This document shows positions 1 through 64,000 of a stretch of 64,000 nucleotides of DNA, piece by piece. Position numbers and translations under genes: made by a program. Each line of letters starts with the position of its first letter. The stretch's first letter is position 1. The notes under the pieces are model-generated. The model ran no database searches, was not told the origin of the DNA, and worked only from the letters and a program-made list of their open reading frames with translations. Source of the DNA: Kangiella sp. HZ709 (GTDB lineage: Bacteria > Pseudomonadota > Gammaproteobacteria > Enterobacterales > Kangiellaceae); NCBI RefSeq assembly GCF_009674675.1, contig NZ_WKJC01000001.1, forward strand, positions 1 through 64,000. Reading direction: 5' to 3'.

Positions 1-115
1 TTGGCGACCATAGAGAGTTGGAACCACCTGATCCCTTGCCGAACTCAGAAGTGAAACGACTCATCGCCGATGGTAGTGTGGGGCTTCCCCATGTGAGAGT
101 AGGTCATCGCCAAGC
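1..115 (+). rRNA. rrf: 5S ribosomal RNA (5' end at or just outside the window edge)
   Basis: The sequence follows the bacterial 5S pattern, including CCGAACTCAGAAGTGAAAC in the first half and GATGGTAGTGTGGGG in the second. The terminal helix is visible: the opening TTGGCGACC pairs with GGTCATCGCCAA near positions 102-114. One to three 5' bases may lie before the window. This is the distal end of an rRNA operon. The 16S and 23S genes are not in the window. Confidence 0.95.
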
Positions 116-125
116 GCTTATTTAA

Positions 126-156
126 AAAAGCTCACTATTTAGTGAGCTTTTTTTTT
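126..156 (+). terminator. Rho-independent terminator of the rRNA operon
   Basis: A hairpin AAAGCTCACT / AGTGAGCTTT is followed by a long T run. It lies about 10 bases after the 5S gene and closes the rRNA transcription unit. Confidence 0.9.
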
Positions 157-175
157 ACGTTTTAATTATAAAAAG

Positions 176-205
176 TTTATCCATACAAGCATTTGTTTGT
201 ATAAT
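176..205 (+). promoter_or_regulatory. Candidate sigma-70 promoter for the lipoprotein gene
   Basis: A perfect TATAAT lies at 200-205, with a weak -35 (TTTATC, 176-181) 18 bases upstream. A start site near 212 would leave a leader of about 25 bases before the ATG at 236. The -10 is good and the -35 is poor. Confidence 0.45.
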
Positions 206-235
206 CCCACACCTCTAAATTTACTGGTTAATAAG

Positions 236-694
236 ATGAAAAAAATTATTGTTATTTTGGCTTTACTAATTCAAGCTGCCATTATCTCTGGTTGTTCAGT
301 AGTTCAAGCAACGTCAGGCGAAACCAAAAAAGATCTATCCGTATTAGAAGTAGGTACTGACAGGTTTAAAGTTGTTTCTGAGCTGGGTTCTCCTGTATTT
401 ACAGAAAAGAATGAAGATGGAAAGACAACTGACCTATTCAAATTTATCCAAGGTAATAGTGCTGGTTCAAAAGCTGGTAAAGGTTTCTTATACGCGTTAG
501 CAGCTGTTGGAACTTTAGGTTTGTCCGAACTTGTAACAAGCCCATTGGAAGGTGCTATTGGCGAAGGTGGCGAGATGCAAGTTAAAGTCAGCTATGATGA
601 AAATAATAAGGTAGATGATGTATTAGTTTTAAGTGACGGTCGCTGGGTTAAAACAGGCGATTTAAAACAAGCTGACGAAGAAGAGAATAAATAA
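236..694 (+). CDS. Small outer-membrane-type lipoprotein, function unknown
   Basis: The protein has 152 residues. The ATG at 236 is preferred over the upstream in-frame start at 197 because it opens a typical lipoprotein signal: MKK, a hydrophobic core, then the lipobox ISGC. The 197 start would put 13 odd residues before it. After the lipid-anchored Cys comes a soluble region of mixed strands. The part with 'VLEVGTDRFKVVSELGSP' followed by 'VKVSYDENNKV' loosely recalls SmpA/OmlA-like small lipoproteins. A glycine/alanine-rich hydrophobic stretch (GKGFLYALAAVGTLGL) sits in the middle. The gene stands alone between the rRNA terminator and its own terminator. The specific role is unknown, and the lipoprotein call is firm. 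Confidence 0.8.
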   Translation: MKKIIVILALLIQAAIISGCSVVQATSGETKKDLSVLEVGTDRFKVVSELGSPVFTEKNEDGKTTDLFKFIQGNSAGSKAGKGFLYALAAVGTLGLSELVTSPLEGAIGEGGEMQVKVSYDENNKVDDVLVLSDGRWVKTGDLKQADEEENK

Positions 695-730
695 CAGCAT
701 TGTTAATTTATAGCTAAGTGCTTCTTCTAT

Positions 731-764
731 AAAAAGGGCTCATCGAAAGGTGAGCCCTTTTTTA
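731..764 (+). terminator. Rho-independent terminator
   Basis: The hairpin AAAAAGGGCTCA / TGAGCCCTTTTTT lies about 37 bases after the lipoprotein stop and is followed by T-rich DNA. Confidence 0.85.
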
Positions 765-853
765 TATTTATTACATTATAACTTTAGCTAGTTAGCATAC
801 TGTTGAAGATAATGTTATTTTATAGCTATTCAAAAATTAAAAAATAACCAAAC

Positions 854-1594
854 ATGGTAAAGCAAATTACTTCCGAAATTAGTTGGGAAGAGTCGGAGTT
901 AGCCAAGCTTCCTACAGAAGATGGTTTTCGTATGCGAGGGTTAGAAACCACTCGATTAGACACTTTAATAGATGCTGGTTTTGCTTTTGTGTTAACGTTT
1001 CTGGCAATTTCGCAGGATACTCTTCCAACCTCTTTTACTGAGCTTAAAGAGAGCCTTAATTCGGTCCCTGCTTTATTTCTTAGTTTTTTAATCTTAATGA
1101 TTTTTTGGTTAGATCATCGCCGTTGGAGCAGACGTTATGGGATTGAAACTAAAACCAGCATATATCTAAGTACGAGCCTGCTTTTTGCACTTTTAATTTA
1201 TATTTTTCCTTTAAGAATGATATTCGAAAGTATGTTTGACTTCTTAACTGACGGAGCCTTGTCCTTCAACTTTACTATTGAAACAGATATGGATGCACGG
1301 CACTTTTTTGCTCTATACGCAGCAGGGTTTTTATTAATGTCTATAATTGTAGCGGCTTTGTATCGAGTAGCTATTGGAAGAAAGGACGCTTTAAGACTCA
1401 GTCAGAAAGAATTGCATGATACAAAGGGGATTTACCATCGGTGGTTGTTAGGGTGCCTATTTGCAATCATTTCATTAACTCTATCCTATACTTTGCCAAT
1501 GCAATATATCAGTTTAGCAGGATTTATATTGCTAGGTTTATTTATAGCTCAATACATTTACACTGTTGTTCACCGTAAAATGGAACCAAGTTAA
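854..1594 (+). CDS. TMEM175/DUF1211-like integral membrane protein
   Basis: The protein has 246 residues and about six transmembrane segments. After a soluble N-terminal tail of about 30 residues, the first membrane segment begins 'RLDTLIDAGFAFVLTFLAIS'. This resembles the opening of bacterial TMEM175 (DUF1211) potassium channels, whose signature is an FSDGVFAI-like motif. The Phe-Ser-Asp part is degenerate here (LIDAGFAF), so channel function is not assured. A later 'FWLDHRRW' in the second segment also fits the family pattern of an aromatic and His after TM2. The gene shares one base with the next start (TAATG), which suggests translational coupling to the M61 peptidase. Confidence 0.65.
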   Translation: MVKQITSEISWEESELAKLPTEDGFRMRGLETTRLDTLIDAGFAFVLTFLAISQDTLPTSFTELKESLNSVPALFLSFLILMIFWLDHRRWSRRYGIETKTSIYLSTSLLFALLIYIFPLRMIFESMFDFLTDGALSFNFTIETDMDARHFFALYAAGFLLMSIIVAALYRVAIGRKDALRLSQKELHDTKGIYHRWLLGCLFAIISLTLSYTLPMQYISLAGFILLGLFIAQYIYTVVHRKMEPS

Positions 1595-3417
1595 TGATTC
1601 ACTATCAGATCAAAGCGATCAATCCAAATGCTCACTTATTTGAAGTAACTCTCACCATTTCAAGTCCTACTCCCAGCGGTCAGGTTTGTCATTTGCCCAA
1701 TTGGATACCTGGTAGTTACATGATCCGTGATTTTGCTAAACATCTTCAGTGGATTAGTGCGGAAGGAAATGGTAAAAAAATCCCCTATAAACAACTGGAT
1801 AAGTCAACTTGGGAATTTGAGCCATGCGATGGGGAGTTAATCATCACTTATCAAGTGTATGCATGGGACTTGTCGGTTCGCGGTGCGCACTTGGATCAAA
1901 CGCATGGATTTTTTAATGGCACTAGTGTTTTCTTAGCTGTTAAGGGGCAAGAAGAATCCGTCCATCAAGTTGAGATTATTAAACCGGATGGTGAGCAGTT
2001 TAAAAACTGGCGCGTGGCTACTGGTTTAGAAATCACAGGTGGTACTAAAGAATTCCAATTCGGAGTTTATCAAGCTAATAGTTATGATGAACTAATTGAC
2101 TGTCCTGTAGAGATGGCTGACTTTGAAGTTATCAATTTTGATGCTTGTGGCGTTCCGCATCACATGGTGTTAACTGGACGTTTTGGGAAGCTCGATTCTG
2201 AACGATTAAAAAATGATCTGATCAAAATTTGCGAGCATCATATTCGATTTTTTGCTGAACCTGCGCCCATGAATCGGTATGTTTTTATGACTTATGTTTT
2301 AGGTAATGGTTTTGGTGGTTTGGAGCATCGAAACTCAACCGCTTTGCACTGTAGTCGTGAAGATTTGCCTTTGCTATTCGATAACCCGGATAAAGTTAAA
2401 AAAAATTATCAGACGTTTTTAGATTTATGTTCCCATGAATATTTCCATACTTGGAATATTAAGCGCATAAAACCAAGTGCTTTTGTGCCCTACGTTACAG
2501 AACAAGAATCCTATACAGATCTGCTATGGGCTTTTGAAGGGATCACTTCTTATTACGATAGCTTGGCTTGCGTACAAGCAGGTGTTATTAGCCCTGAAAA
2601 TTATTTAACGGCACTCGCTAAGACTATAACTTCTGTAAGGCGTTCAAAAGGACGGTTGATCCAATCAGTTACAGACTCAAGTTTTAATGCCTGGACTAAG
2701 TATTATAAGCAAGATGAGAATGCGCCAAATGCCGTAATTAGTTATTACACTAAAGGCGCCTTAATTGCTTTTTGTTTGGACTTTTTAATTCGGCAGAAAA
2801 CTGCTCACAAACAAACACTGCAAGATGTAATGCAGTATCTATGGTTTAACTTTGGGGCCAAAGGCATAGGTATTGAAAATGATACTATTCAAAATTATGT
2901 TCTAGAGCTTTGTGGTGCAGAAAACCAAAAAGGTATCATGGAATTTTTTGATAAAGCTTTATATTCTACCGAAGAGTTAGACCTTGAAACTCCACTTGCT
3001 GCGCTTGGTCTTAAGCTTAATTATCAAGCCAGAACAAAAAAAACTGACCGAGGTGGTTTTTCAGAAGAGTTTAAGGCCGCAAAAACAAAAGTAGGGTTAG
3101 GGATTGAGTACACTAGTGCAGCGCTGGGGATAAAGGTGAAAAATGTTTACCTAAATAGCTCTGCAAGCGATTCTGGTATCTCAGCGGGAGATCAGCTGAT
3201 CAGTTTTCATGGTTTAAAAATTAACTCTTCGAATATTGAGCAAAATTTAAGCATGATGCAAGCTGGTGAAACAGTTGAGATTTTGGGCTTTAGGCGAGAT
3301 GAATTGATGAAATATAATCTAAAGCTTGCGAAAGCAGAAGATGATACTGCCTATATCAGTTATAGTAACGGCAGTCCTAACGAATTATTAAAAAGCTGGT
3401 TAAATATAGATTCATGA
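1594..3417 (+). CDS. M61 family glycyl-aminopeptidase-like metalloprotease with PDZ domain
   Basis: The protein has 607 residues. An N-terminal beta-rich region (about 1-170) precedes the catalytic domain. The zinc motif HEYFH lies at about residues 281-285, followed by the third-ligand region FEGITSYYD about 30 residues later. A C-terminal PDZ-like domain (about 500-585, 'SASDSGISAGDQLISFHG') fits M61 architecture. No signal peptide is obvious, so the enzyme may be cytosolic. M61 enzymes release N-terminal glycine or alanine or act on small peptides, and the physiological substrate here is unknown. The start overlaps the upstream stop by one base, and the end overlaps xthA by four bases (ATGA). 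Confidence 0.9.
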   Translation: MIHYQIKAINPNAHLFEVTLTISSPTPSGQVCHLPNWIPGSYMIRDFAKHLQWISAEGNGKKIPYKQLDKSTWEFEPCDGELIITYQVYAWDLSVRGAHLDQTHGFFNGTSVFLAVKGQEESVHQVEIIKPDGEQFKNWRVATGLEITGGTKEFQFGVYQANSYDELIDCPVEMADFEVINFDACGVPHHMVLTGRFGKLDSERLKNDLIKICEHHIRFFAEPAPMNRYVFMTYVLGNGFGGLEHRNSTALHCSREDLPLLFDNPDKVKKNYQTFLDLCSHEYFHTWNIKRIKPSAFVPYVTEQESYTDLLWAFEGITSYYDSLACVQAGVISPENYLTALAKTITSVRRSKGRLIQSVTDSSFNAWTKYYKQDENAPNAVISYYTKGALIAFCLDFLIRQKTAHKQTLQDVMQYLWFNFGAKGIGIENDTIQNYVLELCGAENQKGIMEFFDKALYSTEELDLETPLAALGLKLNYQARTKKTDRGGFSEEFKAAKTKVGLGIEYTSAALGIKVKNVYLNSSASDSGISAGDQLISFHGLKINSSNIEQNLSMMQAGETVEILGFRRDELMKYNLKLAKAEDDTAYISYSNGSPNELLKSWLNIDS

Positions 3418-4223
3418 AAATAGTAACCTTTAACATTAATAGTGTAAGAACTCGCGTTCATCAAATTGAAGCCTTAGTAGAAAAACATGATCCTGATATT
3501 ATTTGTTTACAGGAAACTAAAGTACATGATGATATGTTTCCATTTGACGACTACAAACATCTGGGGTACCACATGGATATACATGGCGGCAAAGCACACT
3601 ATGGAGTAGCAACTTTTAGTAAGCAAAAGCCGATTCAGGTTGAGAAGGGCTTCCCAAACGATCCAGATGATGCGCAGCGTAGAATGATCATTACAAGCTA
3701 CCAATACGGTGACGAAAAATTAAAAGTTCTTAATGGTTATTTTCCACAAGGAGAGAATCGCTCCCACCCAACAAAATTTCCTTACAAAGAAAAGTTTTAT
3801 GCGGATTTAAATCAATATTTAGATCAACATGATTTTAATACTCGTACTATCGTATTAGGCGATATCAATATTTCACCGACGGACATGGACATAGGAATTG
3901 GTGAGCCCAACCGAAAGCGTTGGCTAAGAGAAGGCAAGTCGAGTTTCTTACCTGAGGAAAGAGAGTGGTTGGCAACTATGATGTCAAAAGGTTTGATTGA
4001 TACTTACCGCACCATTAATCCTGAGGTTGATGACAAATTTAGCTGGTTTGATTATCGTTCGAAAGGTTTTGATAGAGAGCCAAAACGGGGATTACGAATT
4101 GATTCTGTATTTGCTTGCGAATGGCTAAATCAAAGAGTTGTAGCATCTGATATAGATTACGAAATACGTGGAATGGAGCGTCCTTCTGATCATGCTCCTG
4201 TTTGGACCGAGTTCAAACTTTAG
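3414..4223 (+). CDS. xthA: Exodeoxyribonuclease III
   Basis: The 269 residues are the standard length. The protein belongs to the endonuclease/exonuclease/phosphatase fold. It has 'MKIVTFNINSVRTR' at the start, the metal-binding Glu in LQETK (about residue 34), GDINISPTDMDIG (catalytic Asp and Asn, about 145-157) and the C-terminal SDHAP motif. XthA cleaves at abasic sites and has 3'-5' exonuclease and 3'-phosphatase activity in base excision repair. The start overlaps the M61 gene by four bases, so it is probably translated from the same mRNA. Confidence 0.95.
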   Translation: MKIVTFNINSVRTRVHQIEALVEKHDPDIICLQETKVHDDMFPFDDYKHLGYHMDIHGGKAHYGVATFSKQKPIQVEKGFPNDPDDAQRRMIITSYQYGDEKLKVLNGYFPQGENRSHPTKFPYKEKFYADLNQYLDQHDFNTRTIVLGDINISPTDMDIGIGEPNRKRWLREGKSSFLPEEREWLATMMSKGLIDTYRTINPEVDDKFSWFDYRSKGFDREPKRGLRIDSVFACEWLNQRVVASDIDYEIRGMERPSDHAPVWTEFKL

Positions 4224-4229
4224 GCAATA

Positions 4230-5081
4230 TTAGGCGCTAGCAATAGCGCCTTTATCAACACCCTCAAAGGCTTTAACTGTTATTTCTGAGTTAGGTTCTA
4301 AAAGTTTTATTTGTTTTGCAATATGATTGGCAATTAACTCAACCGTGGAATCATTCTTCATCAAGTGACAATTATCTTTGGCAATGGTCAAAGCAAAGAA
4401 GCCTTGTTCGCTATGGTAATCAAAGTGGTAGTAGTCTTTCCCTTCAATAGTTATTTCTTTAGTTAAATCTTCTTCCGTAGCAATATAAATATCAGTCCAT
4501 TTCTCTGCCCAGATTTTTTCTAAATCAGCACTTCTGATATTGTCTTTGAATATTTGAATTTGCGAACGATGGCCATGAGCAATACGCTGACAGTCGCCCA
4601 AATGCTTCTTTAATCCATGAGCATAGTGGTAATAGGCACCATCAATAGCTTCAGTGGATAGATTAAGTTCAATCTTAGTGACATTTGTTGGAACTACTTC
4701 TTTACAAGCTTCAATTAAAACTTCCGAAACAGCATCCATGGTTACCGTTTGAGTATCAAGCAAAACTACAGCTTCCGGAGGAGACTGGTGTCTATACCAG
4801 CGATTATTTTGATCTTTAATTTCAAGAAGTAGTGAATCGCTTTCTTGGCTTCTATTGAAATTTTCATAATTTGCTGGCACTACGAATTTGTGATCAACGG
4901 AATTATCGATAGCGATCTTGATTTGCTTTTTGACATCGCCAAAATCAAAAACCATTCCTTGTTCATCCAGGTCGCCATGCAGCACTATATCGACGATCCA
5001 GCTTTCTCCAACAATACCCCGTTCAATATCAAAGTAGGCGAAGTCAATCACCGTTAATTGATCCACAAATAAAGCTGCCAT
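4230..5081 (-). CDS. Two-domain 6-pyruvoyl-tetrahydropterin synthase/QueD-like protein
   Basis: The 283 residues are about twice the length of a normal QueD (about 120). Two PTPS-like halves are visible. The first (about 1-110) keeps the core 'FDFGDVK' and 'DHKFVVP' but lacks the usual AAH and HGH zinc histidines. The second (about 140-283) has a His-rich 'YYHYAHG', a Cys in GDCQR and the HGH zinc pair, then a late Glu in 'VKAFEG'. The active-site parts thus appear split over the two halves. The family makes 6-carboxy-tetrahydropterin for queuosine or related pterins. folE, the upstream pterin enzyme, is 12.5 kb away. The reaction of this variant is not certain. Confidence 0.75.
   Translation of the reverse strand: MAALFVDQLTVIDFAYFDIERGIVGESWIVDIVLHGDLDEQGMVFDFGDVKKQIKIAIDNSVDHKFVVPANYENFNRSQESDSLLLEIKDQNNRWYRHQSPPEAVVLLDTQTVTMDAVSEVLIEACKEVVPTNVTKIELNLSTEAIDGAYYHYAHGLKKHLGDCQRIAHGHRSQIQIFKDNIRSADLEKIWAEKWTDIYIATEEDLTKEITIEGKDYYHFDYHSEQGFFALTIAKDNCHLMKNDSTVELIANHIAKQIKLLEPNSEITVKAFEGVDKGAIASA
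4232..4254. terminator. Short hairpin between convergent xthA and the QueD-like gene
   Basis: AGGCGCTA / TAGCGCCT forms a perfect 8-bp stem with a 4-base loop, followed by a weak TTTA. It lies within the last codons of the minus-strand gene and 8 bases after the xthA stop, so it could end xthA transcription. The T tract is short. Confidence 0.45.
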
Positions 5082-5170
5082 AGTAAAAAGTTTGGCTAAT
5101 GATTCATAATTGGCGATAATTATAGCATAATCGCTTTAAACCAAACGATGTTTATCGGACAGAAAAAAGC

Positions 5171-6181
5171 ATGAATCAAAAATACCACGTTTTCTCTTTA
5201 GGCAATGCCTTAGTGGATGTTGAAATTGAAATTACTGCTAAAGAATTAGATCGCCTTTCAATAGAAAAAGGAGTGATGACCCTTGTTGAAGAAGAACGAC
5301 ATGACTATTTGTTGTCAGAACTTCATGGCAAAGCTCATCACAGAGCATCAGGAGGCTCGGCCGCTAATAGTATTTTTGCTTTAGCTCAATTAGGCGGCAA
5401 GGGTTATCACTGTTGTAAAGTTGCAAATGATGAGGCTGGGCAGTTTTATGCATCAGACCTAAATCAAGCAGGCGTTGATAATAATATTGCCACTTTAAAA
5501 GATAACACTGGTATTACCGGCAAATGTTTAGTGATGGTGACCCCGGATGCCGATAGAACTATGAATACTTATTTGGGTATTAGTAGCGAGCAGCAAGCTG
5601 ATGATCTTGATACAGAGGCTCTAGCTAATAGTGAATTTTTATATATTGAAGGCTATTTAGTTACCAGTGAATCAAATCATAAAACGGCTCTTAAAGCTAA
5701 AGAAATTGCGCGAGAAAAAGGCGCTAAGATTGCTTACACCTTGTCGGATCCTAATATGGTTAAGTTCTTTAAGCCGCAAATTGAGCAGGTTTTAGATGGC
5801 GGTGTTGAGCTCCTATTCTGTAATGAGGATGAAGCGTTAGAATTCACTCAAACGAGTAGTTATTCTGAAGCTCTAGAGCAGCTTAAGAGTTTAGCCCAGC
5901 AAGTAGTGATTACTTTAGGAGAGCGTGGTGCAGTTTATTTTGATGGTAAAGAGTTACATCAAATTGATGCTTTTGAGGTTAAAGCAATTGATAGTAACGG
6001 CGCTGGTGATATGTTTGCAGGGGCTTTTTTGTATGCTTTAACTCAAGGCTATTCTGCAGCAAATTGCGGTAAACTAGCTAGCTTTTGCTCTTCTTATTTA
6101 GTAACTCAATTTGGTCCAAGATTAAAAGGCGGTGCTATTGAAACTATCCAAAACTTTAATCAAGAGTTACAAGCTAGTTAA
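5171..6181 (+). CDS. PfkB-family kinase, adenosine-kinase-like
   Basis: The protein has 336 residues. It shows the N-terminal ribokinase signature 'SLGNALVDVEIE', the GG motif region 'ASGGSAANSIFALAQLGG' (about residues 58-75) and the C-terminal catalytic signature DSNGAGDMFAGAFLYAL (about 275-291) with its base Asp. The overall sequence resembles the bacterial 'adenosine kinase' group of sugar/nucleoside kinases. The substrate (adenosine or another ribonucleoside or sugar) cannot be fixed from sequence. It overlaps sixA by one base. It is divergent from the QueD-like gene across a 90-base AT-rich gap. Confidence 0.88.
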   Translation: MNQKYHVFSLGNALVDVEIEITAKELDRLSIEKGVMTLVEEERHDYLLSELHGKAHHRASGGSAANSIFALAQLGGKGYHCCKVANDEAGQFYASDLNQAGVDNNIATLKDNTGITGKCLVMVTPDADRTMNTYLGISSEQQADDLDTEALANSEFLYIEGYLVTSESNHKTALKAKEIAREKGAKIAYTLSDPNMVKFFKPQIEQVLDGGVELLFCNEDEALEFTQTSSYSEALEQLKSLAQQVVITLGERGAVYFDGKELHQIDAFEVKAIDSNGAGDMFAGAFLYALTQGYSAANCGKLASFCSSYLVTQFGPRLKGGAIETIQNFNQELQAS

Positions 6182-6633
6182 TGATTATAAGAATCATGCG
6201 TCATGGTGATGCCCCATTGATCAGTGGGCAAAGGCAACTGTCAGATACAGGTATAGCAGAAGCTGGTGCTATGGCGCAATGGTTAAGTTCGAGGCAGTCT
6301 TTTCAGGCAATGCTGGTCAGTCCATTATTAAGAGCGCAACAAACAGCCAATGAAATAGAGAGCGTTACTAAGTCTCAATACATAAGATTAGATGAAAATC
6401 TTTTAAAGCCAGAATCTGATCCTAGAATAGCTACCAGTTACTTCGAGGCCTTAGAGTATTCATCGATTTTATTGGTTAGTCATATGCCATTGGTGGTTAA
6501 TTTATTAGAAGCTTGGCTGCCAGGGCAAGGTCGTTATTTCCCAACAGCTGCCGTCGCAGAATTAGAAATATCTGAACGAGGCGTTAAGCTATTGTCGTTT
6601 ACCAGTCCTGCGAACATCGATAGTTCGCTTTAG
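6181..6633 (+). CDS. sixA: Phosphohistidine phosphatase SixA
   Basis: The protein has 150 residues. The histidine-phosphatase signature MRHGDA sits at residues 6-11 with the catalytic His. The second catalytic region is 'SPLLRAQQTA' (about 48-57), and a later His in 'LLVSHMPLV' (about 101) completes the active site. SixA dephosphorylates phosphohistidine proteins; in E. coli it acts on phosphotransfer proteins. It is coupled by one base to the upstream kinase gene. sixA, prmB and epmC also lie in the same region of the E. coli chromosome, which supports the assignment. Confidence 0.9.
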   Translation: MIIRIMRHGDAPLISGQRQLSDTGIAEAGAMAQWLSSRQSFQAMLVSPLLRAQQTANEIESVTKSQYIRLDENLLKPESDPRIATSYFEALEYSSILLVSHMPLVVNLLEAWLPGQGRYFPTAAVAELEISERGVKLLSFTSPANIDSSL

Positions 6634-6695
6634 ACACTGGATATTTTTAGTTATTGAAGTTAGCATGATGCATCAAGAATAAAAGAATAAACCTT

Positions 6696-7466
6696 TTGCA
6701 AAAGCCAGTATTAAATCCTTCCGCTTCAAAATTTAGAATAATTCCAATTTTGATTTATTCATTCTGGGTTACCTTTGTAGGTTCTATCAAAACTGTATTT
6801 CATGGTGTTTTTCTTCATAGGAATAATATAACAAAATCTCGCCAGAAGATTGATGGAGTTACTACTCAGTGGGGAACTAGAATCATTAATTCTGCAAAAG
6901 TTGATTGGGAACTTATAGGCGATTTAGAATCACAAATTCCAAAGGATAGAGCTGTAATTTTGATGTGTAACCATGCTTGTGCCTATGATATTCCATTAGC
7001 TTTTGCATCCATTCCAGGTTCAATTCGGATGATTGCAAAAAAAGAGCTATTTAAAATCCCTATTTTATCAAGAGCTTTAAAATCTGGCGAATTTCTCTCC
7101 ATCGATAGACAAAATCGATCTCAAGCGATTGAAGATTTGAAGTTTGCCCATGAAAAAATGAAAAGTGGCATTAGGATATGGATGTTTCCTGAAGGGACTC
7201 GTTCTGAAGATGGTTCTTTAAAACCTCTGAAAAAGGGTGGTATTCGATTAGCCATTGATACTAACGCAATTATTATTCCCATTGTAATGCAGGACATACA
7301 ACATATATTACCTAATAAAAAATGGTTAAAAATGCGGCTTGGGCAAAAGGTTAAGATTAAGATTGGTGAAGCGATTGATTGTAAAGAATATAGCTCTGCC
7401 GATCGTCATAACTTGACCGAACTGGTGTATAATCGAATGAAACAACTGCTTGATGAGCGCTCTTAG
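6696..7466 (+). CDS. plsC: 1-acyl-sn-glycerol-3-phosphate acyltransferase (PlsC type)
   Basis: The protein has 256 residues and a TTG start. No in-frame ATG lies near, and the two upstream ATGs run into stops. An N-terminal membrane segment (IIPILIYSFWVTFVG) is followed by the acyltransferase catalytic motif NHACAYD (about 92-98, pattern HxxxxD) and FPEGTRSEDG (about 164-173), which binds the glycerol phosphate. The enzyme acylates lysophosphatidic acid in phospholipid synthesis at the inner membrane. Several plsC-like paralogues are common in gammaproteobacteria, so this may be an accessory copy. Confidence 0.87.
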   Translation: MQKPVLNPSASKFRIIPILIYSFWVTFVGSIKTVFHGVFLHRNNITKSRQKIDGVTTQWGTRIINSAKVDWELIGDLESQIPKDRAVILMCNHACAYDIPLAFASIPGSIRMIAKKELFKIPILSRALKSGEFLSIDRQNRSQAIEDLKFAHEKMKSGIRIWMFPEGTRSEDGSLKPLKKGGIRLAIDTNAIIIPIVMQDIQHILPNKKWLKMRLGQKVKIKIGEAIDCKEYSSADRHNLTELVYNRMKQLLDERS

Positions 7467-7509
7467 TGTATTTAGCGGAGTCGCAAATACCTGAGTCAAT
7501 GAGAAGCCG

Positions 7510-8415
7510 ATGGATAAATATCAAAACGCCGCAAAAAATTTAAAAACCATTACAGACTTTATCCGCTTTGCTGCAAGTGAATTTGAAAAGTCAGAGCTAT
7601 TTTTTGGTCATGGTACTGATAATGCTTGGGATGAGGCAGTAGCAATAGTATTACAAATGTTAGAACTGCCCAATGATTATCCCGTGGTTATGTTCGAAGC
7701 AAGGCTATTACAAGAAGAAAGAGAACATATAGCAAGCGCGATTAAGTCTAGAATAGAAGAGCGCAAGCCGCTGGCCTACATTACCAACAAAGGCTATTTT
7801 GCCGGCATTGAGTTTTATGTTGATGAGCGGGTATTAGTGCCGCGTTCTCCTATCGCTGAATTAGTAGAAGCTCAGTTTAACCCATGGTTGATTTCTGACG
7901 AACCTCGAATATTGGATCTGTGTTGTGGTAGCGGTTGTATTGGAATAGCTTGCGCCGCTTATATGCCTGATTCAGAAGTGGTTGTTTCAGACATTTCAGT
8001 TGATGCTTTGCAAGTGGCCCAGCAAAATATCGATCAGGCAGGTTTTTATCCTAGAGTTCAAGCACTTGAGTCAGATATATTCTCAGCTATGCGAGACATG
8101 AAGTTTGATTTAATTGTTTCTAACCCACCTTATGTTGATGAAGACGATTTATCAGATATGCCTGCTGAGTTTTTTCATGAACCAGAAATTGGTTTAGGTT
8201 CTGGCAGTGATGGTTTAGAACTTACTCGTAAGATCCTTCAGCAAGCTGCGGAGTTCTTAACTGAGCATGGTGTATTAATTGTAGAAGTCGGTAACAGTTG
8301 GCCGGCTCTGCAAGAACAGTTTTCTCAAGTTCCCTTTACTTGGTTAGAGTTTGAACGCGGTGGCGATGGTGTTTTTCTACTAACTAAACAACAATTGGAA
8401 GAGCATTTCAGTTAG
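7510..8415 (+). CDS. prmB: Ribosomal protein uL3 glutamine N5-methyltransferase PrmB
   Basis: The 301 residues fit the family. The N-terminal helical substrate domain (about 1-100) contains 'ERKPLAYITNKGYFAG'. The SAM-binding motif is 'ILDLCCGSGCIGIA' (about 136-149), and the catalytic SNPPYVDE lies at about 206-213. The sequence after it, 'DMPAEFFHEPEIGLGSGSDGLE', is characteristic of PrmB rather than PrmC. The enzyme methylates a glutamine of ribosomal protein L3. The RBS GAGAAG is well placed. epmC follows after two bases. Confidence 0.92.
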   Translation: MDKYQNAAKNLKTITDFIRFAASEFEKSELFFGHGTDNAWDEAVAIVLQMLELPNDYPVVMFEARLLQEEREHIASAIKSRIEERKPLAYITNKGYFAGIEFYVDERVLVPRSPIAELVEAQFNPWLISDEPRILDLCCGSGCIGIACAAYMPDSEVVVSDISVDALQVAQQNIDQAGFYPRVQALESDIFSAMRDMKFDLIVSNPPYVDEDDLSDMPAEFFHEPEIGLGSGSDGLELTRKILQQAAEFLTEHGVLIVEVGNSWPALQEQFSQVPFTWLEFERGGDGVFLLTKQQLEEHFS

Positions 8416-8417
8416 CG

Positions 8418-8963
8418 ATGTCAGAGCCTTGCGTCTATCAGTTAGCAGATGCCTTTAACGAGGAGTTTAGTTCGATACAGGTAGAGTTATCGCCCGGCGC
8501 TAACGAACCCTTTTATCGTGCTCCTATTAATAATAAAAATCAAACCAAGGCGACCATTTTTTCCAATCAAGATTTTTTTTCAAGTGCTCTGCACGAAATC
8601 GCTCATTGGTGTGTTGCAGGTGAAAAGAGGCGTTTGTTAGATGATTATGGTTACTGGTATGCTCCCGACGGTAGGAATGATGAGCAGCAAGCCGAATTCT
8701 TCGCGGTTGAAGTTAAACCGCAAGCATTAGAGTGGGCTTTTCATTTGGCGGCAAAGAAACCTTTTCAATTTAGTTTAGATAATTTAAATTCGACAGTATG
8801 TGAGCAACAAATTGTACAATTTAAACAAAATGTTCATGCTCAACTATCATGGTATTTTCAGAATCAATTTCCAACAAGAGCGTTGCAAATGATTCAATTG
8901 TTATGTCAAAAATATAATTCGAACCAACCCATAGTGTTACCAAAACAAATTCCAAATGGATAA
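8418..8963 (+). CDS. epmC: Elongation factor P hydroxylase EpmC (YfcM)
   Basis: The 181 residues match the family length. A HEIAHW motif at about 58-63 provides metal ligands, and the segments 'GYWYAPDGRNDEQQAEFFAVEVKPQALEW' (spread over about 80-108) are typical of YfcM/EpmC. EpmC hydroxylates the beta-lysylated lysine of EF-P. The lysyl-transfer enzymes EpmA and EpmB are not in this window. The gene lies two bases after prmB and overlaps the next gene by eight bases, so all three are probably co-translated. Confidence 0.9.
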   Translation: MSEPCVYQLADAFNEEFSSIQVELSPGANEPFYRAPINNKNQTKATIFSNQDFFSSALHEIAHWCVAGEKRRLLDDYGYWYAPDGRNDEQQAEFFAVEVKPQALEWAFHLAAKKPFQFSLDNLNSTVCEQQIVQFKQNVHAQLSWYFQNQFPTRALQMIQLLCQKYNSNQPIVLPKQIPNG

Positions 8964-10119
8964 AAGCACAAAACTAAGATTCGGTCTCCTTATCAATCCT
9001 TTTGCCGGTATTGGCGGTAAAGTGGGGTTAAAAGGCAGTGATGGAGATGCTATTCGTCAAGAAGCTTTTGATAAAGGTGCTGTTCCCCAGGCTGCTAATC
9101 GAGCAAAGTTAGCTTTAGAGTCAGTCACCAAATATAGTCATTTAATTGAATGGTTTACGGTTGATGGCGCTATGGGGGGGCTCACATTAGAGGCTCTAGG
9201 CTTCGAGTATACCAGCGTGCATCATGCCAATTTAATTTCCGAAGCCGCAGATACCCTTCAAGCAGTTACTGAGTTTAACCAATTGGACCTAGACTTGATT
9301 CTTTTTGCTGGAGGAGATGGTACTGCCAGAAATATATGCTCTGTGGTAAAAACCGAACAGGTGGTACTTGGTATACCTGCCGGTGTGAAAATTCACTCAG
9401 GTGTTTATGCGATTACCCCTAAAGCTGCAGCCATAGTCGTAGAAAGAATGATTAGGAACCAGCTGGTTTCTTTAATCGAGGCATCGGTGATGGATATTGA
9501 TGAAGACGAATTTCGCGCGGGGACTGTTAAGGCCAAAAAGTATGGAGAAATGTTGGTGCCTGCTGAATATCAGTTTATTCAGTCAACCAAAATATCGTCA
9601 TCCCAGTTAGCCAGTCAGAATGATCAACAGCAAGAAGTAAATCTGCAAAATGACATAGCTGAATATCTAGTGGAACATATGGAGGAGGATATTCATTACT
9701 TGATTGGTTCGGGAACCAGTTGTGCAGCTGTTATGAATGCGTTGGATTTGCCTAATTCCTTGCTTGGTATCGACTGGGTGCATCAAGAGCAATTGAAGCA
9801 ATCAGATCTAACCGAATCGGATATCCTAAAAATTATAGAAGAGCATCCTACGAAAGTAAAAATCGTTATTACTATCATTGGCGGTCAAGGGCATATTCTT
9901 GGACGTGGTAATCATCAAATTAGCGCTAACGTCATGAGTCGACTTAAAAAAACGGATCTTATAATTATTGCCACTAAGAATAAAATCAGCCAACTCAATA
10001 ATAAGCCATTAGTGGTAGACACAGATGACCCTTTAATTAACCAGAAACTTTCAGGGCTGGCACGAGTGATTTGCGGTTATGAGGATGAAATTTACTACCG
10101 AATAGGCTTAGAAGCTTAA
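8956..10119 (+). CDS. ATP-NAD kinase/AcoX-like protein
   Basis: The protein has 387 residues. 'RFGLLINPFAGIGGKVGLKGSDG' at the N-terminus and 'DLILFAGGDGTARNIC' (about 112-127, containing the GGDGT nucleotide-binding motif) identify the NAD-kinase-like fold of the AcoX/COG3199 group. A further glycine-rich 'IGGQGHILGRGNHQIS' lies at about 315-330. Members are found in gammaproteobacteria as stand-alone proteins with no settled substrate, and AcoX takes its name from acetoin catabolism clusters. No acetoin genes lie here. The ATG sits inside the epmC 3' end (eight-base overlap). Confidence 0.82.
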   Translation: MDKSTKLRFGLLINPFAGIGGKVGLKGSDGDAIRQEAFDKGAVPQAANRAKLALESVTKYSHLIEWFTVDGAMGGLTLEALGFEYTSVHHANLISEAADTLQAVTEFNQLDLDLILFAGGDGTARNICSVVKTEQVVLGIPAGVKIHSGVYAITPKAAAIVVERMIRNQLVSLIEASVMDIDEDEFRAGTVKAKKYGEMLVPAEYQFIQSTKISSSQLASQNDQQQEVNLQNDIAEYLVEHMEEDIHYLIGSGTSCAAVMNALDLPNSLLGIDWVHQEQLKQSDLTESDILKIIEEHPTKVKIVITIIGGQGHILGRGNHQISANVMSRLKKTDLIIIATKNKISQLNNKPLVVDTDDPLINQKLSGLARVICGYEDEIYYRIGLEA

Positions 10120-10590
10120 GACATTGTCTTGTTTATTTGTGAGAAATCTCTTACAAACGATAGGGTTAATCTCCCTAATATTTGTTTGATAAAAGCTCAC
10201 AATTAGCCATCCTGCTTTTAAGTCATTGATTTATATATTTTCCTTGTTCTATGGCTTTATCCTTTCTTTATATTGCCGGCCTAGGGGCTCTTGTTCTTAA
10301 TCTCTATATTGTTACATTATCCACAGCAGATGGAGTCTGCTTTCTACTACTACTTATGGATTAATAATAACGGACAGAGCTGGGAAGGCCATTACAAAGG
10401 GAAGAGTGAGAAGGAGCAACGGTAACAGACTTGGATGGATTCTAAATAAGCGGCATTAGCCGCTTTTATTTTGCCAAATAACCGCTCCAGCATTTTATAT
10501 TACAATAATTTCAAAGGCTTAGCTGTAATCTGCAACAAGCTGGTGTAAACTCAAATCAAGGTTACGAATCATTTGGAGCAAAGATAAAGA
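10120..10590. other. Intergenic stretch with two short overlapping frames, possibly a gene remnant
   Basis: No confident gene lies in these 471 bases. A frame starting ATG at 10251 gives a 37-residue hydrophobic peptide (MALSFLYIAGLGALVLNLYI...). A second frame ending at 10425 continues with 'ESAFYYYLWINNNGQSWEGH' and a basic end. Joined by a frame shift near 10340 they would look like one small single-span membrane protein of about 55-60 residues, so a decayed small gene is possible. The promoter and leader of kefG must lie in 10475-10590. Confidence 0.3.
10446..10472 (+). terminator. Rho-independent terminator
   Basis: The stem AAGCGGC / GCCGCTT has a four-base loop and is followed by TTATTTT. 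It lies just after the short frame ending at 10425, which hints that something upstream of it is or was transcribed. Confidence 0.75.
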
Positions 10591-11154
10591 ATGGCTAATC
10601 GAATATTAGTTAATTTTGCTCATCCTAGATTTGAATCTTCGGTAACTAATCGAGTGATGGTTTCCGCCATTAAAGATATCGAAGGCATTACTTTCAACGA
10701 TTTGTATGAAGAATACCCTGATTTTCTGATTGATATTAAAAAAGAACAAAAACTCCTGCTTGAACATGATGTTGTTATTTTTCAGCATCCCTTTTATTGG
10801 TACAGCGTGCCAGCATTACTTAAAGAGTGGCAAGACGTAGTCCTAGAGTCAGGTTTTGCTTATGGTGAAGGCGGCTTCCAATTAAAAGGTAAATATTGGC
10901 TTAATGCCATGACAGTCGGAGGTACTGATGATAGTTATAGTAAGCGAGGCTATAACGGCTATCCATTTGATCAGTTTCTTAAACCTTTCGAACAAACCGC
11001 TGTTTTCTGCGGAATGAAGTTTTTTCAACCATTCGTTGTCTATGATGCTATTCGCATATCTAAAGAAGCTACCATTGATGCAGCTGAAAACTATCGAAAA
11101 CTTATTATTGATCTGCAAAATCATCTGAACCTACGAACAGGAAAAATTCGCTGA
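10591..11154 (+). CDS. kefG: NAD(P)H:quinone oxidoreductase-like Kef ancillary protein (KefG/KefF type)
   Basis: The 187 residues form a flavodoxin-like fold of the NQO1 family: 'RILVNFAHPRFESSVTN' binds the FMN phosphate (about 4-20), and 'QHPFYWYSVPALLKEWQD' (about 64-81) and 'AMTVGGTDDSYSKRGYNG' follow. KefG and KefF are cytosolic FMN proteins that bind and fully activate KefB and KefC. The stop shares a base with the kefB start, the same arrangement as kefG-kefB in E. coli, so KefG is the better name. A quinone reductase activity has been shown for KefF. Confidence 0.88.
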   Translation: MANRILVNFAHPRFESSVTNRVMVSAIKDIEGITFNDLYEEYPDFLIDIKKEQKLLLEHDVVIFQHPFYWYSVPALLKEWQDVVLESGFAYGEGGFQLKGKYWLNAMTVGGTDDSYSKRGYNGYPFDQFLKPFEQTAVFCGMKFFQPFVVYDAIRISKEATIDAAENYRKLIIDLQNHLNLRTGKIR

Positions 11155-13049
11155 TGGATACAGAGAGCTTTTTATTCAAAGCCTTTATATTTTTAGTGGC
11201 AGCGGTGATAGGAGTGCCTATAGCAAAACGTTTGGGGCTTGGCTCAGTGCTAGGCTATTTAATCGCAGGAGTTTTAATTGGGCCTTTTGTTTTTGGTTTG
11301 GTTGGCCGTGATGTTGAAGATATCATGCATTTTGCCGAGTTTGGTGTGGTGATGATGCTATTTCTCGTTGGCCTCGAATTAGAACCGAAAAAATTATGGC
11401 GAATGCGTATGCCAATTCTTGGTCTTGGTGGTTTGCAGGTTTTGTTTACCGGCTTTTTATTTACCATTATAGCCATGCTTTTTGATCAAACATGGCAAGC
11501 AGCTTTGGCTATTGGCATGGTTTTGGCTTTGTCATCGACAGCTATTGTGCTGCAAACTTTAACAGAAAAGGGGTTGATGAAAACTGATTCAGGTCGTTCT
11601 TCGTTCTCCGTATTGCTGTTTCAAGATATTGCCATTATTCCAATGTTAGCTTTAATGCCATTATTGGCTAGCGCGCCAGTAGAAATTATTAATGATGATC
11701 ATGGTTTAACTCAGTTGCAGGGTTGGCAGCAAACTCTAGCCGTTGTTGGTTCCATCGTATTTATCATCTTATTAGGTCGTTTTCTGATCCAGCCAATTTT
11801 TAATTTAATCGCACGTACTGGGTTAAAAGAAATTTTTATCGCCACTTCTTTGCTATTAGTCATCGGAATTACTTTAGTCATGCAATGGGTTGGTTTGTCG
11901 CCTGCATTAGGTGCTTTTTTAGCAGGTGTGGTATTAGCCGAAAGTGAATACCGACATGAATTGGAAGTTGGTTTAGGACCTTTTAAAAGCTTGCTCTTAG
12001 GTTTGTTCTTTATCACTGTTGGTGCCAGTATTAATCTAGATCTATTGATGCAAGACACTGCCAGTATTATCAGTCTAGTATTAGGTTTAATTATTATAAA
12101 AGTGATTGTTTTATTTCTATTAGCTAAGTTTTTTAAAATGCCGTTAATGGAAAACTTAATTTTTAGTTTTGCATTAGCCCAAGGTGGTGAGTTTGCTTTT
12201 GTTCTCTTTAGCTTTGCAGCTCAAAATGGCGTCTTAACAGAGCATATGATTTCGACCTTAACAGTTGTGGTAGCCTTAAGTATGGCCCTCACACCATTAC
12301 TAATGATATTAAGTGAAAAGGTTTTGCAGCCGTTGTTTGATCGGCAGGAATTAAGTCGCGATTATGATGAAATAGATGATGGTGAAACGCCTGTTATCGT
12401 CGCTGGTTATGGGCGATTCGGACAAATCGTTTCAAGATTATTACGTTCACAAGGATTTCAAACTACTTTACTAGAATATGACGCAGTACAAATTGACTTG
12501 GTTAGAAAGTTTGGCACCAAAGCCTTCTATGGAGATGTGACTAATCTTGATTTATTAAAAGCAGCTGGCGCTGAAAACGCCAAGATGATTGTTTTATCAG
12601 TGGATAATGTTGATAAGGCTATAATTGTCACAGAGTTATGCAGAAAGAATTTTCCTGAACTGAAAATATTTGCCCGAGCCAAAGGCCGGCGTGAGGCCTA
12701 TGAAATAAAAAAGGCTGGCGCACATTGTGTCATACGAGAAACCTTAGGCTCAGCATTATTGTTAGGTCGCGAGGCGTTAGTCGAGTTAGGTTATCGTAAG
12801 TACCAAGCTCAACGAGCAGCACAGACGTTCTTACACTATGACAATATGCATATGGAAGAGCTTACCGAATTATGGGGTGACGAAAAACAGTATATTTTAG
12901 CGGCAACCGAGAAAGCAGAGCTCTTGGAAGCTGTACTGAAGTCGGATATACAAGATAGAGCTCAAATCCAAAACCAAAGCTGGGATACTGATTCCAGAAG
13001 TCAAATAAACGATAATATAGATATAAAACAATCGCCCAATGAAGACTAG
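11154..13049 (+). CDS. kefB: Glutathione-gated potassium efflux antiporter KefB
   Basis: The 631 residues are close to E. coli KefB/KefC. The N-terminal half (about 1-385) has about 12 membrane spans of the CPA2 monovalent cation:proton antiporter family, including 'SPALGAFLAGVVLAESEYRHE'. The C-terminal half carries a Rossmann RCK/TrkA-N domain starting 'VIVAGYGRFGQIVSRLL' (about 412-428), followed by 'FARAKGRREAYEIKKAGA'. Kef channels are held shut by glutathione and opened by glutathione adducts of electrophiles, which acidifies the cytoplasm. The gene is coupled to kefG and overlaps the downstream fetB-like gene by 11 bases. Confidence 0.92.
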   Translation: MDTESFLFKAFIFLVAAVIGVPIAKRLGLGSVLGYLIAGVLIGPFVFGLVGRDVEDIMHFAEFGVVMMLFLVGLELEPKKLWRMRMPILGLGGLQVLFTGFLFTIIAMLFDQTWQAALAIGMVLALSSTAIVLQTLTEKGLMKTDSGRSSFSVLLFQDIAIIPMLALMPLLASAPVEIINDDHGLTQLQGWQQTLAVVGSIVFIILLGRFLIQPIFNLIARTGLKEIFIATSLLLVIGITLVMQWVGLSPALGAFLAGVVLAESEYRHELEVGLGPFKSLLLGLFFITVGASINLDLLMQDTASIISLVLGLIIIKVIVLFLLAKFFKMPLMENLIFSFALAQGGEFAFVLFSFAAQNGVLTEHMISTLTVVVALSMALTPLLMILSEKVLQPLFDRQELSRDYDEIDDGETPVIVAGYGRFGQIVSRLLRSQGFQTTLLEYDAVQIDLVRKFGTKAFYGDVTNLDLLKAAGAENAKMIVLSVDNVDKAIIVTELCRKNFPELKIFARAKGRREAYEIKKAGAHCVIRETLGSALLLGREALVELGYRKYQAQRAAQTFLHYDNMHMEELTELWGDEKQYILAATEKAELLEAVLKSDIQDRAQIQNQSWDTDSRSQINDNIDIKQSPNED

Positions 13050-13749
13050 TTCAAACTTACCAAGCATCAGCTACTTTGAATTGATTTATCTTGTAATCCC
13101 GATTGTTGTGATTGGATTAATCATGCATTCTTGGAAAATTCAAACTAAGGACTATTGGATTGCAAATATAAGAATGTTTGTTCAATTAAGCTTAGTTGGC
13201 TTTATTTTGATTTACTTGTTTAAAGATAATAACTTATGGTTTGGCACTTTAGTAATGTCGCTGATGCTTTTATTTTCAGCGTGGATTTCCTTAAGACCAT
13301 TAGCCAATAAGAATATACTCCACTTTTCTTATATTGTTCTAGGGATATTGATGGGGACCGGCTTGAGTATGTTATTAATTATTGGCTTCATTCTAAAGCC
13401 TAATCCGACCTATCAAGCGCAGCTTATTATTCCTTTAGTGGGCTTATTGCTCGGCAATACCATGAATACTATTAGTATTGCAGGGGAAAGGTTCAAGCAT
13501 GAGGTAGATAATCATCATGATAAAATTAAAGCTCGAAATAGTGCATTCAATACTGCAATGATACCCAGAATAAATAGTTTGTTAGCGATGGGGTTAGTTG
13601 CTCTTCCAGGCACTATGACAGGGCAAATTATTTCTGGAGTTGAGCCTTCTGTAGCCGCTCGTTATCAAATCATGATCATGGCTGCTATACTAATTTCGAG
13701 TGCAATATCGATGATCGTTTATTTAACATTAAGAATGCAAAAAGACTAA
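13039..13749 (+). CDS. fetB: FetB/UPF0014 family ABC permease, without its ATPase partner nearby
   Basis: The protein has 236 residues and about seven membrane spans. 'WIANIRMFVQLSLVGFIL' (about 33-50), 'PLVGLLLGNTMNTISIAGER' (about 132-151) and 'ALPGTMTGQIISGVEP' (about 184-199) are characteristic of the UPF0014/FetB (YbbM) family. In E. coli FetB works with the ATPase FetA to export iron and protect from oxidative stress. No fetA-like ATPase is adjacent. The start lies inside kefB (11-base overlap), so it is co-translated with the antiporter. It may pair with an ATPase elsewhere. Confidence 0.85.
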   Translation: MKTSSNLPSISYFELIYLVIPIVVIGLIMHSWKIQTKDYWIANIRMFVQLSLVGFILIYLFKDNNLWFGTLVMSLMLLFSAWISLRPLANKNILHFSYIVLGILMGTGLSMLLIIGFILKPNPTYQAQLIIPLVGLLLGNTMNTISIAGERFKHEVDNHHDKIKARNSAFNTAMIPRINSLLAMGLVALPGTMTGQIISGVEPSVAARYQIMIMAAILISSAISMIVYLTLRMQKD

Positions 13750-13771
13750 AGTTATTATTTGAAATTATTAA

Positions 13772-14890
<1,119 letters not shown>

Positions 14891-14902
14891 AGCGGAATCA
14901 TT

Positions 14903-15757
14903 ATGACACTCGAATTATTAAGTTCAGCAAAATGTTTTGCCGGTAAGCAACAGCGCTATCGGCATTATGCTGACAGTTTAAACTGCGCAATGAACTTTTC
15001 TATTTTTATGCCTGCTGAGGCTGAAAGTGAAAAAGTGCCAGTTTTATATTGGTTATCGGGTCTTACCTGTACCGACGAAAACTTCGTACAAAAAGCAGGT
15101 GCCCAGCAATTCGCCTCAAAATATAAAATTGCGATTGTGGCACCCGATACTAGTCCTCGTGGGAATAATGTAGCAGACGACCCTGCTGGACATTGGGATT
15201 TTGGACTGGGCGCAGGTTTTTATCTAAACGCAACGCAAGAGCCCTATAAAAAGCACTATCAAATGTACGATTACATCTTGGAACTTTTTGAGTTGATTTC
15301 GAGCAATTTCGCAATAGATGCAAAGCGTGCTGCTATTTCCGGTCACTCAATGGGTGGTCATGGCGCTATAACCATAGGTTTAAAGAACCAGGATAAGTTT
15401 AAATCAATCTCTGCATTCTCTCCAATAGTTGCGCCAATGCAGGTTCCTTGGGGCAAGAAAGCTTTTGCTTTATATCTTGGTGATAATCAGGACGAGTGGC
15501 GGCAATATGATTCATTATCGCTCTTAAATAAATCGAATAAAATTACGCCGATACTAATTGAGCAAGGCTTAGATGATGATTTTTTATCGGAACAACTGAG
15601 ACCTGAATTATTAGAAGAGTTAATAAAAAATAAAAAGCATCAAAAAGAAGAGCTAGATATTCATCTCAATTTACGTGAAGGTTATGACCACAGTTATTTC
15701 TTTATCGCTAGCTTTATTGAGTCTCACATTAAATTTCATTGCGATAAGTTGAGTTAA
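14903..15757 (+). CDS. frmB: S-formylglutathione hydrolase
   Basis: The 284 residues form an esterase-D alpha/beta hydrolase. The nucleophile elbow GHSMGGHG lies at about 146-153 with Ser at about 148, and 'YWLSGLTCTDENFVQKAGAQ' (about 48-67) is a family hallmark. The final 'GYDHSYFFIASFI' supplies the catalytic His. It hydrolyses S-formylglutathione to formate and glutathione, the second step of formaldehyde detoxification after FrmA. It is convergent with mnmC across seven bases and no separate terminator is visible. Confidence 0.93.
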   Translation: MTLELLSSAKCFAGKQQRYRHYADSLNCAMNFSIFMPAEAESEKVPVLYWLSGLTCTDENFVQKAGAQQFASKYKIAIVAPDTSPRGNNVADDPAGHWDFGLGAGFYLNATQEPYKKHYQMYDYILELFELISSNFAIDAKRAAISGHSMGGHGAITIGLKNQDKFKSISAFSPIVAPMQVPWGKKAFALYLGDNQDEWRQYDSLSLLNKSNKITPILIEQGLDDDFLSEQLRPELLEELIKNKKHQKEELDIHLNLREGYDHSYFFIASFIESHIKFHCDKLS

Positions 15758-15764
15758 CGTTTTA

Positions 15765-17600
15765 CTAAGAGCTTAAGCGTTTTGGGGTGAGCCGCTTAAG
15801 TAAGTTTTTGCTGATAGGTAAGGTTTGATTAATTAAGCTGGCTTTAATAATTTGCGCGCCCAGTAATGACAAGTTTAGACCGCGCGTACCATAACCATAA
15901 TTTAACCAGATCGATTGCTGTTGCGTTTCACTGAACAAACCACAATAGGGGAAGCGATCATAAGTAGAAGCTCTTATTCCTGCGTAAGAACTTTTAATAT
16001 TTGATGCTTCTATATCAATATCAAGCTTTTCCTTAGCTTGCCGAATATTATCTAAATCATCTTGAGCTCGTATCGAGTCATCTGTACGGGCATCAAAGGT
16101 TGCACCTATGTACCAAGAATGTTGATCTTGAAATAAATGACCTTCATGATTAATTGGCCTTTCGATTGAATAAAGTTTTTTGGTTTCTGTTAATTGACCT
16201 CGTAAGGGCATAATGCTTGGAAATAAGCTGCTATATACGTCGTTTAATAAAGTGCAATGTCCAGTGCAGATTATCACAGAATCATAATCTTTGAGCTGTT
16301 CTAGGGAATTAATTTCTGTATTGAAATGCATTTTCTTTGGAGGGATTTTGCTTAATAAATAATCACAATAACTGGGACCATTCAATTGGACTGCTGGAAC
16401 AATCAGGCTTAGCTTTTTTGTAAAGTTAGTATCAATTGCCTTTTTTATGTTAGTGCCAAGTCTACTTTTATAAATTGAATAATATTGTTCTATATGAAAT
16501 TCTGAGTACTTGTCGTTAGTAGTTACTAGTGCTTGCCATGCTTCAACTAGGTGCTCTTTTTGTCCCAATAAGTTTGTTAATGACTGCATGCCGGCAAAAG
16601 TTAACTGGCTAAAGGCATTATGATCTATAGAACAGTTCGGGGTCGCCAACATAGCTGGCATTTTTGACGCGCCTGAAGCAGGAGCAGTACTCTTATCATA
16701 GACATCTACTTCTAGCCCAGCTTTATTAAGCTCATAAGCACAAGCAGCTCCAGCCAATCCTGCACCAATGATGGCTATGCGTTTAGGAGTGTTTCTGGCA
16801 ACGATATAATCGGTAAATAAATCGGGTTTAGGATTTGAAAGTTTTTTTTCCTCAAAACGAGCAGTTAGCATTTCACGCTTATAACCATAGCCTTTACGCT
16901 TTATCACTTCAAAACCATAATGTTGTAGCATTTTCCTAACCTCTGAGGCTGCGGTAAAGGTGGCTACGGTAGTTTTTTGTTTGGTATTATTAACTGCCTT
17001 CAGTGCCATGAAATGCCACAGGCCTTTGTGCCACATAGTCGGATTTTTGCTGGGCGCAAATCCATCTAAAAACCAGGCATCAATTTTTTCAGATTGGTTA
17101 ATAGCAATTTCTTTCAGCCCTTTATCTAGAGGATAAAAAATTAAATACAAAGTAATGCATTCGCTTATTATCACTGGATGAATGCCTGGCAATATTGAAG
17201 GGTATTGTTCTAAAAGTGAATCGATCAAGGGGTTGTCTAGATTTAACTCCTTATAAATTTTTCGTAGATCTACAGGGGTTATTGGAAACTGCTCAACCGA
17301 GTAATAGTTCAGATGACCATTTGGATTGGTTTGTTGCCATAGCTTTGCGGCTAACAAGAAGTTTAAGCCGCTGCCAAAGCCAGTTTCAAAAATTGAAAAT
17401 TGGCAAGGTTGTTGTAAAAAACGTTGCTCTAAATCATTACCTCGCAGAAATACATATTGTGATTCAGCAATGCCATCTTGAGTATTGAAATAAATATCAT
17501 CGAAATTGGGGGAGTAGGGCGCGGAATAAGTCTTGCCATTTTTCTCTATTTCGCGCCATTCAATATTTGCCGGCTCTACCCCTAAGAAAGCCTGATGCAT
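15765..17600 (-). CDS. mnmC: Bifunctional tRNA 5-methylaminomethyl-2-thiouridine biosynthesis protein MnmC
   Basis: The protein has 611 residues and two domains. The N-terminal methyltransferase (about 1-240) contains 'FETGFGSGLNFLLA' and 'WFLDGFAPSKNPTMW'. The C-terminal FAD oxidase starts near 273 with 'RIAIIGAGLAGAACAYELN' and ends with 'WLNYGYGTRGLNLSLLGAQ'. The oxidase turns cmnm5(s2)U34 into nm5(s2)U34 and the methyltransferase completes mnm5(s2)U34 in tRNA. At 611 residues it is slightly shorter than E. coli MnmC (668). It is separated from the folE stop/start region by one base and probably shares its mRNA. Confidence 0.93.
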   Translation of the reverse strand: MHQAFLGVEPANIEWREIEKNGKTYSAPYSPNFDDIYFNTQDGIAESQYVFLRGNDLEQRFLQQPCQFSIFETGFGSGLNFLLAAKLWQQTNPNGHLNYYSVEQFPITPVDLRKIYKELNLDNPLIDSLLEQYPSILPGIHPVIISECITLYLIFYPLDKGLKEIAINQSEKIDAWFLDGFAPSKNPTMWHKGLWHFMALKAVNNTKQKTTVATFTAASEVRKMLQHYGFEVIKRKGYGYKREMLTARFEEKKLSNPKPDLFTDYIVARNTPKRIAIIGAGLAGAACAYELNKAGLEVDVYDKSTAPASGASKMPAMLATPNCSIDHNAFSQLTFAGMQSLTNLLGQKEHLVEAWQALVTTNDKYSEFHIEQYYSIYKSRLGTNIKKAIDTNFTKKLSLIVPAVQLNGPSYCDYLLSKIPPKKMHFNTEINSLEQLKDYDSVIICTGHCTLLNDVYSSLFPSIMPLRGQLTETKKLYSIERPINHEGHLFQDQHSWYIGATFDARTDDSIRAQDDLDNIRQAKEKLDIDIEASNIKSSYAGIRASTYDRFPYCGLFSETQQQSIWLNYGYGTRGLNLSLLGAQIIKASLINQTLPISKNLLKRLTPKRLSS

Positions 17601-17601
17601 A

Positions 17602-18156
17602 TTACTTACTGATCAGACTAATAAACTCGTTGCGGGTTTTTTCATCTTTACGAAATTGTCCTAACATCGTAGAGCTTGTCATGATCGAGTTTTGTTTTTC
17701 AACACCGCGCATCATCATACACATATGTTTGGCCTCAACAATAACGCCAACTCCGGATGCATCTGTGACTTCTTGTACCGCTTCCGCAATCTGTTTAGTT
17801 AGGTTCTCTTGAATTTGTAAGCGGCGAGCAAACATGTCCGTAATACGTGCTAGTTTTGAGAGCCCTAGAACTTTACCTGTAGGCAGGTAACCAATATGAA
17901 CCTTGCCTACAAAAGGTAGCATATGATGTTCACACATTGAATAAAGCTCAATATCTTTGACGATAACCATAGAGTCATTATCAGATTCAAAAATGGCGTT
18001 ATTTACCACTTCCTCTAAAGACTGCTCATAGCCCTTGGTCAAAAACTTCATGGCTTTAGCTGCTCGCTTTGGAGTATCTAAAATGCCATCTCTTTGGGTA
18101 TCTTCGCCAATTTCTTCTAAGATATTGTGGTATAAACCGGCTAATTTGTCGCTCAT
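17602..18156 (-). CDS. folE: GTP cyclohydrolase I
   Basis: The 184 residues match FolE. The zinc site is in MCEHHMLPF (about 73-81), with the other Cys in '[11 protein letters not shown]' (about 144-154). '[18 protein letters not shown]' is at the N-terminus and the C-terminus ends in 'TRNEFISLI'. It converts GTP to 7,8-dihydroneopterin triphosphate for folate and for queuosine/pterin synthesis, the precursor used by QueD-type enzymes such as the one at 4230-5081. It is divergent from pdxB across 95 bases, with mnmC just downstream. Confidence 0.95.
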
Positions 18157-18251
18157 GCGGATCCTTATTAATAATAACTAGCTTAAGTTTAAAGGAAGAC
18201 GCTAAAATACCCAAATAAATATCCGCAAAATTTACTAATTGAGACTTATTT

Positions 18252-19310
18252 ATGCTGACATTGCTTGCTGATGAAAATATGCCAATGGTTGATGAACTAT
18301 TTGCAGACTTCTGTTGGATTGAGCGCAAGGCAGGTAGAGCTATTACGAATACTGACCTTCAAGATGTGGATATATTATTGGTTCGCTCTATTACTCAAGT
18401 TAATCAAGCTCTTTTGCAAAAGACGCCAGTTAAATTTGTTGGAACAGCAACAATTGGTACTGATCATATTGATCTAGATTATTTGCAACAATCTGAAATT
18501 GAATTTTCAGATGCCGCAGGCTGTAACGCTCAAGCGGTAGCTGAATACGTATTAGCCGCTATTGCTTATTGGTCGAATAATAAAAGATTAGATTTGTCTC
18601 AAGTGACAGTGGGGATTATTGGAGCAGGGAATGTAGGCACTAAGCTTAGCCGTCTGCTTGATCATATTGGCATAGATTATCTGCTGAATGATCCTTTGTT
18701 AGAAAGTACAGATGATGAGCGAGATTTCGTCTCGTTAGACACAGTCTCGCAATGCCAGATTGTGACTTGCCATGTACCTTTAAGTAAAGCTGGTGAACAT
18801 CCTACTTATCATCTAATTGACAAAAGCTTTTTAGCAAAAATGCAGGATGATTCCTTATTGATTAACTCATCAAGAGGTGCTGTTCTCGATAATCTTGCGG
18901 CCTTAGAAACTGCAAGGAGTGAGAAATCCGTTGAGTTTGTATTAGATGTTTGGGAACAGGAACCTCGACTAAACCCTCAGTTGTTGGAAAAGTGCTTAAT
19001 TGGTACTTCACATATCGCAGGCTATAGCTTAGAGGGTAAAATCCGCGGAACCTATTATTTGTATCAAGCGACAAGGAACTGGCTAGCTAAGGACTCTAGT
19101 GTTTCCTTAGAGTCATTGTTGCCCAATACTTTACTATGGCAAAAACCAAATCATTTGGCAGATTTACATGATTCCTTGAAGCCTTTTTATGATATTAAAG
19201 AAGATGACTTAGCTTTACGAAATATCTCCAGATTTGATAGTGAGCGGATAGCTAAAGAGTTTGATTTATTGAGAAAAAATTATAAAAATCGGTTAGAGTA
19301 TTACCGTTAA
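18252..19310 (+). CDS. pdxB: Erythronate-4-phosphate dehydrogenase
   Basis: The protein has 352 residues and is a D-2-hydroxyacid dehydrogenase: 'LLADENMPMVDELFADF' at the start, NAD-binding 'VGIIGAGNVGTKLSRLLD' (about 119-136), catalytic Arg in NSSRGAVLDN (about 206) and His in 'GTSHIAGYSLEGKIRGT' (about 253). The C-terminal dimerisation region of PdxB is present, which separates it from PdxA-less relatives such as SerA. The enzyme acts in the DXP-dependent pyridoxal phosphate pathway. It is a single gene transcribed away from folE. Confidence 0.93.
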   Translation: MLTLLADENMPMVDELFADFCWIERKAGRAITNTDLQDVDILLVRSITQVNQALLQKTPVKFVGTATIGTDHIDLDYLQQSEIEFSDAAGCNAQAVAEYVLAAIAYWSNNKRLDLSQVTVGIIGAGNVGTKLSRLLDHIGIDYLLNDPLLESTDDERDFVSLDTVSQCQIVTCHVPLSKAGEHPTYHLIDKSFLAKMQDDSLLINSSRGAVLDNLAALETARSEKSVEFVLDVWEQEPRLNPQLLEKCLIGTSHIAGYSLEGKIRGTYYLYQATRNWLAKDSSVSLESLLPNTLLWQKPNHLADLHDSLKPFYDIKEDDLALRNISRFDSERIAKEFDLLRKNYKNRLEYYR

Positions 19311-19348
19311 TAAAAATATTCAGTGGTATAAATTTTAAGGAGTGACTT

Positions 19349-19750
19349 ATGGGCGCAGGCGGTACAAGAGGTGGTGAATGGCAATTTTTTGTGGGTTTAA
19401 CCATGATGGTGATTGGTTTTTATTTGCTGCTTAATTCAATCCATATCTATTCACAATTTGGTTTTGGCACCCGCTTATACAGCTTTTCAGCCTTCGGTGG
19501 TTTTGGCGTCACTTCAGGCATGATTATGATCCCATTTGTTGCTGGTATTGTGGTGTTATTTTATAACCATCGAAACTATTTTGGCTGGTTTTTAACCGTA
19601 GGTTCTATATTAGCCTTAATATTTGGCGTTATCGCTTCAACCCAGTTTAGCTTTAGACCAATGAGCGCGTTTGATTTGATTGTGATCTTGGTGCTTTGCT
19701 TTGGTGGAATAGGCCTGTTTTTGAGATCGTTATTCCCCACTAAAGGTTAA
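19349..19750 (+). CDS. Unknown four-span membrane protein beside the DUF6384 island
   Basis: The protein has 133 residues. A clear RBS (AAGGAG) lies seven bases before the ATG. The N-terminus is glycine-rich (GAGGTRGGEW), followed by about four hydrophobic segments: WQFFVGLTMMVIGFYLLLN, VTSGMIMIPFVAGIVVLFY, YFGWFLTVGSILALIFGVI and FDLIVILVLCFGGIGLFL. The loops contain several Phe-Gly repeats (FGFGTRLYSFSAFGGFG). No family is recognised. It converges on the coiled-coil gene at 19759 with only eight bases between the stops, and may belong functionally to that island. Confidence 0.75.
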   Translation: MGAGGTRGGEWQFFVGLTMMVIGFYLLLNSIHIYSQFGFGTRLYSFSAFGGFGVTSGMIMIPFVAGIVVLFYNHRNYFGWFLTVGSILALIFGVIASTQFSFRPMSAFDLIVILVLCFGGIGLFLRSLFPTKG

Positions 19751-19758
19751 GTGTAAAG

Positions 19759-21216
19759 TTAAAAACCGCCACCCGTTTTAAAGCCGCCACCGCCGCCAGA
19801 AGAAGAACCTCCGCCACCCCATCCAGAGGGAAAACGGATGCCGCGTGGAAACTTTATGCTTGGGCCGCGGTTATTGCTAGGGAAGTTAATGCCACCGGGA
19901 AGGCCAATACCACCATGCCTTTGGGTATAGCGACGTTTTTCAAATCTTTGGCTACGCTTAAAAATACGCCAAAGCTCTTTAGCGTTCACTTGATCACCAA
20001 TAAACTGAGCTAAAATTCCCGATAAAATAACGCCGTCTTTAAATTTTGAATTATAAGCGTCGTAGTCAGAACGCTTAAACTTCCTACGAACTTCTTTCAA
20101 GTCTTCTAGTTTTCTATTCACGCTTTTATGAGCTAATTGAAGGGAAGAGATATTCTCTTCTAGTTGGGATTTATCTTCTTTTAATGATAACAGTTGATTA
20201 GTTAAATGATCATCTCTGGGGCTTTCAGTTTGCCTGGCTTCATACTGTAATTGGGAAATCGGCTCAGCTTTAAAGCTTTCCATAAGAATGCTAATGGCTT
20301 TAGCAATATATTTATCAGTTTCTAGGTTAAATGACTCGCGCTTTTTAATTAGGTTTTGGTAGGTTTCTTCTTCTGCAGTGAGCTTTTGATCAATAGCGGA
20401 TAGTTTTTTTCTTTCTAGACCGACAGTGCTTTCTAATTGCTCTGCGCCTGCATCAATTTCAAAATCTCTTTGCATCTGCTGTAATTCTGCAAGCTCGTTC
20501 TGCGCTTGTTGCTGTAGATTTTCAGTATGCTCTGCTAGCTTCTTAGGTATATTGGTTAAGGTGAAATAATTGACTCGAGCTTTATCATAATCGATATGCT
20601 TAGCTAATTTTTTATCAAAAAACCGTGTGATGAAACCTGCATTATATTGACTGGTGCCATATTGGCGCTGCCATAAATACATGAAGATTTTATCAGCTCG
20701 ATAAGGCGCACCTTTATCTTCTAATTCTTGTTCTGCTTGAGCGGTTTTATCATTGGCATTAGATGCCATATCTACTAAATCTTGCGCCGTTAGTTGCTGT
20801 TGTAAAAAGCTCTTATCTGATTCAAGTTTGCCATCAACCTTAGCTAAAAGATCTTCCAAAGCTTCCACAGCTTTATCGAGTTCAATCGCTTGTTGATTAC
20901 GCTCTTGATCAAATTGTAATTGATTAGTTTGCGAGGTCTCTATTTTGTTAGCAATAATTTCGATTTGATCATTACGCTGAATTAATAACTGCGCAGCTTG
21001 TCGTTCGGCATAGTCGAGCTGTTCGGACAACTGGTTAGCTTGAATAGCATCAAGGCGCATCTTCGCCAATTGGCGGTAACTCTCGGATTCTTTTTGACGT
21101 ATGCCTAATAGCTTTTGACCATAGCGTTCTAATTCATAGTCCGTTTGTGATAATTCTGAACGAATTTTTTGCAGACTTTGATCAATTTCATTTAATGCTT
21201 GACGACCGGAATACAT
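19759..21216 (-). CDS. Unknown long coiled-coil protein with glycine-rich C-terminal tail
   Basis: The protein has 485 residues. Nearly the whole length from residue 1 to about 400 has heptad-rich, Glu/Gln/Lys-rich helical sequence, broken near 165-200 by a more folded aromatic stretch ('KIFMYLWQRQYGTSQYNAG'). The last 65 residues are basic and then almost pure Gly/Ser (GGGGSSSGGGGGF). There is no signal peptide or membrane span. This is the third gene of a three-gene minus-strand run starting at 23750, 49 bases after the DUF6384 gene. No function is recognised. A filament, scaffold or membrane-remodelling role is conceivable. Confidence 0.78.
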   Translation of the reverse strand: MYSGRQALNEIDQSLQKIRSELSQTDYELERYGQKLLGIRQKESESYRQLAKMRLDAIQANQLSEQLDYAERQAAQLLIQRNDQIEIIANKIETSQTNQLQFDQERNQQAIELDKAVEALEDLLAKVDGKLESDKSFLQQQLTAQDLVDMASNANDKTAQAEQELEDKGAPYRADKIFMYLWQRQYGTSQYNAGFITRFFDKKLAKHIDYDKARVNYFTLTNIPKKLAEHTENLQQQAQNELAELQQMQRDFEIDAGAEQLESTVGLERKKLSAIDQKLTAEEETYQNLIKKRESFNLETDKYIAKAISILMESFKAEPISQLQYEARQTESPRDDHLTNQLLSLKEDKSQLEENISSLQLAHKSVNRKLEDLKEVRRKFKRSDYDAYNSKFKDGVILSGILAQFIGDQVNAKELWRIFKRSQRFEKRRYTQRHGGIGLPGGINFPSNNRGPSIKFPRGIRFPSGWGGGGSSSGGGGGFKTGGGF

Positions 21217-21265
21217 AATTATGAGTTATCCTCTGGATGTATCGTCTGAATCTTCTTCATATTAT

Positions 21266-22552
21266 TCACCATTGAGTAATTGCTTTGCCGTTCGTGGGAA
21301 AGCGATAATTTACCTCGAGCTCCCCATAAGCTTTATTCCCAAAAATATTGTTTTGCACGATACCGTCGTCTTGCTTGTCACGAGCAACTTGGTCATAGAT
21401 AGGCTTTTCTACGCGCACTCCCCATTTGCTGACCCGTTGAACAGTACCGGTTTCTTCATTGATGACAGGAACTTGAATGGTTCTGTTATCTTTGCTGTGG
21501 GCTTCAACAATAATGTAGTAATTTCTAGCATTTCGATTAATTTCAGGCTGTCTCCAAACACCAGTGCGCTCACCATGTCTATAAACAATTTTTAATTGGT
21601 AATTAAGCTGCAAGTCATCAATTAGCTCCTTCAAATCGGTTGTAGCACCATTCGCGCTGGCGATATCCAACCCTTGAATTGCAGCTAATCCTTGCCGATA
21701 GAATTCTTTAGCTAGGCTTTTTGCTTTAGCAACTTTAGCAATCTCTATTGCTTGATTGCGCAAGTTTAATAATTCGTTTGGCAACAGATTTAACTGATGT
21801 AATTGCTTAATGCTAAGTTCGGCTTCGTTGAGTTTGTTTTCGGCTTTGGATAATTCCTGCTGCTGCCTTTCTAAAATCTGCAAAGAACCGCTCATTTTCG
21901 GATCAATTTCTTTAAAGTTTTGAGGGACAAAATTAGGTGCTAATCGAAGAGTACGAGCAGCATCAATATGAGTAGCAGAAGTTTTTAATAATTGAAACGC
22001 TGTTTGCTTTTGTCGATCAAACAAAGCAGTTAATTGAGGATCTTTTGGTTTTGTAGCGCGGTTAAGCTCTGCTACCAGCGAGTCTAAACGAGACTGTAAA
22101 GTTTCTTTATTCGTATTGGCCGTGACAATCGATTGATTAAAAGCCTGAGCTTTCTCATCTAGCTCTCTTTGCTGGGGCAGGGTAAATATAGCCCATGTGG
22201 CTGCCCAAGCTAAGCCCACAATTCCCCCAATAAAAGCTAAGCCTTTTCCCCATTTCTTTCTATTGATATAAGCGTGAGCAAACTTAGTAAACAAAGAGGT
22301 TTTAGGCGGTTTGTAAGCGAAGCGCTCATCTTCTATAGCTTCTATTGCCTCTTTAATAGTTGCGTCGCTAACTGCTATTCCTTGACTGGCATAGGTTGCT
22401 TTGACTTTTTCAAATAACGCTTTTTCACGTTCTTCGGCGGATAATTCTTTCTCAACGATCCGCTCTCGATGTCGAATGGTATCGGCAATATCCATCGCCA
22501 ACATGACATCCGATAAAGGGATATCATGCTGTGGTTTAGTGTTTTTTGTCAT
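21266..22552 (-). CDS. DUF6384 family protein with one membrane span
   Basis: The protein has 428 residues. The N-terminal 100 residues ('LSDVMLAMDIADTIRHRERI', then 'LFEKVKATYASQGIAVSD' and 'ERFAYKPP') match the DUF6384 pattern as I remember it. One transmembrane helix (about 105-125, 'GLAFIGGIVGLAWAATWAIF') separates them from a long coiled coil (about 130-300) and a C-terminal globular beta domain (about 310-428, 'VYRHGERTGVWRQPEINRNA'). The C-terminal part is therefore probably periplasmic. The gene lies 16 bases after the upstream coiled-coil gene and almost surely in the same operon. No biochemical role is known to me. Confidence 0.8.
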   Translation of the reverse strand: MTKNTKPQHDIPLSDVMLAMDIADTIRHRERIVEKELSAEEREKALFEKVKATYASQGIAVSDATIKEAIEAIEDERFAYKPPKTSLFTKFAHAYINRKKWGKGLAFIGGIVGLAWAATWAIFTLPQQRELDEKAQAFNQSIVTANTNKETLQSRLDSLVAELNRATKPKDPQLTALFDRQKQTAFQLLKTSATHIDAARTLRLAPNFVPQNFKEIDPKMSGSLQILERQQQELSKAENKLNEAELSIKQLHQLNLLPNELLNLRNQAIEIAKVAKAKSLAKEFYRQGLAAIQGLDIASANGATTDLKELIDDLQLNYQLKIVYRHGERTGVWRQPEINRNARNYYIIVEAHSKDNRTIQVPVINEETGTVQRVSKWGVRVEKPIYDQVARDKQDDGIVQNNIFGNKAYGELEVNYRFPTNGKAITQW

Positions 22553-22568
22553 TCAGTAACTTGTTGAA

Positions 22569-23750
22569 TTAGGCATTAATAACTAAAGCATTACCGCGGC
22601 TAGCCAATTCTGCCAGACGACGTTTACCATCTTCAGCGGCCAAACGAACTTCCTCTGCATTACGAGTTGCTTGGTCACGCATTTCTTCTATTAAGCTCAC
22701 TGAACGCTCTTGGAAGTTTACAATAGAGTCTACCAATTTTTTCACTGATTCAGCTTTAATTGTAGCGCCATAGCCTTCACGTAACGCTTCTTCTTGAACT
22801 TTATCACCAACTTCGCCTAATATTTCTAAGCTTTGATTGATGCCTTCTTTCATGCTTTTTAAGGTTTCTGTCGCTTCATGTAAACCATGCAAGCCAGTAA
22901 ATGAGGCTGATAAAGCAGTAAAGACTGTTTCATTAGTGCCAAAGAAAGTAACTGATTGAGAATAAACGCGTTCTTTAGCATTGGTGGTCTGTAATAAACG
23001 GGCCATGACGGCTTCAGAGGTGTTATAGGATATAGTTAAGTTATCAGATAAGTCTTTGGTAATTTGGTAGCGGTCATCGGAATTTTGCAACTCGCGTAAA
23101 CGCTCATCACGAGCTAACTCTAATCGTGCTATTTGTTCGCGATCTTCGCTAGTATTAGTTTCAATATCCTTTGCCGCATTACTCAAATTAGTTTTTGCTT
23201 GCTCAAGTTCTGCGTCGGCTTTCTTTAAAACATTTAAAGCTAAAACTTCAGATTCTTTTAAAGCGCCTCTAAAATCACGATAAGCATCCAGAATAATTTG
23301 TTCACGCTCAATTTGGTCTTTAGTATCTGCTGCAACTTCTAAATAAGTTTCGCGAATCTTTTGGAAGCGAGTAGGAATGTCACCACGAGTGACTTTCATC
23401 CATACATTACCAATGCGCTCCATGACGTCAATTTTGCCATCCTCTAACTGATCGACCATTTCTTTAGCATCATCACGTATAGAGTTAAATCGTTCGGTAA
23501 TGCCTTCATAGCGCTCGCCAATACGCATAGCTTGAATTTGCTCGCGTACTACTTCGTTAAACAGCGAAGCTTGGTTTAACGTTCTTGCAATGGCGATAGT
23601 TTTTTCTTCATCTAAGTCAGAAATTTTATTGATCAGACTGATGACAGGAGCCTCATCTGTTTTTTCAGGCATCAATCCCAAGTCGCGTAACTTGTTCATT
23701 GCTTGATCCAAATATTTTAAAGGCATAGCGGTAATAGAAGTGCTAGACAT
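22569..23750 (-). CDS. Unknown all-helical coiled-coil protein, first gene of the DUF6384 operon
   Basis: The protein has 393 residues, is soluble and highly charged, with Glu/Arg/Lys/Gln heptads through most of its length. Segments such as 'ARTLNQASLFNEVVREQIQAMRIGERYEGI' suggest a bundle of long helices. Length and all-helical nature recall TelA-type toxic-anion-resistance proteins, but I do not see a TelA signature and do not assign it. A strong RBS (CAGGAG) lies before the ATG and a candidate promoter is at 23807-23834. It heads the run 23750 to 19759. Confidence 0.8.
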   Translation of the reverse strand: MSSTSITAMPLKYLDQAMNKLRDLGLMPEKTDEAPVISLINKISDLDEEKTIAIARTLNQASLFNEVVREQIQAMRIGERYEGITERFNSIRDDAKEMVDQLEDGKIDVMERIGNVWMKVTRGDIPTRFQKIRETYLEVAADTKDQIEREQIILDAYRDFRGALKESEVLALNVLKKADAELEQAKTNLSNAAKDIETNTSEDREQIARLELARDERLRELQNSDDRYQITKDLSDNLTISYNTSEAVMARLLQTTNAKERVYSQSVTFFGTNETVFTALSASFTGLHGLHEATETLKSMKEGINQSLEILGEVGDKVQEEALREGYGATIKAESVKKLVDSIVNFQERSVSLIEEMRDQATRNAEEVRLAAEDGKRRLAELASRGNALVINA

Positions 23751-23806
23751 GATTTTCTCCTGTGATCCATTTTAACGAACTGTAATTGTTTTGCGTTCTT
23801 ACCTTT

Positions 23807-23834
23807 ATATTATGATAAATAGCTTGGAATTCAA
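23807..23834 (-). promoter_or_regulatory. Candidate promoter of the coiled-coil/DUF6384 operon
   Basis: Read on the minus strand there is TTGAAT, a 16-base spacer and TAATAT, each four of six to consensus, about 57 bases upstream of the ATG at 23750. It is the only plausible sigma-70-like pair noticed in this gap. Confidence 0.35.
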
Positions 23835-23893
23835 GGATTTATCTAACAGCAAGCGTTAAATCTTTGTTAAATCAGTATATTAGAGTAGGTTAT

Positions 23894-24352
23894 TCAACGA
23901 ATAGAGGCTAAATACTTATCAAGGTGATTGGCAAAAGACTGCCTGTCCGACTGAGATAGAGGCGGTGGCCCGCCACGGTTTTGACCCGAAGCCTCAAGGG
24001 TTTCTCGCATTGAGTCCATAAAATCACGCATATTAAGCCGCTGCCTAATATTCGATTTATCAAATAACTCTCCTCGAGCGCTCAATGCTATAGCGCCTTT
24101 ATCGATAGCCTCTGCGGCTAACGGGATATCTGAAGTTATAACCAAGTCGTTTGCTTCGACTCGTTTAACAATCTCATCATCTGCCACATCAAATCCTTTT
24201 GGAACTTGTAATGACTTTATATTTTCGATTTTTGGGACAGGAACATAGTGATTAGCAATAAAAGTAAGACTTACCTTAGTTCGGATAGCGGCTTTTATTA
24301 GAATATCTCTAATCACAACAGGGCATGCATCAGCATCTACAAAAATCTGCAT
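23894..24352 (-). CDS. yaiI: UPF0178 (YaiI/YqxD) family protein
   Basis: The protein has 152 residues. '[22 protein letters not shown]' at the start and '[25 protein letters not shown]' in the middle are the family hallmarks, with acidic residues in a PIN/NYN-like nuclease arrangement. The '[20 protein letters not shown]' end also fits. The family (DUF188) is widespread, and its biological role is unsettled though the fold suggests a nuclease. It lies 12 bases after the helicase gene, probably co-transcribed. Confidence 0.9.
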
Positions 24353-24364
24353 AGGGATAAAGTT

Positions 24365-25714
24365 TTATTTAGTTCTTAAAGGCTTAATTGGGCCGTCACT
24401 TAAACCGCCAAACTTCTTCTTTGGTTTGCTATTTGAAATGGTATCTTCTGGTTCCATTTTAGGCGTATTTTTCTTAGCTTGTTTTTTTTCTAAGCGTTTC
24501 TTTTCTCTGGCAGTTAGCTTTTTGCCACCGGAGCGCTTGCCTTTAGTTGCAGCTTTACCATTCGATTTGAGATTTTTTGGTCCTGTGTATTTTCCTAATA
24601 AAGATTGGATTAGGCGTTTTTCAAATTTGGTTTTAAGAAAATTCTCAATGGTCGCCATTAAATTCCATTCACGCGAGCTTATCAATGAAATGGCGGTTCC
24701 TGATTCTCCTGCACGGCCAGTCCTACCTATACGGTGAATATAGTCATCACCGTTTTGTGCCATATCAAAATTAATGACTAAATCTACTTCCTTGACATCC
24801 AACCCGCGAGCTGCGACGTCGGAAGCCACTAAAATATTAAATTTATTATCACGGAATTGCATCATGACTTGATTGCGAATTTCTTGCGAGTTATCACCAT
24901 GCAAAGTACCAGTAGCATGCTTATGATACTTCAATAATCCCCCCAAACGATCTACCTGAGTTTTGGTGTTGCAAAAAATAATAGCCTTACGGTATTTTTC
25001 GTTTTTAAGTAGCCAATTGACTAGCTTTTCTTTGTGCTTTAAATCATCGGCGGGAATGATTTGCTGTTGGATCTGTTTCTGTTGCTCTTCAAAGCTGTTA
25101 AGTACCAGGTAACTCGGCTGATTAAGCATTTTCTCAATGACTGGTTTTACACCACGAGCATTTAAAGTCGCAGAGAATAATAATGTTTGACGTTGGTTAT
25201 TACAAAACTCTGAAATGGCGGTAACGTCATCACTAAAGCCTAGGTCGAGCATTTTATCGGCTTCGTCTAATACTAAATACTCGAGATTTTTTAATTCAGT
25301 AGCACCGCCTTGACTATGATCTAAGATTCTTCCAGGAGTGGCTATCAACACTTCTGGATCTTTGCGTAGCATTGAGCGCTGAAATTGCATTGAAGCGCCA
25401 CCAGTTAAAACACCTGCGGTTAAGCTAGTGAGATTAGCCAATTGTTCAAATTGTTTTTCTACTTGTCTAGCCAACTCGCGGGTCGGCACCAATATCAAGC
25501 AACGAGTTCCTGAGGTTTTAACGGGTTTGTTTAATAGCTTATCTAAAATAGGAAGCAAATAAGCTGCAGTTTTGCCTGAACCCGTTTCGGCACTAGCAGC
25601 TAAATCTTTACCGTCTAGGATTAATGGTAGAGCTTTGGCCTGAATTTCAGTTTCTTGTGTAAATTCAAGTTTCAGCAAAGTTTTTTGAAGCTTTTGGTGT
25701 AATAAATTAAACAA
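24365..25714 (-). CDS. DEAD-box ATP-dependent RNA helicase (SrmB/RhlE-like)
   Basis: The protein has 449 residues. The helicase motifs in order are AETGSGKT (Walker A, about 40-47), PTRELA (about 76-81), TPGR (about 126-129), DEAD (about 150-153), SAT (about 181-183), VASDVAARGLD (about 296-306) and HRIGRTGR (about 325-332). A lysine-rich C-terminal tail of about 70 residues probably binds RNA. Such helicases help ribosome assembly or mRNA decay. Length and tail are like SrmB, but RhlE and related members cannot be excluded. It lies upstream of and close to yaiI. Confidence 0.9.
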   Translation of the reverse strand: MFNLLHQKLQKTLLKLEFTQETEIQAKALPLILDGKDLAASAETGSGKTAAYLLPILDKLLNKPVKTSGTRCLILVPTRELARQVEKQFEQLANLTSLTAGVLTGGASMQFQRSMLRKDPEVLIATPGRILDHSQGGATELKNLEYLVLDEADKMLDLGFSDDVTAISEFCNNQRQTLLFSATLNARGVKPVIEKMLNQPSYLVLNSFEEQQKQIQQQIIPADDLKHKEKLVNWLLKNEKYRKAIIFCNTKTQVDRLGGLLKYHKHATGTLHGDNSQEIRNQVMMQFRDNKFNILVASDVAARGLDVKEVDLVINFDMAQNGDDYIHRIGRTGRAGESGTAISLISSREWNLMATIENFLKTKFEKRLIQSLLGKYTGPKNLKSNGKAATKGKRSGGKKLTAREKKRLEKKQAKKNTPKMEPEDTISNSKPKKKFGGLSDGPIKPLRTK

Positions 25715-25792
25715 AGGATGTCACAGCTGTGATTTTATAGCTCAATTTTATCAATTATTAATAGCTATGTCTTAATTATGTCTTAATTTGAA

Positions 25793-26026
25793 CTAGTTAT
25801 TAGCCCTAGAGCTAAGCAGTGGCATAAATAAAGATTCTAGCCCATTGAGCTTAATTTCATAGATAAGTGCTAACTGTCGCCCGAGGCTGTTATTTGGAAA
25901 GCCTTCTTTGTTGAACCAAACCAAGTAGGGTTCTGGTAGTTCTAACAGCCTGCGTCCTTGGTACTTACCAAAGGGCATCACTTGGTTAATGGCTTTGATA
26001 ATTTCATGTTGCTCTGCTGCTAGCAT
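25793..26026 (-). CDS. DUF3820 family small protein
   Basis: The protein has 77 residues. The core 'MPFGKYQGRRLLELPEPYLVWF' and the following 'FPNNSLGRQLALIYEIKLNGL' are the DUF3820 signature, a family of small soluble gammaproteobacterial proteins sometimes labelled quorum-sensing-regulated virulence factor. The fold recalls the end of exonuclease-type proteins, but no activity is established. It stands alone between the helicase and the divergent dipeptidase gene. Confidence 0.85.
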   Translation of the reverse strand: MLAAEQHEIIKAINQVMPFGKYQGRRLLELPEPYLVWFNKEGFPNNSLGRQLALIYEIKLNGLESLFMPLLSSRANN

Positions 26027-26093
26027 ATGGTAATTCGTTTTAGATAATTCTATGATGATGTCAATTGTTCGATCTTAATGGGAATCTTGGCAT

Positions 26094-27386
26094 ATGAAAA
26101 CATCTTTTACCACCAATCTATTAGCCGCTTCGATGATTTTAACTTTATTCGCTTGTCAACAGGAAGAAAAATCTAATGCGGCTCCTGCTAAAGAGTCGGT
26201 GAAAGTTATCGACAATATTGAAGCAAAGGTTAATAAAGCAATCGGCATAACTTCTTTGGCAGAAAAGGCTGAAAAAATTAGTAAAAAGTACATCATTGCT
26301 GATCTGCATGTCGACGTTCCTTATCGTTTAGAAAATAAATATGATGATATTTCTAAAGCTACCGACGGTGGAGACTTTGATTATCCTCGGGCAAAAGCTG
26401 GTGGTTTGTCAGCACCATTTATGTCAATTTATGTACCTGCATCGCTCGAATTTGAAGGTGGTGATAGTACGGCACTTGCTGATAAATTGATTGATAGTGT
26501 TGAAGCGATTGTTAGCAATGCTCCAGATAAATTTGCTTTGGCTTATTCTGTGGATCAAATGCAGGAAAATTTTAAACAAGGATTGATTTCTCTACCGATG
26601 GGAATGGAGAATGGATCGCCGATAGCGGGAAGCATCGAAAATCTTCAGCATTTTTATAAACGAGGTATTCGTTATATCACCTTGTCTCACTCTTTGAGCA
26701 ATCATATTTCTGACTCTTCTTATGATGAAAAGCGTCCGAATAATGGGCTAAGCGATTTTGGTAAAGAGCTAGTAACCGCTATGAATGAGCTAGGCGTTAT
26801 GATTGATGTATCTCATGTCTCCGACAAGGCTTTTTACGACGTAATGGAAGTTTCAAAAGTGCCTGCAATAGCATCTCACTCTTCAGCTCGACATTTTACG
26901 CCTGGCTTTGAGCGTAATATGTCAGACGATATGATAAAAAAGCTTGCAGAAAATGGTGGCGTTATTTTTATTAACTTTGGTTCAACTTTTGTTCACCAAG
27001 CATCGCGTGATAGTTATGGTGCTATTTCGGCTGCGGTATCTGAATTTATGCAGTCTGTAGAAATCGATGATTCTAATGACCCTAAAGTGGTTGAATGGCG
27101 TAAAAACTATATAAAAGAGAATCCATTCGTATTTGCTGATCTGGAAATTGTATTGGACCATTTCGATCATGTGATCAAACTGGTTGGAGTGGAACATGTA
27201 GGTATTGGCTCTGACTATGATGGGGTGGGTGACACATTACCAAACGGTTTGAAAGATGCAGCTAGCTTTCCAACACTTATCGAAGGATTCTTAAAGCGTG
27301 GCTATTCAGAGTCAGATATAGAGAAAATCATGTCTGGTAATTTGATTCGAGTTTGGAAGCAAGTTGAAGAATATTCCAAGAAATGA
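26094..27386 (+). CDS. Membrane dipeptidase (M19, renal dipeptidase family) lipoprotein
   Basis: The protein has 430 residues. A lipoprotein signal ends in the lipobox LFAC (Cys at about 21), so the enzyme is membrane-anchored and periplasmic. The metal site starts with 'IADLHVDVPYR' (about 66-76, HxD). 'MGMENGSPIAG' carries the bridging Glu (about 182). 'DVSHVSD' (about 239) and 'IASHSSARHFTPG' (about 259) carry further His ligands, and 'GIGSDYDGVGDTLPNGL' closes the site. The family hydrolyses dipeptides, including D-amino-acid-containing ones. The next gene overlaps the stop (ATGATG). Confidence 0.92.
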   Translation: MKTSFTTNLLAASMILTLFACQQEEKSNAAPAKESVKVIDNIEAKVNKAIGITSLAEKAEKISKKYIIADLHVDVPYRLENKYDDISKATDGGDFDYPRAKAGGLSAPFMSIYVPASLEFEGGDSTALADKLIDSVEAIVSNAPDKFALAYSVDQMQENFKQGLISLPMGMENGSPIAGSIENLQHFYKRGIRYITLSHSLSNHISDSSYDEKRPNNGLSDFGKELVTAMNELGVMIDVSHVSDKAFYDVMEVSKVPAIASHSSARHFTPGFERNMSDDMIKKLAENGGVIFINFGSTFVHQASRDSYGAISAAVSEFMQSVEIDDSNDPKVVEWRKNYIKENPFVFADLEIVLDHFDHVIKLVGVEHVGIGSDYDGVGDTLPNGLKDAASFPTLIEGFLKRGYSESDIEKIMSGNLIRVWKQVEEYSKK

Positions 27387-27904
27387 TGCTTGATCCATTT
27401 TCTGCAATATCTAGCGGTAAATTAAAGCTCATAAGAAATAATAGCCATAGTCTAGTTTTAAGTCGCTCAAAAGTTGGAGCAGCCATTGGTGCGAGTCTTT
27501 CAATTATCGCTTTGATCTTTGTATTGCTGATGTTTAAGAAAGCACAAGCTCAAGATAAAACTTTTGTTTTTATTATGCTATTGGCTATAGCTTTGGCAAC
27601 TGTCCCTTCTATTTATTTAAGTTTTGTTGCTATGATGAAAGGTGAGCAATATAAATTTCAGAAAAAACGTAGGCGTATCTATAAAAACAGAGAGAAGTGG
27701 TTTAAATTTTCTGAAATTGTTGGTATCCAAATAGTTCACCAATACGATAATGAAGACCATAAATGGAAATATGAGCTTTTATTGATTTCAATCGGAAAGC
27801 ATAAATATAAATTAGATGCTCAGTATGATTTGGGTGAAATTAAGTTGTTAGCAGAGGCTATTGGTGAAGCTATGAATATAAGAGTTTTAAATGAATATGA
27901 ATAA
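27383..27904 (+). CDS. Unknown two-span membrane protein with a cytosolic PH-like domain
   Basis: The protein has 173 residues. Two hydrophobic helices (about 32-50 and 58-78) are followed by a soluble beta-rich region of about 90 residues ('EKWFKFSEIVGIQIVHQYD', 'WKYELLLISIGKHKYKLD'), which looks like a small PH-type fold. The start overlaps the dipeptidase stop by four bases, so the two are co-translated. A second ATG immediately follows the first, so either could be the start. No known family is assigned. Confidence 0.7.
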   Translation: MMLDPFSAISSGKLKLIRNNSHSLVLSRSKVGAAIGASLSIIALIFVLLMFKKAQAQDKTFVFIMLLAIALATVPSIYLSFVAMMKGEQYKFQKKRRRIYKNREKWFKFSEIVGIQIVHQYDNEDHKWKYELLLISIGKHKYKLDAQYDLGEIKLLAEAIGEAMNIRVLNEYE

Positions 27905-27931
27905 AAAAGCCTACTTAAAGTAGGCTTTTAT
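27905..27931. terminator. Bidirectional Rho-independent terminator
   Basis: AAAAGCCTAC / GTAGGCTTTT forms a perfect 10-bp stem with T tracts on both strands. It ends the dipeptidase operon on the plus strand and the glycine-rich gene (stop at 27947) on the minus strand. Confidence 0.88.
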
Positions 27932-27946
27932 AATGCCGGAAAACGA

Positions 27947-28252
27947 TTAAGAGCCAGAACCACCAATCATCTTCTTAACGAAGCCTACGATACCAGCTAC
28001 GATGCCACCGCCAGCAACACCGCCACCAATATTAGATAAGATACCAGTTAAATCCATCGCTGAAGCAGGGTCTGCTCCTGTAGCGCCTAGGATTAAACCA
28101 GAAAGGGTGGTACCGCCTAACCAGCCGCCTACAGCACCTGATATAGTGTTAATAAGACCACCAGCATTTAAGTTTTTCATTAGTTTTGGAATTAAGTTAC
28201 CGCCTGCCGCGCCACTTACAACACTAATTATCATTGGAAGATATTCCATCAT
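27947..28252 (-). CDS. Small glycine-zipper membrane protein
   Basis: The protein has 101 residues. The minus-strand reading is chosen because a very strong RBS (GAGGGGG) lies about eight bases before the ATGATG start and the protein is composed of GxxxG-rich helices ('SAVSGAAGGNLIPKL'-like, 'GAVGGWLGGTTLSGLILG', 'GGGVAGGGIVAGIVGFVKKM'). Similar small Gly/Ala-rich proteins with an 'IxGxxGGGxxxxIxGxIK' end are known in proteobacteria as conserved hypotheticals. The open plus-strand frame over the same DNA is a shadow. It is predicted to insert in or coat membranes; function unknown. Confidence 0.75.
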   Translation of the reverse strand: MMEYLPMIISVVSGAAGGNLIPKLMKNLNAGGLINTISGAVGGWLGGTTLSGLILGATGADPASAMDLTGILSNIGGGVAGGGIVAGIVGFVKKMIGGSGS

Positions 28253-28362
28253 TTTGAGCCCCCTCGAGTCTTTTTATATGGTTTATTTATAAATAGTTAT
28301 TATCACTATCGGAATTTAATATGCCATTAAACTCGTCTAAAATCTAATAAAAGCTCACGATT

Positions 28363-29379
28363 TTACAATTCGATACTTTGCTCTTTAATAAAAGTTTTTA
28401 TACGTTTCTCTAGCTCTTTTTCGGGATCTAATGTTGGTATTAACTGAAACTGGGCAATAGAAGACTCTTTGTCATTCAGTTTCCACAAGATTTGACCCAA
28501 TCTAAACCTTATCCAAGCTTCGGGAATTTGTGTTTGCTCAGAATCCATAAATGCATACAAATTCTTTTTGCCTTGCTCTAGTTTTATAGCTTTTTCAGCT
28601 GAGATTTTTGCTGATTGATATAAAGCCATCTCAGCCCAGTCTTTTTGTTGTTCGCTGGAATCTTCTTCTAGAGGTAATGATTGGATAGAATCCAACAGAG
28701 CAAAAGCTTTTGCGAATTGTTCCATATTTACTAAACGCATACCTTTAACATAAGTGAGGTCGATTGACTTGGGGTTTTTCTCAATGCCTTTGTCTAGTAT
28801 GGTTAAACCTTTTTCGATGTCCTCATTGGCGAAAGCTTGTTGCGCAGATATAATTGAGTACCATTCAGAGTTCACAGTTTCTAATCGTTGCATTAATTGG
28901 GGGATTTGGTCTTCATCGCCACCAGCAATTCCAGGCGCCGCTCGATGAAATTGAATTAAGCCGATAATACCATCACGACTGTTAGGATAGTCTTTTAGTA
29001 ATGACTCTAAAGATTTCTTGGCTTTTTTGGCGTAACCAAGTTTGCTAAAGATGCTCGACTCTTGGGCTTGAACGCCGTAAACCGAAGCGGCTAAAAGCCA
29101 GTGTTGTTCACTTAAACCTTTCATCTCAATTAAATCCTCAATGGCTTCTTCAGCATCATCATACCGTTTGTCACTAAGCAGTATTTGAGCCAGTTTAGAC
29201 TGGTACTCCATTTGCTGTTCTTTTGTTTTAGCAGATTGGAGTAGGTTTTTAACTAATGACTCTGCCTCTTTAAGTTGCTCGTTTTTGATTAAGCTTTCTA
29301 ACTCTTGATTTTTTTCAGCTGCTGTTAGTGTTGGAGATATAAACCATAAACTGAGACTGATAATAATGAACTTCAACAT
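28363..29379 (-). CDS. Periplasmic tetratricopeptide-repeat protein
   Basis: The protein has 338 residues. A signal peptide with cleavage after 'SPTLTAA' (about residue 21) is followed by helical repeats of TPR type across the whole length, for example 'AQILLSDKRYDDAEEAIEDL' and 'ILDKGIEKNPKSIDLTYVKG'. A conserved 'AAPGIAGGDEDQIPQLMQRL' piece resembles the insertion seen in other periplasmic TPR proteins of unknown function. It is monocistronic. It probably acts as a protein-protein interaction scaffold in the periplasm, partner unknown. Confidence 0.8.
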   Translation of the reverse strand: MLKFIIISLSLWFISPTLTAAEKNQELESLIKNEQLKEAESLVKNLLQSAKTKEQQMEYQSKLAQILLSDKRYDDAEEAIEDLIEMKGLSEQHWLLAASVYGVQAQESSIFSKLGYAKKAKKSLESLLKDYPNSRDGIIGLIQFHRAAPGIAGGDEDQIPQLMQRLETVNSEWYSIISAQQAFANEDIEKGLTILDKGIEKNPKSIDLTYVKGMRLVNMEQFAKAFALLDSIQSLPLEEDSSEQQKDWAEMALYQSAKISAEKAIKLEQGKKNLYAFMDSEQTQIPEAWIRFRLGQILWKLNDKESSIAQFQLIPTLDPEKELEKRIKTFIKEQSIEL

Positions 29380-29482
29380 ACCAAAGAACCTTGTAAATAA
29401 TTGATGGGATTTAGCTTATCTGATAAAAGATGAATAATAGCTGACTTGTGAAAAAATATATCAGCAATAAGCGGCCTTAAGT

Positions 29483-29507
29483 TAATTAAAATGTAACATT
29501 TTAATTA
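29483..29507. promoter_or_regulatory. 25-base palindrome (12-bp arms), candidate operator
   Basis: The arms TAATTAAAATGT and ACATTTTAATTA flank a single A. The element sits in the 259-base gap between the TPR protein gene (minus) and the M50-like gene (plus). It has no T tract, so a protein-binding site is more likely than a terminator. AT-rich DNA makes such dyads likelier by chance. Confidence 0.4.
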
Positions 29508-29581
29508 CTGCTGCTCTCAGCTTGAATTCAATATTATTGAAGTATAAATAGATCTATAATCCATTTAATATTAATTACTTG

Positions 29582-29616
29582 AAAGACTGAGTAGGCAGGT
29601 TTAGACTCAGTTTTTA
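29582..29616 (+). terminator. Terminator-like hairpin or attenuator upstream of the M50-like gene
   Basis: AAAGACTGAGT pairs with ACTCAGTTTTT (one G-T wobble) and is followed by a short T tract. It ends about 25 bases before the ATG at 29639, an unusual place for a terminator unless it attenuates that gene or stops read-through from elsewhere. Confidence 0.45.
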
Positions 29617-29638
29617 CTTATATACGAACCTTTTTATA

Positions 29639-30178
29639 ATGCATAAAATAGTTAAAATCTTTGGGATAGTTTTCTTAGTCACTTTGCTCTCTTTCTTTTT
29701 TCATGAGCTTTTTCACTGGGTAGCTTATGAATTGCTTGGTTATAAAGCAGGTTTTTCTTTAAATTATGCAGCTGTAAAAGATAAAGAATTAATTTTATCT
29801 TATGGAGAAAAGCTAGTTTCTTCTGCGGCCGGACCTATATTCACTATATTGCAAGCTGTTATATGCTATTACTTATTAAAGAGCAAAGACTCTATAGTCT
29901 TATACATAATAATGTTTGCGGCATTTGTTCAAAGACTGATGGCAGGAATATTTAATATCTTTCAACCAAATGATGAAGGAAGAATCAGTTTAGCTTTGGG
30001 CTTGCCCTTATTTACCATTTCAACAGTTGTTGTATGCTTTTTATTCTATTTGGTTTATAAAACATCTAAAGAAAAGAAATATACGGTTAAAGATAACGCC
30101 TTATTTTTTATATATTCGATAGTGGCAATAACCACTATTGTATTTGTCGATAATCAATTTACCATCCAATTTGTTTAA
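29639..30178 (+). CDS. Small M50-like integral membrane metalloprotease
   Basis: The protein has 179 residues. The zinc motif HELFHW (about 23-28, HExxH) is embedded in the first hydrophobic helix. 'SSAAGPIFTILQAVICYYLL' (about 61-80) resembles the second conserved region of site-2 proteases or DUF3267 proteins. A later Asn-containing segment 'GIFNIFQPNDEGRISLALG' (about 103-121) could supply the Asp ligand. About five spans are seen. No PDZ domain is present. The substrate is unknown. It may be a peptidase acting on membrane proteins or a catalytically silent relative. It is convergent with the LysR gene (one base apart). Confidence 0.65.
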   Translation: MHKIVKIFGIVFLVTLLSFFFHELFHWVAYELLGYKAGFSLNYAAVKDKELILSYGEKLVSSAAGPIFTILQAVICYYLLKSKDSIVLYIIMFAAFVQRLMAGIFNIFQPNDEGRISLALGLPLFTISTVVVCFLFYLVYKTSKEKKYTVKDNALFFIYSIVAITTIVFVDNQFTIQFV

Positions 30179-30179
30179 T

Positions 30180-31055
30180 TTAAGCGGTAACTTGTGATTT
30201 GGGGTTAAGCAAATCAATAAAAGCTCTAGCTGCATTGGATAGAGTTTTATTATTGCGATGTATGATTCCCATTTGACGAAGTGTTGTAGACTTTATATTT
30301 AATGCTATTAAAGGATCCTTAATAGCCGCAGCAGGTAAAATGGTCCAGCCCATTTTGCACTCTACAAGTTTAGCAATCACTTCTAAATAATTTGCAGTTT
30401 TAACTCTACCATGTTTAACATCCAGCTCTTTTAAATTGCGCTCAAACAATTCTCTTGGAAAGGTCTGTGCTGGCGGTAGTATAGCGTCATATTTGTTTAA
30501 AAAATTAAGAGGCTCTGCTACTTTAGTTAAAGCGTGATCTTTGTGGCAAGCGAGCAGCATTGATTCTTGCCATATGGGTATGTGATTAACTCTTTGGTCT
30601 TGATTGTACGGAAAAGTGACTAAAGCCAATTCGATGGCTCCTGATAATACTTGATTGTAGGCCATACCAGAATCGATGAAGTCGATTTGCAAATCGACGC
30701 TTGGATATTGGTCAATAAAACTTTTTAGATATTCAGGTAAGTAATTAAGGCCCAGATAGTGACTGGTTGCAAAGAGCAATTGGCCTGAAATTTTGCCTGA
30801 AAGATCGCGAATTTCTTGAATTGAATTATTTATGTCGCTGATGATTTGAGGGGCTTTATCTGATAGCAATGCCCCTGCAGGGGTTAAGGCTAGCTGGTTA
30901 CCATCTCTATCGATTAAAGCTGAGCCAACAATAGACTCTAAACGTTTGATACGTTTAGTCAGTGCTGGTTGCGTTATCTCTAGCTCCTTTGCCGCAAGGG
31001 TAAAGGATTTTAACCGAACCAAAGCCAAGAAACTTCTTAATAAATCTAGATCCAT
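30180..31055 (-). CDS. LysR-family transcriptional regulator, divergent from leuCDB
   Basis: The protein has 291 residues from the ATG at 31055. This start is preferred over the one eight codons upstream because AGGA lies about nine bases before it and LysR proteins usually begin 'MDLDLLRSFLALV'. The winged helix-turn-helix spans about 1-60 ('FTLAAKELEITQPALTKRIKRLE'), and the effector domain covers about 90-291. Divergent position next to leuC is shared with several gammaproteobacteria, so control of leucine genes is likely. The dyads at 31082-31096 and 31167-31181 are candidate binding sites. The effector is unknown. Confidence 0.88.
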   Translation of the reverse strand: MDLDLLRSFLALVRLKSFTLAAKELEITQPALTKRIKRLESIVGSALIDRDGNQLALTPAGALLSDKAPQIISDINNSIQEIRDLSGKISGQLLFATSHYLGLNYLPEYLKSFIDQYPSVDLQIDFIDSGMAYNQVLSGAIELALVTFPYNQDQRVNHIPIWQESMLLACHKDHALTKVAEPLNFLNKYDAILPPAQTFPRELFERNLKELDVKHGRVKTANYLEVIAKLVECKMGWTILPAAAIKDPLIALNIKSTTLRQMGIIHRNNKTLSNAARAFIDLLNPKSQVTA

Positions 31056-31081
31056 ACAATGATTCCTAGTTACAACCACTC

Positions 31082-31096
31082 ATTCCTAAGAGGAAT
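31082..31096. promoter_or_regulatory. Candidate LysR operator (dyad) in the lysR-leuC gap
   Basis: ATTCCTAAGAGGAAT is a perfect 5-bp inverted repeat with a five-base spacer, located 26 bases upstream of the lysR ATG. It is suitable as an autoregulatory site. Confidence 0.45.
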
Positions 31097-31166
31097 TGAC
31101 ATTATAAAAATAATGAATTTGAGTAATTCTAATCATAGGAGTAGCATAACGCCATTATTTTATTAG

Positions 31167-31202
31167 AAGTATTTGATACTTACTTTGTGAAAGACTTCTA
31201 AT
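31167..31202 (+). promoter_or_regulatory. Candidate leuC promoter with overlapping dyads
   Basis: TTGATA (31173-31178), an 18-base spacer and TCTAAT (31197-31202) are each five of six to consensus and lie 32 bases before the leuC ATG. The -35 lies inside the palindrome AAGTAT-TTG-ATACTT (31167-31181). The -10 lies in one arm of a 9-bp inverted repeat, ATTAGAAGT (31162-31170) and ACTTCTAAT (31194-31202). Confidence 0.5.
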
Positions 31203-31234
31203 TTATTGTTTTTATTAATAATAAAGAGATTAAT

Positions 31235-32692
31235 ATGGCTAAAACCCTTTACGATAAATTATGGGATGATCATTTGGTTGCAGAGAATTCTGATGGTTCT
31301 GCGCTAATTTATATTGATCGTCAATTACTGCATGAAGTTACCTCACCGCAAGCATTTGAAGGCTTAAAAATTGCCGGCCGCCAACCTCGTCGTTTGGAAG
31401 CTAATTTGGCAACGCCTGATCACAATGTACCAACTACCAATAAGGAGCGTGAACAGGGGATTGATGGAATCGAGGATCCCATTTCCTTAATTCAGGTTAA
31501 GACCTTAGATGAAAATTGCGATGAGTTTGGCGTAACTCAATTTAATATTGATGATATTCGTCAAGGTATTGTTCACGTAGTAGGCCCAGAGCAAGGTTAC
31601 ACATTGCCAGGTTTAACCATGGTCTGCGGCGATTCACATACCGCAACCCACGGTGCTTTTGGTGCTATGGCCTTTGGCGTGGGTACTTCTGAAGTAGAAC
31701 ACGTATTAGCGACTCAATGTCTTCGCCAAAAGAAGATGAAGAATATGTTAGTTAAAGTTGACGGCAAGCTAGGTTATGGCGTTACTGCTAAAGATGTGGT
31801 TCTTGCTGTGATTGGCGAAATTGGTACCGCTGGCGGTAATGGTCATGCTATTGAATTTGCGGGTACTGCCATCGAAAGTTTATCGATGGAAGGTCGTATG
31901 ACAATTTGTAATATGGCGATTGAAGCGGGAGCGCGTGTAGGACTAGTCGCTGTAGATGATAAAACGATTGAATATGTCAAAGGTCGACCTTTTGCACCAC
32001 AGGGGGAGCATTGGGATTTAGCCGTTAAAGCTTGGAATGATTTACATTCTGATGCTGACGCTCATTTCGACACAGTGGTTGAGTTGAAAGCTGAAGATAT
32101 TGCGCCGCAAGTTACTTGGGGCACTTCGCCAGAAATGGTCAAGCCAGTGACTGGTACTATTCCAAATCCTGCGCATGAAGATAATCCTGTGAAGAAAGAA
32201 GGTATTGAGCGTGCACTGGAATATATGGATTTAAAAGCGGATTCTGCGATTTCGTCAATTCCAGTGGATAAAGTATTTATTGGTTCTTGTACTAACTCGC
32301 GTATTGAAGATATGCGTGAAGCGGCGGAAGTGGCTAAAGGGCGTAAAGTCGCTGCCAGCGTTAAGTTGGCCATGGTGGTTCCTGGTTCTGGTTTGGTAAA
32401 AGAGCAAGCGGAAGCCGAAGGTCTAGATAAGATTTTTGTCGACGCTGGTTTTGAATGGCGCGAGCCGGGTTGTTCCATGTGTTTGGCTATGAACGCTGAT
32501 CGTTTAGAGTCGGGTGAACACTGTGCTTCAACCTCAAATCGAAACTTTGAAGGTCGTCAAGGTCAAGGTGGACGTACCCATTTAGTCAGTCCTGCAATGG
32601 CTGCTGCTGCCGCAGTGTATGGGCATTTCACTGATGTTCGTGATATTGAGATTTCAAGGCTTTCTAGCACAGAGAATGGAGGAGATGCCTAA
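31235..32692 (+). CDS. leuC: 3-isopropylmalate dehydratase large subunit
   Basis: The protein has 485 residues and is aconitase-like. It has '[15 protein letters not shown]' at the start, '[17 protein letters not shown]' (about 128-144), the cluster Cys in '[20 protein letters not shown]' (about 349-368) and CSMCLAMN (about 410-417), giving the three Cys that hold the [4Fe-4S] cluster. With LeuD it isomerises 2-isopropylmalate to 3-isopropylmalate in leucine synthesis. The stop shares one base with leuD. leuA is not in the window. Confidence 0.96.
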
Positions 32693-33330
32693 TGGATGCT
32701 TTTACTCAACATAAAGGTTTAGTAGTACCTCTTGATCGCGCTAATGTGGATACTGATGCGATTATTCCGAAGCAATTTTTAAAGTCTATTAAGCGCAGCG
32801 GTTTTGGCCCTAACTTATTTGATGAATGGCGTTATATGGATCATGGTGAACCGGGCGTGGATAATTCAAAGCGCCCACTGAACCCTGATTTCGTCCTGAA
32901 CTTCCCAAGATATGAAGGTGCTTCGGTATTATTAGCACGTGAAAACTTTGGTTGTGGTTCCAGCCGTGAGCACGCTCCATGGGCGTTAGAAGATTACGGA
33001 TTTAAAGCAGTCATTGCGCCAAGTTATGCAGATATCTTCTTCAATAATTGCTTTAAAAATGGCATTTTACCCATCGTTTTAGATAACCAAACGATGGATG
33101 TTTTGTTTGCAGAAGCTGAAAGCCAAGAGGGTTACCAACTTTCGATTGATTTAGATTCACAAACTATCACTAGACCAAACGGCGAAACCATTAGTTTTGA
33201 TGTAGAACCCGATCGTAAGCACTGTTTATACAATGGGCTTGATGATATTGGTATTACACTGCAGCAAGAAGCATCGATTACCGAATATGAAACAGCGCGT
33301 AAGCAAAGAGCGCCTTGGTTGTTTAATTAA
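32692..33330 (+). CDS. leuD: 3-isopropylmalate dehydratase small subunit
   Basis: The 212 residues are standard for the proteobacterial form. '[20 protein letters not shown]' at the N-terminus and the swivelling-domain motif '[20 protein letters not shown]' (about 82-101) are diagnostic. It forms the heterodimeric isomerase with LeuC. It is translationally coupled to leuC (overlap of one base), with leuB 14 bases downstream. Confidence 0.96.
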
Positions 33331-33344
33331 TTTAGAGAAAGACA

Positions 33345-34418
33345 ATGACAAAGAAAATTTTAGTATTACCGGGTGACGGTATTGGTCCAGAAATCGTAGA
33401 GCAAGCGACCAAGGTTTTAGATGTATTAATCGCGCAAGGCTTAGATGTATCCTATGACAGCGCTTTAGTGGGTGGCTCTTCTTTTGATGCGCATCAGGTG
33501 CCATTAACTGATGAAGTGTTACAACAAGCGCGTGAAGCCGATGCGATTTTATTAGGTGCTGTCGGTGGTCCTAAGTGGGAAGGTTTTGATATTGCGGTCC
33601 GTCCAGAAAAAGCATTATTGAAATTGCGCTCAGAATTGGAACTGTTTGGAAACTTACGCCCAGCAATTTTATATCCGCAATTAGCCGATGCTTCAAGTTT
33701 AAAGCCAGAGCTGGTGGAAAACTTAGATTTAATGATTATTCGTGAATTAACGGGTGGTATTTATTTCGGCCAACCACGCGGTATCCGCACTTTAGATAAT
33801 GGCGAGAAAGAAGGTTTTAACACTTACGTTTATTCGGAAAGCGAAGTAGAGCGGATTGCTCACGTTGCATTTCGTACCGCAATGATGCGTGATAAGCGCG
33901 TTTGTTCGGTGGATAAAGCTAACGTTTTAGAAGCGACTGAATTATGGCGTGAAGTGATGGAGCGCGTAGCTAAAGAATATCCAGAAGTCGAACTGACCCA
34001 TATGTATGTGGATAACGCGGCGATGCAACTCGTTCGCGCACCAAAGCAATTTGATGTGATGGTAACGGGTAATATGTTTGGCGATATTTTATCCGATTGT
34101 GCTGCAATGCTTACCGGTTCTATTGGTATGTTGCCGTCAGCTAGTTTTGATATTAATGGCAAAGGTATGTACGAGCCAATTCATGGTAGTGCGCCTGATA
34201 TTGCTGGTGAAAACAAAGCTAATCCGATTGCCACTATTTTGTCAGTATCGATGATGCTCCGCTATACCTTTGGAGAACAAGCTATTGCTGATAAAATCGA
34301 TGCAGCTGTTAGTCACGTTTTAGATCAAGGATTACGTACCGCAGACATCCATACTGAAGGTGATAAATTGTTATCTACTTCGGAAATGGGTGATGCTATA
34401 ATTTCTGCATTAAAATAA
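33345..34418 (+). CDS. leuB: 3-isopropylmalate dehydrogenase
   Basis: The 357 residues have the beta-decarboxylating dehydrogenase signature: '[19 protein letters not shown]' at the N-terminus, '[21 protein letters not shown]' around the substrate Arg residues (about 87-107), '[23 protein letters not shown]' with metal-binding Asp (about 244-266), and '[19 protein letters not shown]' for NAD binding. It oxidises 3-isopropylmalate to the 2-oxoacid precursor of leucine. Only 25 bases without a terminator separate it from ccmA, so the Ccm genes may be read from the leu promoter. Confidence 0.96.
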
Positions 34419-34443
34419 ATCGATATATCAAAAGGTTAGTACT

Positions 34444-35133
34444 TTGAGTTCAAAACAATCTGAACCAAGTTCTTATAGCTCTTCTTGTTTAGAAGTCAAA
34501 GGGCTAACCATTTCCCGTAACGAGCAAGTCTTGCTCGAAAATATCGATTTAAGTTTTACATCTGGCAGCATTACTCACTTATTTGGTGAAAATGGTGCGG
34601 GTAAAACAAGCCTTATGCGAGCTTTGGCTGGCCTTTTAAACCACGACTCAGGTCAAATTTGTTGGCGTGGTTTTAAAACTAGCCATCCTGAAGCTAACTT
34701 TTCTCAAGACTTATTATTTTTGGCTCATAACTTAGCGATGAAGAGTGAATTAACCATTGCTGAGAATTTACAGTTTTACACAGACCTGCGTGGCAAGTCA
34801 GTGTCGCGAAGTGAGATTCAAACTGTCGCTTCCGAGCTTAGAATTGAAAGCTTGCTCGAAAGGCACTTTGCTGAACTTTCTGCAGGCCAGCAACATAAGG
34901 TTTCTTTATCTCGGTTGGTATTAGAAAGCGCTAAGTTATGGGTTTTGGATGAACCATTTGTCAACTTAGATGCACGAACCCGAGATTGGCTTTCTGACAA
35001 AATGATGAATTTCGCTAAAAAGGGTGGAGTAGTGATCTTTACTTCTCACCAAGCCATTGATGGTTTAAAGATCCATCAAAAGGTATCTTTGACTCATAAA
35101 GATAGGAATGAGCAAAGCGAGGCAGCCGCTTAA
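34444..35133 (+). CDS. ccmA: Haem exporter ATP-binding protein CcmA
   Basis: The protein has 229 residues and a TTG start. No in-frame ATG lies before the first conserved strand. The ABC motifs are Walker A FGENGAGKTS (about 46-55), signature LSAGQQHKVSL (about 142-152) and Walker B LWVLDEPF (about 160-167). CcmA with CcmB, CcmC and CcmD releases holo-CcmE during System I cytochrome c maturation on the inner membrane. The N-terminal 16 residues (Ser-rich) are a lineage-specific extension or a sign that translation starts slightly later. Its stop shares a base with ccmB. Confidence 0.92.
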   Translation: MSSKQSEPSSYSSSCLEVKGLTISRNEQVLLENIDLSFTSGSITHLFGENGAGKTSLMRALAGLLNHDSGQICWRGFKTSHPEANFSQDLLFLAHNLAMKSELTIAENLQFYTDLRGKSVSRSEIQTVASELRIESLLERHFAELSAGQQHKVSLSRLVLESAKLWVLDEPFVNLDARTRDWLSDKMMNFAKKGGVVIFTSHQAIDGLKIHQKVSLTHKDRNEQSEAAA

Positions 35134-35816
35134 TGTTTATAACCTTGCTCAAGCGTGAACTAATGTTGGCTCGTCGTAATTGGGTGGCAGTCTTAATACC
35201 ATTATTTTTCTTTATCATGGTGGTGTCATTATTCCCATTTGCGGTTAGCCCTGAAGCCGAGTTTCTAAGACAAATAGCGCCAGGCGTGATTTGGGTGTCC
35301 GCTCTTTTAGCAACACTGCTATCGCTTGATTTTTTCTACCGTGGTGACTATCAAGATGGCTCTTTAGAGCAGTTATTGATTATGAGCAGTCCAACCCAAG
35401 TGGCATTGTCAAAAGTAGTAGCTCATTGGCTAGTCACAGGCTTGCCATTAGTCTTGGTTTCGCCTTTGTTGGCCGGCTTAATGCACTTAAATTATAGCCC
35501 GGATGGCATACTGCTTGAGCGTGGGCATACTCCAATCATGATGTTCTCCTTACTACTAGGAACTCCAAGTTTATGTTTACTAGGTGCAATAGGCATGAGC
35601 TTATCTTTAGGTGCGTCTCGTAATGGTATGTTAGTAGCGGTAATGATTTTACCGTTGTACGTACCAATTTTAATCTTTGGAAGTGCAGTTATTACAGCAT
35701 CTTTAGGAAATAGTGGGTATAATGCGCAGCTGGCGATTTTAGCTGCAATTTTGCTCTTTGCGTTGACGCTGACACCCTTTGCAATAGGGCGAGCACTGAA
35801 AGTCGCGGTAAGCTAA
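35133..35816 (+). CDS. ccmB: Haem exporter permease CcmB
   Basis: The protein has 227 residues and six membrane spans. 'LKRELMLARRNWVAVLIPLFFF' opens it, and 'LDFFYRGDYQDGSLEQLLI' (about 66-84) is the family hallmark. The segments 'SPLLAGLMHL' and 'LLGTPSLCLLGAIG' follow. CcmB is the membrane subunit of the CcmAB transporter. The start overlaps the ccmA stop by one base; 40 bases separate it from ccmC. Confidence 0.94.
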   Translation: MFITLLKRELMLARRNWVAVLIPLFFFIMVVSLFPFAVSPEAEFLRQIAPGVIWVSALLATLLSLDFFYRGDYQDGSLEQLLIMSSPTQVALSKVVAHWLVTGLPLVLVSPLLAGLMHLNYSPDGILLERGHTPIMMFSLLLGTPSLCLLGAIGMSLSLGASRNGMLVAVMILPLYVPILIFGSAVITASLGNSGYNAQLAILAAILLFALTLTPFAIGRALKVAVS

Positions 35817-35856
35817 ATATTATCAATTTGCACAGAATTAAGAGATAAACAGTTAG

Positions 35857-36606
35857 ATGGCAAACTCTTCTATGAGCTCCTGGCGCTGGTTTCATCAGTT
35901 AGGTTCTCCAAAATGGTTCTACCAAAAGTCGGCTAAATGGCTTCCTTGGTTATGGGCCATTACTACAATGCTATTAGCATTTGGCCTGTATTATTCTCTA
36001 TATGCTTCGCCTGTAGATTATCAGCAGGGTAATAGCGTTCGTATTATGTATATTCATGTTCCTGCAGCAGCCTTATCCATGGTCGGTTATTTATCCATGG
36101 CGGTTTGTGCGGTTATTGGATTGGTTTGGAAAATGAAGATGTCATTTATGGCCATGCGAGCCATCGCACCTATTGGCGCTTTATTTACTCTAATCACCTT
36201 GTTTACAGGTTCCTTGTGGGGACTTCCAACTTGGGGTACTTGGTGGGAGTGGGATGCTCGCATGACTTCAGAGTTGGTTTTGCTTTTCTTATATTTAGGT
36301 TTTATTGCACTTCATAGTTCATTTTCTGACAGGAATAAAGCTGATCGCTCGGCTGCAATCTTGGCTATTGTCGGTGCTATAAATGTGCCAATTATTTATG
36401 GCTCGGTGAAATGGTGGAATACATTGCACCAAGCTTATTCGGTGACTAAAAAAGGAGCTATTGCTCCTGAAATGCAAACGCCACTATTTATTATGATCGG
36501 CGCTTTTTATTTGCTATTTGCCATTATGGTCATCGTTCGTTTGCGTCTTGAAATTATCAATCGTGAAGCTAAATCAAAGTGGTTGCAAGCGGAGATTACA
36601 TTATGA
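35857..36606 (+). CDS. ccmC: Haem transporter CcmC
   Basis: The protein has 249 residues and six spans. The tryptophan-rich signature 'WGLPTWGTWWEWDARMTSEL' (about 127-146) lies in the periplasmic loop that handles haem. Flanking His residues in 'RIMYIHVPAAALSM' (about 63-76) and 'VKWWNTLHQAYSV' (about 187-199) would be axial ligands. CcmC loads haem onto CcmE. It overlaps ccmD by four bases (ATGA). Confidence 0.95.
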   Translation: MANSSMSSWRWFHQLGSPKWFYQKSAKWLPWLWAITTMLLAFGLYYSLYASPVDYQQGNSVRIMYIHVPAAALSMVGYLSMAVCAVIGLVWKMKMSFMAMRAIAPIGALFTLITLFTGSLWGLPTWGTWWEWDARMTSELVLLFLYLGFIALHSSFSDRNKADRSAAILAIVGAINVPIIYGSVKWWNTLHQAYSVTKKGAIAPEMQTPLFIMIGAFYLLFAIMVIVRLRLEIINREAKSKWLQAEITL

Positions 36607-36803
36607 CTTTACAAGAGTTTTTTGCTATGGGAAATCATGGCTTTTACGTTTGGTGGAGTTATGGCTTAACTTTGTTAGTAATTGTTTTATTATTTATAGG
36701 CTTTGCTTGGTATAAAAAGCAGTTACTCAACAAGATTAAAAGTTTTAAGCGCGAAATTGGACAAAAGGCAAGAAGTGTTAAAACCGAAAAAATTTCTGAC
36801 TAA
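36603..36803 (+). CDS. ccmD: Haem exporter protein CcmD
   Basis: The protein has 66 residues from the ATG at 36603; the frame extends upstream into ccmC, but the four-base overlap start is the standard one. 'EFFAMGNHGFYVWWSYGLT' precedes a single membrane helix (LLVIVLLFIGFAWY) and a basic tail, exactly the CcmD layout. It stabilises the CcmABC-CcmE complex. Confidence 0.92.
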   Translation: MTLQEFFAMGNHGFYVWWSYGLTLLVIVLLFIGFAWYKKQLLNKIKSFKREIGQKARSVKTEKISD

Positions 36804-36824
36804 TTATCGGGTATAGATAGTCCT

Positions 36825-37304
36825 ATGAAAGCTCATCGAAAGAAAAAATTGATAACTATTTTATCCTCGCTAGTACTGCTTAGTACTGCGGTGGGATTAT
36901 TGCTATATGCCATTGGCGATTATGCCGATGCTTTTTACGAGCCTTCGCGTGTAGTGAATGGTGATGCTCCGCTGAATAAGACTATTCGGGTGGGCGGTTT
37001 GGTTACAACAGGCTCGGTTAAACGCGCAAAAGATAGTCTTTATGTTGAGTTTGACATCACTGATAATCAAGAAGTCATCACCATCACTTTTGATAAAAGC
37101 TTGCCAGATTTATTTCGCGAAGGGCAAGGCATTATGGCTGAGGGTAAGTTGGTCGATAGTAAAACGCTTAAAGCGACTAAAGTCTTAGCCAAGCATGATG
37201 AAAAATATATGCCACCTGAAATTGCTGAAACGCTTAAGAAAAGTCATAAAGATGGCGTCAAAAAAATGGAGCAGCAAGGCGAAAAGCAAAAGGGCAGTTA
37301 TTAA
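36825..37304 (+). CDS. ccmE: Haem chaperone CcmE
   Basis: The protein has 159 residues. An N-terminal membrane anchor (LITILSSLVLLSTAVGLLLYAI) is followed by an OB-fold ('IRVGGLVTTGSVKR', 'DITDNQEVITITFDKSLPDLF'). The haem-binding site is 'AKHDEKYMPPE', with His at 124 and Tyr at 128 in the HxxxY pattern. CcmE carries haem covalently in the periplasm from CcmC to CcmF. The charged tail of about 25 residues is normal. The stop overlaps the ccmF start by one base. Confidence 0.95.
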   Translation: MKAHRKKKLITILSSLVLLSTAVGLLLYAIGDYADAFYEPSRVVNGDAPLNKTIRVGGLVTTGSVKRAKDSLYVEFDITDNQEVITITFDKSLPDLFREGQGIMAEGKLVDSKTLKATKVLAKHDEKYMPPEIAETLKKSHKDGVKKMEQQGEKQKGSY

Positions 37305-39271
37305 TGATCCCAGAGCTTGGTCACTTCTTTCTAATTTTAGCCTTAGTTAATGCAGTCATTTTAGGCACTTTGCCATTTTATGGTGCCCATACCCAGCACA
37401 ATGGTTTAATGCGCTTAGCATCAAAGGCTGCCATAGGGCAATTTATCTTATTGTTAGCCAGCTATATCTGTTTAACGATTGCATTTGTACAAGATGATTT
37501 TTCAGTAGCCTATGTTGCCAATCATTCGAATACTTTATTGCCGCTACGCTATAAAGTAACCGCTGTTTGGGGTTCTCACGAAGGCTCTTTATTGCTTTGG
37601 ATCATGATCCTAGCTGCTTGGATGGCGGCAGTGGCACTATTTAGTAAAGCTTTAACTTCGGTAATTAGAGCTAGAGTATTAGCAACTCTAGGGCTTATCT
37701 CCGTTGGCTTTGTAAGTTTTGCTTTATTTACATCAAACCCCTTTGAGCGGGTATTACCTTTTATCCCAATTGATGGCGCCGACTTAAACCCTTTATTACA
37801 AGATTTTGGCATGATCGTTCACCCGCCAATGTTGTATATGGGGTTTGTTGGTTTTTCGGTGGTGTTTGCTTTTGCCATCGCAGGATTATTACAAGGTGAC
37901 TTAGATCAAAAGTGGGCAAAGTGGGCGCGCCCCTGGACCACGGTTGCTTGGATATTCTTAACCATTGGCATTGCACTTGGTAGCTGGTGGGCTTATTACG
38001 AATTAGGCTGGGGAGGCTGGTGGTTTTGGGATCCAGTTGAAAATGCTTCATTTATGCCTTGGCTTGCAGGAACTGCCTTATTGCATTCGTTGGCAGCAAC
38101 AGAAAAACGCGGTGCTTATAAATCTTGGACGGTGTTACTGGCTATTCTGACTTTTTCACTGAGTTTATTAGGTACTTTTTTAGTTCGCTCAGGGGTGTTA
38201 ACTTCAGTTCACGCCTTTGCTACTGATCCTGAAAGAGGTCTGTTTATTTTAACTTTCCTTGGCTTGGCCGTGGGCGGTGCTTTAGCGCTTTATGCATGGC
38301 AGTTTGATAAATTAAAGTCGAATAATAACTACACTTTGATTTCTAAAGAAATTGCTATTGTCTTAAACAATGTACTATTGTTTTCGAGCTTATTAGTAGT
38401 TTTACTTGGAACCTTATATCCATTATTAGCCGATTATTTGTGGGAACAGAAAGTTTCAATTGGCCCTCCATTTTTTGATCCTTACTTTTCTTTCTTTTTT
38501 GCATTTATTTTGTTCTTGATTCCCTTTGGGCAGCAAATGAATTGGAAGCAAGATAAACTATCTAAAATACTATTGCTACAGCTAGCATTACTAGGTTTAG
38601 CCGTCATACTATCTAGCTTGCTATTATCCTGGCTAGCCAGCGAATTATTGTTGTGGCCGCTAGTCGGGGTAAGCCTATCTTTATGGTTGACGCTGGCGTG
38701 CCTAGCTTACGTTGTCAAGTTATCGAAGAACGCTTCTTCTTTCTTGCAAGGCATTAAAAAAATTCGTAGAAGTTATTGGGGTATGTTATTAGCTCATACC
38801 GGACTTGCGGTGACGACCATTGGCGCTATTGTTACCACTTTTTATTCAATTGAAAAAGATGTGCGTATTGAACCGCAACAAACGGTAGCAGTTGGTGATT
38901 TAAATATCTATTTTGAAAAGTTTGATAATTTTACTTTTGAAAATTACATCAGTTCGCAAGCAACTTTGAAAGTATCTGAAGATGGTGATCACCTGGTGAC
39001 TTTGAAGCCCGAGAAAAGACGCTATCGAGTTTCAGGTCAGTTGATGACTGAAGCGGCGATCCATCCTGGCTTATTTTCAGATTTGTATATTTCGCTGGCT
39101 CAGCCTTTAGAGCAGGGTGCTTGGGCTATTAAAGTCTATTATAAGCCTTTTGTACGCTGGGTATGGCTTGGGGCGCTTTTAATGGCATTAGGTGGGCTTC
39201 TAGCTGTATCTGATAAACGTTATAGGCAAAAGAAATTTACTAAGGCTAAAGGTGAGCGTAATGAAAGCTAA
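37304..39271 (+). CDS. ccmF: Cytochrome c haem lyase subunit CcmF
   Basis: The protein has 655 residues and about 15 membrane spans. The haem-handling signature 'ELGWGGWWFWDPVENASFMP' (about 231-250), 'VWGSHEGSLLLWI' (about 88-100) and 'DFGMIVHPPMLYMGFVGF' (about 166-183) are all present. CcmF with CcmH/CcmI transfers haem from CcmE to the CXXCH motif of apocytochromes c. It overlaps ccmG by 11 bases. Confidence 0.96.
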   Translation: MIPELGHFFLILALVNAVILGTLPFYGAHTQHNGLMRLASKAAIGQFILLLASYICLTIAFVQDDFSVAYVANHSNTLLPLRYKVTAVWGSHEGSLLLWIMILAAWMAAVALFSKALTSVIRARVLATLGLISVGFVSFALFTSNPFERVLPFIPIDGADLNPLLQDFGMIVHPPMLYMGFVGFSVVFAFAIAGLLQGDLDQKWAKWARPWTTVAWIFLTIGIALGSWWAYYELGWGGWWFWDPVENASFMPWLAGTALLHSLAATEKRGAYKSWTVLLAILTFSLSLLGTFLVRSGVLTSVHAFATDPERGLFILTFLGLAVGGALALYAWQFDKLKSNNNYTLISKEIAIVLNNVLLFSSLLVVLLGTLYPLLADYLWEQKVSIGPPFFDPYFSFFFAFILFLIPFGQQMNWKQDKLSKILLLQLALLGLAVILSSLLLSWLASELLLWPLVGVSLSLWLTLACLAYVVKLSKNASSFLQGIKKIRRSYWGMLLAHTGLAVTTIGAIVTTFYSIEKDVRIEPQQTVAVGDLNIYFEKFDNFTFENYISSQATLKVSEDGDHLVTLKPEKRRYRVSGQLMTEAAIHPGLFSDLYISLAQPLEQGAWAIKVYYKPFVRWVWLGALLMALGGLLAVSDKRYRQKKFTKAKGERNES

Positions 39272-39812
39272 AAAAATAATCATTGCTGTAACCCCTTTGT
39301 TGATTTTCTTGGTGCTGGTTTTAGTCTTTAAATCATCCTTAAGCAATGACCCTCGTAAATTAGAAACCAAGTTGGTTGGCCAGAAGGTTCCTAGCTTTAA
39401 ATTAGGTTCGGTAACAAATCCTGAGCAAGTTATTACCGATGCAGATTTACCTAAAGAAATATATCTGCTGAATGTTTGGGGCACCTGGTGTGTTTCTTGT
39501 TATGCCGAGCATCCTTATTTAATGGAGTTTTCAAAGACCTATCCTATTAAATGGGTTGGTATGAATTATAAAGATCAGCCAAAAGACGCTATTGATTATT
39601 TACAAAAATATGGCGATCCCTTTATTTATTCCATTGCTGATATTAGTGGTCAACTAGGCATTGATTTAGGCGTTTATGGGGCACCTGAAACTTTTATTGT
39701 CGATGCCGAAGGTTATATTAGAGATCGTCATGTGGGTGTGATCGATAACAGAGTGTGGAATAAGGTAATAGTCCCTAAGTTAGAAGCAATTGGCTGGGAG
39801 AATAAATTATGA
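39261..39812 (+). CDS. ccmG: Thiol:disulfide interchange protein CcmG/DsbE
   Basis: The protein has 183 residues from the ATG at 39261 (a GTG nine bases earlier is also in frame). After an N-terminal membrane anchor comes a thioredoxin-like periplasmic domain with the active site WCVSC (Cys 77 and Cys 80) in 'NVWGTWCVSCYAEHPYLMEF', and the cis-proline region 'GVYGAPETFIVDAEGYI'. It keeps the apocytochrome thiols reduced. The start lies inside ccmF, and the end overlaps ccmH by four bases. Confidence 0.94.
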   Translation: MKAKKIIIAVTPLLIFLVLVLVFKSSLSNDPRKLETKLVGQKVPSFKLGSVTNPEQVITDADLPKEIYLLNVWGTWCVSCYAEHPYLMEFSKTYPIKWVGMNYKDQPKDAIDYLQKYGDPFIYSIADISGQLGIDLGVYGAPETFIVDAEGYIRDRHVGVIDNRVWNKVIVPKLEAIGWENKL

Positions 39813-40216
39813 AAACTTTTTTGATAACCCTTTGCTTATTAGTTTCCTTTACTAACTTAGCTAATGAAACTTATCAATTTGATAGTCCTGAACAAGAACG
39901 ATTGTATCGAGAGATTGCCAACGAATTACGTTGTCCTAAATGCCAAAATCAATCGATAGCGGACTCTGATGCGCCTTTATCTGAAGATTTAAGATACCTT
40001 GTTTACCAAAAGTTGAAAGCAGGGGAAAATAAACAGCAAATTCTTCAGTATATGCAAGATCGTTATGGTGATTTTGTTTTATACGATCCTCCTATCTCGC
40101 CGAAAAATTATGTTCTTTGGTTTATGCCTTTGCTGGTATTTATCATTATCATTATTGCTTTGATAGCTAGAGTCGGACGTCGCGAGTTACAACCAGAAGA
40201 TGAGGCTGAAGAGTAA
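39809..40216 (+). CDS. ccmH: Cytochrome c maturation protein CcmH (CcmH/CycL N-domain)
   Basis: The protein has 135 residues. A signal peptide is followed by the three-helix domain with LRCPKCQNQSIADSDAP (the two redox Cys at about 39 and 42). 'LVYQKLKAGENKQQILQYMQDRYGDFVLY' and a C-terminal membrane helix complete the family pattern. It reduces the apocytochrome together with CcmG. The separate ccmI gene follows immediately, the usual split arrangement outside enterics. Confidence 0.95.
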   Translation: MKTFLITLCLLVSFTNLANETYQFDSPEQERLYREIANELRCPKCQNQSIADSDAPLSEDLRYLVYQKLKAGENKQQILQYMQDRYGDFVLYDPPISPKNYVLWFMPLLVFIIIIIALIARVGRRELQPEDEAEE

Positions 40217-41287
40217 GTGATAGTATCAGCAATCTTTATTTTAGTGGCGCTAAGTTGGGCCTTTTGGCTTTTTAGTAATACATTTCAAAATGGCAATTCG
40301 AAAGTTGTATTTCTGCTATTCAGCATGATAACAGTAATGACTAGTTATGGGATTTATCATCAATTAGGTGCCAATAAAGAAATCCAAGCACTTGCCGCAC
40401 AGCATCAAGAATTAAAAAGCCGCTCGATTGAAGAGTTAGCGCAAATGGTAACCGATAAGAAAATTACCGTTAATCAATTGCTACATGAATTACGTTTAAG
40501 GCAAGAAGCAAATCCAGAGGATTCCGGGGCTTGGATGAAATTAGGCGAGCTGTTAACCTTAAGCGCCGCGGGTTCTACTAGCCCCCAAGAACCGCAAGCT
40601 GAGACTGACTCTATGCGTCAGTTGGCTAAGCAAGCATTTAATCGGGCTAGTCAAGTTGGTAACCAAGAACAACAAATTAATACCAGAATTGAGGTAGCCA
40701 AAACTTATTTAACTTACCGTGAATTTGATAGTGCATTAGAGCAGTTAAGTTTAGTTTTATTAAAGAATAATACTCATGAGGGCGCTTTAATGATGAAGGG
40801 CTTGACTGAATCTCGTTTAGAGAAACATCAAGCTGCCATTGATACTTGGAAGTTCTTAGCCAGTCGCCGCCAACAAGATAGTGAGTCCGCTCAGCTAATA
40901 AACAACCTTATAGAAAATGAACTAGAGCGTTTAGAATTCACTCAGTCACAATTTATTGAAATCACTATAAACAACTTTGCTAACCTAGATTTACAGAGTT
41001 TTACAAAAGCATTTGCTATTGTTCGACCGGTAGCTGGTGGAGCACCAATTGCAGTAAAATCGATAGATATTTCGGAACTAGAAGAAACCATTAAAGTGAC
41101 CCCTGAAAACTTAATGTTTAGCACCGCAGATTTTTGGCAAGCTATTGATTTAAAAGTGGAAATTAGATTTTCTCAAACTGGTCTTGCTAAACCAGAAACT
41201 GGCGATATCTTCGGGCAGCTCTCACCAATTCAAGGACTTACCCCTACCCAAAATTACTCCCTGACTATTGATCAAGTTGTGAACTAG
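40217..41287 (+). CDS. ccmI: Cytochrome c maturation TPR protein CcmI
   Basis: The protein has 356 residues and a GTG start directly after the ccmH stop. Two N-terminal membrane helices (about 1-52) flank a short basic loop. A cytosolic or periplasmic Leu-zipper-like part ('HQELKSRSIEELAQMVTDKK') follows, and then TPR repeats (about 95-220) and a C-terminal beta domain ('PVAGGAPIAVKSIDISEL'). CcmI holds the C-terminal end of apocytochromes c and delivers them to CcmF/CcmH. It is the last gene of the Ccm run. Confidence 0.9.
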   Translation: MIVSAIFILVALSWAFWLFSNTFQNGNSKVVFLLFSMITVMTSYGIYHQLGANKEIQALAAQHQELKSRSIEELAQMVTDKKITVNQLLHELRLRQEANPEDSGAWMKLGELLTLSAAGSTSPQEPQAETDSMRQLAKQAFNRASQVGNQEQQINTRIEVAKTYLTYREFDSALEQLSLVLLKNNTHEGALMMKGLTESRLEKHQAAIDTWKFLASRRQQDSESAQLINNLIENELERLEFTQSQFIEITINNFANLDLQSFTKAFAIVRPVAGGAPIAVKSIDISELEETIKVTPENLMFSTADFWQAIDLKVEIRFSQTGLAKPETGDIFGQLSPIQGLTPTQNYSLTIDQVVN

Positions 41288-41362
41288 ACTGCATTAATAT
41301 TGCTACTATTTCTTTGACTTATATTTTCAGCGCAATTAATCTCGAATTATTAAGTGTTAGAT

Positions 41363-41390
41363 GTAACAAACTTGCTGGACGTATGTCTAA
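41363..41390 (+). promoter_or_regulatory. Candidate ECF-sigma-type promoter for the Hvf-type operon
   Basis: GTAAC (41363-41367) is followed 17 bases later by GTCTAA (41385-41390), resembling extracytoplasmic-function promoters (AAC in the -35, TCTAA in the -10). No sigma-70 pair as good was seen. The start of transcription would lie about 30 bases before the ATG, and an AGGAG RBS is at about 41420. Confidence 0.3.
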
Positions 41391-41429
41391 CTGCTTGATT
41401 ATATTGTAAACATATTTAGGAGTAATCTA

Positions 41430-41921
41430 ATGTTAAAGAAAGATAAAGCAAAGTTAGCCGTATTAGTATCAGCATCATTATCTGCATCTGTAGCAATGAC
41501 TAGCGCAACTGCTAGCCCATTCTCAGTTAGCGATCTATCACAAGGCTATAACCTTGCTCAATTCGATGGCGAAGGCAAATGCGGTGAAGGCAAATGCGGC
41601 GAGTCTAAGAAAGATGGAAAAGAAGGCAAATGCGGCGAAGGTAAATGTGGCGAGTCTAAAGGCAAGAAAGGCAAAGAAGGCAAATGCGGCGAAGGTAAAT
41701 GCGGCGAGTCTAAAGGCAAGAAAGGCAAAGAAGGCAAGTGCGGTGAAGGTAAATGCGGCGAGTCTAAAGGCAAGAAAGGCAAAGAAGGCAAGTGCGGCGA
41801 AGGTAAATGCGGCGAGTCTAAAGGCAAGAAAGGCAAAGAAGGCAAATGCGGCGAAGGTAAGTGCGGCGAGTCTAAAAAAGGTAAAGAAGGTAAATGCGGC
41901 GAAGGTAAGTGCGGCGGATAA
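41430..41921 (+). CDS. hvfA: HvfA-type secreted precursor with 14 EGKCG motifs (copper-binding RiPP precursor)
   Basis: The protein has 163 residues. An N-terminal signal peptide (MLKKDKAKLAVLVSASL..., cleavage probably near residue 28 after an Ala-Thr-Ala) precedes a short linker and then 117 residues of repeats. All 14 Cys of the protein sit in EGKCG motifs, arranged as seven EGKCGEGKCG pairs separated by Glu-Ser-Lys-rich linkers. In Haemophilus HvfA, EGKCG cysteines are converted by HvfB/HvfC to oxazolone/thioamide groups that bind copper. The downstream MNIO and DUF2063 genes support the same chemistry here. A terminator-like hairpin separates it from the enzyme genes, so precursor mRNA should be in excess. 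Confidence 0.9.
   Translation: MLKKDKAKLAVLVSASLSASVAMTSATASPFSVSDLSQGYNLAQFDGEGKCGEGKCGESKKDGKEGKCGEGKCGESKGKKGKEGKCGEGKCGESKGKKGKEGKCGEGKCGESKGKKGKEGKCGEGKCGESKGKKGKEGKCGEGKCGESKKGKEGKCGEGKCGG
41622..41837 (+). repeat. Four tandem 54-bp repeats inside the precursor gene
   Basis: Codons 65-136 are four identical 18-residue units (EGKCGEGKCGESKGKKGK). The DNA copies differ only at a few third-codon positions (for example ggcaaatgcggc against ggtaaatgcggc), showing recent duplication or gene conversion. Partial copies flank them on both sides (41568-41621 and 41838-41918). Confidence 0.92.
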
Positions 41922-41938
41922 TTCTTTAGCTTGAAGAA

Positions 41939-41968
41939 TAAAAAGTGGTAGCTTGCTGCCACTTTTTT
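41939..41968 (+). terminator. Intra-operon terminator between precursor and modifying enzyme genes
   Basis: AAAAGTGGTAGC / GCTGCCACTTTT forms a 12-bp stem (one T-G wobble) with a two-base loop and a T tract. It lies 17 bases after the hvfA stop and 60 bases before hvfB, the position expected for a leaky terminator that keeps enzyme levels below precursor levels. Confidence 0.85.
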
Positions 41969-42027
41969 ATTTAAACATGTTGCAAATTAACATTAATTCA
42001 TAAATTCGTTAGTAAAGGTTTTTTCAA

Positions 42028-42876
42028 ATGAACCAGTTAGTTACAGGAGCAGGTCTAGGTTTAAGACGAGATTTTTCTGATCAGTTTGAAACTGTCAGCC
42101 AGTCTTGTGTTGATTTTATGGAAGTGGCGCCTGAAAATTGGATTCCATTTGGAGGGAAATTTACTAAACAATTTGAACAATACGCCGAGCGATTTCCGTT
42201 TGTCATTCATGGATTATCCTTGTCTATTGGTGGTCCAACCCCGTTAGATACCGACTTCGTTAAGCAGGTTGCTCAGTTCATTAAAAAATACAACATTAAG
42301 AGTTACAGTGAGCATTTAAGCTATTGCAGTGATGATGGGCATTTATATGATTTAATGCCAATTCCGTTTACTGAAGAAGCGGTGCATTATGTTGCCGATC
42401 GAATTAAGCAAGTGCAGGACATAATTGGTATGAAGCTGGCGATGGAAAATGTGTCTTATTATGCCGCTCCAGGTCAAGAGATGTCTGAACTAGAATTTTT
42501 ATTGGCGGTGTTAGAAGAAGCTGATTGTGATTTACTGTTGGATATTAACAATATCTACGTTAATTCTATTAACCATAAGTATAATGCTGAAGAGTTTTTA
42601 AAGGCTTTACCTAAAGAGCGGATCGCCTATGCCCATATAGCTGGGCACTATGATGAAGCAGATGATTTAAAGGTGGATACTCATGGCGCCGACGTAAAAT
42701 CTGATGTTTGGGCTTTATTAGAAACTGCTTACCAAGAGTTTGGTGTTTTCCCAACTTTGCTTGAGCGTGACTTTAACATTCCGCCACTCGCTGAATTATT
42801 CTCAGAAGTAGCACAGATCAAAACCATCCAGCAAAAGTATCTTGATAAAGATTTGTCTGGTAAAGCCATTGCTTAA
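42028..42876 (+). CDS. hvfB: HvfB-type multinuclear iron oxidase (DUF692/MNIO)
   Basis: The protein has 282 residues and a TIM-barrel DUF692 family fold. The visible metal-site candidates in order are E36-N37 (APENW), H61 (VIHGLSLSIG), E95-H96 (SEHLSY), E140-N141 (MEN), D172/N174/N175 (LLLDINNIY), H203 and H207 (AHIAGH), D217/H219 (VDTHG) and E246 (LLERDFN). The family uses two or three irons and oxygen to rewrite cysteine residues, as MbnB does in methanobactin and HvfB in Haemophilus. Substrate here is almost certainly the adjacent precursor. It starts 27 codons after the hairpin region and runs into hvfC. Confidence 0.93.
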   Translation: MNQLVTGAGLGLRRDFSDQFETVSQSCVDFMEVAPENWIPFGGKFTKQFEQYAERFPFVIHGLSLSIGGPTPLDTDFVKQVAQFIKKYNIKSYSEHLSYCSDDGHLYDLMPIPFTEEAVHYVADRIKQVQDIIGMKLAMENVSYYAAPGQEMSELEFLLAVLEEADCDLLLDINNIYVNSINHKYNAEEFLKALPKERIAYAHIAGHYDEADDLKVDTHGADVKSDVWALLETAYQEFGVFPTLLERDFNIPPLAELFSEVAQIKTIQQKYLDKDLSGKAIA

Positions 42877-42895
42877 GATAGCAGACTGGAGACTA

Positions 42896-43675
42896 ATGAG
42901 TAGCCTACCTAAGTTTCAACAAGTACAGTTCGATTTTGCCGGGCATTTGCGTAACCCTGAACAGGTAAAGAAACCAACCAGCATTGAAGATAGACGTATG
43001 AAAGTCTATAGAGACTTGTTTTATAACAATGTTGAAAACTTTTGTAGTAATAGCTTTCCAATTTTACGTGAACTGACTAGCGATAAAAAATGGCACCAGA
43101 TGGTTCGACAGTTTTTTATCGACTATCGGGCTCATAGCCCTTATTTTAGGGATATCTCTAAAGCCTTTCTGGATTACTTGAACGAGCATCGTCAACCAGA
43201 GGACGACGATTACCCCTTTATGACTGAATTGGCTCATTGGGAATGGATGGAGCTTAACGCGCTTTCTGATACCGGCGACATACGCCAGTTTCCTCACGAC
43301 CGTAATGGCGATCTTTATTCACAAAAAGTAGTAATTTCGCCATTAGCTTGGCCATTGGTTTACCAATACCCTGTACATAGAATTGGTGATGCTTTTGTGC
43401 CAACTGAAAGCCCAGAACAGCCAACCTTTTTAATTATTTCTCGCAATCGTGAGCATCAAGTAGATTTTATGGAAACGAATGCAATTACTTATCGACTGCT
43501 TGAAATCTTCCAAGAATCTGAAGAAGAGGAAGGAAGCCAGTTGACTGGTTCTGAAGCTATTCAAAAGCTACAACAGGAAATTCAATTTCCAAATCCTGAA
43601 CAGTTGATCGAAGGCGGCAAGAAAATTCTGCAGGACTTTTTAGAGCGAGATGTAATTCTTGGAGTAAATCTGTAA
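42896..43675 (+). CDS. hvfC: HvfC-type DUF2063 partner protein
   Basis: The protein has 259 residues from the ATG at 42896. The frame is open upstream into hvfB from a TTG at 42842, but MSSLPKFQQVQFDFAGHLRN is the natural family start. The N-terminal DUF2063 helical domain (about 1-110) has 'RRMKVYRDLFYNNVENFCSNSFPIL'. A C-terminal domain contains 'WPLVYQYPVHRIGDAF'. Partners of this kind bind the MNIO enzyme and recruit the precursor peptide. It lies 19 bases after hvfB. No DoxX-type membrane protein, common in relatives of this operon, follows. Confidence 0.9.
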   Translation: MSSLPKFQQVQFDFAGHLRNPEQVKKPTSIEDRRMKVYRDLFYNNVENFCSNSFPILRELTSDKKWHQMVRQFFIDYRAHSPYFRDISKAFLDYLNEHRQPEDDDYPFMTELAHWEWMELNALSDTGDIRQFPHDRNGDLYSQKVVISPLAWPLVYQYPVHRIGDAFVPTESPEQPTFLIISRNREHQVDFMETNAITYRLLEIFQESEEEEGSQLTGSEAIQKLQQEIQFPNPEQLIEGGKKILQDFLERDVILGVNL

Positions 43676-43742
43676 CTCAGCTACACTTATTGCTACAATC
43701 ATCAGTAGTTTCAATCATAAAAGTATTACTAAAGGTTTTGGG

Positions 43743-44474
43743 ATGAAATCAAAATTACTTTCCATCATATTGCTTACGATCCTTCTTGCGGGCTGTGCAT
43801 CTACAGGTAATAACCCTAAAGATCCTTACGAAGGGTTTAATCGTTCAGTTTGGAAATTCAATAAGGGGTTAGATACGGTTATTCTGAAGCCAGTAGCAAA
43901 AGGTTACAAAGCGGTAACCCCCGATGTGGTAGAAACGGGAGTATCTAATTTCTTTCAAAATATTGGCGAAGTACCAACTATCCTGAATGATATTTTGCAG
44001 TTTAAATTGGGCAAGGCGCTTAAAGATACCGGTCGCTTTTTAATAAATACGACCTTAGGAATTGGTGGACTATTCGATCCTGCCACCGAGTTTGGAATTG
44101 AACACCAACCAGAAGATTTCGGTCAAACATTGGCTGAGTGGGGCGTAGGGGACGGTTCTTACTTAATGCTGCCTTTCTTAGGACCCTCAACGACACGCGA
44201 TGCCTTTGGCCAAGGTGTGGACAGTGTGGTTTTGTATAATCTCTATGATGAATTAGAAAACGATAGCCAAACGGAAATTGCTTTGCGTATCTTTGATATA
44301 GTGCAAACTCGAGCAGGCTTATTAAGTTTAGATGACCAATTAAATTCTGCACCTGATGACTATTCGTTAGTGCGTGACGTTTATTTGCAAAGAAGACAAT
44401 TCTTAATTCACGACGGCAACCCGCCAATTGAAGATGAAGAATGCGAATTTGAAGAAGATTGTGAGGATTTTTAA
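43743..44474 (+). CDS. mlaA: Outer membrane lipid asymmetry lipoprotein MlaA (VacJ)
   Basis: The protein has 243 residues. A lipoprotein signal ends at LLAGC (Cys at about 18). 'DPYEGFNRSVWKFNKGLDT' (about 27-45) and 'FGQTLAEWGVGDGSYLMLPFLGPSTTRD' parts (about 129-155) are family hallmarks. MlaA with an outer-membrane porin removes misplaced phospholipids from the outer leaflet and passes them to MlaC. The other mla genes are not in the window. The end is unusually acidic (Glu/Asp-rich). It is preceded by 67 bases after hvfC and could have its own promoter. Confidence 0.94.
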   Translation: MKSKLLSIILLTILLAGCASTGNNPKDPYEGFNRSVWKFNKGLDTVILKPVAKGYKAVTPDVVETGVSNFFQNIGEVPTILNDILQFKLGKALKDTGRFLINTTLGIGGLFDPATEFGIEHQPEDFGQTLAEWGVGDGSYLMLPFLGPSTTRDAFGQGVDSVVLYNLYDELENDSQTEIALRIFDIVQTRAGLLSLDDQLNSAPDDYSLVRDVYLQRRQFLIHDGNPPIEDEECEFEEDCEDF

Positions 44475-44482
44475 AACTCCTC

Positions 44483-45382
44483 ATGCCGATTGAGTTTAAC
44501 GATACTCTAGTTATAGCAATTTCTTCGACCGCACTTTTTGATTTAGCGGACAGTCATCGTATTTATCTTGAAAAGGGTGTCGATAGTTATGCTCAATATC
44601 AAATCGATCATGAAGATGAATTATTAAAGCCTGGTGCAGCTTTTGGCTTAGTCAAAAAACTATTAGCTCTTAATGAAGGTGGGCTAGATAAGGTCCGAGT
44701 TGAAGTGATTCTGCTTTCTCGCAATAGCGCAGATACGGGGCTTAGAGTTTTTAACTCGATTGAAAATCATCAATTACAAATTACTCGAGCTGCTTTTACT
44801 TCCGGCAACAGCCCTTATCTGTATGCCTCAGCTTTTGGCGCACATTTGTTTTTATCGACCAATCCCTACGACGTTAAACAAGCCATTGATAATGGTATTG
44901 CTGCAGCAACTATTGTCGCGCCTAATAAAGCTCATAATGACGTAAATCATATTAAATTTGCCTTTGATGGTGACGCGGTGCTTTTTTCAGATGAAGCGGA
45001 AAAGGTATATCAACAAAGTGGTTTGGATGAGTTTACTAAACATGAAAAAGCGTCAGCTCAAAAACCATTAGAAGGTGGTCCTTTTAAAACCTTCTTAGCA
45101 GCCTTACATAAGATCCAAAAAGAATTCGGCACTGATGAATGCCCAATTCGAACCGCTTTAGTGACTGCGCGCTCTGCACCGGCTCATGAACGAGTTATTC
45201 GCACCCTGCGTTACTGGGATATCCGGATTGATGAAGCTTTATTTTTAGGCGGAATGGATAAAACTCAATTTTTAAAAGCTTTTGGCGCGGATGTGTTTTT
45301 CGATGATCAAGAAGGCCATATTGATCGGGCTAAAGATCATATCGCCAGTGGCCATGTCCCTAGTGGCGTGGTAAATAATTAA
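44483..45382 (+). CDS. 5'-nucleotidase (PF06189 family)
   Basis: The protein has 299 residues. 'LVIAISSTALFDLADSHRIY' at the N-terminus, 'EVILLSRNSADTGLRVFNSI' (about 74-93), 'RAAFTSGNSPYLYASAFGAHLFLS' (about 100-123) and 'FAFDGDAVLFSDEAEKVYQ' (about 158-176) are the signature of the cytosolic 5'-nucleotidase family related to animal NT5C1. The family hydrolyses nucleoside 5'-monophosphates such as AMP. Only eight bases separate it from mlaA. The pairing probably reflects transcription, not function. Confidence 0.85.
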   Translation: MPIEFNDTLVIAISSTALFDLADSHRIYLEKGVDSYAQYQIDHEDELLKPGAAFGLVKKLLALNEGGLDKVRVEVILLSRNSADTGLRVFNSIENHQLQITRAAFTSGNSPYLYASAFGAHLFLSTNPYDVKQAIDNGIAAATIVAPNKAHNDVNHIKFAFDGDAVLFSDEAEKVYQQSGLDEFTKHEKASAQKPLEGGPFKTFLAALHKIQKEFGTDECPIRTALVTARSAPAHERVIRTLRYWDIRIDEALFLGGMDKTQFLKAFGADVFFDDQEGHIDRAKDHIASGHVPSGVVNN

Positions 45383-45462
45383 TAGAAACATTTTGAAACA
45401 ATAGCTATTTGATCTCTAAAGCTATTTGCATCAAGGTTTAGAAAACTTTCTCAGGGGTGAGC

Positions 45463-46029
45463 ATGAAGCTAAATACTATTCTCTTACTATCCTTGGTTTT
45501 ATTACCTTCGTATGCCAAGGCTTCTTATTTTCAGTTGAAACCCTCCGATAATGCTTATCAGCAGGTTAAACAGCTATTGCCATTGATTGGTTCCTGGTCT
45601 TGCCAAAGTAGTTCGCTCCAACCTGATGGTAACTGGCAGAAAACTTCCAACCGTTCTCAATGGGACTGGAAGTACATTTTAAATGGTCATGCTATTCAAG
45701 ATTTTTGGTATCCAAATGAGTCTAATTTAGAAGCTCCTGGCGCAGGAACTAATTTGCGAACGTATGACCCTGTTAAAGATGCTTGGGAGATGGTTTGGAC
45801 GTTTGATAAATACAGCCGTTTCCAAACGTTTAATGCAAGTTTCAAAGATAATAAATGGGTAATGCAAGGAGAATATCCTGCCAGTAAAACTAGGCCTGCT
45901 CATATGGCTCGAATAACTTTTTACAATATTTCAAATAAGTACTTCGATTGGTATTATGAATCATCAAACATTGGAGACGGAAAGAATTGGATGAAAGTAG
46001 CAAAAATAGCGTGTGATAAAAAACCATGA
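45463..46029 (+). CDS. Secreted DUF1579-like protein of unknown function
   Basis: The protein has 188 residues from the ATG at 45463, chosen over the in-frame GTG six bases earlier because AGGGG sits at the right distance. A signal peptide (cleavage near 'SYAKA') is followed by a beta-rich domain: 'LLPLIGSWSCQSSSLQPDGNW', 'WDWKYILNGHAIQDFWYP', 'LRTYDPVKDAWEMVWTF'. This order of blocks is that of lipocalin-like DUF1579 proteins. The stop overlaps the start of the next gene by four bases, so it is co-translated with the amidohydrolase. Confidence 0.72.
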   Translation: MKLNTILLLSLVLLPSYAKASYFQLKPSDNAYQQVKQLLPLIGSWSCQSSSLQPDGNWQKTSNRSQWDWKYILNGHAIQDFWYPNESNLEAPGAGTNLRTYDPVKDAWEMVWTFDKYSRFQTFNASFKDNKWVMQGEYPASKTRPAHMARITFYNISNKYFDWYYESSNIGDGKNWMKVAKIACDKKP

Positions 46030-47570
46030 TCAGACTATATATCTTAATAACACTGTTTCTTTTTGCAGATATTGTTAGTGCGCAAAGAACCTTTGATGCT
46101 CCTATTGTTTCTGAAGGTCAAGGTCCTTTTAATCGTTTAATTTTGAGAGGCGGAATTCTTATTAATGGTGAAGGTGCTCCGCCTACCGGTCCGGTTGACA
46201 TTATCATTCAAGGTAACAAAATCTTATCAGTTCGTTCGGTGGGCGCGCCTGGAGTGCCTATTAAAGATTCTGCAAGGCCGCAAGCGAATAAAACAGATAA
46301 AGTAATAGATATCACAGGTCATTATGTGCTTCCTGGCTTTGTTGATTTACATGGACATATCGCAGGTAGTGTCGATGGCTTACCCGCGGAATACCCTTTT
46401 AAGCTGTGGCTAGCTCATGGTATTACTACGGTTCGTGAGCCAGGTAGCTTTAATGGTTTAGAGTGGACTCTTAAACAAAAAAAATTGAGTGATCAGAATA
46501 AAATTACTGCACCAAGAATTATCCCTTATATTGGTTTTGGTATGGGCTGGGATAAGCCCATAACGACTGTTGAGGAAACTCGACAATGGGTGCGCCATAT
46601 GGCAAAAAAAGGGGCGAAAGGGATTAAGTTTTTTGGCATGCCAAAAGTTATGATGCAAGCTGCTTTAGATGAAGCAAAAAAACAAAAGCTAGGTACAGCC
46701 ATGCATCACGCTCAACTGAATGTAGTAGGAACAAATGCTTTAGACTCTGCACGTTTAGGTTTAACCACTATGGAGCACTGGTATGGGTTACCAGAAGCCA
46801 TGTTTGAAGATAAGGTGATTCAAGACTACCCCTTAAACTATAACTACAACGACGAATCGCATCGATTTACTGAAGCGGGCCGACTATGGCAGCAAGCCGC
46901 TGAAGAGGGCAGTGACACATGGAATGCTGTACGCGACGAATTAATTGAACTCGACTTCACCATTAATCCTACCATGACTATCTATGAAGCGAGTCGCGAT
47001 GTGATGCGAGAGCGAAATGCCGAATGGCATCAAGATTATACTCACCCAAAGTTAAAAGCATTTTTTGAGCCTAATCGTGAATCTCATGGTTCATATTTTT
47101 TCGACTGGACGACTCAAAATGAAATTGACTGGAAAGCTAATTTTAATAAGTGGATGGCTTTTTTAAATGATTATAAAAATCATGGTGGAAGGGTCACTGT
47201 AGGCTCAGATGCGGGTTATATTTATAAAATTTTTGGTTTTGGTTATATACGAGAACTTGAGTTGCTTCAAGAAGCAGGTTTTCATCCGCTAGAAGTTATT
47301 CAGTCTGCAACATTAAACGGGGCGGAAGCTTTGGGAATGCAGGATAAAATTGGTTCTATATTACCTGGTAAACTTGCTGACTTAGTTATCGTAGAAGAAA
47401 ATCCTATTGCTAACTTTAAAGTATTATATGGAACTGGCCATTACCGTTTAGGCTTAAATAACATTGCTAAAAGAGTTGGGGGTGTTAAATACACCATCAA
47501 AGATGGCATTCTTTATGATGCTAAGCAATTACGCGAAGACGTTAAAGCTATCGTTAAAAACGCAAAATAG
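46026..47570 (+). CDS. Secreted amidohydrolase-superfamily enzyme
   Basis: The protein has 514 residues. A signal peptide (LYILITLFLFADIVSA) points to the periplasm. The TIM-barrel metal site is 'LPGFVDLHGHIAG' (HxH, about 100-112), a candidate bridging Lys in 'KKGAKGIKFFG', His ligands in 'TAMHHAQLN' and 'TTMEHWYG', and the Asp in 'VTVGSDAGYI'. The C-terminal 'IGSILPGKLADLVIVEENPI' closes the composite beta domain. The family hydrolyses cyclic amides or related bonds; the substrate is unknown. It is co-translated with the upstream DUF1579-like gene. Confidence 0.88.
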   Translation: MIRLYILITLFLFADIVSAQRTFDAPIVSEGQGPFNRLILRGGILINGEGAPPTGPVDIIIQGNKILSVRSVGAPGVPIKDSARPQANKTDKVIDITGHYVLPGFVDLHGHIAGSVDGLPAEYPFKLWLAHGITTVREPGSFNGLEWTLKQKKLSDQNKITAPRIIPYIGFGMGWDKPITTVEETRQWVRHMAKKGAKGIKFFGMPKVMMQAALDEAKKQKLGTAMHHAQLNVVGTNALDSARLGLTTMEHWYGLPEAMFEDKVIQDYPLNYNYNDESHRFTEAGRLWQQAAEEGSDTWNAVRDELIELDFTINPTMTIYEASRDVMRERNAEWHQDYTHPKLKAFFEPNRESHGSYFFDWTTQNEIDWKANFNKWMAFLNDYKNHGGRVTVGSDAGYIYKIFGFGYIRELELLQEAGFHPLEVIQSATLNGAEALGMQDKIGSILPGKLADLVIVEENPIANFKVLYGTGHYRLGLNNIAKRVGGVKYTIKDGILYDAKQLREDVKAIVKNAK

Positions 47571-47591
47571 AGCAAAGAGTTAAATTGGTAA

Positions 47592-48497
47592 TTAGCGTGA
47601 ATTCACTAAGTCGTTAAGTGCTTCAGTGAGGGTGGGGAACTTAAATTCAAATCCTGAATCTTGAAGCGCTTGGGGTATGACTTTCTGGCCTGTTAGTAAC
47701 AAATCCGAAAACTGACCCACGGCTAGTTTTAAAGCAAAGCCAGGCACAGTAAATGGAGCTTTTTTACTTAATTTATTAGCTATATCATCGGTTAACTGTT
47801 TATTGGTAACTGGATTCGGGCTGGTTAGATTAAACACCCCAGACAAGGCTTCGTTGTTTACTAGGTGCATAATTCCTCTAACCTGATCTTGAATATGAAT
47901 CCAAGAAAACCATTGATTACCAGTTCCGAGTTTGCCACCGACACCAAATTTAAAAGGTGTTAGCATTTTTGGTAAAGCACCATCGTCACCTAACACTACC
48001 CCAGTCCGGATATAGCAACTTCTAATACCTAGCTCTTCAGCTTTTTGCGCAGCCTGTTCCCACTTTTGACAGAGCTTGACTTGAAATTCGTTTTTTCCAG
48101 CTTGTGATGACTCGGTAATTATTTCGTCTTTTCGGTCGCCATAAAAACCAATCGCTGAGCCAGAAATAAAAGCTTTTGGTCGAACTTCTGAAGTTGCCAT
48201 CCATTCAACTAATTCATTGGTTTGATCAATTCGGCTTTGATATATTTTTCTTTTCTGATTAACTGTCCATCGTTTATTAGCTAGATTTTCACCACAAAGG
48301 TTAATAACCAAATCGACCTCAGGAACTTCTTCTAATGAGCTGCAAAGGTTAGTGCTACGGAAAAAGAATTCTTCTTTATATTGTTCTGGGTTTCTTGATT
48401 TGATCCATACATCAAAGCTAGAACGCTCAAGATGGGATATAAGGTTTCGGCCAATAAAGCCGGTTCCACCAGTGATTAACGCTTTTTTTCGCATCAT
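47592..48497 (-). CDS. TIGR01777 family epimerase (YfcH-like)
   Basis: The 301 residues form an extended SDR. 'KKALITGGTGFIGRNLISHL' binds the nucleotide cofactor (about 3-22). 'INLCGENLANKRWTVNQKRKIYQSRI' parts and 'GSAIGFYGDRKDE' (catalytic Tyr, about 112-124) are typical of the family, as is the DUF1731 C-terminal domain with 'PGFALKLAVGQFSDLLLTGQKV'. Bacterial members (E. coli YfcH) lack a defined substrate. A relative is SULA/cell division inhibitor-like in name only. It is monocistronic and convergent with the amidohydrolase. Confidence 0.88.
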   Translation of the reverse strand: MMRKKALITGGTGFIGRNLISHLERSSFDVWIKSRNPEQYKEEFFFRSTNLCSSLEEVPEVDLVINLCGENLANKRWTVNQKRKIYQSRIDQTNELVEWMATSEVRPKAFISGSAIGFYGDRKDEIITESSQAGKNEFQVKLCQKWEQAAQKAEELGIRSCYIRTGVVLGDDGALPKMLTPFKFGVGGKLGTGNQWFSWIHIQDQVRGIMHLVNNEALSGVFNLTSPNPVTNKQLTDDIANKLSKKAPFTVPGFALKLAVGQFSDLLLTGQKVIPQALQDSGFEFKFPTLTEALNDLVNSR

Positions 48498-48600
48498 AAA
48501 ATCCGTTTAGGGAATAACTAACTCAGCGAGTATACACATATCAATGAATTATTCCTATATTGATAAAGTTACAATATGTTTGCAAATTGGGGATATATAC

Positions 48601-49977
48601 TTAGCATTCGATAATGTGAACGGCTAAACCGCCGCGAGCTGTTTCTTTATATTTTTTTCGCATGTCCATACCCGTATCCCACATGGTTTTGATGACCTTA
48701 TCCAATGAAACCTTATGTTCACCGTCACCTCTTAAGGCTAAGCGACAAGCATTAATCGCTTTGATAGATGCCATAGCGTTGCGTTCAATACAAGGAACTT
48801 GAACTAAGCCACCTACGGGATCGCAAGTTAATCCTAAGTTGTGTTCCATGCCGATTTCAGCGGCATTTTCAACTTGCTGTGGAGTTCCACCTAAAACTTC
48901 CGTTAAAGCGCCTGCAGCCATCGAGCAAGCAACTCCAACTTCCCCCTGACAGCCAACCTCAGCGCCGGAAATAGAAGCATTTAATTTGTATAAAATTCCA
49001 ATTGCTGCTGCGGTCAAAAGAAAGTCGATAATACCTTCTTCATCCGCACCTGCTTTAAATTTCATGTAATAGAATAACACTGCAGGGATAATTCCAGCTG
49101 CGCCATTGGTTGGTGCAGTAACCACCTGGCCACCAGCAGCGTTTTCTTCATTAACGGCTAATGCATACAAGTCAACCCAGTCCATCGCCGACAAAGTATC
49201 TGTTGTGCTGTGCGGGTCGGATTTTAGTTTCATATAAATGCCATGAGCGCGACGCTTTACTTTTAAACCGCCTGGTAAGATACCTTCTCGATCGCAGCCA
49301 CGCTTGATACATTTTTTCATGACGTGCCAAATGTCTAATAATTTAGTTCTTACTTCTTCCTCACTGCGCCAAGCTTTTTCATTCTCCATCATTAAAGTGG
49401 AAATTTTTATGCCATTATTTTTACAATGTTCAATTAATTCTGCTGCGCTTGAGAATGGATATTTAACTTGAGTAGTATCTTCCATAATAGGGCTGTCAGC
49501 ATCTAAATCATCATTGACTACGAAACCGCCACCTACCGAGTAATAGGTTTTTGAAACTAACAATTCGCCATTGTGATCGTAAGCGTTAAATATCATGCCA
49601 TTAGCATGTTTAGGCAAACTCTTTCTCTTATAAAGAATGAGATCATCTTTTTCATTAAAATTTATTTGATGTGACCCGTTGAGCTTAATTGAAAAGTTTG
49701 TGCGTATCGCTTCTAAACGTTGCGGAATAATGTCAGGATCAACCTTATCTGGGCGCTCACCTTCAAGCCCTAAAAGAACGGCTTTATCAGAGCCGTGCCC
49801 CTTACCAGTAGCTCCAAGAGACCCGTATAACTCGCTGGTTACTCGACTAACGTTTAAGAGCTGGCTACTTTTTTCCAAACCATCTACAAAGCGTCGTGCC
49901 GCGCGCATGGGTCCAACGGTATGTGAACTAGAAGGTCCAATACCGATACTAAACATATCAAAAACACTAATGGCCAA
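48601..49977 (-). CDS. sdaA: L-serine ammonia-lyase (iron-sulfur)
   Basis: The protein has 458 residues. The N-terminal beta domain ('[21 protein letters not shown]', about 3-23) and the C-terminal alpha domain are fused, the type II layout of enteric SdaA/SdaB. The cluster Cys are in '[18 protein letters not shown]', '[19 protein letters not shown]' and near the end. It converts L-serine to pyruvate and ammonia, a degradative step that competes with use of serine for one-carbon units. It is monocistronic. Confidence 0.94.
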
Positions 49978-50066
49978 TGGGTAATTCTCTTTATTTTGTA
50001 ATTGCTTGAATTGTACTTAGAAAATACGGGTGATACTAGCTATAGCTAATCTGACCAGATGCTAAA

Positions 50067-50624
50067 TTAGCTTAATAATTTTGAAAAGCTCACAATGATT
50101 TGAGCAGTAGCTCCCCAAATATTACGGCCTTGATAAGGCATAGAATAAAGTGGGAATTTTATTCCTTGGAACTCGCGATATGATTTTTTTCGATTGGTAG
50201 GGTCAAAAAGAAAATCTAGCGGCACTTCAAATGCTTCATCAACCTCATCAGTGTTAACCGTAAATTGATAGTCATTCTTTACAATACCAACAACTGGCTG
50301 AATCATAAATTGAGTAATGGTCGGTTGTAAAGCAAGCTTACCGATGACTTCTATTTGATGTTCATAGATACCAACTTCTTCTTCCGTTTCACGTATTGCG
50401 GTATGAATAAGGTTTTTATCAGAATCATCCATACGACCACCTGGAAAACTAATTTGCCCAGGATGGTGTTTGAGGTGTTGCGCTCTCTGTGTAAGAATCA
50501 GCTGCAAACCATTTGCTCGCTCAACAAGCGGTACTAACACGGCGCTAGGTTGCAGCTGAGTGACCTTGGGAGCTCTATGATTGGCATTATCTAAAGCTGT
50601 TTGAATGGCTTTAATAGTAACCAT
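50067..50624 (-). CDS. nudL: Nudix CoA pyrophosphatase (NudL type)
   Basis: The protein has 185 residues. The Nudix box GX5EX7REUXEEXGU is 'GGRMDDSDKNLIHTAIRETE' plus 'EEVGIYEHQI' (about 63-92). It is preceded by 'LQLILTQRAQHLKHHPGQISFPGG', the UPF0035 signature of the CoA-diphosphatase subfamily. The enzyme splits CoA to 4'-phosphopantetheine and 3',5'-ADP. Its start overlaps the pabB stop by one base, as in other gammaproteobacteria where the two are neighbours. Confidence 0.9.
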   Translation of the reverse strand: MVTIKAIQTALDNANHRAPKVTQLQPSAVLVPLVERANGLQLILTQRAQHLKHHPGQISFPGGRMDDSDKNLIHTAIRETEEEVGIYEHQIEVIGKLALQPTITQFMIQPVVGIVKNDYQFTVNTDEVDEAFEVPLDFLFDPTNRKKSYREFQGIKFPLYSMPYQGRNIWGATAQIIVSFSKLLS

Positions 50625-52039
50625 TAATGTTTACCAGCTAAAATGGGCAATATGCGACTAAGCTTATGATAAGTTTCTTGGTATTCGCTAGCTGCTTCTG
50701 AATCAGCGACCAAGCCACCGCCACCCCAAGTATGAATCAGACCATCTTCGGTCACCAATGTTCTAATGGTAATACTCGAGTCCAGGATTCCTCGATAGTC
50801 CAAATACATAAAAGAACCACAATAAATACTGCGTCTATGTGGTTCTAGTTCTTCAATAATTTCCATCGCGCGAATTTTAGGCGCTCCTGTAATAGAGCCC
50901 CCAGGGAAACAATTTTCGAGTAAATCAAAAGCATCTTTATCTTCAGCTAAATCAGCTTCAACGGTACTCACCAGGTGATGAACAGAAATAAAACTTTGTA
51001 GTTCAAATAACTTAGATACAGTGACTGAGCCATACTCAGCGGTCCGGCCAATATCATTTCTCAATAGATCAACAATCATTAAATTTTCGGCGCGATCTTT
51101 TTCGCTGGATAACAACTCATCAGAGAAAGCTTTGTCTTCGAGTGGATCTTTACTGCGAGGACGAGTCCCTTTTATTGGTTGGGTTACAACATGACTTTTG
51201 CCATCTTGCTGCTTTATTTGTATAAAGCGCTCTGGCGATAGAGACAAAATCTGCTGTTGCCCCAAATTCATATAAGCAGAAAAAGGTGCTTGATTGTGCT
51301 CGGTTAATTCTAAATAAGCATCCCAAGCATGCCCATTAAATTCAGCACTAAATCTTTGCGCCAAATTGACTTGGTAACAGTCGCCGGCATGAATGTATTC
51401 ATGAACTTGCTTGAACTTTGCTTTATAAGTTTGTTCGTCCATGTTGGATTGCCAGGGACTTGTTAGTGTAAAACTTGGGTAACTAGCAGTTTGCTTAGCA
51501 GAGGCATACTGTTTGAACTCTTCTATTAAAGATGCCCAAGTGCTTTCTTCCATGGCATTGAACTGTAGAAGGTAGGATTTTTGATGAGCATGATCACTTA
51601 TAAAAGCCCACTCATAAAGTCCAAAAGCCATCTCAGGCAAATGAATGTCCACTTCAGCCACCTCAGGAATCTCTTCAATTGATCGACCTAGATCGTAACT
51701 GCAATAGCCAGCGATGCCTCCATGGAAGGGTATATGTGATAGCTCTTGAGGAAGCGGTGCGTAGTTCTTAAGACCTGACTGGTAGAAGGTTCTTAAATCT
51801 TCAAATGGGTTATGGCTTAAAGAGAAATCAAAACCATTTAGGTAGCTCTTGTCGTTTGAATAGCTTATATAAGCTTTTGGACGGGCAAATATTAAATCGA
51901 ATTTGGCAGCTTTGTGAATAGTCTTGCCGCTATCGAGTAGCATTGCCCATTTTTCATCTGCAAAATATCCAAATAATTGGCGGATTCCTGCCGGATCTCG
52001 GTAAGGGAACTCAACATATGCTTGAATAGATTTGTTCAT
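50624..52039 (-). CDS. pabB: Aminodeoxychorismate synthase component I
   Basis: The protein has 471 residues and is a chorismate-utilising enzyme. The PIKGTRPRS motif (about 283-291) has the catalytic Lys that separates PabB from anthranilate synthase TrpE (PIAGT). 'LSLSPERFI', 'LMIVDLLRNDIGRTA' and 'GGSITGAPKIRAMEIIEEL' (about 393-411) complete the set. It makes 4-amino-4-deoxychorismate for folate, with a PabA partner encoded elsewhere. Co-transcribed with nudL. The folate pathway also uses FolE encoded at 17602-18156. Confidence 0.94.
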   Translation of the reverse strand: MNKSIQAYVEFPYRDPAGIRQLFGYFADEKWAMLLDSGKTIHKAAKFDLIFARPKAYISYSNDKSYLNGFDFSLSHNPFEDLRTFYQSGLKNYAPLPQELSHIPFHGGIAGYCSYDLGRSIEEIPEVAEVDIHLPEMAFGLYEWAFISDHAHQKSYLLQFNAMEESTWASLIEEFKQYASAKQTASYPSFTLTSPWQSNMDEQTYKAKFKQVHEYIHAGDCYQVNLAQRFSAEFNGHAWDAYLELTEHNQAPFSAYMNLGQQQILSLSPERFIQIKQQDGKSHVVTQPIKGTRPRSKDPLEDKAFSDELLSSEKDRAENLMIVDLLRNDIGRTAEYGSVTVSKLFELQSFISVHHLVSTVEADLAEDKDAFDLLENCFPGGSITGAPKIRAMEIIEELEPHRRSIYCGSFMYLDYRGILDSSITIRTLVTEDGLIHTWGGGGLVADSEAASEYQETYHKLSRILPILAGKH

Positions 52040-52104
52040 TTACACCTAAAATGCTCAAAAAATCGACAAAAACAACTGATCATCAATTAATTGGCGTCTA
52101 AAAT

Positions 52105-52134
52105 TTGGGAAACGCCTGATCGAGCAGTTATACT
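52105..52134 (+). promoter_or_regulatory. Candidate promoter of the fumarase/prp block
   Basis: TTGGGA (52105-52110), an 18-base spacer and TATACT (52129-52134, five of six) lie about 85 bases before the fumarase ATG. No other good promoter was noticed in the pabB-fumA gap. Confidence 0.4.
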
Positions 52135-52218
52135 AATGAGCTGATTTTAGAGTTTTATTGCCAGGTTGTATAGAAACAATCTTTGGCCTTTTGATTAGCA
52201 ATTTGGAGTTTCATTTCC

Positions 52219-53733
52219 ATGAGTGAGATAAAAGCGGAAGACTTTATTGAAAGTGTAGCAGATGCTTTCCAATACATTTCCTACTACCACCCGAAAGATT
52301 TTGTGCAAGCCATGACTGCGGCCTATGAAAAAGAAGAAAGTCCAGCGGCTAAAGATGCAATGAAGCAAATTTTAGTTAACTCGCGCATGTCTGCTATGGG
52401 ACATCGTCCAGTTTGCCAAGATACGGGCATTGCTATGGCGATTGTGGAAATTGGTATGGATGCCCGGTTTGATACTGGCGATAGTGACATGACGGTTCAG
52501 GAGATGGTCGATGAAGGAGTCAGACGGGCTTATTTGAATCCTGAAAACCCTTTAAGAGCTTCTGTCTTATTAGATCCTGCTGGCAAGCGAACCAATTCAA
52601 AAGATAATACACCGTCTGTTGTGCATATTAAGATGGTAAAAGGCGATAAGGTTGATGTGACCGTTGCAGCAAAAGGCGGTGGCTCAGAAAATAAATCTAA
52701 GTTTGTGATGTTAAACCCATCAGACTCTATTGTAGATTGGGTGGTGGAAACAGTACCTAAAATGGGTGCAGGCTGGTGCCCGCCAGGAATTTTAGGTATA
52801 GGTGTTGGTGGTACTGCGGAAAAAGCCATGTTGCTTGCTAAGGAATCCTTAATGGATCCGATTGATATGCAAGAGCTATTAAAACGTGGCCCACAAAACC
52901 GCGTAGAAGAATTGCGTATCGAAATTTATGAAGCCGTTAATAAACTAGGTATTGGCGCGCAAGGTCTTGGTGGAATAACAACGGTTATGGATGTAAAAAT
53001 TAACGACTGGCCAACACACGCAGCTTCAAAGCCAGTGGCTATGATCCCAAACTGTGCTGCTACGCGTCATATACATTTCACATTAGACGGCAATGGTCCT
53101 GCTAAGCTAACGCCACCATCGATTGAAGATTGGCCAGCTATGGATTATGAAGCTTCTGAAGAGGCAAAACGCGTTGATATTAACAATATCAGCAAAGAAG
53201 AAGTTGCCAGCTGGAAACCAGGTGATGTGTTATTACTTAATGGTAAGATTTTAACAGGTCGCGATGCAGCGCATAAGCGAATTAAAGACTTGCTTGATTC
53301 GGGTGAAGGTTTACCTGAGGGGTTAGATTTTAAAAATCGCTTTATCTACTACGTTGGCCCTGTTGATGCAGTCGGCGATGAAGCGGTGGGTCCTGCAGGC
53401 CCTACAACCGCTACTCGGATGGATAAGTTTACTGACATGATGTTAGAGCAAACAGGATTGCTTGGCATGATTGGTAAAGCCGAACGTGGGGACGTTGCGA
53501 TTGAGTCAATTAAAAAACATCAGTCAACTTATTTGATGGCCGTAGGTGGAGCTGCTTATCTAGTATCAAAAGCGATTAAGAATTCGGAAGTTGTAGCTTT
53601 CCCAGAGTTAGGTATGGAAGCTGTGTACGAATTTGATGTAGTGGATATGCCGGTAACGGTTGCAGTCGACTCGAAAGGTGAGTCAGTTCATAAGACCGGT
53701 CCAGCTATTTGGAAAGTAAAACTTAATAGTTAA
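52219..53733 (+). CDS. fumA: Class I iron-sulfur fumarate hydratase
   Basis: The 504 residues are the single-chain form (E. coli FumA/FumB are about 548). 'HRPVCQDTGIAMAIVEIGMD' (about 61-80) has the first cluster Cys. The second is in 'MIPNCAATRHIHFTLDG' (about 276-292). 'AKGGGSENKSKFVMLNPSD' and 'GVGGTAEKAMLLAKESL' are family hallmarks, and 'GRDAAHKRI' begins the C-terminal beta domain. It hydrates fumarate to malate. The downstream 2-methylcitrate genes yield succinate, so fumarase is the next hydration step of that carbon. 15 bases to the next gene. Confidence 0.95.
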   Translation: MSEIKAEDFIESVADAFQYISYYHPKDFVQAMTAAYEKEESPAAKDAMKQILVNSRMSAMGHRPVCQDTGIAMAIVEIGMDARFDTGDSDMTVQEMVDEGVRRAYLNPENPLRASVLLDPAGKRTNSKDNTPSVVHIKMVKGDKVDVTVAAKGGGSENKSKFVMLNPSDSIVDWVVETVPKMGAGWCPPGILGIGVGGTAEKAMLLAKESLMDPIDMQELLKRGPQNRVEELRIEIYEAVNKLGIGAQGLGGITTVMDVKINDWPTHAASKPVAMIPNCAATRHIHFTLDGNGPAKLTPPSIEDWPAMDYEASEEAKRVDINNISKEEVASWKPGDVLLLNGKILTGRDAAHKRIKDLLDSGEGLPEGLDFKNRFIYYVGPVDAVGDEAVGPAGPTTATRMDKFTDMMLEQTGLLGMIGKAERGDVAIESIKKHQSTYLMAVGGAAYLVSKAIKNSEVVAFPELGMEAVYEFDVVDMPVTVAVDSKGESVHKTGPAIWKVKLNS

Positions 53734-53748
53734 TTTCAGGAGACTAAA

Positions 53749-53943
53749 GTGTTTAATAAGAGCTTAAGAATATCGTATTGGTGGACTGTTGTAGTTTCTA
53801 TTTTCCTCGGTGTTGCCTTAGCTCAAATTTTGTTGAGCGATCCCATTAATTTCATCAGTGTTAATGGTTTGGTCTTGTTAGTGGCAGTTGGATTAGTAGC
53901 TTTAGCTGTTCATACGTTTTATAGAAAAGCAAAAGATAAATAA
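53749..53943 (+). CDS. Tiny two-span membrane protein between fumA and prpB
   Basis: The protein has 64 residues and a GTG start with a strong RBS (CAGGAG, seven bases upstream). Two hydrophobic helices (about 10-30 and 36-55, 'TVVVSIFLGVALAQILL' and 'GLVLLVAVGLVALAVHTFY') are followed by a short basic tail. No homologue is recognised. It lies 15 bases after fumA and 22 bases before the next small gene, so it is in the same operon. Confidence 0.7.
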   Translation: MFNKSLRISYWWTVVVSIFLGVALAQILLSDPINFISVNGLVLLVAVGLVALAVHTFYRKAKDK

Positions 53944-53965
53944 AACAATAAAGTTAAGGAAAATC

Positions 53966-54151
53966 ATGATAAATAGCCAAAAAGCTGTAAATACAATTGG
54001 AATAATTATTTGTTTGTTGGGAATTGGAACATTAATCCCTGGCTATCTTGAAAAAGGTTTTGAAGGTATTAATTTGCCAGCGTTATCCGTTTTTGTCGTC
54101 TTAGGACTAGGGTTCGCTACAGGTATTTTTACAAAAGGTAATAAAGAATGA
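53966..54151 (+). CDS. Second tiny two-span membrane protein, coupled to prpB
   Basis: The protein has 61 residues. An AAGGA RBS precedes the ATG. The two hydrophobic segments are '[19 protein letters not shown]' and '[19 protein letters not shown]', with a Lys-rich end. The stop overlaps the prpB start (ATGA), so prpB is translated by coupling to it. Unknown family. Confidence 0.7.
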
Positions 54152-55026
54152 GTGCAGGTTTAAAATTTCGTCAAGCGGTTGCAGAAAATCATCCGCTACA
54201 ATTAATGGGTACTATTACAGCTTATGCAGCACGTATGGCTGAAGCAGTCGGGCACAAAGCAGTTTATCTTTCAGGTGGCGGCGTTGCCGCTAACTCGTTG
54301 GGTATGCCAGATTTAGGTATTTCCACTGCTGAAGATTTATTAGTAGATATTCGTCGTATTACTGATGTGTGTTCTTTGCCTTTAATCGTAGATATCGATA
54401 CAGGTTTTGGTGGCACCTTTAATATTGCTAGGACTACGCGAGCGCTAATTAAATCTGGCGCTGCAGGTTTTCACATGGAAGATCAAGTCGCCACTAAACG
54501 TTGCGGTCATAGACCGGGTAAAGAAATTGTGTCGTTACAAGAAATGGTTGATCGTATTAAGTCGGCGGTTGATGCACGTACCGATGAGAACTTTGTGATT
54601 ATGGCGCGGACTGATGCACTGCAAGCTGAAGGAATGAATTCGGCTATCGACCGAGCTAATGCTTGTATTGAAGCTGGCGCAGATATGATATTCCCTGAAG
54701 CCGTTCAAACGCTTGAACAGTACAAAGAAATTCGTTCAAAAGTAGATGCACCTATTTTAGCGAACATTACTGAGTTTGGTGCTACGCCGTTATTCTCGTG
54801 TGAAGAGTTAGGCGATGTCGGCGTGGACATCGTTTTATATTGTTGTGGTGCATATCGTGCAATGAATCGTGCAGCAGAAACTTTTTATAAATCAGTATTA
54901 GCCAATGGGCATCAACGCGATGTTGTCGACATTATGCAAACTCGTGAAGAGTTATATGCGCACTTGGGCTACCACGATTATGAACAAAAATTAGATAACT
55001 TATTTTCCGAAGGCAAAGAGAAATAA
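54148..55026 (+). CDS. prpB: 2-methylisocitrate lyase
   Basis: The protein has 292 residues of the isocitrate lyase/PEP mutase superfamily. '[29 protein letters not shown]' parts at the start, '[20 protein letters not shown]' (metal Asp, about 78-97) and the catalytic loop [12 protein letters not shown] (about 121-132) are typical of PrpB. It cleaves 2-methylisocitrate to pyruvate and succinate, the last step of propionate breakdown. It is coupled to the small membrane gene and 55 bases before prpC. Confidence 0.96.
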
Positions 55027-55081
55027 ACTAAAGAAAATAGGTCAAAAAAATTAGTAAAGAATTTTATTTTAGGAGTTAATA

Positions 55082-56227
55082 ATGTCTGAGAGCAAATTAC
55101 CAAAACCAAAAAAGTCAGTAGCACTTTCTGGTGTAGCAGCAGGTAACACAGAACTTTGTACAGTGGGTCGTACGGGTAACGATTTAAGCTATCGCGGTTA
55201 CGATATTTTAGATTTAGCTGCAAACGCTGAGTTTGAAGAAGTCGCACACCTATTAATTCACGGTAAATTACCAAACGCTGCTGAATTAAAAAATTATAAG
55301 CGTAAATTAAAAGCGCTTCGTGGTTTACCAGCATTAGTTCAAGACGCATTAGAATTGATTCCTGCAAACGCACACCCAATGGATGTCTTGCGTACAGGTT
55401 GTTCAATGTTAGGCACTGTTCTTCCTGAAAGAGAAAGCCAGCCAATGAACGAAGCGAAAGATATTTCTGATCGCTTAATGGCTTCATTCCCATCAATGTT
55501 ATTGTACTGGTACCACTTCTCGCACAATGGCGTTTGCATTGATTTAGAAACTGACGAAGACTCAATCGCTGGTCACTTCCTACACTTATTGCATGGTGAG
55601 AAATGTCCTGACTCTTGGGTTCGTGCGATGCAGATTTCATTGAACTTATATGCAGAGCATGAGTTCAACGCTTCGACTTTCACAAGCCGCGTAATCACGG
55701 GCACAGGTTCAGATATGTACTCAGCCATTTGTGGTGGTATTGGCGCACTTCGTGGTCCTAAGCACGGTGGTGCGAACGAAGTCGCTTTAGATATCCAAAT
55801 GCGTTATGACTCAGCGGATCACGCTGAAGCTGATATTAAAGAACGTTTAGCGCGTAAAGAAATTGTGATTGGTTTCGGTCATCCAGTCTATACGGTTTCT
55901 GATCCACGTAATGAAGTGATTAAAGAAGTTGCTAAAGAACTTTCTGAAGAACAAGGTGACATGAAGTTATATGATGTTGCCGAGCGTTTAGAAACGATTA
56001 TGTGGGACGAAAAGAAAATGTTCCCGAACTTAGATTGGTTCTCAGCAGTTTCGTACAACAAAATGGGTATTCCCACTTCAATGTTTACACCTATTTTTGT
56101 TTGCTCACGTATTACTGGTTGGGCAGCTCACGTTATGGAGCAAAGAGTTGATGGCAAGATTATCCGTCCTTCAGCAAATTACCATGGTCCTGATGACCAA
56201 GAATTTGTTCCTTTATCTGACAGATAA
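55082..56227 (+). CDS. prpC: 2-methylcitrate synthase
   Basis: The 381 residues are short for a citrate synthase and right for PrpC. '[20 protein letters not shown]' at the N-terminus is the methylcitrate synthase form. The catalytic '[20 protein letters not shown]' (His, about 220-239) and '[14 protein letters not shown]' (His, about 264-277) follow. '[21 protein letters not shown]' ends the active site. It condenses propionyl-CoA with oxaloacetate. A strong RBS (TAGGAG) precedes it, and a strong hairpin follows it. Confidence 0.95.
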
Positions 56228-56233
56228 TAATTT

Positions 56234-56262
56234 AACCCGCGGCTTGCCCGCGGGTTTTGTTT
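56234..56262 (+). terminator. GC-rich hairpin between prpC and acnD
   Basis: AACCCGCGG / CCGCGGGTT is a perfect 9-bp stem with a five-base loop, followed by TTGTTTT. It lies seven bases after the prpC stop and 31 bases before acnD. It should reduce transcription of acnD-prpF relative to prpBC. Confidence 0.88.
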
Positions 56263-56292
56263 TAAACAGCAAAAGAATTTAAAAGTTAATTT

Positions 56293-58899
56293 ATGAACAC
56301 CAATTTCCGTAAAGCATTACCAAATAGTAATTTAGATTATTTCGATACCCGTGAAGCGATTGAAGCAATCGAGCCAGGCTCCTATGACAAGCTGCCTTAT
56401 ACATCTAAGGTGCTGGCTGAAAACTTAGTACGTCGTTGCAGTCCTGAGACTTTAACTGACTCACTTAAGCAAATTATTTATCGCAAAACCGATTTGGATT
56501 TTCCATGGTTTCCAGCGCGGGTAGTTTGTCATGATATTTTAGGCCAAACCGCTTTTGTAGATTTAGCCGGTTTACGTGATGCGATTGCGGAGAAGGGTGG
56601 TGACCCTGCGCAGATTAACCCTGTAGTCCCAACGCAATTGATTGTGGATCATTCATTAGCAGTTGAACACGCAGGTTACGAAGAAAATGCTTTCGAGAAA
56701 AACCGTGCGATTGAAGATCGCCGTAATGAAGATCGTTTCCACTTTATTAACTGGTGTAAAACAGCGTTTAAGAACGTTAACGTAGTTCCACCAGGTAACG
56801 GCATCATGCACCAAATTAATTTAGAGCGCATGTCGCCAGTAGTTCAGATAAAAGACAATGTGGCTTTTCCAGACACTTTAGTTGGCACTGATAGTCATAC
56901 CCCAATGGTTGATGCGTTAGGTGTTATCTCAGTAGGTGTTGGTGGCCTTGAAGCAGAAAGCGTGATGCTAGGTCGTGCTTCTTATATGCGCCTTCCAGAT
57001 ATTATTGGTGTTGAGATGAAAGGCAAGCCACAACCGGGTATTACTTCGACCGATATCGTTTTAGCCTTAACCGAATTTTTACGAAACGAAAAAGTGGTAT
57101 CGAGTTATTTAGAGTTCTTTGGCGAAGGTGCCAATGCTTTAACATTAGGCGACCGCGCAACCATTTCCAACATGACTCCAGAATTTGGCGCAACCGCCGC
57201 CATGTTCTATATCGATCAGCAAACCATTGATTACTTAACGCTAACCGGTCGCGATGCCGATCAAGTTAAGCTAGTAGAAAACTATGCTAAAGAAACAGGC
57301 CTTTGGGCTGATGATATGATTAAGGCTGAATACGAACGCGTATTAACTTTTGATTTAGGCGCTGTGGGTATGAATATTGCAGGCCCATCAAATCCGCATG
57401 CACGTGTTGCAGTAAAAGATTTAGCAGATAAAGGTATTGCTCTTGAAAATGGTGACGGCGTTTACTCTTCAGAAGATGGTCTAATGCCTGACGGCGCTTG
57501 TATTATTGCAGCCATTACCAGTTGTACCAATACTTCAAATCCACGCAACATGATCGCCGCTGGATTAATAGCGCGTAACGCAAATAAACATGGCCTAACT
57601 CGTAAGCCATGGGTTAAGACTTCTTTAGCACCAGGCTCTAAAGCGGTAACTCTATATTTAGAAGAAGCCAATTTATTACCAGAACTTGAGCAGTTAGGTT
57701 TTGGCGTTGTAGCTTATGCCTGTACTTCTTGTAACGGTATGAGTGGTGCGCTGGATCCAAAAATTAAGCAAGAAATTATCGACCGCGATTTATATTCGAC
57801 GGCGGTGCTTTCTGGTAACCGCAACTTTGATGGTCGTATACATCCGCATGCTGACCAAGCTTTCTTAGCCTCGCCGCCATTAGTGGTGGCTTATGCCATC
57901 GCGGGTTCGATTCGTTTTGATATTGAAAAAGATCCACTAGGTCATGACGCCAATGGTAAGCCAGTAACCTTAAAAGATATTTGGCCTACCGATGAAGAAA
58001 TTAACGCAGTAATTAAGCAAAGCGTTAAGCCAGAACATTTCGCCAAAGTCTATGAGCCAATGTTTAATGTTGAAGTGGATATGGGTGAGAAGTCGAATCC
58101 ATTATACGACTGGCGCGAAATGAGTACCTACATTCGTCGTCCGCCTTATTGGGAAGGTGCACTAGCAGGCGAGCGAACTATGAAAGGTATGCGCCCGTTA
58201 GCAGTATTAGGTGACAACATCACCACGGATCATTTATCACCATCGAACGCTATTCAAAAAGCCAGTGCCGCAGGTGCTTACTTGGATAAGATGGGCTTGC
58301 CAGAAGAAGACTATAATTCTTATGCAACCCACCGGGGCGATCACTTAACAGCTCAGCGTGCGACTTTTGCTAACCCGAAACTACTAAACGAAATGGTTTT
58401 AGATGATGAAGGGAATATCAAACAAGGTTCACTTGCACGTCTTGAGCCAGAAGGTACTGAAGGTCGCATGTGGGAAACCATTGAGACCTATATGGAACGT
58501 AAACAGCCGCTAATCATTGTTGCGGGCGCAGACTATGGTCAAGGCTCTTCACGCGACTGGGCAGCCAAAGGCGTGCGTCTAGCAGGGGTAGAAGTGATTG
58601 TCGCTGAAGGCTTTGAACGTATCCACCGTACTAACCTAATCGGTATGGGTGTTTTACCACTTGAGTTTACTAATGGCGAGACTCGTAAAGATTACGGCAT
58701 TGACGGCACTGAAACTTTCGACGTAGAAGGCGAAATCAGCCCAGGCTCTGAAATGACTGTGGTAGTTACGCGTAAGAACGGTGAGCAAGTTAAGATCCCT
58801 GTGAAGTCACGTTTAGATACAGCAGAAGAAGTATCTATTTATGACGCTGGTGGTGTTTTACAGCGCTTTGCTAATGATTTCTTAGCGTCTAACGGTTAA
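56293..58899 (+). CDS. acnD: Fe/S-dependent 2-methylisocitrate dehydratase AcnD
   Basis: The 868 residues are the AcnD length. Aconitase signatures are 'DNVAFPDTLVGTDSHTPMVD' (about 194-213), 'AITSCTNTSNPRNMIAAGL' (about 409-427, cluster Cys) and 'YACTSCNGMSGAL' (about 475-487, two more Cys). The C-terminal swivel has 'GADYGQGSSRDWAAKGV' (about 745-761). AcnD dehydrates 2-methylcitrate to an aconitate isomer. It needs PrpF, encoded next. This pair replaces PrpD, absent here. Confidence 0.95.
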   Translation: MNTNFRKALPNSNLDYFDTREAIEAIEPGSYDKLPYTSKVLAENLVRRCSPETLTDSLKQIIYRKTDLDFPWFPARVVCHDILGQTAFVDLAGLRDAIAEKGGDPAQINPVVPTQLIVDHSLAVEHAGYEENAFEKNRAIEDRRNEDRFHFINWCKTAFKNVNVVPPGNGIMHQINLERMSPVVQIKDNVAFPDTLVGTDSHTPMVDALGVISVGVGGLEAESVMLGRASYMRLPDIIGVEMKGKPQPGITSTDIVLALTEFLRNEKVVSSYLEFFGEGANALTLGDRATISNMTPEFGATAAMFYIDQQTIDYLTLTGRDADQVKLVENYAKETGLWADDMIKAEYERVLTFDLGAVGMNIAGPSNPHARVAVKDLADKGIALENGDGVYSSEDGLMPDGACIIAAITSCTNTSNPRNMIAAGLIARNANKHGLTRKPWVKTSLAPGSKAVTLYLEEANLLPELEQLGFGVVAYACTSCNGMSGALDPKIKQEIIDRDLYSTAVLSGNRNFDGRIHPHADQAFLASPPLVVAYAIAGSIRFDIEKDPLGHDANGKPVTLKDIWPTDEEINAVIKQSVKPEHFAKVYEPMFNVEVDMGEKSNPLYDWREMSTYIRRPPYWEGALAGERTMKGMRPLAVLGDNITTDHLSPSNAIQKASAAGAYLDKMGLPEEDYNSYATHRGDHLTAQRATFANPKLLNEMVLDDEGNIKQGSLARLEPEGTEGRMWETIETYMERKQPLIIVAGADYGQGSSRDWAAKGVRLAGVEVIVAEGFERIHRTNLIGMGVLPLEFTNGETRKDYGIDGTETFDVEGEISPGSEMTVVVTRKNGEQVKIPVKSRLDTAEEVSIYDAGGVLQRFANDFLASNG

Positions 58900-58910
58900 G
58901 GAGTAAGACA

Positions 58911-60113
58911 ATGAGTTTTGCTCCTCAAATCAAAGTCCCTGCCACCTATATGCGTGGTGGTACTTCTAAAGGTGTTTTCTTTAAGTTAACGGATTTGCCA
59001 GAAGCAGCGCAGGTCGCTGGCGAAGCGCGCGATAGATTGTTGCTTCGTGTGATTGGTAGTCCTGATCCTTATGGTAAGCAAACCGATGGTATGGGCGGGG
59101 CGACTTCCAGTACCAGTAAAACGGTGATTGTTTCTAAAGCTTCGGTTGCCGATCACGATGTGGATTATTTATTCGGTCAGGTGTCGATTGATAAGCCTTT
59201 TGTGGATTGGAGCGGTAACTGCGGTAACTTAACCGCGGCAGTTGGCTCTTTTGCTATTAGTAGTGGTTTAGTGGATGCGACACGTATTCCTGAGAATGGC
59301 ATTTGCGTGGTGCGTATTTGGCAAGCCAATATCAAGAAAACCATTATTGCTCATGTGCCTATAACAAACGGTGAAGTCCAAGAGACAGGTGATTTTGAGC
59401 TCGACGGCGTAACTTTCCCCGCAGCGGAAGTGAAAATTGAATTCGTTGAGCCAGTATCAGGCGATACGCCCATGTTCCCAACGGGCAATTTAGTGGATGA
59501 TTTAGAAGTTCCTGGTGTAGGTACTTTTAAAGCCACCATGATTACAGCAGGTATTCCAACCATTTTCTTAAATGCTGATGAAATCCCAAACATGCAAGGC
59601 AATGGTACTGACGGCGCTTTTAATGGCACTGAACTACAAAGCAATATTAATGGCGATGAAAAAGCACTCGCCATGTTCGAAACCATTCGAGCTTATGGCG
59701 CTATCAAGATGGGCTTGATTACTGATATTGAAGAAGCAAAAACACGCCAACACACGCCTAAAGTGGCCTTTGTTGCGCCAGCAAAGTCTTATACTTCCTC
59801 TAGCGGTAAAGACATTGCTGAAAACGATATCGACTTAAACGTACGCGCACTTTCTATGGGCTTACTACACCACGCCATGATGGGTACAGCCGCAGTCGCT
59901 ATAGCAACCGCTTCAGCAATTCCTGGAACGCTGGTTAATTTAGCAGCAGGCGGCGGCAATAGAAATGAAGTCAGATTTGGCCATCCATCGGGTACGCTAA
60001 AAGTTGGCGCAGAAGTTGCGCAAGTCGAAGGCCAGTGGAAAGCTAAAAAGGTGATTATGAGCAGAAGCGCAAGAGTCTTAATGGAAGGTAATGTTCGAGT
60101 TCCATTTGAATAA
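58911..60113 (+). CDS. prpF: 2-methylaconitate cis-trans isomerase PrpF
   Basis: The protein has 400 residues. 'VPATYMRGGTSKGVFFKLTD' (about 8-27) and 'DGMGGATSSTSKTVIVSK' (about 60-77) are PrpF hallmarks. The proton-shuttling Cys lies in 'VDWSGNCGNLTAAVGSFAI' (about 101-119). The fold is diaminopimelate-epimerase-like. PrpF converts the AcnD product to the isomer usable for rehydration. It follows acnD after 11 bases with an AAGGAG RBS. No prpR-type regulator is in the window. Confidence 0.95.
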   Translation: MSFAPQIKVPATYMRGGTSKGVFFKLTDLPEAAQVAGEARDRLLLRVIGSPDPYGKQTDGMGGATSSTSKTVIVSKASVADHDVDYLFGQVSIDKPFVDWSGNCGNLTAAVGSFAISSGLVDATRIPENGICVVRIWQANIKKTIIAHVPITNGEVQETGDFELDGVTFPAAEVKIEFVEPVSGDTPMFPTGNLVDDLEVPGVGTFKATMITAGIPTIFLNADEIPNMQGNGTDGAFNGTELQSNINGDEKALAMFETIRAYGAIKMGLITDIEEAKTRQHTPKVAFVAPAKSYTSSSGKDIAENDIDLNVRALSMGLLHHAMMGTAAVAIATASAIPGTLVNLAAGGGNRNEVRFGHPSGTLKVGAEVAQVEGQWKAKKVIMSRSARVLMEGNVRVPFE

Positions 60114-60135
60114 ATGCTTATAACAATATGATTTT

Positions 60136-60151
60136 AATGCAAATTTGCATT
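60136..60151. repeat. 16-base perfect palindrome before the prp terminator
   Basis: AATGCAAATTTGCATT is fully symmetric. It lies just after prpF and three bases before the terminator stem, so it may be part of the transcript end or a protein site. Confidence 0.6.
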
Positions 60152-60153
60152 GT

Positions 60154-60182
60154 AAAAGCCGCTTGAATAGCGGCTTTTTTTA
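60154..60182 (+). terminator. Rho-independent terminator of the prp operon
   Basis: AAAAGCCGCT / AGCGGCTTTT with a short loop (TGAAT) is followed by a long T run. It marks the end of the metabolic block and the start of the accessory pair. Confidence 0.92.
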
Positions 60183-60224
60183 TGGGATAAATATATTAGG
60201 AATTAAATATATATTAGGGATGAA

Positions 60225-61874
60225 ATGGCAGAAATAAATGAAAGGCAGCGAAAAGAAAAAATATCACTTTATTTAATTAGAGATAACACCCTTGATGATG
60301 AAAAGTTCATAAAATTTGAAAAAGTTCAGGTGCCAGCTGCAAATTTAGAAATGCCCGATGATGTTAAAGCAACGCTCTATATCAAGAAAAACCCAAGAGA
60401 TACTTTACCTAGTTGGACAAAGTTTCTCACTAATGATCAAAACCTAAGTAATACTGTTTTTTATCCTCCTAAAAGCTTATCAGCAGTTGTAGTGGTAAGA
60501 GCAAATAAAAATATTTTTGTATTAAGTTTTGGGATGGGGTTTCATCTCTTCAAAAGTCATTATATAGAAAGAGATTTCGGATTAAGGGTTACTTTGAACT
60601 CTGTTGAGCCAGAGCAATTAAGAAGTATAGATAAATCTAATTTTAGTGAAAACCCGCTACACTCCAGGACGCAAAGTACGAAGGCTGTTGATGCGTTTGA
60701 ATTGTTGATTGATAGTGAAAGCGATCTAATGTATGCAATTACGGGCACCTCAAAAATTAAAGAATTTGGAAGTATCGTCACAGGAAGGGATGCACTAGTA
60801 TTTAATACTAATAAAGAGTTTAAACAGATAGTTCCTATTCTTACAAAGGCAATAACATTATATAAATCAAAGCTTCCAAAAGAGTTTTCTTGGTTTGATG
60901 ATATCAAAAGAGTGAAGTCGCCAGATTTAGTAAATAGTCTTGTGACAGAGTTAATTCAAAAACTCAATAAGAATAAGCTTTCTGATGTTTGGCTTGGAGA
61001 GCAAGGCATCGTAGACTGGGAAGAGCAGGTAGGATATTCCTTCTATTTGCGTGGGAATTTCGTTATTCATGAAACTTTAAATATAGAAGATCTATTAAAG
61101 TATTTAAAAGACTGTGGTAGAGATATATCTTACGAAAATTTAGAAAAACAAAACATACATATTATTGGGCCTGATCATAAGTCTGTTCAATCTTGGCGTG
61201 CTTATAATTGCTTATATGCAGAATTGAAATACGAAGATAAAATTTATATTTTAAGGGCTGGAGTTTGGTATGAAATAGAAACTAATTTCTTAAAAGTAAT
61301 AAATGAATATATAGCCAAGATCCCTCTATACAATAAAAAGCTACCAATTTATGACTGTATGACAGAGAAAGAATACAATAATAAATTTAAAAAAATAGTT
61401 GGTTATGAGCATATGGATGCTAAAAATATTTCTTACGGAGGAGGCCAAAGTAAAATAGAGTTTTGTGATGTTATTTATAATAAATCTGAATGGATTCACG
61501 TTAAATATTATAGAGGGTCTTCTTGCTTGAGCCATCTTTTTTCTCAAGGGCAAGTAGCGTCAGAAACATTTATTAAAGAAGAGGCTTTTAGGGAAAAACT
61601 AAATGATAAACTCCCCCCGAAACTTCAGATTAAGGATGTAACTATCAAACCTAATGCTTCAAATTATACTATCATTTTTGCAATTGCGACTAATAAAAAC
61701 ATCCCTGAAGAACTCCCTTTCTTTTCAAAAATAACATTAAAAAATGCTTTTAAAAATTTAGATGCTCTTGGTTTTAAAGTAAACTTGTTAAGTATTGACA
61801 TTGATCCTATTATCTTAACGAAGAAAAAAAATAAGCCATCTAAGAATAAAAAACAAACTACCGCAAGACCGTAA
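60225..61874 (+). CDS. TIGR04141/DUF6119 family 'sporadically distributed' protein
   Basis: The protein has 549 residues. 'KISLYLIRDNTLDDEKFIKF' at the start, 'VVVVRANKNIFVLSFGMGFHLF' (about 86-107), 'ERDFGLRVTLNSVEPEQLRSIDKSNF' parts (about 114-140), 'DLMYAITGTSK' and the C-terminal 'LPFFSKITLKNAFKNLDALGF' fit the TIGR04141 pattern (DUF6119). The protein is soluble with a Lys-rich tail. The gene is plainly richer in A and T than its prp neighbours and uses rarer AT-ending codons, consistent with recent acquisition. Such genes occur patchily, often in accessory or defence-like regions. The molecular role is unknown to me. Confidence 0.82.
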   Translation: MAEINERQRKEKISLYLIRDNTLDDEKFIKFEKVQVPAANLEMPDDVKATLYIKKNPRDTLPSWTKFLTNDQNLSNTVFYPPKSLSAVVVVRANKNIFVLSFGMGFHLFKSHYIERDFGLRVTLNSVEPEQLRSIDKSNFSENPLHSRTQSTKAVDAFELLIDSESDLMYAITGTSKIKEFGSIVTGRDALVFNTNKEFKQIVPILTKAITLYKSKLPKEFSWFDDIKRVKSPDLVNSLVTELIQKLNKNKLSDVWLGEQGIVDWEEQVGYSFYLRGNFVIHETLNIEDLLKYLKDCGRDISYENLEKQNIHIIGPDHKSVQSWRAYNCLYAELKYEDKIYILRAGVWYEIETNFLKVINEYIAKIPLYNKKLPIYDCMTEKEYNNKFKKIVGYEHMDAKNISYGGGQSKIEFCDVIYNKSEWIHVKYYRGSSCLSHLFSQGQVASETFIKEEAFREKLNDKLPPKLQIKDVTIKPNASNYTIIFAIATNKNIPEELPFFSKITLKNAFKNLDALGFKVNLLSIDIDPIILTKKKNKPSKNKKQTTARP

Positions 61875-61942
61875 GTAAGAAAGTTTGTAATGATTGGGTT
61901 AGAGTTACTATTTAACGATTAATAATAGGATTTATTACTGTA

Positions 61943-62680
61943 ATGGAAAATACCAAAGCTAGCTTGAAAGCTACTATTCTTAAATCATTAGATATTAAAA
62001 CTAGTTTGGCAATATTAGTGGGTGTTATTGCCCCCTTTTTTTATTTTGTGGGTTGGCAGTATTCTAATGCATTTTATTTTGGTTTTGGCTCTAGTTATAC
62101 AAAGGGTAGCCGTTCATTTCCTGAGTATATTGCTTTAGGAGTGCAAAAGTTTTTTGAGGCCTTTTTAGTGGGGTTTGCCTGGCTAAAGGGTTTTGTTTTA
62201 AGTTATGGATGGTGGTTACTTCTTGGCTTAGTAATTTTCACAATGGTGCAGTTGTTGTTACTGAATACCTTTGAGGATAAAGATGGAAAGGGAGCTTGGA
62301 AGAACTTAAGGAAATGGCTTGGAAAAGCATTCAATAATAAATGGCTCCACTATACTATTATTCCAGTTTTAACTTCCGGAGTAATGACCACTGCTTTAGC
62401 AGCCATCCTATTTATTGGTTTGTTTTTAGCTTCTGTTTTCTTTTTTGGTTACCAGTTTGGTACTTATAGCGTTAAAGAAGCAAAAGCTAATTATCAACCC
62501 TGTGTTGAGTCTATGCCTAACTCTAACCAAAACTGTACTTTTCTCTATAAGGATAAAAAGTTAATTCTAGCTGGCTTGTTCGTTGGTCAGTCGGATTCTC
62601 ACATCAGTATTTATAACGGTAAGACTGAAACTATCGAGTTGGAAGGGATTAGGATAGTGCATCAGTTTAAATCTGAATAA
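61943..62680 (+). CDS. Unknown three-span membrane protein next to the TIGR04141 gene
   Basis: The protein has 245 residues and three strong hydrophobic regions: about 20-50 ('SLAILVGVIAPFFYFVGWQY'), 75-105 ('FVLSYGWWLLLGLVIFTMVQ') and 140-172 ('AAILFIGLFLASVFFFGYQF'). A C-terminal soluble domain of about 70 residues has two Cys (PCVESMPNSNQNCTF) that could form a disulfide if exported. There is no known family match. It is 68 bases after the TIGR04141 stop in the same direction, so possibly a partner or effector. A perfect terminator hairpin follows. Confidence 0.68.
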   Translation: MENTKASLKATILKSLDIKTSLAILVGVIAPFFYFVGWQYSNAFYFGFGSSYTKGSRSFPEYIALGVQKFFEAFLVGFAWLKGFVLSYGWWLLLGLVIFTMVQLLLLNTFEDKDGKGAWKNLRKWLGKAFNNKWLHYTIIPVLTSGVMTTALAAILFIGLFLASVFFFGYQFGTYSVKEAKANYQPCVESMPNSNQNCTFLYKDKKLILAGLFVGQSDSHISIYNGKTETIELEGIRIVHQFKSE

Positions 62681-62694
62681 GTTTTTTGTAAAAG

Positions 62695-62720
62695 AGTAGA
62701 GCAAATTTGTTTGCTCTACT
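62695..62720. terminator. Bidirectional terminator between the accessory pair and the amidohydrolase
   Basis: AGTAGAGCAAA / TTTGCTCTACT is a perfect 11-bp stem with a four-base loop. It lies between convergent stops at 62680 and 62739. A T-rich stretch follows at 62727-62735 on the plus strand. Confidence 0.75.
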
Positions 62721-62738
62721 AATTGATATTTTTTTATA

Positions 62739-64000
62739 TTATAAATATTGATCTATATTCACTTTTCGACTTTTATTATTCGCCTCTTTAACTGCTTCTA
62801 ACATGGCATCCAGTTTTTGACGATTAAAAGTTTTGCCATTAAGAATTACCGTGTCAATGGTTTGAGTATTTTTAATATCCATCAGTGGATTTTTATTTAG
62901 AATTACTAAGTCTGCACGTTTTCCTGCTTCGATGATTCCTGCGTCACTTTTCATTAACTCTGCTGGGTTGCTTGTAGCTGTTGCTAGCGCTTGTGTTGGA
63001 GTCATACCGCCATTGTTTAGTGACTGGATTTCTTTGTGTAGGGCAAAACCTGGTACTACAAGGAAACCGCCTGTATCTGAGCCTGCAACGATTTTTACGT
63101 TACGTTCTATCATGGCTTCTAATAGAATATGGTGCGCTTTTTCGCGAGCTGTCCAATAGACGTCGTATTCTTTGTAGTCTTGTTCATGCGAATGACTGGT
63201 GGCTTCGAATTGGTTGAAACCTGGTAACCAGCCGACCTTAAATCCAGGGATTAAATTAGTGCCTTCTACCAGCGCTGGGTTTACATACTCAATCGGTACA
63301 CTTCTTAGCTTGCCTTCTAAATCGCTGAATTGGTCATGGATATTTTCCATATAAAGCAACACTGAGTTTACAGTTATATCTTTTGCTAATATATCGTCGA
63401 TAATTTCTTGGCTACGATCTTGAACGTGCTTGTAGAAATTATCGCTACCTTTTTTGTTGATGGAACCAAACTCACGAATTAATACGCTGACGATTTCTTC
63501 TAGGTGAGCTAATTCGCGTTGCTGTGTCACCTTTAGTTCATCCAAGGTAAAGTCTAATGGGAAGTGACCAACGGTATGGGCTCCGAGCTCGGCAGCTAAC
63601 TTGTTCACCGCACGGTAGCTTGGCATATCTAAATGATAAGTTTTAATAGCGTCATAACCGGCATCGACATAGTCTCGGATCTTGTCTTCGGCTTGCTCTA
63701 GGGTTTGAACTGCTTCATGGTGCGAGAAAAATTCAAATCCCTTGCCTTCGATATAGTCTTTGATATTAATCGGCGGAGAGGCGACGTACAATTTTGGGCC
63801 GATACGACCTTGTTCGATTTCCTCACGATAGTCTAGGCTTTCTGGGAAGCCGCCCATTTCTCGAATATGAGTGACTCCATTAGCAACGTATAGCAAGAGA
63901 TCGTTAGGGCTTTTGTGCAAGTGGATATGCGAATCCACTAAGCCAGGAATAACGTATTTACCTTGGCCATCAATCATTTTGGCATTGGCTGGTATCTCAG
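62739..64000 (-). CDS. Amidohydrolase-superfamily enzyme, 5' end beyond the window
   Basis: At least 420 residues are visible, and the frame continues past the window edge (…EIPANAK before the internal Met at 63977), so the true start and any signal peptide lie outside. The metal site is 'VIPGLVDSHIHLHKSP' (HxH). A candidate carbamylated Lys is in 'AGYDAIKTYHL', His ligands are in 'HTVGHFPLD' and 'ELAHLEEIV', and the Asp is in 'KIVAGSDTGGFLV'. The C-terminal 'IIEAGKRADLVILNKNPL' closes the beta domain. It is a paralogue of the enzyme at 46026-47570 by motif order. Substrate unknown; imidazolonepropionase-like hydrolases of peptides or organophosphates are relatives. Confidence 0.88.
   Translation of the reverse strand, partial: EIPANAKMIDGQGKYVIPGLVDSHIHLHKSPNDLLLYVANGVTHIREMGGFPESLDYREEIEQGRIGPKLYVASPPINIKDYIEGKGFEFFSHHEAVQTLEQAEDKIRDYVDAGYDAIKTYHLDMPSYRAVNKLAAELGAHTVGHFPLDFTLDELKVTQQRELAHLEEIVSVLIREFGSINKKGSDNFYKHVQDRSQEIIDDILAKDITVNSVLLYMENIHDQFSDLEGKLRSVPIEYVNPALVEGTNLIPGFKVGWLPGFNQFEATSHSHEQDYKEYDVYWTAREKAHHILLEAMIERNVKIVAGSDTGGFLVVPGFALHKEIQSLNNGGMTPTQALATATSNPAELMKSDAGIIEAGKRADLVILNKNPLMDIKNTQTIDTVILNGKTFNRQKLDAMLEAVKEANNKSRKVNIDQYL

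Follow-up and report, generated by a model that had tools for sequence, protein, structure and literature searches.

Three genes, hvfA, hvfB and hvfC, follow one another on the forward strand of the window, i.e. the whole stretch of 64,000 bases that was analysed (bases 1-64000 of contig C3 in a 2.41-Mb Kangiella assembly), and are preceded by a promoter-like site (Table 1). The ccm genes A to I immediately precede hvfA, in agreement with the preliminary description, which had placed the cluster directly after the cytochrome c maturation genes; the function of ccmA-ccmI is probably separate from that of the hvf cluster. At 45457-46029, a gene that is present in only some loci of the genus encodes a 190-aa protein, signal-peptide-like by eye and with no Pfam match at E 0.001.

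Table 1. Features of the hvf locus and its neighbours, in positions of the window
Feature	Position	Strand	Basis or remark
ccmA to ccmI, upstream neighbour	34444..41287	+	ORFs; Pfam for ccmF, ccmG, ccmI; family-conserved order
Promoter-like site TGTAAC-N17-GTCTAA, ECF-type -35/-10	41362..41390	+	39 bases 5' of the hvfA start codon
hvfA, EGKCG-repeat RiPP precursor, 163 aa, 14 Cys	41430..41921	+	ORF, tandem repeats, NCBIfam
Hairpin with T-rich 3' side in the hvfA-hvfB gap, possible partial terminator	41940..41967	+	RNA fold
hvfB, MNIO (DUF692) peptide-modifying enzyme, 282 aa	42028..42876	+	PF05114, NF003818, PDB 3bww
hvfC, RRE/DUF2063 partner protein	42896..43675	+	NF050145, PDB 3dee
mlaA lipoprotein gene, downstream neighbour	43743..44474	+	PF04333, 255.7 bits

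Every one of the 14 cysteines of HvfA falls inside an EGKCG motif, as had been claimed. This pattern is not due to chance, since HvfA is encoded by a tandem array of a 54-bp unit in 6.6 copies. The N-terminus resembles a Sec signal peptide, with KKDKAK, then LAVLVSASLSASVAMT, then SATAS (n, h and c regions read by eye). HvfA passes the NCBIfam repeat-domain model NF050137 (155.7 bits, cut-off 19.5) and misses the stricter HvfA equivalog model NF050188 (81.9 bits, cut-off 95), so that we place it in the HvfA repeat family and not as a strict HvfA equivalog; no Pfam match was found for the precursor at E 0.001, DUF2282 included. That the peptide is undescribed, as was supposed, holds for its exact sequence only, about 2,000 EGKCG proteins being already in print (PMC12452194, in part).

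The precursors of all 23 readable Kangiella-family loci have 8-16 motif cysteines, a few cysteines besides these being due to an over-long 5' reading, and their number of repeats is variable; one of these loci has the variants EGACG and EGSCG. In 4 of the 27 close loci (G024, G027, G028 and G038) the contig stops in or just before hvfA. The hvfA repeats break assemblies, so that repeat counts taken from draft genomes need care. In one relative (L241:1773-1802) two in-frame TGA codons stand at EGKCG cysteine positions; they are probably an assembly fault, because they lie within 55 bases of a contig end, in a metagenome-type assembly, and no such TGA occurs in the other loci examined.

HvfB is an enzyme of the MNIO (DUF692) family (PF05114, 353 bits) and passes the HvfB-family model NF003818 of NCBIfam (448.7 bits, cut-off 360). 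Its nearest solved structure is PDB 3bww (E 8.1e-80), a Histophilus somni MNIO, and its nine candidate metal ligands (H61, H96, E140, D172, H183, H203, D217, H219 and E246) all align with identical residues there, which bears out the full set of His, Asp and Glu residues announced beforehand. The partner had likewise been rightly assigned: HvfC has the Pfam domains DUF2063 and NGO1945_C, passes the HvfC model NF050145 (294.2 bits, cut-off 142, NCBIfam) and has as nearest solved structure PDB 3dee (E 3.9e-9), a partner protein of N. gonorrhoeae (for both structures PMC13097082, in part). The hvfC frame opens at TTG 42842, and ATG 42896, preceded by GGAG, is the likelier start. As the whole genome has one MNIO match and one DUF2063 match, the HvfB-HvfC pair is without rival here.

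Judged by its sequences, the gene set is an example of the already known HvfABC system, with the standard three genes. The HvfABC-type identity given in the preliminary description stands as far as the HvfA repeat-domain, HvfB and HvfC models are concerned, and gives way on the HvfA equivalog. It is most improbable that HvfA is a decayed or unmodified cysteine-rich repeat protein whose enzymes are idle: the frames are open, the enzymes are conserved (in an alignment of 10 sequences, the columns average 79% identity) and the upstream site is conserved across the genus, even though the precursor repeats change number fast and no expression was seen in Microbulbifer under the conditions tried (PMC12538549, in part).

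The hairpin between hvfA and hvfB has a folding energy of -18.7 kcal/mol (z -2.94), which 1 of 200 shuffles matched. Inspection by eye shows a GC-rich hairpin after hvfA in 17 of the 18 genus loci examined, several of them with a weak T tract. A scan for consensus terminators gave none on the + strand at this hairpin, and its terminator count was not above that of shuffles. The hairpin may lead to more precursor than enzyme.

Gene order in the Kangiella family and beyond

An MNIO match occurs in 32 of the 40 family genomes and in all 20 of the genus, each of which encodes a homologue 77% or more identical to HvfB. The close family loci number 27: 19 from genus genomes, seven from other genera, and that of the window. 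Directly 5' of hvf, the ccm genes are found in all 23 family loci with a contig long enough to show this region (17 in the genus and six in other genera; four genera in all by database labels), the four contigs named above ending before the ccm region. On the 3' side, mlaA follows in 26 of the 27 loci, and the remaining contig ends after hvfC; through this neighbour the peptide might be connected with lipid transport to the outer membrane. Three additional loci, whose MNIOs are more distant (37-42% identity; L061-L063), have no ccm. Relatives of other genera (G001, G014, G036 and G037) have a second or third MNIO copy that is likewise more distant, sharing 35-42% identity with HvfB. We found no prior mention of the ccm-hvf-mlaA order in the open-licence literature; this order of the Kangiella family is new here.

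For a wider view, a scan of GTDB species genomes gave 584 confirmed relatives, the best 80 of which are the named loci. Among these best 80, ccmF is found in three (L064, L066 and L083), all of the Kangiella family, on flanks of up to 10 kb with many contigs shorter (the family contigs L065 and L076 end early). The ccm adjacency is old, but it is seen only in the Kangiella family, and as evidence for a role in cytochrome assembly it is weak. From its constancy in four genera one might suppose that the peptide serves specifically to protect cytochrome c maturation, shielding haem ligation and the thiols of CcmG and CcmH from periplasmic copper. We hold this to be quite unlikely, because the adjacency is seen in this one family. 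Besides, the gap between ccmI and hvfA contains a conserved promoter-like site belonging to hvfA itself, and the open-licence literature on MNIO and cytochrome c maturation yields nothing beyond plant mitochondrial genomes. The functional tie to haem and cytochrome assembly that had been proposed finds no support in the ccmF count.

Neighbours were counted within 4.5 kb of hvfB in the 47 loci, out of the best 80 of 584 relatives, that are flanked by 4 kb or more on each side. We found mlaA in 15 of the 47 (three of the 15 from the family), HvfX in 17, a gene with a glutamate-synthase domain in eight, and an ECF sigma gene like the HvfX-linked one of Kangiella (see below) in none. Over the whole of the best 80, many of which are on short contigs, the counts are 34 for HvfX, 20 for mlaA and 13 for the glutamate-synthase-domain gene. 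That mlaA comes after hvfC is not peculiar to the Kangiella family; Microbulbifer is another instance.

An unlinked HvfX gene

The DoxX-like protein HvfX is a usual but not universal neighbour of hvf genes. The preliminary description had noted that a DoxX-like gene is lacking; this is true of the window, which has no DoxX match, and not of the genome, which has one, at C3:1436662. It belongs to an HvfX-family gene (C3:1436584-1437255) on the same contig, unlinked and 1.4 Mb from hvfABC, whose product passes the equivalog model NF050144 (215.1 bits, cut-off 80, NCBIfam). A cluster without DoxX partner is rejected, since HvfX was found by this whole-genome search.

The gene before that of HvfX encodes a protein of 506 aa in which a glutamate-synthase FMN domain is recognised (PF01645, 288 bits); divergent from these two are an ECF sigma gene and the gene of a 77-aa zf-HC2 protein, which is likely the anti-sigma factor of the adjoining ECF. 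The ECF, zf-HC2 and HvfX genes are together in 21 of 21 loci (17 of the 20 genus genomes and four other family genomes), and the glutamate-synthase-domain gene accompanies them in 18. The HvfX match is strong in 19 of the 20 genus genomes and reaches only E 7e-4 in G021. All four genes can be seen together at L053:4056-7256 (about C3 1434055-1437255).

In the 13 relatives counted above, from the best 80 of 584, the glutamate-synthase-domain gene stands beside the hvf genes, and in some (L072, L107) the order is hvfABC, glutamate synthase, hvfX. In Kangiella, it thus seems, a larger hvf cluster is present in split form. The split is new here: we found in the open-licence literature nothing that ties glutamate synthase to MNIO, DoxX or HvfX clusters, and the term is absent from the main texts of PMC12452194 and PMC13097082. 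The unlinked HvfX and its glutamate-synthase-domain neighbour show that some parts of the system are missed when only the genes within the cluster are counted.

A conserved promoter-like site before hvfA

All 23 aligned regions in front of hvfA have the same seven bases, TGTAACA; from TGTAAC, a constant spacer of 17 bases leads to a TC-containing, -10-like element that is exactly GTCTAA in 14 of them. The site before hvfA is the sole exact match to TGTAAC-N17-GTCTAA in this genome. At the level of the genus, TGTAACAA-N15-GTCTAA has one match in each of 16 of the 20 genomes—the reversed-pattern control giving 0 in all 20—and 14 of these 16 are the aligned hvfA sites, while the other two (L241 and L243) also lead into an hvfA frame. 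When the window is shuffled, 18 of 100 shuffles contain a match with no more than one mismatch, so that the case for a promoter rests on conservation. A promoter scan restricted to the sigma-70 type gave promoter-like sites no commoner than in shuffles. When up to two mismatches are allowed, the genome has 97 and 89 matches vs 133 and 114 for the reversed control; being fewer than the control, they allow no claim of a regulon beyond hvfA. TGTAACA-N16-GTC has two matches vs four for its control.

Outside the family we considered 56 loci, among the best 80 of 584 relatives, whose precursor has at least two GKCG and is preceded by enough DNA. In these, the best pair of an unguided spaced-pair search occurs in 13, vs at most six in 30 shuffled sets. 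GAAAC-N17-GTC stands before 23 of the 56 precursors (shuffle mean 0.3, largest 3), numbers that overstate independence since this pattern was chosen once the data had been viewed and there are close relatives among the loci. Changing the spacer leaves 0 matches for GAAAC-N16-GTC and one for GAAAC-N18-GTC in the same 56 loci. The remaining 33 do not have GAAAC-N17-GTC; three of the 56, all Microbulbifer, have TTGAAC-N18-GTC instead.

This pattern suggests that hvfA would be controlled by an ECF sigma factor, and hence by oxidative or envelope stress, rather than by direct copper sensing. The neisserial sigma E operon NMB2140-2145, with the ZAS anti-sigma MseR, has the -10 element CGTCTAAH (PMC2893595, in part), and GTCTAA is common to it and to the hvfA site. 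In H. influenzae, RpoE2 responds to hypochlorite and controls a doxX/DUF cluster, which is RpoE2-dependent and HOCl-induced (PMC7907618, in part). We take both clusters as HvfABC homologues because of the domain names in these two sources. The 11 matches to sigma70 region 2 in the genome count against naming one sigma for hvfA. So does the distribution of the HvfX-linked ECF, present in 38 of the 40 family genomes, including six of the eight that have no MNIO match; and TGTAAC-N17-GTCTAA was found before neither this ECF gene nor the glutamate-synthase gene in 18 aligned intergenic regions.

The open-licence literature gave us no such site in print and no paper combining MNIO, extracytoplasmic function and promoter, and the word 'promoter' is absent from the main text of PMC12452194. 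The conserved promoter-like site of hvfA is new here, and it provides a direct, cheap handle on the inducing signal. One may go further and consider the EGKCG peptides of Gammaproteobacteria as ECF targets as a class, the split units of Kangiella acting together and the peptide being a redox-stress response. This broader reading, to which we give an even chance, draws on the strict 17-base spacer shared by these sites, with GAAAC or TGTAAC and then GTC, even without a nearby sigma gene; the Kangiella units would be the ccm- and mlaA-linked hvfABC on the one hand, and the distant sigma/anti-sigma, glutamate-synthase-domain and HvfX genes on the other. If true, a redox-stress response would account for copper alone not inducing in Microbulbifer.

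Function and comparison with known systems

Gene identities, motif counts, the conserved order, the conserved promoter-like site and the HvfX gene elsewhere in the genome are direct observations. The field to which they belong was reportedly founded by two PNAS reports in 2024. HvfBC is described as putting six 5-thiooxazoles on HvfA, for which HvfC is required, each conversion of cysteine being a four-electron oxidation (PMC13419390, in part). EGKCG products bind Cu (PMC13097082, PMC12538549, in part), and it is as 5-thiooxazoles that the EGKCG cysteines bind Cu(I) (PMC13419390, PMC13097082, PMC12538549, PMC12452194, in part). The oxazolone/thioamide groups named in the preliminary description have been revised to 5-thiooxazole in the literature (PMC13097082, PMC13419390, in part).

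We regard it as highly probable that the locus, taken as a whole, is a captophorin/oxazolin-type (HvfABC) cluster making a thiooxazole copper(I) peptide from an ECF-type stress promoter, with the distant HvfX assisting. A periplasmic copper-binding product would be the best function by family precedent. The chemistry, copper binding, export and stress induction of this scheme are borrowed from relatives. Under envelope or oxidative stress, hvfA would be turned on from the ECF-sigma-type promoter, and the hairpin 3' of it may hold the precursor in excess over the enzymes. The HvfB-HvfC pair would bind the signal-peptide-bearing precursor in the cytoplasm and oxidise its EGKCG cysteines, up to 14, to 5-thiooxazoles; HvfX, encoded 1.4 Mb off, would probably assist. 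Exported by Sec, the modified HvfA would be in the periplasm a multi-site copper(I) sponge.

It is possible, though we find it rather doubtful, that the product is a response to oxidative stress (from hypochlorite or peroxide) or to a soft metal other than copper, copper binding being a side property. The ECF-type promoter before hvfA points in this direction, as do the H. influenzae cluster, which depends on RpoE2 and HOCl (PMC7907618, in part), and the Microbulbifer proteins, not detected under copper (PMC12538549, in part); on the other hand, copper binding is on record for related products of the EGKCG and bufferin types, and bufferins improve growth in the presence of copper (PMC12452194, PMC13097082, in part). 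For the Microbulbifer homologues of these widespread peptides no expression was seen with or without copper, and their genes gave E. coli slight protection only, the authors declining a copper-protection role (PMC12538549, in part).

Compared with known systems, the putative copper(I)-peptide cluster of Kangiella is like methanobactin MbnABC in its MNIO superfamily and its predicted cysteine-derived copper ligand, and differs by a precursor made of repeats with a signal peptide (read by eye); methanobactin identity is rejected, the MbnB equivalog scoring 49.8 for a cut-off of 325. The bufferins (Buf1/DUF2282, Buf2; BufB/BufC) have in common with it an MNIO with DUF2063 and, as predicted for Kangiella, a Sec-exported precursor, thiooxazole and copper. 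Here the precursor is without DUF2282 and the MNIO misses the BufB equivalog (269.1, cut-off 310), so that bufferin identity is rejected too.

Closer are Microbulbifer MmrABC (bulbicupramide) and Fontimonas FonABC (fontiphorin), which also consist of an EGKCG precursor, an MNIO and a DUF2063 partner. The downstream mlaA link is common to Microbulbifer and Kangiella; MmrA, however, has a reported five to eight cysteines vs 14 in HvfA of Kangiella, and the Microbulbifer loci among the best 80 of 584 relatives have no ccm genes nearby. The HvfABC/HvfX system of H. influenzae (oxazolin, captophorin class) likewise has a precursor with paired EGKCG motifs and a signal peptide (the latter read by eye in Kangiella), an HvfB-family MNIO, an HvfC-family RRE/DUF2063 partner and an HvfX-type DoxX in the genome. 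It differs by six motif cysteines in HvfA (PMC13419390, in part) instead of 14, and by having the HvfX gene in the operon; in Kangiella HvfX lies 1.4 Mb off, together with a glutamate-synthase-domain gene, and the neighbours are ccm and mlaA. ECF control is likely common to both clusters.
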